DNA of 6,024 nt from Desulfuromonas sp. SDB (GTDB lineage: Bacteria > SDB-A): positions 1 through 6,024 of the forward strand of contig LKUE01000297.1 in assembly GCA_001412365.1 (NCBI GenBank), in the 5' to 3' direction. The translations under genes and the position numbers were made by a program. This document shows positions 1 to 6,024 of the stretch, piece by piece. Within the stretch, counting starts at the first letter, position 1. Every line of letters starts with the position of its first letter. Below the pieces are notes generated by a model, which was not told the origin of the DNA, searched no databases, and saw only the letters and a list, made by a program, of their open reading frames with translations.

Positions 1-968
1 GCTCCATTTTCCGCCCGGCCAGCCTTTCAATTACGCCAACGGAGGATGAAAACGGTGATCGCGCCTATACCGAGAACGAGGTCGGTCATGTCAACGGTGC
101 GCTGACTGTGGGTGGCAGCACCGTCGCATGGAACAATCTGCCCTACAAGGACGAGACCTCGACCGGCACCGTGACAAGCGACGTCCGCTGGACAACTACC
201 AACCCATACGGACAGACAGTCGAGCTGCAGCTCTTCACCGCACCCGCAGCCGAGGTACTGATTAACAAGCATGTCACTCGCATTGCGGGCTACACCAGCA
301 AGAGTGAGGTTTTCCTCCCGGTACTCTCGTTCCGGAGCCCCGCGACCAATGACCTGTACCGCGTGACCGCCCTCCTGCCGCGCTATACGAGCGAGGCGGC
401 ACGGCAGGCCGGCGAACTCGCCGTCACCGGCACCGGCACTGCGGTTACCGTGACCGGGCCCGACTATGAGGACGTGATCTACACCGGCAGCGGCACCTCT
501 ATCTTCGGTAGCTACGAAACCGATGCCGACATTGTCTACCTCCGCACGGAAGACGGCCGCATGCCGTTCGCAGATCTCTTAATCCGCGGAACGGAGCTCT
601 CGTATGACGGTGTGCCCCTCTTCTCCAACGACCTGTACGGGCAGGAAAAGCAGACGGTGACAATCACCGGCATCCCAGAGCCCTCGGCGGTCGCCGTCGA
701 CGGCCATGCGTGGGGCGACTGGTCGTACGATGCAGGACGCTCCGCACTCACGGTCCGCACCGGAGCCGGCACTCATGCCCTCACCGCCACAGCGGGCGGG
801 ACCGAACTCCGATGCGCGATCCTCGCCCCCAGAACGGCACCTGATGCCTCCGCCCGGCCTGCGGCCACGGCCGCCGGCACCACATTTCCTTCCACCCGTC
901 TGCCCGCACCAGGTGCGGCTGCCGTGCTTGTGGCCGTTCTGGTGGCACTCCTGTTCCTCCGGCGGTAG
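1..968 (+). CDS. Secreted, membrane-anchored surface protein, C-terminal part (5' end outside window)
   Basis: The reading frame is open from base 3 at the window edge to the TAG at 966-968, giving 321 residues of a longer protein. A GTG at 108 is only an internal valine codon, because the frame continues upstream with ordinary protein-like sequence. The body is rich in Thr, Gly, Ser and acidic residues and looks like extracellular beta-sandwich. It includes a stretch near window residues 178-204 (YETDADIVYLRTEDG, then GTELSYDGVPLF) that resembles the C-terminal beta domain of heparinase/alginate-lyase-like polysaccharide lyases; this is a weak resemblance by eye. A low-complexity Ala/Thr/Pro/Ser stalk follows (about residues 278-300). 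The protein then ends with LPAPG, a hydrophobic segment of about 16 residues, and a terminal Arg-Arg. This tripartite tail resembles archaeosortase substrates or a simple C-terminal anchor, but the usual PGF-CTERM core (PGFG) is not matched. Exposure on the cell surface is likely. The specific function is unknown. Confidence 0.8.
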   Translation, partial: SIFRPASLSITPTEDENGDRAYTENEVGHVNGALTVGGSTVAWNNLPYKDETSTGTVTSDVRWTTTNPYGQTVELQLFTAPAAEVLINKHVTRIAGYTSKSEVFLPVLSFRSPATNDLYRVTALLPRYTSEAARQAGELAVTGTGTAVTVTGPDYEDVIYTGSGTSIFGSYETDADIVYLRTEDGRMPFADLLIRGTELSYDGVPLFSNDLYGQEKQTVTITGIPEPSAVAVDGHAWGDWSYDAGRSALTVRTGAGTHALTATAGGTELRCAILAPRTAPDASARPAATAAGTTFPSTRLPAPGAAAVLVAVLVALLFLRR

Positions 969-997
969 AAAAACCCGGATGTGGGAGCTTCCCAACG

Positions 998-1005
998 TAT
1001 TTATG
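998..1005 (+). promoter_or_regulatory. Possible archaeal TATA box for uppP
   Basis: TATTTATG lies about 34-41 bases before the uppP start, in otherwise GC-rich sequence. With the usual archaeal spacing of about 25 bases from TATA box to transcription start, the transcript would begin near 1026-1030. That leaves a leader of only about 10 bases. No Shine-Dalgarno sequence stands out before the ATG, which fits a very short leader. This is inference from position and composition only. Confidence 0.35.
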
Positions 1006-1038
1006 GCACGGTGAGCAACCATTTCACCGGAATTTTTT

Positions 1039-1827
1039 ATGGAACTCCTGCATGCCATCATCCTCGGCGTCCTGCAGGGCATAACGGAATGGCTGCCCGT
1101 CAGCAGCGAGGGGCAGACCATGCTGTATATGCTCCACACGCTCAGGATGGATCCCGATACGGCGCTCGCCTACGCATTCTACCTCCATATAGGCTCGATG
1201 GGGGCGGTCCTGATACGGTTCCGGGCGGAGGTGGCGGATATTCTCACCAACCTCCGTGCCGATCATCTTCTCACCCGGGCGCTGGTGATCGGGACGGCGG
1301 CGACCGCCGTTACGGGAATCCCCCTGTACCTGCTGGTCAGACAGGTCTCGGTGGGCCTCTCCGGCACAACATTCACCCTTCTTATCGGGGTAGCGCTGAT
1401 CGCTACGGGGATTGTGCTCCGGCAGACCGACCGTGAGGGCGGGCGGCCACTGGATGAGATCGCGGACCGCGACATGATCCTCGCGGGCTTCGCACAGGGG
1501 TGCGCAATCATTCCCGGCATCTCCCGCTCCGGCATGACCATCGCCGCCCTGCTTGCACGTCGGATTGAGGCGCAGACGGCGCTGACACTCTCGTTTTTAA
1601 TGAGCGTACCCGCCGTGCTCGGGGCGGTCATGCTTGATTTCGAGGGAGTTTCAGGCATTCCTCCCACAACCGGTGCCGCGCTCGTGAGTGCGGCGCTGGT
1701 GACGGGGTACGTCTCCATGGACGTTCTGATCCGGTTCGCCAGCAGGATTACGTTCTGGATTTTCTGTATCGCCCTCGGCGTGGTCTCAATCGTTCTTGCG
1801 GGTGTCGCGCTCACGGGACTGCTGTAG
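1039..1827 (+). CDS. uppP: Undecaprenyl/polyprenyl-diphosphatase (UppP/BacA family)
   Basis: This integral membrane enzyme removes a phosphate from C55 or archaeal polyprenyl/dolichyl diphosphate, regenerating the lipid carrier for cell-envelope glycan assembly. The 262-residue length is normal for the family. Two signature regions are visible. The first is QGITEWLPVSSEGQ at residues 13-26, matching the E/QxxxE motif followed by PVSSxGH. The second is PGISRSGMT at 159-167, with Arg163 at the catalytic arginine position. Gln13 and Glu17 match the conserved acidic/amide pair, but the position usually held by His (His30 in E. coli BacA) is Gln26 here. About seven hydrophobic segments span the protein, as expected. 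The ATG at 1039 is chosen because it places the first motif at the usual distance from the N-terminus. The gene lies 70 bases after the surface-protein gene, has its own possible TATA box, and shares the GC-rich composition of the left side. It faces the wbqC-like gene tail to tail. Confidence 0.9.
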   Translation: MELLHAIILGVLQGITEWLPVSSEGQTMLYMLHTLRMDPDTALAYAFYLHIGSMGAVLIRFRAEVADILTNLRADHLLTRALVIGTAATAVTGIPLYLLVRQVSVGLSGTTFTLLIGVALIATGIVLRQTDREGGRPLDEIADRDMILAGFAQGCAIIPGISRSGMTIAALLARRIEAQTALTLSFLMSVPAVLGAVMLDFEGVSGIPPTTGAALVSAALVTGYVSMDVLIRFASRITFWIFCIALGVVSIVLAGVALTGLL

Positions 1828-1910
1828 CCTGCCGGGCGCTCGGAATTGACCGTGAAAAATTCCACTCATGAAAAATTAGCCGCGGAATGTGAGTGAGATT
1901 ATTAAAAGGG

Positions 1911-1960
1911 AAAGAACCAAAAAGAAATTGAAAATAAATTTTCCAAGAATCTTTTTATTT
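1911..1960. terminator. Convergent T-rich terminators between uppP and the wbqC-like gene
   Basis: The 157-base gap between the converging genes turns abruptly AT-rich. On the plus strand a T-rich tract (CTTTTTATTT, 1951-1960) could end uppP transcription. On the minus strand the A-rich stretch 1911-1940 reads as several T-runs just after the wbqC-like stop. Archaeal termination relies mainly on such T-tracts. Two small inverted repeats lie upstream (1842-1847 with 1858-1863; 1863-1868 with 1890-1895), each with 6-base arms and no directly adjoining T-run, so they are probably minor. The assignment is inferred from composition and gene orientation. Confidence 0.4.
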
Positions 1961-1984
1961 CAGAGATAATTGGAAAGGTATAAT

Positions 1985-2695
1985 TTAATTATCTTTTATA
2001 TGTGTGGACTCATTTAGGGTGTCAATACTTTTTTCCGAACCCAAATTAAACAATAAATCGATCACGCTCATGTACGGTTCGAATCCCGGCCATCTTTGTG
2101 AATATTGTTTTGATTCAAAAACAAAATATTTTAAATCAATTCCAGCATCGAAAATGCTTTTTTCTACTAAATATCCTTTTCCACCCATCCCTGAAAAATA
2201 AGTTTTACAATCACATTTCGATAAAATATCAATAATTAAATCTGTTTTTTTTAGGTTAAAATCTAAATCCATTTCGCTAGCCCGGATTATTTTTGGATGA
2301 ATGTCTAATTTATTTGCAATAAAGTTTATCATAAATTCATTGAGTTCTTGTAACATCTTATATTTTTTTTCCATATAGAGATTCTCAAAGAAGCTGCTAT
2401 TTTCATAAAAAAATTCCGATTTACTATAATTTGCAAGAATCGCATTCCAATGTTTTTTCCACCACGAATCATCTTCAGGAAGCCTAACACCATTAATTGG
2501 AGTTCCATAATATTTTCTTTCGATAGGTACTGTAATCCAGTTCCATCCATTTTTTACTCGAATTTTATTTCGATTAACAATGCCATTTTTTGGATATTCC
2601 ACATTATCAAGTACTATAAAAACATCGCATAAATTCATTTTACAGAAATATCCAATCCAAGGTAAATAATTTGGTTGATGAATTGCAACTTTCAT
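1985..2695 (-). CDS. WbqC-like family protein (surface glycan cluster)
   Basis: This protein of 236 residues belongs to the WbqC-like family, found in O-antigen and other surface-polysaccharide clusters; the biochemical role of the family is not firmly established. The hallmarks are the N-terminal HQPNYLPWIGYF (residues 6-17), VFIVLDNVEYPKNG followed by NRNKI (25-45), a central FSGMGGKGYL, and the C-terminal PYMSVIDLLFNLG. The ATG at 2695 is preferred over the GTG at 2731. It puts the conserved motif at the very N-terminus, as is usual for the family, and it is preceded by GTGATC (2699-2704), part of the archaeal Shine-Dalgarno sequence; the upstream GTG has no such site. The gene is strongly AT-rich. 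It follows the formyltransferase gene by 73 bases on the same strand, so the two may be co-transcribed, although a TATA-like sequence lies in the gap. The context suggests a step in making or attaching a modified amino sugar. Confidence 0.85.
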   Translation of the reverse strand: MKVAIHQPNYLPWIGYFCKMNLCDVFIVLDNVEYPKNGIVNRNKIRVKNGWNWITVPIERKYYGTPINGVRLPEDDSWWKKHWNAILANYSKSEFFYENSSFFENLYMEKKYKMLQELNEFMINFIANKLDIHPKIIRASEMDLDFNLKKTDLIIDILSKCDCKTYFSGMGGKGYLVEKSIFDAGIDLKYFVFESKQYSQRWPGFEPYMSVIDLLFNLGSEKSIDTLNESTHIKDN

Positions 2696-2698
2696 TTT

Positions 2699-2704
2699 GA
2701 TCAC
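2699..2704 (-). promoter_or_regulatory. Ribosome binding site deciding the start of the wbqC-like gene
   Basis: GTGATC on the minus strand, three bases before the ATG at 2695, is complementary to the region just inside the 3' end of archaeal 16S rRNA (part of AGGAGGTGATC). It supports the ATG at 2695 as the true start rather than the in-frame GTG 36 bases upstream. Confidence 0.55.
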
Positions 2705-2750
2705 GCTTGTACTATTTTTTTGCAATTTCACTAAACAGATGATAGATAAT

Positions 2751-2760
2751 ACTTTATAAT
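2751..2760 (-). promoter_or_regulatory. Possible TATA box upstream of the wbqC-like gene
   Basis: ATTATAAAGT on the minus strand lies in the 73-base gap after the formyltransferase stop, about 56 bases before the wbqC-like ATG. A start site about 25 bases downstream would give a leader of about 30-35 bases holding the GTGATC site. The whole gap is AT-rich, so chance matches are likely. Confidence 0.25.
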
Positions 2761-2768
2761 TTGCATAT

Positions 2769-3590
2769 TTAAGTCATTATGTGATTCACTCCTCTCTTAA
2801 TTGTTTTTTTAAGCATAATCAATTGATATTTCATCGCATCTTTTAATGTAGGCGTAGAGTGATAATTGGCTTTATCGGGATCATTATATATCAGAATATT
2901 TACTTCCCTTTCAATTTCATCTAGGGATTGAAGCATCAGATCTGCTGCAACATCATACCCTTTTTGTGCAAGGCTTAAAAAGTTGTCATTATTATCGACG
3001 GGAAATCTGCTTTGAGCAATAATATCACCCTGATCAACTTCTGCTGTCACAAAATGAATCGAGACACCTGTCTCTTTTTCTTGATTCAAAAGAACCCAGA
3101 AGGGCGTCAACCTTCCTCTATTCCGAGGCAATAGTGATGCATGCCTGTTTAACACGCCCTTTAGAGGTATGGAAATAAACTTTTCACTTAAGATTTCCTG
3201 TGCCTGATTGATAATTATATCAGGCTTTAAACTTTTCAGCTCTTGGATAAATGCCTCATTATTGACCGATTCTATTTCCCATGCGGGTATTCCAGCTTCC
3301 TTTGCGGTCTGGATTATTGAGGGAGACCGAATATACAGGAAAAATCGAGAAAACCTACAACGAATTTTAAAATCAATTATCAATAAAGAGACTTTGAATG
3401 AACCGATAATTCCCATAATAATGAGTAATGTAACGGCATATGCAAAATTAACTCTTTTCCCCTTCGCCTTTATTCTGTTCCCTTTTGAAGTCGCAAGACC
3501 AATGATATCATCTTTTCTTTCAGCAATGACTTTTGAGATAAAAGCATTCGTATAAACGGGCTCATCCATTGTTGTGATAAAGATCCTCAT
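2769..3590 (-). CDS. Formyltransferase family protein (probable sugar N-formyltransferase)
   Basis: This 273-residue protein carries the formyl-transferase fold shared by methionyl-tRNA and sugar N-formyltransferases, which use N10-formyl-tetrahydrofolate. The active site is intact: Asn148 and His150 in VLNRHASLLPRNRG, and Asp186 in EVDQGDIIAQ, with TGVSIHF (174-180) before it. These match the Asn-His-Asp catalytic set. The C-terminal YHSTPT (243-248) recalls a recurrent YYSWPT-type ending of glycan-cluster formyltransferases. No OB-fold tRNA-binding domain is present, so a nucleotide or lipid-linked amino sugar is a likelier acceptor than initiator tRNA. Residues about 49-72 are unusually hydrophobic for this region, with Lys/Arg-rich flanks; this could be a membrane-contacting insert. 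The ATG at 3590 overlaps the TGA of the upstream deacetylase remnant by four bases (3587-3590), a sign of former translational coupling. A weak GAAGGG (3599-3604) lies eight bases upstream of the ATG. Confidence 0.85.
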   Translation of the reverse strand: MRIFITTMDEPVYTNAFISKVIAERKDDIIGLATSKGNRIKAKGKRVNFAYAVTLLIIMGIIGSFKVSLLIIDFKIRCRFSRFFLYIRSPSIIQTAKEAGIPAWEIESVNNEAFIQELKSLKPDIIINQAQEILSEKFISIPLKGVLNRHASLLPRNRGRLTPFWVLLNQEKETGVSIHFVTAEVDQGDIIAQSRFPVDNNDNFLSLAQKGYDVAADLMLQSLDEIEREVNILIYNDPDKANYHSTPTLKDAMKYQLIMLKKTIKRGVNHIMT

Positions 3591-4449
3591 AGGTATATCC
3601 CTTCAAAGTCCCTTGCATAGTTACGAACGTAAATAAAATAAAAACCATATGATTTGCCAAGTTTTAGCAATTCTTCTATCATTTTGACAGATTTGAACCC
3701 TAAATTATGCAATTTCAGGTATGGTCTCATCTTATCTGTAAATATATATTCGATTTTGATGGCAGATCTTCTCTCCTCTCTATTCCACAACCCTTTAGCA
3801 CCAATCAGAATATCTATTTATTCATTGGGATAAAAAATAAGACTATTGGTCTGCCGGTCTGCGCCGAATTAATGAACATGACCTTCTGAAGTAGCCTGAC
3901 AGGTAAATGGAAAAATCTTCCTCGTGGTTCCAATATAGGGATGAAGAGCGCGGATATTAGGATCTTGATGACCGAGCGGCCCCTGTCAAAAATGGTAGGG
4001 TCTCACAAGACAATGGGTCATTTCAACTTCTGCTTCGAGCCGAACGTAATTGGACCCTCGAAACGCTGGTCCAAGCCGGGATAAATTATGATCTTTCCCA
4101 TGGAAAATTTCCGTGATAAATTCCCGTGGAGAAGCCTTGGATCTGTAATTCTGCTATCGCAATGATCAATGCCCTCTCAATGCATGATCACTTGTTGAAT
4201 AACTTTATCTCGAATGCATAACTCACGTGGTTTATGGGGCTTGAGTTATCCCAAGCGTGTCTTCAGGACCCCTTCTGCATTATAGAGTTCAGGTACCAGT
4301 TTCGGAGATTCTTCATTCCCTGTTCCCGGTCGATAAGATAAACTATCTAAGTACTACAGGGATTATCGGCCATTACTCATCCTTTTCTCGATTTAGTGTG
4401 GATACAGAGCGATAGCACCTTTTACAGAAAATTGAATACACATCCTCAT
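3587..4449 (-). pseudogene. Decayed polysaccharide-deacetylase-family (CE4) gene
   Basis: No intact frame exists here, but the minus strand keeps deacetylase-like sequence, in order, across three frames. 4449-4246: a start reading MRMCIQFSV, then ESPKLVPELYNAEG (stops at 4393-4395, 4363-4365, 4354-4356 and 4246-4248). 4229-4086: EIKLFNK, then ERALIIAIAELQIQGFS (stops at 4188-4190 and 4086-4088). 4101-3832: DQRFEGPITFGSKQKLK, RGRSVIKI and GRPIVLFF (stops at 4018-4020 and 4003-4005). 3838-3587: PNE, a stop at 3818-3820, IDILIGAKGLWN, then MRPYLKLHNLG and an intact C-terminus. Restoring one base between 3831 and 3832 would give FFHPNE, as in this family's C-terminal region. The last 67 codons (from 3790) are open and could be mistaken for a small gene. 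The metal-binding Asp and His residues expected near the N-terminus are not recognisable. At about 287 codons, the reconstructed length suits the family. The gene once led the operon with the formyltransferase. Identity rests on motif memory, without a database search. Confidence 0.7.
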
Positions 4450-4578
4450 TTTTCTATATGATAGCATGTAAGGAGGCAAATATTATTATTAATAAGAAGG
4501 TTGATATTATTATTTTGTAAGAACCGATCTATCCGTTGATTACTCTTATAACAAACCATTTGAAGAATTAGGAGATTT
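4450..4578. promoter_or_regulatory. Divergent AT-rich promoter region between the two glycan transcription units
   Basis: This 129-base gap separates the leftward deacetylase remnant from the rightward amidotransferase gene, so promoters for both directions should lie here. It holds TATA-like runs, including ATATTATTATT at 4480-4490 and the same 11 bases again at 4504-4514. AGGAGG at 4471-4476 on the plus strand is not followed by a usable start codon; it comes directly after an ATG-TAA start-stop at 4466-4471. A specific TATA box cannot be picked with confidence. Confidence 0.4.
4569..4574 (+). promoter_or_regulatory. Ribosome binding site of the sugar amidotransferase gene
   Basis: TAGGAG lies four bases before the ATG at 4579 and seven before the next in-frame ATG at 4582. 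The spacing slightly favours the second ATG, which would give a protein starting MIKRCSKC. The two choices differ by one methionine. Confidence 0.55.
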
Positions 4579-5649
4579 ATGATGATAAAACGGTGCAGTA
4601 AGTGTGTGGAACCAGAAAGTGCCCCGCACATTACATTTGATGAACAAGGTGTCTGCAATTATTGTAAAACACATAAAAATTTTTCTTTAAAAGGAGAAGA
4701 AGCATTAAAAACAATCTTGGATTCATGTAAACAAAAAGGAGGAAAGTACGATTGTATTGTTGCATTAAGTGGTGGACGAGATAGTAGCTATGTGCTTCTG
4801 AAGGCAGTGAAAGATTATGGGCTTAAAGTACTCGCCGTAAACTATTGCAACCCGTTTACCGATCCCCAGGCGCTTAAGAATATTGAAAATGCTGTGAAAA
4901 TTCTCGATGTTGATTTAGTATCTATTGAAGATAAAAACGATGCTCATAAAAAGACTTTTAAAAATAATGTGAAAGCCTGGTTTAAAAAACCTTCTGCCGC
5001 AACAGTAGGAATGGTTTGTATTGGATGTAAGAGCATGTGGCTGGGGATAATAAAAACAGCAAGACAATACGATATTCAATGTATTATTTCTGGAGGGAAC
5101 CGGTTCGAGGAGATTTCATTCAAGAAAGAGTTGGTTAATGTTTCCCATGATGAAGAGCGGGAAAATAAATTTAAAAAGGCATTGGTTGGTGTAATCACTG
5201 AAGTATCAAAGAATCCCGGTTTTTTCCACCCCATCTGTATTCCTACGATGATAAAAGGGTATTTATTCGCGAATGAATATTGCCCCGGTTCAAAAATACT
5301 GGGATATAACATGGATAGAATACAGCTCTTTGATTATATCCCTTGGGATGAAGATGAGGTCATTTCGAGGATTTCATCAGAATTGAAATGGGATTACCCC
5401 AAAAAATTACACTCAACCTGGCGCTTTGACTGTAGGATAGGTCATATCAGGGATTATATGTATTTAAAAACTCTCCAAATGACGGAAAGAGACGATTTAT
5501 ACGCGAAAATGGTTAGGGAGGGAGTCATTACCCGCACAGAGGCACTGGAGAGGCTGGAGATGGAGAATAAAATACACTATGATGAGATAAAGGATCTTCT
5601 TAATTCCGTCGGAATCATGGACACCTCATTTATCGAAGAATGTCTATGA
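4579..5649 (+). CDS. N-acetyl sugar amidotransferase (WbpG/PseA-like, PP-loop ATPase)
   Basis: This protein of 356 residues matches the WbpG/PseA/WbuX type, which converts an N-acetyl group of a nucleotide sugar into an acetamidino group using ATP and ammonia. It makes amidino sugars for O-antigens and glycoprotein glycans. Visible signs are two N-terminal cysteine pairs (CSKC at 6-9, CNYC at 26-29), likely metal-binding; the PP-loop SGGRDSS at 64-70; CIGC at 147-150; ISGGNR at 170-175; and KLHSTWRFDCRIGHIRDY in the C-terminal third. The enzyme is cytoplasmic, with no signal peptide or membrane segment. The length is near normal for the family and the frame is intact. In characterised systems ammonia comes from HisH- and HisF-like partners encoded alongside; none is seen here. 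The gene is AT-rich like the rest of the island and is transcribed away from the deacetylase-formyltransferase-wbqC unit. Exact substrate unknown; PP-loop relatives with other substrates cannot be excluded. Confidence 0.85.
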   Translation: MMIKRCSKCVEPESAPHITFDEQGVCNYCKTHKNFSLKGEEALKTILDSCKQKGGKYDCIVALSGGRDSSYVLLKAVKDYGLKVLAVNYCNPFTDPQALKNIENAVKILDVDLVSIEDKNDAHKKTFKNNVKAWFKKPSAATVGMVCIGCKSMWLGIIKTARQYDIQCIISGGNRFEEISFKKELVNVSHDEERENKFKKALVGVITEVSKNPGFFHPICIPTMIKGYLFANEYCPGSKILGYNMDRIQLFDYIPWDEDEVISRISSELKWDYPKKLHSTWRFDCRIGHIRDYMYLKTLQMTERDDLYAKMVREGVITRTEALERLEMENKIHYDEIKDLLNSVGIMDTSFIEECL

Positions 5650-5654
5650 GGAGG
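5649..5654 (+). promoter_or_regulatory. Orphan Shine-Dalgarno sequence after the amidotransferase gene
   Basis: AGGAGG overlaps the last base of the amidotransferase stop codon. This is where a co-translated next gene would have its ribosome binding site. No ATG, GTG or TTG begins a coding frame at a suitable distance; only ATT and ATA codons follow, and the frame from ATA at 5665 ends after 12 codons. The site is probably a leftover from a downstream gene that has been lost. Confidence 0.4.
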
Positions 5655-6024
5655 AATTCAGGCATATTATTTAGTTCTGGAAAACGGAATCCTATTCATT
5701 AAGTTTGCCCGTACAACTCAATTTCGATAAATATTTTTCCTAATGGATTTTATTGACCCAAACTCCTCACGTATTAGGGACTATATTCAGTTTGAGTCTC
5801 TCGACGATCTTCATTCCCTGCTTTTGCACCTAAGTGATCCTTCTTTCCTCCTTGTAAGTCACCTCATAGATCTTTGAGAGTTATAAGAGGAGCCCGTGGG
5901 AATATGGAGGGGCAGACATCCCTGCCTGTTTGATCCAATTCAGGATCTGGCAGTAGAGATAAAGACGTGAGGAATCTGATAGACATGCCCGAATAACGCT
6001 TTTGTATCCCGAAAAAATAAATTT
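5650..6024 (-). pseudogene. Gene-free stretch with a minus-strand coding remnant of unknown family
   Basis: There is no intact gene in these 375 bases. On the minus strand one frame from 6000 to about 5740 reads like protein apart from a few stops. Its parts are RLYLYCQILNWIKQAGMSAP, a stop near 5881-5883, LSKIYEVTYKEERR, a stop at 5830-5832, VQKQGMKIVERLKLNIVPNT, a stop at 5767-5769, then GVWVNKIH. The residues are amphipathic and mixed, unlike random translation, and the frame persists across all three stops without a shift. I do not recognise the family; a transposase C-terminus is one possibility. The remnant runs off the right edge, so more may lie outside. The plus strand shows nothing convincing apart from the orphan ribosome binding site at 5649. 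A short T-run at 5734-5738 might terminate the amidotransferase transcript. Confidence 0.4.

Follow-up and report, generated by a model that had tools for sequence, protein, structure and literature searches.

Remnant of a polysaccharide deacetylase gene upstream of a formyltransferase gene in a surface-glycan locus

Known deacetylases and layout of the locus

Polysaccharide deacetylases of the XrtA-system and archaeal kinds, found for example on plasmids of Nitratidesulfovibrio, Methanosarcina vacuolata and Haloarchaea, share their overall protein type with L052, an intact deacetylase of genome G543. No detectable alignment with the remnant described here was obtained for any that were tested. 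The plasmid proteins were listed with a generic probe for the family, and the probe was not used as evidence. Between adjoining genes of an operon, overlaps of stop and start codon of the ATGA type are common. A search of the literature returned nothing on the present locus.

The window, that is, the whole stretch of DNA analysed, is the entire 6,024-base contig C297 of the 433-contig genome G000, about 38% GC. The features considered below are as follows.

1985-2731, minus strand: WbqC-family protein, open (PF08889, E=4.2e-65)
2769-3590, minus strand: formyltransferase of the sugar type, open (PF00551, E=1.5e-22; ArnA/Fmt-like models)
3587-3590, minus strand: ATGA overlap between the stop of the probable pseudogene and the start of the formyltransferase gene (read from the sequence)
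3590-3817, minus strand: unbroken 76-codon tail of the probable pseudogene (open frame; its alignment with L052 stays in one frame)
3590-4068, minus strand: recognisable part of the probable deacetylase pseudogene, equivalent to L052 residues 172-331 (frameshift-aware alignment)
4069-4449, minus strand: claimed N-terminal half, homology not detected (shuffle-level scores; composition)
4579-5649, plus strand: divergent WbuX-like N-acetyl sugar amidotransferase-like gene, open (TIGR03573)

The product of the divergent gene scored 168.5 bits against TIGR03573 over residues 4-351, below the model cut-off of 203.2. The formyltransferase carries, by eye and in agreement with L021, the N-x-H and D residues expected of the catalytic set of its family; the original prediction had likewise credited it with a full catalytic set. 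No intact gene was found between the formyltransferase and WbuX-like genes, where the longest open frame comprises 76 codons on the minus strand (3817-3590). It ends at a TGA (3589-3587) that overlaps the ATG of the formyltransferase gene (3590-3588), again as predicted, and the remnant was thus the gene upstream of the formyltransferase and WbqC genes. Taken together, we regard the region as very probably the decayed remains of a polysaccharide deacetylase gene of the PF01522 type, now a pseudogene, which formerly preceded these two genes in an operon for surface glycans and whose stop overlaps the start of the gene after it.

Alignment of the remnant with an intact deacetylase

For a search of 386 genomes, two neighbouring C-terminal readings were fused over a single frame change into a query of 139 aa. 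With the window itself set aside, L052 was clearly the best match (31% identity over query positions 4-132), at an E value of 2.8e-7 that holds for a single genome and corresponds to about 1e-4 over the whole set; the next-best match reached E=0.002, and those inspected were other proteins. L052 is a polysaccharide deacetylase of 336 aa with PF01522 at residues 57-164 (67 bits) and a weak similarity to PF11959/DUF3473 at residues 204-292. Downstream of L052 lies an acyltransferase-like gene, whereas the remnant is followed by the formyltransferase gene. Genome G543 also holds a deacetylase piece that consists of the C-terminal part only, since a 126-aa open frame at G543:C1:788940-789263 matches L052 218-326 and nothing else of it (34%, E=1.2e-14).

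L052 was then compared with the DNA using a purpose-written frameshift-aware protein-to-DNA aligner (BLOSUM62, gap 11/1, frameshift 14, stop -5). Against 3561-4578 it scored 138, while 300 dinucleotide shuffles gave a mean of 33 and a maximum of 49. The minus strand from 4068 to 3599 is collinear with L052 172-331 in three frames, with 55 of 153 residues identical (36%), and the similarity reaches the C-terminal end; the difference is that L052 is intact and has its catalytic domain. Three in-frame stops (4020-4018, 4005-4003 and 3820-3818) and four frame changes (near 3940, 3905, 3888 and 3841) interrupt the remnant. Its two halves, 4068-3844 and 3838-3617, are significant separately, each exceeding all of 1000 shuffles; when parts of the region were aligned alone, 3842-4100 scored 69 (shuffle maximum 56, n=1000), 3960-4120 scored 48 (maximum 42) and 3600-3841 scored 76 (maximum 44). 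The matching stretch at 4068-4021 (QRFEGPITFGSKQKLK / QRFDFFLSFGSKKKIK) lies outside the search query and therefore provides an independent check. As a control, unrelated proteins of the window remained at shuffle level except the formyltransferase, whose score of 50 is due to its own first codons lying inside the tested stretch. Collinear similarity to an intact family member thus runs across broken frames beyond chance, over the whole (138 against 49) and in both halves, as befits a pseudogene.

The remnant is real, and smaller than had been claimed. The dead deacetylase was expected to be near full-length from an ATG at 4449, with at least seven internal stops and about four frameshifts. 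Its ordered, collinear segments in three minus-strand frames were recovered over 4068-3599, and a continuous alignment across the frame changes was obtained with L052 172-331, but 4069-4449 stayed at shuffle level and added nothing to it. Only the last ~160 residues are readable, without the catalytic domain, and the confirmed part contains four frame changes and three stops, not seven. A near full-length extent and a start at ATG 4449 are thus unsupported.

A profile search against PF01522 had been proposed as a check, and six-frame translations of 3561-4570 (stops as X) gave no match to it in Pfam at E<=10 in any frame, which by itself would look like a refutation. The silence is accounted for by the surviving part, a C-terminal region beyond PF01522 (L052 57-164). 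The single weak Pfam match in this interval, CRCB on the plus strand (E=0.028), is of a kind expected by chance. With neither a match to the catalytic domain nor a single open reading frame, the region does not count as a functional member of CE4/PF01522.

Only L052 matches strongly. Neither the remaining 22 members of the family nor 22 additional deacetylases rose clearly above shuffles, and a family profile scored 73.7 against the remnant region (shuffle maximum 65.4), weaker than L052 itself. Nothing relevant came from searches with remnant fragments in Pfam (six-frame), NCBIfam, PHROGs and PDB, from plasmids queried by tblastn with the tail or with the joined reading, or from viral contigs compared with the tail or L052. 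Three of the six PF01522 proteins of the bin itself were validly compared (L001, L004 and L005 were left out), with no meaningful match, and the genomes reached via the archaeal centre G060 contained weak deacetylase relatives, none of which matched the remnant. The orthologous locus, against which the suggested selective or recent loss would have to be judged, was not found in the family, class or phylum sets, the last of four genomes, and relatives of the formyltransferase elsewhere are distant.

The 5' stretch and the distribution of lesions

Upstream of the remnant, 4069-4578 stayed within the shuffle range when aligned with L052 1-175 and two other N-terminal halves, relaxed frameshift penalties included, and likewise with a 23-protein family profile and the 22 further deacetylases. 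The silence of the other family members says little, since they are too distant to detect even the part confirmed by L052; that of L052 itself over the 5' half says more. A plausible, though not the favoured, account is that 4069-4449 is unrelated sequence and that the gene had been truncated near 4070, through an insertion or a rearrangement, before it decayed. It would explain why 4069-4578 lacks any match to the catalytic half, which is usually the more conserved of the two, and it agrees with a GC content there of 43-47%, or 41-47% when 4069-4449 is considered, as opposed to 27-38% in the flanks. Against a truncation, the length of 4069-4449 would fit the missing N-terminal half, the rise in GC begins near 3830, within the recognised part, and no second copy was found in the bin; moreover, neither Pfam six-frame searches nor blastn against plasmids revealed a known mobile element or family in the 5' stretch, and blastn of 3830-4578 against plasmids yielded chance matches only.

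The lesions are unevenly placed, all seven falling in 4068-3818 and none in the final 228 bases. Putative translational coupling to the formyltransferase, with the last 67-76 codons kept open as a leader, would account for this, and an in-frame TTG at 3790 would yield a 67-aa product ending at the ATGA overlap. If lesions were spread evenly over 3590-4068, a lesion-free tail of this kind would have a chance of ~1%, a post hoc figure, as the boundary of the tail was picked after seeing the data; open tails also arise by chance, and we consider such coupling unlikely. It is very improbable that the gene is intact and that errors of sequencing or assembly produced its stops and frame changes: the source assembly is fragmented (433 contigs), but seven lesions are packed into 250 bases while five neighbouring genes on the contig are open for hundreds of codons, and the 5' half is unrecognisable.

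The decayed pseudogene remains the preferred reading. Its history may be pictured as follows: the enzyme would have lost its use, after which point mutations and small indels accumulated; the N-terminal half would have decayed beyond recognition or been replaced; and the downstream genes would have stayed open, with a functional deacetylase presumably no longer producible from what is left.

Origin of the contig and meaning of the loss

The first 1.85 kb of the contig have 63% GC, in comparison with 25-43% at eight other loci of G000. The UppP encoded on the contig is 24-28% identical to the UppP of three genomes of the same family and, in full-length matches, at most about 38% identical to those of other genomes of the domain of G000, as against up to 43% for genomes reached from the archaeal centre; its best plasmid matches are from Haloarchaea. 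From UppP and GC together, the contig is likely archaeal and probably mis-binned in G000. G000 itself is probably bacterial, as the wider relatives in its domain include genomes as large as 9 Mb. GC drops sharply at 1850, from 63% (ORF 3-968 and UppP) to about 35% in the glycan genes, a pattern that would suit a separate origin of the glycan cluster. Within the cluster it rises to 41-47% over 3830-4440, which covers the decayed middle of the remnant and the unrecognised 5' stretch, and it is 27-38% in the clean tail and the flanks. At the right end, 5650-6024 contains no intact gene and its minus-strand frames have no Pfam match; this may be another decayed stretch.

The decayed deacetylase is a case of ordinary gene decay, which is common in variable glycan clusters. 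In practical terms, this remnant is missed by a Pfam scan and detected with a full-length relative and a frameshift-aware alignment. Loss of the deacetylase upstream, with the neighbouring genes still open, would change the sugar chemistry predicted for the organism.
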